The notes: a model not told the origin generated them from the sequence alone. Numbered from the stretch's first letter, positions 1 to 7,678 are shown. The stretch: 7,678 nucleotides of DNA from Desulfobacterales bacterium (GCA_022361315.1 JAKSBB010000912.1:1-7678); one strand, 5' to 3'. Numbers and translations: made by a program.

Positions 1-423
1 CAGTTGCTCACCATCAACAAGATCCCCGATCTCATTGCTGCCGGGCTGCTCAACATCACGGACAATCTGTACATGATATGGGCCCTGATCATCTTTTTTC
101 TGCTGTTCATGGGCATGTTCATGGAAACCCTTGCCACCATCATGCTGGTCACCCCGGTGCTGTTGCCGGTGATGATCTCACTGGGGGTAGATCCTATCCA
201 TTTCGGCGTGGTCCTGGTCTGCTGCTGCGAAATCGGCTTTGCCACTCCCCCGCTGGGAGAAAACATGTTCATCGCATCCGGGGTGGCCAAAACCACATTG
301 GAGGAGATCTCCGTCAATGCATTGCCCTTTGTATTCGTCAGTGTACTGGTGGTCTTTCTCATTGCCTATTTTCCGTCGCTGACCCTCTGGCTGCCCAATG
401 TCCTGGAATCGATTTTCCAGTAA
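1..423 (+). CDS. dctM: TRAP transporter large permease subunit (DctM family), C-terminal fragment
   Basis: This is the last 140 codons of a gene whose start lies before the window; the frame is already open at base 1 and stops at TAA 421-423. TRAP large subunits form the Na+-coupled channel that imports organic acids or sulfonates delivered by a periplasmic binding protein. Three hydrophobic stretches are visible, at about residues 24-62, 67-95 and 106-132. The pattern GMFMETL followed by TPVLLPV, then a DPIHFG loop, then ATPPLGENMF and ASGVAK is the typical C-terminal TRAP/DctM signature, in which a TPP-x-G turn sits in the substrate channel. Complete family members are about 430 residues, so roughly two thirds is missing. 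An unusual triple cysteine (VCCCE) sits just before the TPP motif. The binding protein and small subunit are not in the window and probably lie upstream. The substrate cannot be read from this part. Confidence 0.93.
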   Translation, partial: QLLTINKIPDLIAAGLLNITDNLYMIWALIIFFLLFMGMFMETLATIMLVTPVLLPVMISLGVDPIHFGVVLVCCCEIGFATPPLGENMFIASGVAKTTLEEISVNALPFVFVSVLVVFLIAYFPSLTLWLPNVLESIFQ

Positions 424-488
424 GGCACAATTGATAGCAAAGCGCAGTTGATATTCAGATAAAAAGATTTTTTTGGAGGATATAGAAG

Positions 489-1616
489 TTGAACAGCAAA
501 GAACGCGTACTGACGGCACTGGATCACAAGGACACCGACCGGGTTCCTCTGGATCTGGGGGGCCGTCAGACCACCCTGATGATCCCTGCCTATGAAAAGC
601 TCAAGACATATCTGGGGTATGAGGATATTGACACTCGGATCATGTCCCATATCTGGCAGACCGTCTATGTGGACGAGAAGATTCTCAAACATTTTTCCAT
701 TGATACCCGGCATATCCGGCCTAAAAATAAGGCCTTTGCCCCGGATAAACCTTTTAAGGATGAAGAGGTGTTTTACGATTCCTGGGGGGTGGGCCGGAAG
801 ATCAGCGGTGGCTATGCCAACCTGAGCGTACATCCCCTTCAGAAGGCCGCGACCCTGGAGGAGATCGAAGCCCACCCCTGGCCGGACCCGGACGAAGAGT
901 TTGATTACACCGGGTTACGGGACGAGGCCAAAACCCTTTACGATGCGGGGGAATATGCCCTGGTGGGGTGCATGGGATCTCCGGGCAACACCTATGAGCA
1001 GGCCTGGTACCTGAGGGGATTGTCCGAGTTTTTCCTGGATATGGGCATGAACAAGGAGTTTGCCCACGCCCTCATGAGAAAGGTGACGGATCACCGGAAA
1101 AGAAGTGCGGAACTTTACCTGAAAGAAGTCGGGGAGTTCATTGATGTGATTCAGGTGGCGGACGATCTCGGCGCCCAGAACACCTCTCTGATGTCACCCG
1201 CATCTTACAGGGAAATCATCAAGCCGTATCAGGCGGAACTTATTGCCCATATCAAGCAGTTTACCAAGGCGAAAGTCTACCATCACAGCTGCGGTGCCAT
1301 CACCAACCTGCTGGATGACATGATTGAGATCGGTATTGAAATCCTCAATCCGGTCCAGGCCACGGCCGTGGGCATGGAAACCGATCAGCTTAAAAAGCGT
1401 TTCGGGGACCGGCTGACTTTCTGGGGGGCCATCGACACCTTTGAGGTGCTGCCCAACGGCAGTGTCGATGATGTGAGAAAAGAGGTGAATCTCCGCATCA
1501 AGGACTTAAGTCCCGGCGGGGGCTATGTACTGGGCTCCGTGCACAACATGCAGATCGACGTACCGCCCGAGAATGTTGAAGCCATGTTCGAAACGGCCCT
1601 GGCTTATAAAGGTTAA
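489..1616 (+). CDS. Uroporphyrinogen decarboxylase superfamily protein (MtaA/CmuA-like)
   Basis: The product has 375 residues. The start is TTG 489, chosen because GGAGGA at 475-480 lies 8 nt upstream and the protein then begins MNSKERVLTALDHKDTDRVP, the usual opening of this group. The superfamily includes heme-pathway HemE and the zinc-dependent methyltransferases (MtaA, MtbA, CmuA) that move methyl groups between corrinoid proteins and thiols. Visible landmarks are PLDLGG near residue 23, MGSPGNTYEQAWYLRG in the middle, an HHSCG motif (H266, C268) like the HxC zinc ligand pair of the methyltransferases, and a C-terminal SPGGGYVLGSVHNMQIDVPPEN. The third zinc cysteine, usually in the glycine-rich C-terminal turn, is absent: residues 343-345 are all Gly. 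It is therefore unlikely to be HemE and may not be a canonical corrinoid methyltransferase. No corrinoid protein is seen nearby. It follows the TRAP gene by 65 nt and is probably co-transcribed with it. Its real substrate is unknown. Confidence 0.88.
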   Translation: MNSKERVLTALDHKDTDRVPLDLGGRQTTLMIPAYEKLKTYLGYEDIDTRIMSHIWQTVYVDEKILKHFSIDTRHIRPKNKAFAPDKPFKDEEVFYDSWGVGRKISGGYANLSVHPLQKAATLEEIEAHPWPDPDEEFDYTGLRDEAKTLYDAGEYALVGCMGSPGNTYEQAWYLRGLSEFFLDMGMNKEFAHALMRKVTDHRKRSAELYLKEVGEFIDVIQVADDLGAQNTSLMSPASYREIIKPYQAELIAHIKQFTKAKVYHHSCGAITNLLDDMIEIGIEILNPVQATAVGMETDQLKKRFGDRLTFWGAIDTFEVLPNGSVDDVRKEVNLRIKDLSPGGGYVLGSVHNMQIDVPPENVEAMFETALAYKG

Positions 1617-1626
1617 TTTTTTTTCG

Positions 1627-1675
1627 TCAATATATTTTATAAAATATTTTATGTTATTTTTCATAAAAATATTGA
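1627..1675. repeat. Long AT-rich inverted repeat with internal 16-bp palindrome
   Basis: TCAATAT-a-TTTTAT (1627-1640) pairs with ATAAAA-ATATTGA (1663-1675): 13 paired bases with one bulged A at 1634. Nested inside, ATATTTTATAAAATAT (1632-1647) is a perfect 16-base palindrome. The dyad lies just upstream of, and touches, the candidate -35 box at 1672. It could be a regulator or nucleoid-protein binding site, or the weak 3' end of the upstream transcript. AT-rich sequence makes chance palindromes more likely, so its function is uncertain. Confidence 0.4.
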
Positions 1676-1707
1676 TCCCAACATCTGTTTAGGATATTAG
1701 ACGCCAT

Positions 1708-1720
1708 CCACACGGTGTGG
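1708..1720. promoter_or_regulatory. Candidate operator, palindrome CCACAC-G-GTGTGG
   Basis: This is a perfect 6+6 base inverted repeat around one central base. It lies 8-20 nt downstream of the candidate -10 element and 11 nt upstream of the AAGGAG ribosome site. That is where a repressor would block initiation or early elongation. It stands out as a GC-containing island in an AT-rich spacer. The GntR/FCD regulator encoded at 6637 is a natural candidate ligand, since such dimers bind short inverted repeats, but this is inference. As RNA it could fold only into a 5-bp stem with a 3-nt loop. Confidence 0.45.
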
Positions 1721-1742
1721 TGATTAGAAAAAGGAGAAAAAA

Positions 1743-3053
1743 ATGGAGTATATCAAAAAAGCAGAAAAAACCGCGGAAGGCAATTCAGACCGCATCCGCG
1801 GCACTGTGAAGGAGATACTCGCAGATATTGAAAAAAACGGCGAACAGGCCGTCATGGACCTGGCCAGAAAATTCGATAACTGGGAAGGGGAATTCGTTCT
1901 CAGCCCCGAGAAGAAAAAGGCCCTCATCGACCAGGTGCCCGACCAGGTGAAGGCAGATATCCGGTATGCCCACGAACAGGTATCTGCTTTTGCCAAGGCC
2001 CAGAGAGATAGCCTTACGGAATTTGAAACCCAGCCCCTGGACGGGGTCCGCCTGGGGCAGCGCATCATCCCCATGGATGTGGCGGGATGTTACATCCCGG
2101 GCGGCCGTTTTGCCCATGCCTGCTCTGCCATCATGAGTGTGGCCACGGCCAAGGCCGCCGGTGTGAAGACCGTTATTGCCTGTTCTCCCCCCCGTGGCGA
2201 CTCCATTGCCCCGGCAGTGGCCTATGCCCTGGATGTGGCAGGCGCGGACATTATTATTGAAATGGGCGGAGTTCAGGCCATCGCCACCATGGCTTTCGGG
2301 CTTTTCACCGGGAAACCCGCCAACATCCTGGCAGGTCCGGGCAACGCCTATGTGGCCGAGGCCAAAAGCATTCTCTCCGCCCAGGGCAGATGCACCATAG
2401 ACGTCTTTGCAGGCCCCACTGAATCCGCCATTATCGCAGATAAAACCGCGGATTACATGACCGTTGCCATTGACCTTGTTTCCCAGGCGGAACACGGGTA
2501 TGATTCCCCGGTATGGCTCTACACCGATTCCAGGGAACTGGCCGAAAAGGTATTGGAAACCATGCCCAAAATCATAGCCGACATGCCCAATCCGGAAGTA
2601 CCCGAATCCTCATGGCGGGATTACGGGGAAATCATCCTCTGTGAAGACCGGGAAGAATTGTGCCGGGTCAACGATGACTACGCAGCCGAGCATGTCCAGG
2701 TGATTGCCGAAGATCTGGACTGGTGGGTGGAGAATCTCACGGCATATGGCTCTCTTTTCCTGGGTGAAGGATCCACCGTACCCCACGGTGACAAATGCTC
2801 CGGCACCAACCATATTCTGCCCACCAAAAAGGCGGGGTACTACTCCGGCGGCCTCAACGTGCATAAGTTCCTGAAAATCTACACCTACCAGGAGATTTCC
2901 GAAGACGCCAACCTCACCGTGAGTGCGGCGGCATCCCGGCTGTCCCGTGTTGAAGGCATGGAAGGCCATGCCCGGTCCTGCGACTGGCGTCTGCGTAAAT
3001 ATTTCCCGGACCAGGAATGGGATTTTGAGGTATACAACCAGACCAAATATTAG
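1743..3053 (+). CDS. HisD-family NAD-dependent dehydrogenase (histidinol dehydrogenase / sulfopropanediol dehydrogenase HpsN-like)
   Basis: The product is a soluble 436-residue enzyme of the zinc-dependent histidinol dehydrogenase family, which oxidises a primary alcohol through a bound aldehyde to a carboxylate using two NAD+. All key positions of E. coli HisD have counterparts: zinc ligands Q248 and H251 (SQAEHG), D350 (HGDKCSGTNH) and H409; catalytic E316-H317 (AAEHVQ); H357 (GTNHILPT); and E404 (EGMEGH). The cofactor-side motifs AGCYIPGGRFAH, LAGPGNAYVAEAK and DVFAGPTES are intact. The length is normal for the family. ATG 1743 has AAGGAG 6 nt upstream. It heads a four-gene block and is followed after 12 nt by a DegT-type gene. 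No other histidine-biosynthesis gene is present, so a catabolic role is more likely than histidine synthesis. HpsN, the family member that oxidises 2,3-dihydroxypropane-1-sulfonate to sulfolactate, is the closest functional model. A related amino alcohol such as cysteinolate is another possible substrate. Family certain, substrate inferred. Confidence 0.92.
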   Translation: MEYIKKAEKTAEGNSDRIRGTVKEILADIEKNGEQAVMDLARKFDNWEGEFVLSPEKKKALIDQVPDQVKADIRYAHEQVSAFAKAQRDSLTEFETQPLDGVRLGQRIIPMDVAGCYIPGGRFAHACSAIMSVATAKAAGVKTVIACSPPRGDSIAPAVAYALDVAGADIIIEMGGVQAIATMAFGLFTGKPANILAGPGNAYVAEAKSILSAQGRCTIDVFAGPTESAIIADKTADYMTVAIDLVSQAEHGYDSPVWLYTDSRELAEKVLETMPKIIADMPNPEVPESSWRDYGEIILCEDREELCRVNDDYAAEHVQVIAEDLDWWVENLTAYGSLFLGEGSTVPHGDKCSGTNHILPTKKAGYYSGGLNVHKFLKIYTYQEISEDANLTVSAAASRLSRVEGMEGHARSCDWRLRKYFPDQEWDFEVYNQTKY

Positions 3054-3065
3054 GAGACGATACCC

Positions 3066-4265
3066 ATGAGTACCACGCAATTTACCAAAGATTTCACCCA
3101 GCAGGAACCCATTCCCGAGGCCGGTATCGAACGGGCACTGGAAGTGATGAAATCGGGCAAGCTTCACCGGTACAACGTGGCCGCAGGTGAAAAAGGGGAG
3201 GCGGCGTTGCTGGAAGAGGAATTTGCAAGCTACATGGGCAAGAAATACTGCCTGGCCTGTTCTTCCTGCGGGGCTGCCATGTATATCGCCCTGAAAAGCG
3301 CCGGGGTGAAACCGGGTGACAAGGTACTCTGCAATGCATATACCCTGGCGCCGGTACCCGGTGCCATTGAGAACACCGGAGCCAAGATCGTCCTTGTGGA
3401 CATTGTGGACGACTACACCATCGACCTGGATGATCTGGCGGAAAAGGCCAAGGCGGATGATGTACGTTGGTTCATGCTCTCCCACATGCGCGGCCATATC
3501 ACCGATATGGACCGGATCACGGAGATATGTGAGGCCAACGATCTGACCCTCATCGAAGACTGTGCCCATACCATGGGGGCGTTCTGGGGCGGAAAGAAAT
3601 CCGGCAGCTTCGGTATTGCCGGTTGTTTTTCCACCCAGACCTACAAACACATGAACTCCGGCGAAGGGGGGCTGCTCGTCACCGACGATGCGGAACTCAT
3701 TGCCCGGGCCATTATCCATTCCGGCTCCTACATGCTCTACGAACGGCATACCGCCCGTCCGGATATGGCGGTGTTCGAATCCCTGAAAACCCAGGTGCCA
3801 AACTACTCCAGCCGTATGGATAATCTCCGGGCCGCCATGTTGCGGCCCCAGCTGGCCGACCTGGACACCCAGTGCCAGCGCTGGAATGACCGGTACGATC
3901 ACCTGGAACGGGGACTGAAGCAGATTCCAGGGCTTTTTGTGCCTGACCGGGACCCCAGAGAGGTGTATGTGGGATCCTCCATCCAGTTTTCACTGAATGA
4001 CAGGTCCGAAGCAGAGATCCGCCGCTTTCTGGACCGGTGCATGGAACGGGGGGTTGAACTCAAGTGGTTTGGCAACAAGGAACCCGTGGGATTCACTTCC
4101 GCCTACGAATCCTGGAAGTACCTGGGGGATCTGCCCGATCTGCCCAACACCAAACGGATACTGGCGGTGATGTGCGATATGCGGATTCCCCTGACCTTTA
4201 GCATTGAGGATTGCGACGTCATCCTTGAGATCATCGCAGATACGGTAAAAGAGATTTTAACATAA
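3066..4265 (+). CDS. DegT/DnrJ/EryC1/StrS-family PLP-dependent aminotransferase
   Basis: The product has 399 residues and a fold-type I PLP aminotransferase layout. Visible landmarks are CSSCGAAMYIAL near residue 67 (the phosphate-binding region after the family's conserved first loop), IEDCAHTMGA with D165 to contact the pyridine nitrogen and H168 nearby, and STQTYKHMNSGEGGLL with K194 as the Schiff-base lysine. The C-terminal domain starts around residue 270. Family members usually aminate keto-sugars using glutamate or glutamine as donor. No nucleotide-sugar or polysaccharide gene is present here, so the usual role does not fit the neighbours. In this block it might transaminate a small 2-oxo or aldehyde intermediate, for example sulfopyruvate or sulfolactaldehyde if the pathway is sulfonate degradation; that is inference. 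Its SD (AGGAG, 3052-3056) overlaps the TAG stop of the preceding gene, indicating translational linkage. RidA follows after 26 nt. Confidence 0.9.
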   Translation: MSTTQFTKDFTQQEPIPEAGIERALEVMKSGKLHRYNVAAGEKGEAALLEEEFASYMGKKYCLACSSCGAAMYIALKSAGVKPGDKVLCNAYTLAPVPGAIENTGAKIVLVDIVDDYTIDLDDLAEKAKADDVRWFMLSHMRGHITDMDRITEICEANDLTLIEDCAHTMGAFWGGKKSGSFGIAGCFSTQTYKHMNSGEGGLLVTDDAELIARAIIHSGSYMLYERHTARPDMAVFESLKTQVPNYSSRMDNLRAAMLRPQLADLDTQCQRWNDRYDHLERGLKQIPGLFVPDRDPREVYVGSSIQFSLNDRSEAEIRRFLDRCMERGVELKWFGNKEPVGFTSAYESWKYLGDLPDLPNTKRILAVMCDMRIPLTFSIEDCDVILEIIADTVKEILT

Positions 4266-4291
4266 TAAGGTAACGACACAGGAGACAACAT

Positions 4292-4672
4292 ATGTCCAAA
4301 ACCATTATCAGCACGGATAAAGCCCCTGCCGCCATCGGTCCCTACTCCCAGGGCGTGGTCACAGGCAACCTGCTCTTTACGTCGGGCCAGCTCCCCATTG
4401 ACCCTGCCACCGGCAAAATTCCCGAAGGCAGCATTGAAACCCAAGCACACATCGTGTTCAAGAACCTGTCTGCCATTGCAGAACAGGCCGGCACCAGCCT
4501 GGACAACGCCGTTAAAACAACGGTGTTTCTCGCGGACATTGCGGACTTTGCCAAGGTAAACGAAGTGTATGCCCAGTATTTTAACGACCCGTTTCCCGCC
4601 CGATCTGCATTCCAGGTGGCGGCCCTGCCCCTGGGAGCGGATATAGAAGTGGAAGCAGTATTTGAGATTTAA
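4292..4672 (+). CDS. ridA: RidA family enamine/imine deaminase
   Basis: The product has 126 residues, the normal length for a RidA (YjgF/YER057c/UK114) subunit, which works as a cytosolic trimer. RidA hydrolyses the unstable 2-aminoacrylate/2-iminopropanoate released by PLP enzymes to pyruvate and ammonia, and so protects other PLP enzymes from damage. The diagnostic residues are present: GPYSQG with Y18 near the N-terminus, TSGQLPIDPATG, and PARSAFQVAALP with R104 (equivalent to the carboxylate-binding Arg of E. coli RidA), followed by E119 of the IEVEAVFE strand, matching the catalytic Glu. AGGAG at 4280-4284 lies 7 nt before ATG 4292. It sits directly between a PLP aminotransferase and a PLP beta-eliminating lyase that would release 2-aminoacrylate. 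A dedicated clean-up role for that lyase is therefore the simplest reading. Confidence 0.95.
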   Translation: MSKTIISTDKAPAAIGPYSQGVVTGNLLFTSGQLPIDPATGKIPEGSIETQAHIVFKNLSAIAEQAGTSLDNAVKTTVFLADIADFAKVNEVYAQYFNDPFPARSAFQVAALPLGADIEVEAVFEI

Positions 4673-4705
4673 TAAAAGAAATTACCCATAAAGGAGATCA
4701 ACCAG

Positions 4706-5707
4706 ATGAACTTTACCCAATTTCCCAGACGCCCCTACCTGAACGGCCCCACCCCCATTGAATCCATGCCTTCTTTGAGCGAGGCTCTGGGCGGAAAGGT
4801 GAACCTTTACATCAAACGTGACGACCTGCTGCCCGGCGCTGCAGGCGGCAACAAAACCCGTAAACTTGAGTTCTGCATCGCCGACGCCATGGAACAGGGC
4901 GCCGACACCATCATCACCTGCGGTGCGGTCCAGTCCAACCACTGCCGTCTGACCGCCGCCTGGTCCGCCAAAGAAGGCCTGGACTGCCACCTGGTGCTGG
5001 AAGAGCGTGTTGAAGGCTCCTATAAAAAAGAAGGCTCCGGCAACAACTTCCTGTTCGAACTGCTGGATGTGAAAACCATCGAAGTAGTTAAGGGCGGTTC
5101 CGATATGATGGCTGAGATGGGTAAAAAGGCTGACGAGCTCAAGGCCCAGGGTAAGAAACCCTATATCGTTCCCGGCGGCGCCTCCAATGCCATCGGTGCC
5201 CTTGGCTATGCGGCGTGCGCCGAAGAAACCATGAATCAGCTCAACACGGCCGGCCTGGCCATTGACCATATCATCGTCCCCTCCGGTTCCGCCGGTACCC
5301 ATGCCGGTATGGTTGTAGGTATGAACGGTATGAACACCAACATTCCCGTATCCGGTGTGAACGTTTCCAGAACCAAAGATGTCCAGGAAGAACTGGTATT
5401 CAAACTGGCCGTGGAACTGGCGGAAAAACTGGGTGTTAAAAGCGGCGTGGAAAGAGATGCCTTTGTCTGCTTTGACCAGTATGTGGGACCGGGATACTCT
5501 ATCCCCACCGACAGCATGGTTGAAGCGGTAAAACTCTTTGCCAAGACCGAAGCCATTCTGCTGGACCCGGTATACTCCGGTAAAGCGGCAGCCGGTCTCA
5601 TCGACCTGGTGCGCAGCGGCCATTTCGCTGAAGGCGCCAATGTCCTGTTCCTCCATACCGGCGGCTCTCCTGCATTGTTCGCCTATATGGATACATTCAG
5701 ACAATAA
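4706..5707 (+). CDS. cuyA: PLP-dependent L-cysteate sulfo-lyase / D-cysteine desulfhydrase family enzyme
   Basis: The product has 333 residues and belongs to the fold-type II PLP family that includes D-cysteine desulfhydrase (DcyD), L-cysteate sulfo-lyase (CuyA) and ACC deaminase. These enzymes perform beta-elimination: cysteate gives pyruvate, ammonia and sulfite; D-cysteine gives pyruvate, ammonia and sulfide. Motifs in order are IKRDD; AGGNKTRKLEF with K50 as the likely PLP lysine; GAVQSNHCR with S77-N78-H79 over the substrate; PGGASNAIGALGY; PSGSAGTHAG as the phosphate-binding loop; GPGYSIPT; LDPVYSGKA; and HTGGSPALFAY. The AAGGNKTRKLEF, CGAVQSNHCRLT and EERVEGSY stretches resemble, from memory, CuyA-type proteins more than E. 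coli DcyD, hence a tentative symbol. AAGGAGA lies just before ATG 4706. Codon use is shifted: the ten Arg codons are CGT, AGA or CGC with no CGG, and there is no GGG Gly codon, although both are common next door. That suggests strong expression. It ends the tight block and is followed by a strong hairpin. Confidence 0.85.
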   Translation: MNFTQFPRRPYLNGPTPIESMPSLSEALGGKVNLYIKRDDLLPGAAGGNKTRKLEFCIADAMEQGADTIITCGAVQSNHCRLTAAWSAKEGLDCHLVLEERVEGSYKKEGSGNNFLFELLDVKTIEVVKGGSDMMAEMGKKADELKAQGKKPYIVPGGASNAIGALGYAACAEETMNQLNTAGLAIDHIIVPSGSAGTHAGMVVGMNGMNTNIPVSGVNVSRTKDVQEELVFKLAVELAEKLGVKSGVERDAFVCFDQYVGPGYSIPTDSMVEAVKLFAKTEAILLDPVYSGKAAAGLIDLVRSGHFAEGANVLFLHTGGSPALFAYMDTFRQ

Positions 5708-5721
5708 GCCATACGTACAAC

Positions 5722-5754
5722 TGCAGCCCGTTTCCCATGGGGAGACGGGCTGTA
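5722..5754 (+). other. Strong 15-bp RNA hairpin after the lyase gene
   Basis: TGCAGCCCGTTTCCC (5722-5736), loop ATG (5737-5739) and its complement (5740-5754) form an uninterrupted 15-bp stem with two G-U pairs. It begins 15 nt after the lyase stop codon. No T-run follows (the next bases are TACAAGCG), so it is not a standard intrinsic terminator. A role as a 3' stabiliser or processing/attenuation structure that sets the racemase apart from the four-gene block is more likely. The loop ATG is in frame with the downstream racemase gene but has no ribosome site. Confidence 0.7.
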
Positions 5755-5758
5755 TACA
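5751..5758. promoter_or_regulatory. TGTATACA palindrome, possible GntR/FCD operator
   Basis: TGTATACA is a perfect 8-base palindrome, flanked as GC-TGTATACA-AGC, 24 nt before the racemase ATG. GntR/FCD regulators often bind palindromes with a GTATAC-like core, and such a regulator is encoded 0.9 kb downstream. The site overlaps the 3' arm of the hairpin, so DNA binding and RNA folding would use the same bases. An 8-base palindrome can occur by chance; there is no supporting second copy outside coding sequence in this window. Confidence 0.3.
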
Positions 5759-5781
5759 AGCGTATAAACCGAGGAAAAATC

Positions 5782-6525
5782 ATGTCCGGAAACGAAGAAA
5801 AAACAGCAGGCATCCTGGGCGGAATGGGGCCCGAAGCCACCGTGGACCTGATGCAGCGGATCATCGCCCTGACACCTGCACTGGACGATGCCGACCATGT
5901 TCGTTGTATTGTGGACAACAACCCCAAGGTGCCGTCCCGGATCAAGGCCATCATTGAAGGCCATGGCGAAGATCCCGGCCCCTGCATGGCAGATATGGGG
6001 CAACGGCTTGAAACCTGGGGTGCGGATTTCCTGGTCATCGCCTGTAATACCGCCCACCATTATTATCCGGCCGTTCGCGAGGCCGTGGATATTCCGGTGA
6101 TTCATCTCGTGGGATTGGTGACCGATCACATCATGCGCGTCTATCCCGATCATAAGAACATCGGCATACTGGCGTCTCCGGCCGTGAACATGACCGGGCT
6201 GTACACCGAAAAGTTTACCCCCAAAGGCCTTAGGGATGTCTGGCCGGATGAGGCCCACCAGGCGCAGATGCTTGACGTGATCAAATCCGTTAAGAAAGGG
6301 GACACCGGCCCCGAAGTGGTGGAACAATACCAGGCGGTCTGCAGTCATCTGGCTGAAAAGGGTGCCACTTTGGTGGTGGTGGCCTGCACGGAACTCAGCG
6401 CCCTTGACAGTGAGTTGCCGGTGGAAGCGGTGGATGCCGCCCAGGTGCTGGCCCGGGAAATCGTTGACGTGGCGAAGAATAAGAAAAGCATCTCAACCTA
6501 CGATACGGAAACAAGTGGTGCATGA
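5782..6525 (+). CDS. Aspartate/glutamate racemase family protein
   Basis: The product has 247 residues and belongs to the cofactor-independent Asp/Glu/hydantoin racemase superfamily, which inverts amino-acid stereocentres using two cysteines as acid/base pair. Both are present: C88 in ACNTAH and C202 in ACTELS. The N-terminal GILGGMGPEAT and the DNNPKVPSR stretch are typical of aspartate racemases. ATG 5782 was chosen because GAGGA (5771-5775) lies 6 nt upstream. An in-frame ATG at 5737 would add 15 residues but lies in the hairpin loop without a ribosome site. The gene is 74 nt behind the lyase. In context it could convert D- and L-forms of the acidic amino acid fed to the lyase; cysteate is a structural analogue of aspartate with sulfonate in place of the side-chain carboxylate. 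Plain aspartate or glutamate racemisation is possible too. The C-terminal 15 residues are polar and probably disordered. Confidence 0.9.
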   Translation: MSGNEEKTAGILGGMGPEATVDLMQRIIALTPALDDADHVRCIVDNNPKVPSRIKAIIEGHGEDPGPCMADMGQRLETWGADFLVIACNTAHHYYPAVREAVDIPVIHLVGLVTDHIMRVYPDHKNIGILASPAVNMTGLYTEKFTPKGLRDVWPDEAHQAQMLDVIKSVKKGDTGPEVVEQYQAVCSHLAEKGATLVVVACTELSALDSELPVEAVDAAQVLAREIVDVAKNKKSISTYDTETSGA

Positions 6526-6534
6526 ACTATCTCC

Positions 6535-6553
6535 AGGCCGTCTTGAGAGGCCT
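6535..6553 (+). other. Small hairpin after the racemase gene
   Basis: AGGCC (6535-6539) pairs with GGCCT (6549-6553), with TC/GA inside and a TTGA loop, one G bulged. It begins 10 nt after the racemase stop. No T-run follows, so any terminator role would be weak. It may separate the racemase transcript from the regulator promoter just downstream. Confidence 0.35.
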
Positions 6554-6559
6554 AATTCA

Positions 6560-6586
6560 TTGACAAAACCCCCTATCTGGGATAAT
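6560..6586 (+). promoter_or_regulatory. Candidate sigma70 promoter of the GntR-type regulator
   Basis: A perfect -35 box TTGACA (6560-6565) is followed after 15 nt by GATAAT (6581-6586), five of six matches to the -10 consensus; the overlapping TAATTG gives 17 nt spacing. It lies in the 111-nt gap between the racemase and the regulator, about 50 nt before the regulator's start. The spacing of the better -10 is shorter than ideal. This implies the regulator can be expressed independently of the operon. Confidence 0.5.
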
Positions 6587-6636
6587 TGAATGGCGTATTT
6601 TTAATTGATTCGTAATAAATTATAGGAGTACCGGAT

Positions 6637-7290
6637 TTGGCAGAAAATAAGTCTTCCATGAAGTCCCTGCGGGCCTATGAGAAGATCCGTGATATGATAT
6701 TAAGCGGCGTCAAACGGCCGGGTACCCGCCTGATTCTTTCTGAACTGGAAGATGAGCTGGGCATTGGCCGGGGCCCTATCCGGGAAGCCCTGATGCGGCT
6801 GGACCGCTCCGGTCTTGTAAAAAACATTCCCTATAAAGGGGCCGTGGTGGCCACACCGCCCACCTTAAAAGAGATCCTTCATATTTACGATCTCCGGGTG
6901 GATCTGGAAGTTAAACTGGCCCTTGAGGCCATGGCGCATCTCACTGAGGCGGATTATGATGCCCTTGAATCCATTCTGGATACCATGGAGACCCTGCCCA
7001 AAAACCGGTACAGCTACGACCGGCAGTTCCACAATCATATCTATGAGGCGTCACAACTGCCGCACCTGGTGGCCATTGTACAGAATCTGATACTATCCGT
7101 GGAAAGTGTGCTCAACATCTACCGGTGGGATGCGGATATGTGCCGGCAGTTCAACCGCGAGCACCGGGCAGTGCTGGACGCCTTAAAGGCCGGGGACCGG
7201 GATGCGGTCCGGGATAATCTTACCCAAAACATCAAGAACGGCCTCGACATCATCAACGAAACCTACAGCAAAATGGTCCGTATTCCCTGA
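6637..7290 (+). CDS. GntR family transcriptional regulator with FCD domain
   Basis: The product has 217 residues. An N-terminal winged helix-turn-helix (about residues 11-72: AYEKIRDMILSG, LSELEDELGIGRGPIREALMRLDRSGLV, then a KNIPYKGAVVA wing) is followed by an all-helical FCD ligand-binding domain (about 78-210). FCD domains often bind a metal and a carboxylate effector through Asp and three His. Here D128 and H132 (DRQFHNH) and H176 (REH) are visible, but the usual final His is N198 (TQNIKNG), so metal binding may be altered or lost. Start TTG 6637 has AGGAG (6624-6628) 8 nt upstream; the first in-frame ATG, at 6658, is within the normal N-terminus and less well placed. Regulators of this class typically repress neighbouring catabolic operons until the substrate or an intermediate binds. 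The likely targets are the palindromes at 1708 and/or 5751 (inference). Confidence 0.93.
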   Translation: MAENKSSMKSLRAYEKIRDMILSGVKRPGTRLILSELEDELGIGRGPIREALMRLDRSGLVKNIPYKGAVVATPPTLKEILHIYDLRVDLEVKLALEAMAHLTEADYDALESILDTMETLPKNRYSYDRQFHNHIYEASQLPHLVAIVQNLILSVESVLNIYRWDADMCRQFNREHRAVLDALKAGDRDAVRDNLTQNIKNGLDIINETYSKMVRIP

Positions 7291-7334
7291 CGGTCGTTCC
7301 CAGTATCCCTTTAAACATTCCGGAGGCGTAGCCC

Positions 7335-7678
7335 ATGGGATCTTCATATGAAAATTGGGGTATCACAATCGAAGAACGTCAATTAAAGTTTCCCTGTGAC
7401 CGGTTTGCCCATCGGTTTTCAGGTGCTTGGTTCCGGGGAATTACTATCTGCGCCGAACCTGAAAATGTTTTCAAGTGGCTTTGCCAGATGCGGGTGGCAC
7501 CTTACAGCTATGACTGGATTGACAATCTCGGGAGGATAAGCCCCCAGAAACTCATACCTGGCCTTGATCGACTCGAGATCGGCCAGAACATCATGACGAT
7601 TTTTGAATTGATTGATTTTGCGCCAGGAAAGTTTTTGACGGTCTCGCTGAATCCCAAGCTTCAAAAAGTATTCTTCAG
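7335..7678 (+). CDS. SRPBCC-like hypothetical protein, N-terminal part cut by window end
   Basis: An open frame of 114 codons runs from ATG 7335 to the window edge without a stop. GGAGG (7322-7326) lies 8 nt upstream, a good ribosome site, and the gene is only 44 nt after the regulator, so the two are probably co-transcribed. The protein is soluble with no signal peptide. The stretch APYSYDWIDNLGRISPQKL (from residue 55), then GLDRLEIGQNIM and FELIDFAPGKFLTVSL, resembles uncharacterised proteins of the SRPBCC/polyketide-cyclase ligand-binding fold, where a hydrophobic pocket binds a lipid or other small molecule. I recognise the pattern only from memory and cannot assign a function. Nothing links it clearly to the operon upstream beyond position. 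The complementary-strand frame over the same bases lacks a comparable start context. Confidence 0.72.
   Translation, partial: MGSSYENWGITIEERQLKFPCDRFAHRFSGAWFRGITICAEPENVFKWLCQMRVAPYSYDWIDNLGRISPQKLIPGLDRLEIGQNIMTIFELIDFAPGKFLTVSLNPKLQKVFF

Follow-up and report, generated by a model that had tools for sequence, protein, structure and literature searches.

Which C3-sulfonate enters a compact operon from Desulfobacterales, a group of sulfate reducers, whose last enzymes are predicted to act on cysteate, and by what route? The operon lies within the window, the whole 7,678-nucleotide stretch of DNA analysed here (Table 1). Cysteinolic acid is an abundant algal sulfur compound: one study detected it in every dinoflagellate, haptophyte, diatom and prymnesiophyte examined, in amounts that can be higher than those of DMSP (PMC8703288). 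It also forms the head group of a lipid from roseobacters (PMC11631085); a pathway for its degradation was not found in the portions of the literature searched. The operon probably degrades cysteinolate to pyruvate, ammonia and sulfite, a route not found described in those portions.

Table 1. Features of the window, in nucleotide coordinates.
Feature	Coordinates	Strand	Basis
TRAP large permease DctM, C-terminal 140 aa (gene truncated at the window edge), candidate sulfonate importer	1-423	+	PF06808 6e-30
URO-D/MtaA-like methyltransferase, accessory	489-1616	+	PF01208
AT-rich intergenic region before hpsN, possible promoter/operator	1617-1742	.	inverted repeats
HpsN-like Zn/NAD dehydrogenase, predicted cysteinolate dehydrogenase yielding cysteate (4-electron)	1743-3053	+	PDB matches, motif, clade
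DegT-family PLP aminotransferase, predicted cysteinolate / 3-hydroxy-2-oxopropanesulfonate transaminase	3066-4265	+	PF01041
RidA enamine/imine deaminase, would clear 2-aminoacrylate from CuyA	4292-4672	+	TIGR00004
CuyA, D-cysteate sulfo-lyase	4706-5707	+	NF052482
CuyB, cysteate racemase	5782-6525	+	NF052483
GntR/FCD regulator, TTG start, likely pathway regulator	6637-7290	+	PF00392, PF07729

Gene order and flanks

The five genes from the HpsN-like gene to cuyB have open reading frames and run in the same direction at spacings of 12, 26, 33 and 74 bp, which bears out the order of HisD-like dehydrogenase, DegT enzyme, RidA, sulfo-lyase and racemase proposed in an earlier sequence-only reading. 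GGAG-like stretches lie 5′ of their starts; in the cuyB frame the first ATG is at 5737, and the ATG at 5782 has GAGG upstream. The inverted-repeat arms before hpsN measure 18 nt (1627-1644 and 1658-1675) and are 78% complementary. The earlier reading rightly placed a GntR regulator downstream; the TRAP permease it placed upstream is the C-terminal part of DctM, and a URO-D-like gene that it did not mention stands between the end of DctM and the hpsN-led operon.

The window genes were compared with loci (labelled L###) and genomes (G###), the locus sample being the best 80 of at least 542 confirmed DegT loci, fetched from genomes. The closest relative among these, L001, has dctP, dctQ and dctM followed by the URO-D-like gene and hpsN. 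This URO-D-like gene was matched in 2 of the best 80 loci, at the same place in L001 and elsewhere, on the other strand, in L015; it is accessory and not conserved with the operon. Downstream, gntR follows cuyB in L001, L002, L004, L005, L006, L009, L010, L012, L013 and L037, and TauE/SafE sulfite exporters come after gntR in L006 and L009, a point in favour of cysteinolate.

The dehydrogenase and the cysteate enzymes

The label HisD-like holds for the family (PF00815) and fails for the type: by sequence comparison the dehydrogenase is HpsN-type, not merely HisD-like. Its best PDB matches are CpHpsN 8v35 (E 9e-152) and the (R)-DHPS dehydrogenase 8wwe (2e-144), against 9e-62 for the best HisD. 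It is 54% identical to CpHpsN and 30% to L091, the HisD of the closest relative, whose genome G001 holds L001 (HpsN-like protein 96% identical to the window's) and has two PF00815 genes, L091 being the second. In HpsN the motif G-R-Y-[AS]-H supplies His126, which binds the sulfonate, and catalysis involves Glu318/His319 and Asp352, with Lys353; the HisD-type motif at the same place is G-S-A-P-L (PMC11382572). The window protein reads G-R-F-A-H (PGGRFAHA), with Phe for Tyr, and lacks the HisD motif, whereas L091 reads PGGKTPLV and is HisD-type. Neither the window protein nor any of the 44 linked relatives aligned departs from HpsN at the sulfonate-binding His, the catalytic Glu/His, the Asp or the Lys. 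HisD and the HpsN-like enzyme share PF00815, Zn/NAD chemistry and the logic of turning an amino alcohol into an amino acid. The TIGR00069 hisD model gives the HpsN-like protein 401 bits (cut-off 244) and does not separate HpsN-type proteins from HisD.

In the tree, a clade of DegT-linked HpsN proteins (44 rows, support 99/93) is sister to the group of CpHpsN and hpsO/hpsP-adjacent enzymes (96/79), outside which the window protein falls; as judged from the tree, a split of this clade from DHPS-type HpsN is moderately supported. Two genomes carry both types at separate places, G005 (L005 and L116) and G027 (L037 and L115), which also counts for cysteinolate. The HpsN of L128 (Shimia) and that of L048, the latter beside DegT, both fall in the DHPS-type group. 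Eighteen positions are clade-specific, with 247, 321, 374 and 400 invariant in 45 of 45, none being known to contact substrate; Ser226 of HpsN is Thr in the window protein, as it is in roseobacter HpsN. DHPS-type HpsN shares the motif and most of the substrate contacts, so these do not reveal which substrate is used. A crystal structure of CpHpsN with NADH contains L-cysteate in the role of product mimic, HisD holds an amino group at the zinc site where HpsN places a hydroxyl (PMC11382572), and RpHpsN weakly oxidises L-histidinol (PMC11131964). On these observations the HpsN fold takes a 2-amino sulfonate in a fitting position, which counts for cysteinolate.

Two further assignments become sharper, those of the lyase and the racemase. 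The proposed cysteate-sulfo-lyase-like enzyme scores as CuyA (NF052482 equivalog, 530 bits, cut-off 450), against at most 307 bits, below their cut-offs, for the D-cysteine desulfhydrase equivalog models. The Asp-racemase-like enzyme, credited with setting the stereochemistry, scores as the cysteate racemase CuyB (NF052483 equivalog, 280 bits, cut-off 190). RidA scores 175 bits (TIGR00004, cut-off 106), with Arg104, which we take to be its catalytic Arg, in PARS. Since CuyA and CuyB exceed curated equivalog cut-offs, the pathway has to arrive at cysteate, and the scores support the proposed C3-sulfonate pathway ending in these two enzymes.

Linkage across genomes

The co-occurrence of the gene set across genomes is borne out. 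The nearest of the best 80 of at least 542 DegT loci are in Desulfobacteraceae and Desulfobacula. The HpsN-like gene adjoins DegT on the same strand in 47 of these 80, and cuyA lies in the fetched DNA of 33 of the 47; the other 14 lack it in the ORF count, some being cut contigs (L028 shows a cut cuyA). By genome, CuyA above cut-off is absent in 14 of 47, including the hpsN-degT carriers G031, G033, G034, G036, G038 and G044; both counts weigh against cysteinolate. Among 147 genomes drawn evenly from the class, with DegT called at E <= 1e-100, DegT occurred in nine (Fisher p 1e-11 for its co-occurrence with the HpsN-like gene). By coordinates, its neighbour in all nine is an HpsN-like gene sharing 66% identity or more with that of the window, and CuyB above cut-off was found in 7/9 DegT genomes against 17/138 others (p 4e-5). 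Adjacency in both samples, together with the Fisher p, indicates that the association is not chance. The genes hpsN, degT, cuyA and cuyB form a single run in many Desulfobacteria, Oceanimonas has hpsN-degT with cuyA and cuyB in one run, and the linkage is kept in Thermodesulfobacteriota and Pseudomonadota.

HpsP at 45% or more was found in none of the best 80 loci and HpsO in only three, none with hpsN; full-length HpsP at 46% or more occurs in only 5 of 47 genomes, again a point for cysteinolate. No 2-hydroxyacid dehydrogenase was found among the extra operon genes annotated, all but a few short ones of which were scanned; this, too, speaks for cysteinolate. Ldh_2 (ComC type) is present in 8 of 35 genomes and was not found in the other 27, the complete Desulfoluna limicola included, the search covering this type only; a sulfolactate dehydrogenase of another type (SlcC, SlcD) may lie elsewhere. 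Transporters point both ways. TRAP import in most operons, as in DHPS clusters, counts against cysteinolate; an APC amino-acid permease directly before hpsN in two Desulfovibrionaceae operons (L034, L036) counts for it, as does the GlnQ/GlnP-like ABC transporter upstream of cuyA-degT-cuyB, across a divergent regulator, in L055. No hpsN adjoins that L055 run, and L118, a DHPS-type hpsN-O-P cluster, occurs in the same genome, which counts against cysteinolate. The Shimia litoralis locus L128 is a single run made up of hpsN-cuyA-cuyB alone, with one 4-nt gap and one 4-nt overlap, and the best HpsP match in the genome has 78 bits, which favours cysteinolate; given the placement of its HpsN in the DHPS-type group, the operon is also readable as a DHPS operon.

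Routes to cysteate and the place of DegT

The sequence-only reading named cysteinolate or DHPS as substrate, and direct oxidation of cysteinolate to cysteate emerges as the better supported of the two. On balance, though by no means firmly, the operon is read as a cysteinolate branch of C3-sulfonate catabolism, passing through cysteate, CuyB, CuyA and RidA to pyruvate, ammonia and sulfite. The HpsN-like enzyme would bind cysteinolate (2-amino-3-hydroxypropanesulfonate) at zinc through its amino and sulfonate groups and oxidise its CH2OH with two NAD+ to cysteate, on the model of HpsN (DHPS to sulfolactate) and HisD (histidinol to histidine). CuyB, by family assignment, would interconvert L- and D-cysteate, and CuyA would split D-cysteate into 2-aminoacrylate and sulfite, the former going on to pyruvate and ammonia through RidA or by reaction with water; in a sulfate reducer, the sulfite would go on to sulfide. 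If true, Desulfobacteria and Desulfovibrionaceae would have a route of five genes from an algal sulfonate to sulfite and, in sulfate reducers, on to sulfide, and the names histidinol dehydrogenase and sulfopropanediol 3-dehydrogenase that such proteins bear in these genomes would be wrong.

Each known system shares part of this scheme. The hpsNOP pathways for DHPS (SuyAB, Xsc or CuyA branches; Cupriavidus, Ruegeria) have the HpsN-family four-electron dehydrogenase, TRAP import in some cases and CuyA as one desulfonating end (PMC11382572); here, in contrast, hpsN has neither hpsP nor hpsO beside it in the best 80 loci, no sulfolactate dehydrogenase is among the annotated operon genes, DegT is fixed beside hpsN, and HpsN belongs to the sister clade. 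Cysteate dissimilation by CuyB and CuyA (Liu et al. 2024, J Biol Chem 300:107371, cited in PMC11382572) has the racemase and D-cysteate sulfo-lyase in common, but with an HpsN-type dehydrogenase and DegT in the operon, cysteate would here be an intermediate, not an imported substrate. The gut sulfonate respirer Taurinivorans muris combines hpsN with TRAP genes in hpsN-dctPQM-suyAB; it desulfonates by SuyAB and grew on neither racemic DHPS nor cysteate, and the parts of its description consulted mention no DegT in the cluster (PMC10507020).

The main rival, rather unlikely and less likely than cysteinolate, is a DHPS route: the HpsN-like enzyme would oxidise R-DHPS to R-sulfolactate, an unlinked sulfolactate dehydrogenase would yield sulfopyruvate, and DegT would form L-cysteate for CuyB and CuyA. 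It would give DegT a necessary job and finds company in L055, in Shimia, and in the literature, where HpsN with CuyA, noted in some Alpha- and Gammaproteobacteria and in Thermodesulfobacteria, is a recognised pathway assigned to DHPS and where, in the parts consulted, the R. pomeroyi aminotransferase gene is stated to be unknown (PMC11382572). Against it stand the lack of a sulfolactate dehydrogenase among the extra annotated operon genes, the Ldh_2 gaps and the HpsP and HpsO counts, and six DHPS-type clusters (L115, L116, L118, L127, L141, L142) in which DegT is not adjacent to hpsN. The named structures nearest DegT, moreover, presumably act on cyclitol or sugar ketones, not on 2-oxo acids.

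It is improbable that CuyA, CuyB and RidA form a cysteate-utilisation operon beside an HpsN-like enzyme and DegT that serve another sulfonate not converted to cysteate: the loci and genomes lacking CuyA would suit this, but the CuyB enrichment in DegT genomes and the single runs, Oceanimonas included, argue otherwise. Very unlikely is a route from 3-amino-2-hydroxypropanesulfonate, in which DegT would remove the terminal amine and the HpsN-like enzyme would take sulfolactaldehyde to sulfolactate. HpsN works better on sulfolactaldehyde than on DHPS (PMC11382572), HpsO reportedly makes sulfolactaldehyde (PMC11131964), and 2-hydroxy-3-aminopropanesulfonate is reported in a red alga (a title cited in PMC8319176); the route nevertheless stops at sulfolactate, with no sulfolactate lyase or dehydrogenase among the annotated operon genes, and gives CuyA and CuyB nothing to act on. 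Scarcely credible is an accidental neighbourhood of ordinary histidinol dehydrogenase and D-cysteine desulfhydrase: the hisD score favours it, but motif, identities, CuyA scores and the linkage kept across two phyla all speak against it.

DegT had no role in the sequence-only reading. Its PLP lysine, K194, is invariant in 30 of 30 aligned proteins; His at this position would mark dehydratases. The AlphaFold model (mean pLDDT 91.6) has BtrR (E 1e-28), AHBA synthase and Fic25 as nearest folds, and the protein reached no cut-off among the 12 NCBIfam models listed. Under the cysteinolate reading, the most likely reaction of DegT is between cysteinolate and 3-hydroxy-2-oxopropanesulfonate, in either direction. 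This prochiral ketone lies one oxidation from DHPS, and the enzyme would thereby feed DHPS-derived ketone into cysteinolate or remake one enantiomer into that accepted by the HpsN-like enzyme. A counterpoint is that cysteinolate oxidation to cysteate does not need DegT, although no other gene accompanies this type of HpsN as constantly (9/9 DegT genes in the class draw). For the predicted chemistry, in which a C3 hydroxyketone bearing a terminal acid group is aminated, the N-terminal domain of RtxA, a published DHAP-to-serinol-phosphate transaminase (PMC3222319), offers a reaction precedent. DegT is a candidate for the unnamed cysteate/cysteinolate aminotransferase.

Tentatively, the DegT subfamily may be a dedicated cysteinolate transaminase linking the marine DHPS and cysteinolate pools, partnered by the HpsN-like enzyme in sulfate reducers, Oceanimonas and Amphritea and by HpsO in Desulfofustis, and in roseobacters filling the gap in the formation of the cysteinolic-acid head group of sulfur aminolipids, whose biosynthesis is described as not established in the sources consulted (PMC8319176, PMC11631085); DegT is also a candidate for cysteinolate biosynthesis there. 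It stands beside HpsO in three Desulfofustis loci among the best 80, without hpsN, this HpsO being 71-83% identical to that of an hpsN-O-P cluster, a further point for the cysteinolate reading of the operon. DegT is present in 80 of 100 roseobacter-family genomes, beside housekeeping genes in several loci.

Operon content and enzyme families

The arrangement put forward in the sequence-only reading, with a TRAP permease upstream and a GntR regulator downstream of genes for a HisD-like dehydrogenase, a DegT enzyme, RidA, a lyase and a racemase, is confirmed, with every gene on the plus strand of the 7,678-bp window. L001, the region of a Desulfobacteraceae MAG that is the closest relative among the best 80 of 542 loci, has an identical gene order with 91–98% protein identity, and there dctPQM precede the operon. 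The cut open reading frame at the 3′ end and its L001 copy gave no Pfam match. The URO-D-like gene lies outside the conserved gene set, being matched in only two of these 80 loci, in the same place in L001 and elsewhere in L015. A B12-binding protein (L014) or a radical SAM protein (L007) is encoded before hpsN in other loci, and such neighbors may reflect a local involvement of methylated substrates.

Features of the window
Feature	Position	Strand	Remark
DctM TRAP permease gene, 3′ end	1-423	+	
URO-D/MtaA-like gene, corrinoid methyltransferase-type	489-1616	+	between TRAP permease and hpsN
HpsN-like	1743-3053	+	first of tight five-gene run
DegT	3066-4265	+	second of five-gene run
RidA	4292-4672	+	third of five-gene run; exceeds Rid-family model cut-off
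CuyA	4706-5707	+	fourth of five-gene run; D-cysteate sulfo-lyase model
CuyB	5782-6525	+	fifth of five-gene run; cysteate racemase model
GntR/FCD regulator	6637-7290	+	3′ of five-gene run
Cut ORF	7335-7676	+	179 aa in L001 (L001:14267-14803)

The HisD-like assignment of the dehydrogenase holds at the level of the family, and is sharpened to HpsN type by three lines of evidence. Its nearest solved structures are DHPS 3-dehydrogenases (CpHpsN, E 9e-152; the (R)-DHPS dehydrogenase 8wwe, 2e-144), the best HisD structure reaching only 9e-62; its motif reads G-R-F-A-H, against G-R-Y-[AS]-H in HpsN; and it aligns at 54% identity to CpHpsN vs. 30% to the HisD of the closest relative, in whose genome hisD and the HpsN-like gene are separate. 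On these grounds a plain histidinol dehydrogenase was dropped, although the protein also scores above the TIGR00069 hisD cut-off. With residue roles taken from the published description of HpsN (PMC11382572), the catalytic Glu/His, the Asp and the Lys are retained, and Ser226, a carboxylate contact, is replaced by Thr.

The cysteate-sulfo-lyase-like label of the lyase is supported by the model for D-cysteate sulfo-lyase, which it matches at 530 bits against a cut-off of 450, and a plain D-cysteine desulfhydrase was discarded, since the best equivalog model of that activity gave 307 bits, below its cut-off of 429. Its neighbor, first described as Asp-racemase-like, scores as a racemase, more specifically as the cysteate racemase CuyB (280 bits, cut-off 190). 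Among the 47 genomes searched, CuyA scores above its cut-off in 33, and several genomes with hpsN-degT have none. A threonine-synthase-like PLP enzyme follows hpsN-degT-ridA in place of cuyA/cuyB in two loci (L047:9836-11038 and L140:10360-11562), and a similar gene (52%) occurs in L050. As a racemase-free L-cysteate lyase this enzyme was set aside, because many proteins that bear the name threonine synthase are ~80% identical to it; it also passes a threonine synthase model cut-off, and is kept as a possible lead only.

Linkage of degT with hpsN

Searching the species-genome collection for DegT yielded at least 542 confirmed relatives, the best 80 of which were kept as loci, a choice biased to close kin. 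Linkage was counted over all ORFs of at least 80 aa; a separate custom gene caller missed DegT in L029, L032, L043, L045, L067, L070, L075 and L080, as well as the HpsP beside hpsN in L122, which is seen there by coordinates. An HpsN-like gene adjoins degT on the same strand in 47 of these best 80 loci. Within the fetched DNA of these 47, where many contigs are cut, cuyA is found in 33, cuyB clearly in 22 (26 counting weak ones), dctM in 23 and ridA in 15. Three more loci have cuyA and cuyB around degT (L012, cut at its start, L055 and L062), while the remaining 30 of the best 80 have neither an adjacent hpsN nor cuyA.

A fairer test is an even draw of 147 genomes from the class of the closest relative. 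HpsN-family proteins at E <= 1e-100 occur in 13 of these genomes (14 matches) and DegT in nine, and by coordinates all nine degT genes adjoin an HpsN-like gene whose product is at least 66% identical to that of the window. In G164, a genome with an HpsN-like match at 65%, the gene lies at a contig start and no degT follows it; none of the four HpsN-family matches at 58% or less in the draw has DegT beside it. CuyB exceeds its cut-off in 7/9 DegT genomes vs. 17/138 others (p 4e-5). In 14 named control genomes, CuyB and CuyA each exceed their cut-offs once.

In a maximum-likelihood phylogeny of 91 proteins of family PF00815, built without rows shorter than 400 aa and without four regions duplicating loci that were already represented, the DegT-adjacent HpsN-like proteins make up a single group of 44 rows, with support 99/93. 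Its sister group of nine (96/79) holds CpHpsN and enzymes encoded beside hpsO and/or hpsP, together with the DegT-adjacent L048 and with L128 and L129, which have neither gene adjacent. Both types occur in one genome, in separate places with separate neighbors, in G005 (L005 and L116) and G027 (L037 and L115). Eighteen positions distinguish 45 linked rows (window included, L048 excluded) from eight comparison rows, which include L128 and L129 though these are not beside hpsO/hpsP. Four of the 18 do not vary among the linked rows (Ser247, Gln321, Asn374 and Ser400 in CpHpsN numbering), Gln321 lying two residues past the catalytic His319. Thr226 and Thr357 were considered as marks of cysteinolate specificity and dropped, because Thr226 also occurs in roseobacter HpsN (L122, L128, L129) and SGTNH in enzymes of hpsN-O-P clusters (L118, L127).

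The DegT aminotransferase and its partners

DegT is a typical sugar-type aminotransferase. Its PLP lysine, K194, is invariant in 30/30 aligned proteins, its AlphaFold model has a mean pLDDT of 91.6, its nearest folds are BtrR, AHBA synthase and Fic25, and its top sequence matches are scyllo-inosose and AHBA enzymes followed by nucleotide-sugar enzymes. Invariant columns spread along the whole protein despite rows down to 57% identity, a pattern of conservation that suggests one substrate for all aligned proteins. Its partners are HpsN-like; CuyA/CuyB; HpsO with a SerC-like aminotransferase in Desulfofustis; and housekeeping genes in several roseobacters. A role that would suit DegT is the interconversion of cysteinolate and 3-hydroxy-2-oxopropanesulfonate, because only cysteinolate lies both one transamination from C2-oxidized DHPS and a four-electron oxidation from cysteate. 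Algae that produce DHPS have been found to contain both cysteinolate and 3-hydroxy-2-oxopropanesulfonate (PMC11131964).

HpsO is annotated as a DHPS-2-dehydrogenase (PMC4334477; PMC11382572), in conflict with a report that it gives sulfolactaldehyde (PMC11131964); linkage to DegT would favor the ketone as its product. In the Desulfofustis loci (L019:403-8410, L023:7572-11197 and L025:7615-11920), a divergent HpsO gene is followed by those for the SerC-like aminotransferase, DegT and GntR, placing two aminotransferases within one sulfonate locus. The SerC-like gene exceeds the NF003764 phosphoserine-transaminase cut-off and may be an ordinary SerC. Two Desulfofustis genomes (G018 and G021) have one PF00815 match each, with a HisD-like score, and HpsN is probably absent from both.

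DegT occurs in 80 of 100 genomes of the roseobacter family. In roseobacters and other Alphaproteobacteria (L057-L080) the orthologue is ~60% identical and is encoded in several cases beside phosphoglycolate phosphatase and glmU; hpsN or cuy genes were seen beside it in this set only in L062 and L063. Roseobacter DegT is a candidate for biosynthesis of the cysteinolic-acid head group of sulfur aminolipids. The 37 genes unique to producers of the cysteinolic-acid lipid include no named aminotransferase (PMC8319176), a list that is neutral on DegT because genes shared with two non-producers are not in it.

Cysteinolate or DHPS as the substrate

The preferred reading, held at somewhat better than even confidence, is that the HpsN-like enzyme oxidizes cysteinolate to cysteate, on which CuyB and CuyA then act. 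The amino group of the HisD substrate occupies the zinc position taken by the hydroxyl in HpsN, and a crystal structure of CpHpsN with NADH has L-cysteate bound where the product, sulfolactate, would be (PMC11382572). L-histidinol is oxidized by RpHpsN, if 691-fold less well (PMC11131964); it is not oxidized by CpHpsN (PMC11382572). Given the zinc overlap, the bound cysteate and the RpHpsN activity, cysteinolate oxidation by an HpsN-type enzyme would be a small step. The geometry of CpHpsN suggests L-cysteate as the product; in that case CuyA would depend on CuyB for its D-cysteate, and the presence of a racemase would be accounted for. RidA is placed in the route by its family, as are CuyB and CuyA; the substrate of the HpsN-like enzyme, the part played by DegT and the fate of the sulfite are inferred. 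The strongest rival, considered unlikely but given real weight, is a DHPS route through sulfolactate in which DegT would be the unnamed sulfopyruvate/cysteate aminotransferase. The rival gains some weight at the expense of the preferred reading because the HpsN of Shimia (L128) falls in the DHPS-type group and because HpsN with CuyA is already noted in Thermodesulfobacteria, where the pair was read as a DHPS pathway and CuyA counted among HpsN neighbors (PMC11382572).

Against the rival, the sulfolactate-to-sulfopyruvate step of that published HpsN-CuyA route is not visible among the genes searched, though it may be encoded elsewhere: no 2-hydroxyacid dehydrogenase is found among the annotated extra genes of the operon runs (a few short ones left out), and Ldh_2 (ComC-type), the one sulfolactate dehydrogenase type looked for, occurs in 8 of the 35 genomes that have the operon or parts of it. 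HpsP at 45% or more is absent from all of the best 80 of 542 DegT loci, and HpsO is present in only three, the Desulfofustis ones, all without hpsN; among the matches listed, down to E 3e-6, full-length HpsP at 46% or more occurs in 5 of 47 genomes (G005, G037, G039, G041 and G043). An APC amino-acid permease gene precedes hpsN in two Desulfovibrionaceae records (L034 and L036), and the genes upstream of cuyA-degT-cuyB in L055, on the far side of a divergent regulator, encode a GlnQ/GlnP-like amino-acid ABC transporter. Both variants point to an amine-bearing substrate, although a TRAP transporter is what most operons have. TauE/SafE sulfite exporter genes 3′ of gntR (L006:14216-14938 and L009:8649-9386) would fit a pathway that yields sulfite.

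The open-access literature searched on cysteinolate, HpsN and CuyA deals, in its accessible portions, with occurrence, lipids, DHPS and sulfoquinovose, and a cysteinolate degradation pathway was not found in it; an earlier proposal elsewhere is possible. The operon is a new combination of known families, for which priority is not claimed.

The smallest candidate pathway seen is that of Shimia litoralis (L128:4754-7750, minus strand), where hpsN-cuyA-cuyB stand alone in one run with a 4-nt gap and a 4-nt overlap, the lyase and racemase both exceeding their curated cut-offs. It can be read from its genes as a cysteinolate or a DHPS operon, because its HpsN groups with DHPS-type enzymes. In Amphritea (L046:12334-16226), whose genome has no CuyA above cut-off, the surroundings of hpsN-degT include genes for an EamA-type transporter, for a protein of 494 aa that matches no NCBIfam model, and for a PlsB-like acyltransferase, which suggests a possible lipid link. 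In Desulfotignum (L022:5593-8331), opine-dehydrogenase-like and amidohydrolase genes directly precede hpsN-degT-ridA-cuyA and may serve to release the amine from a conjugate.
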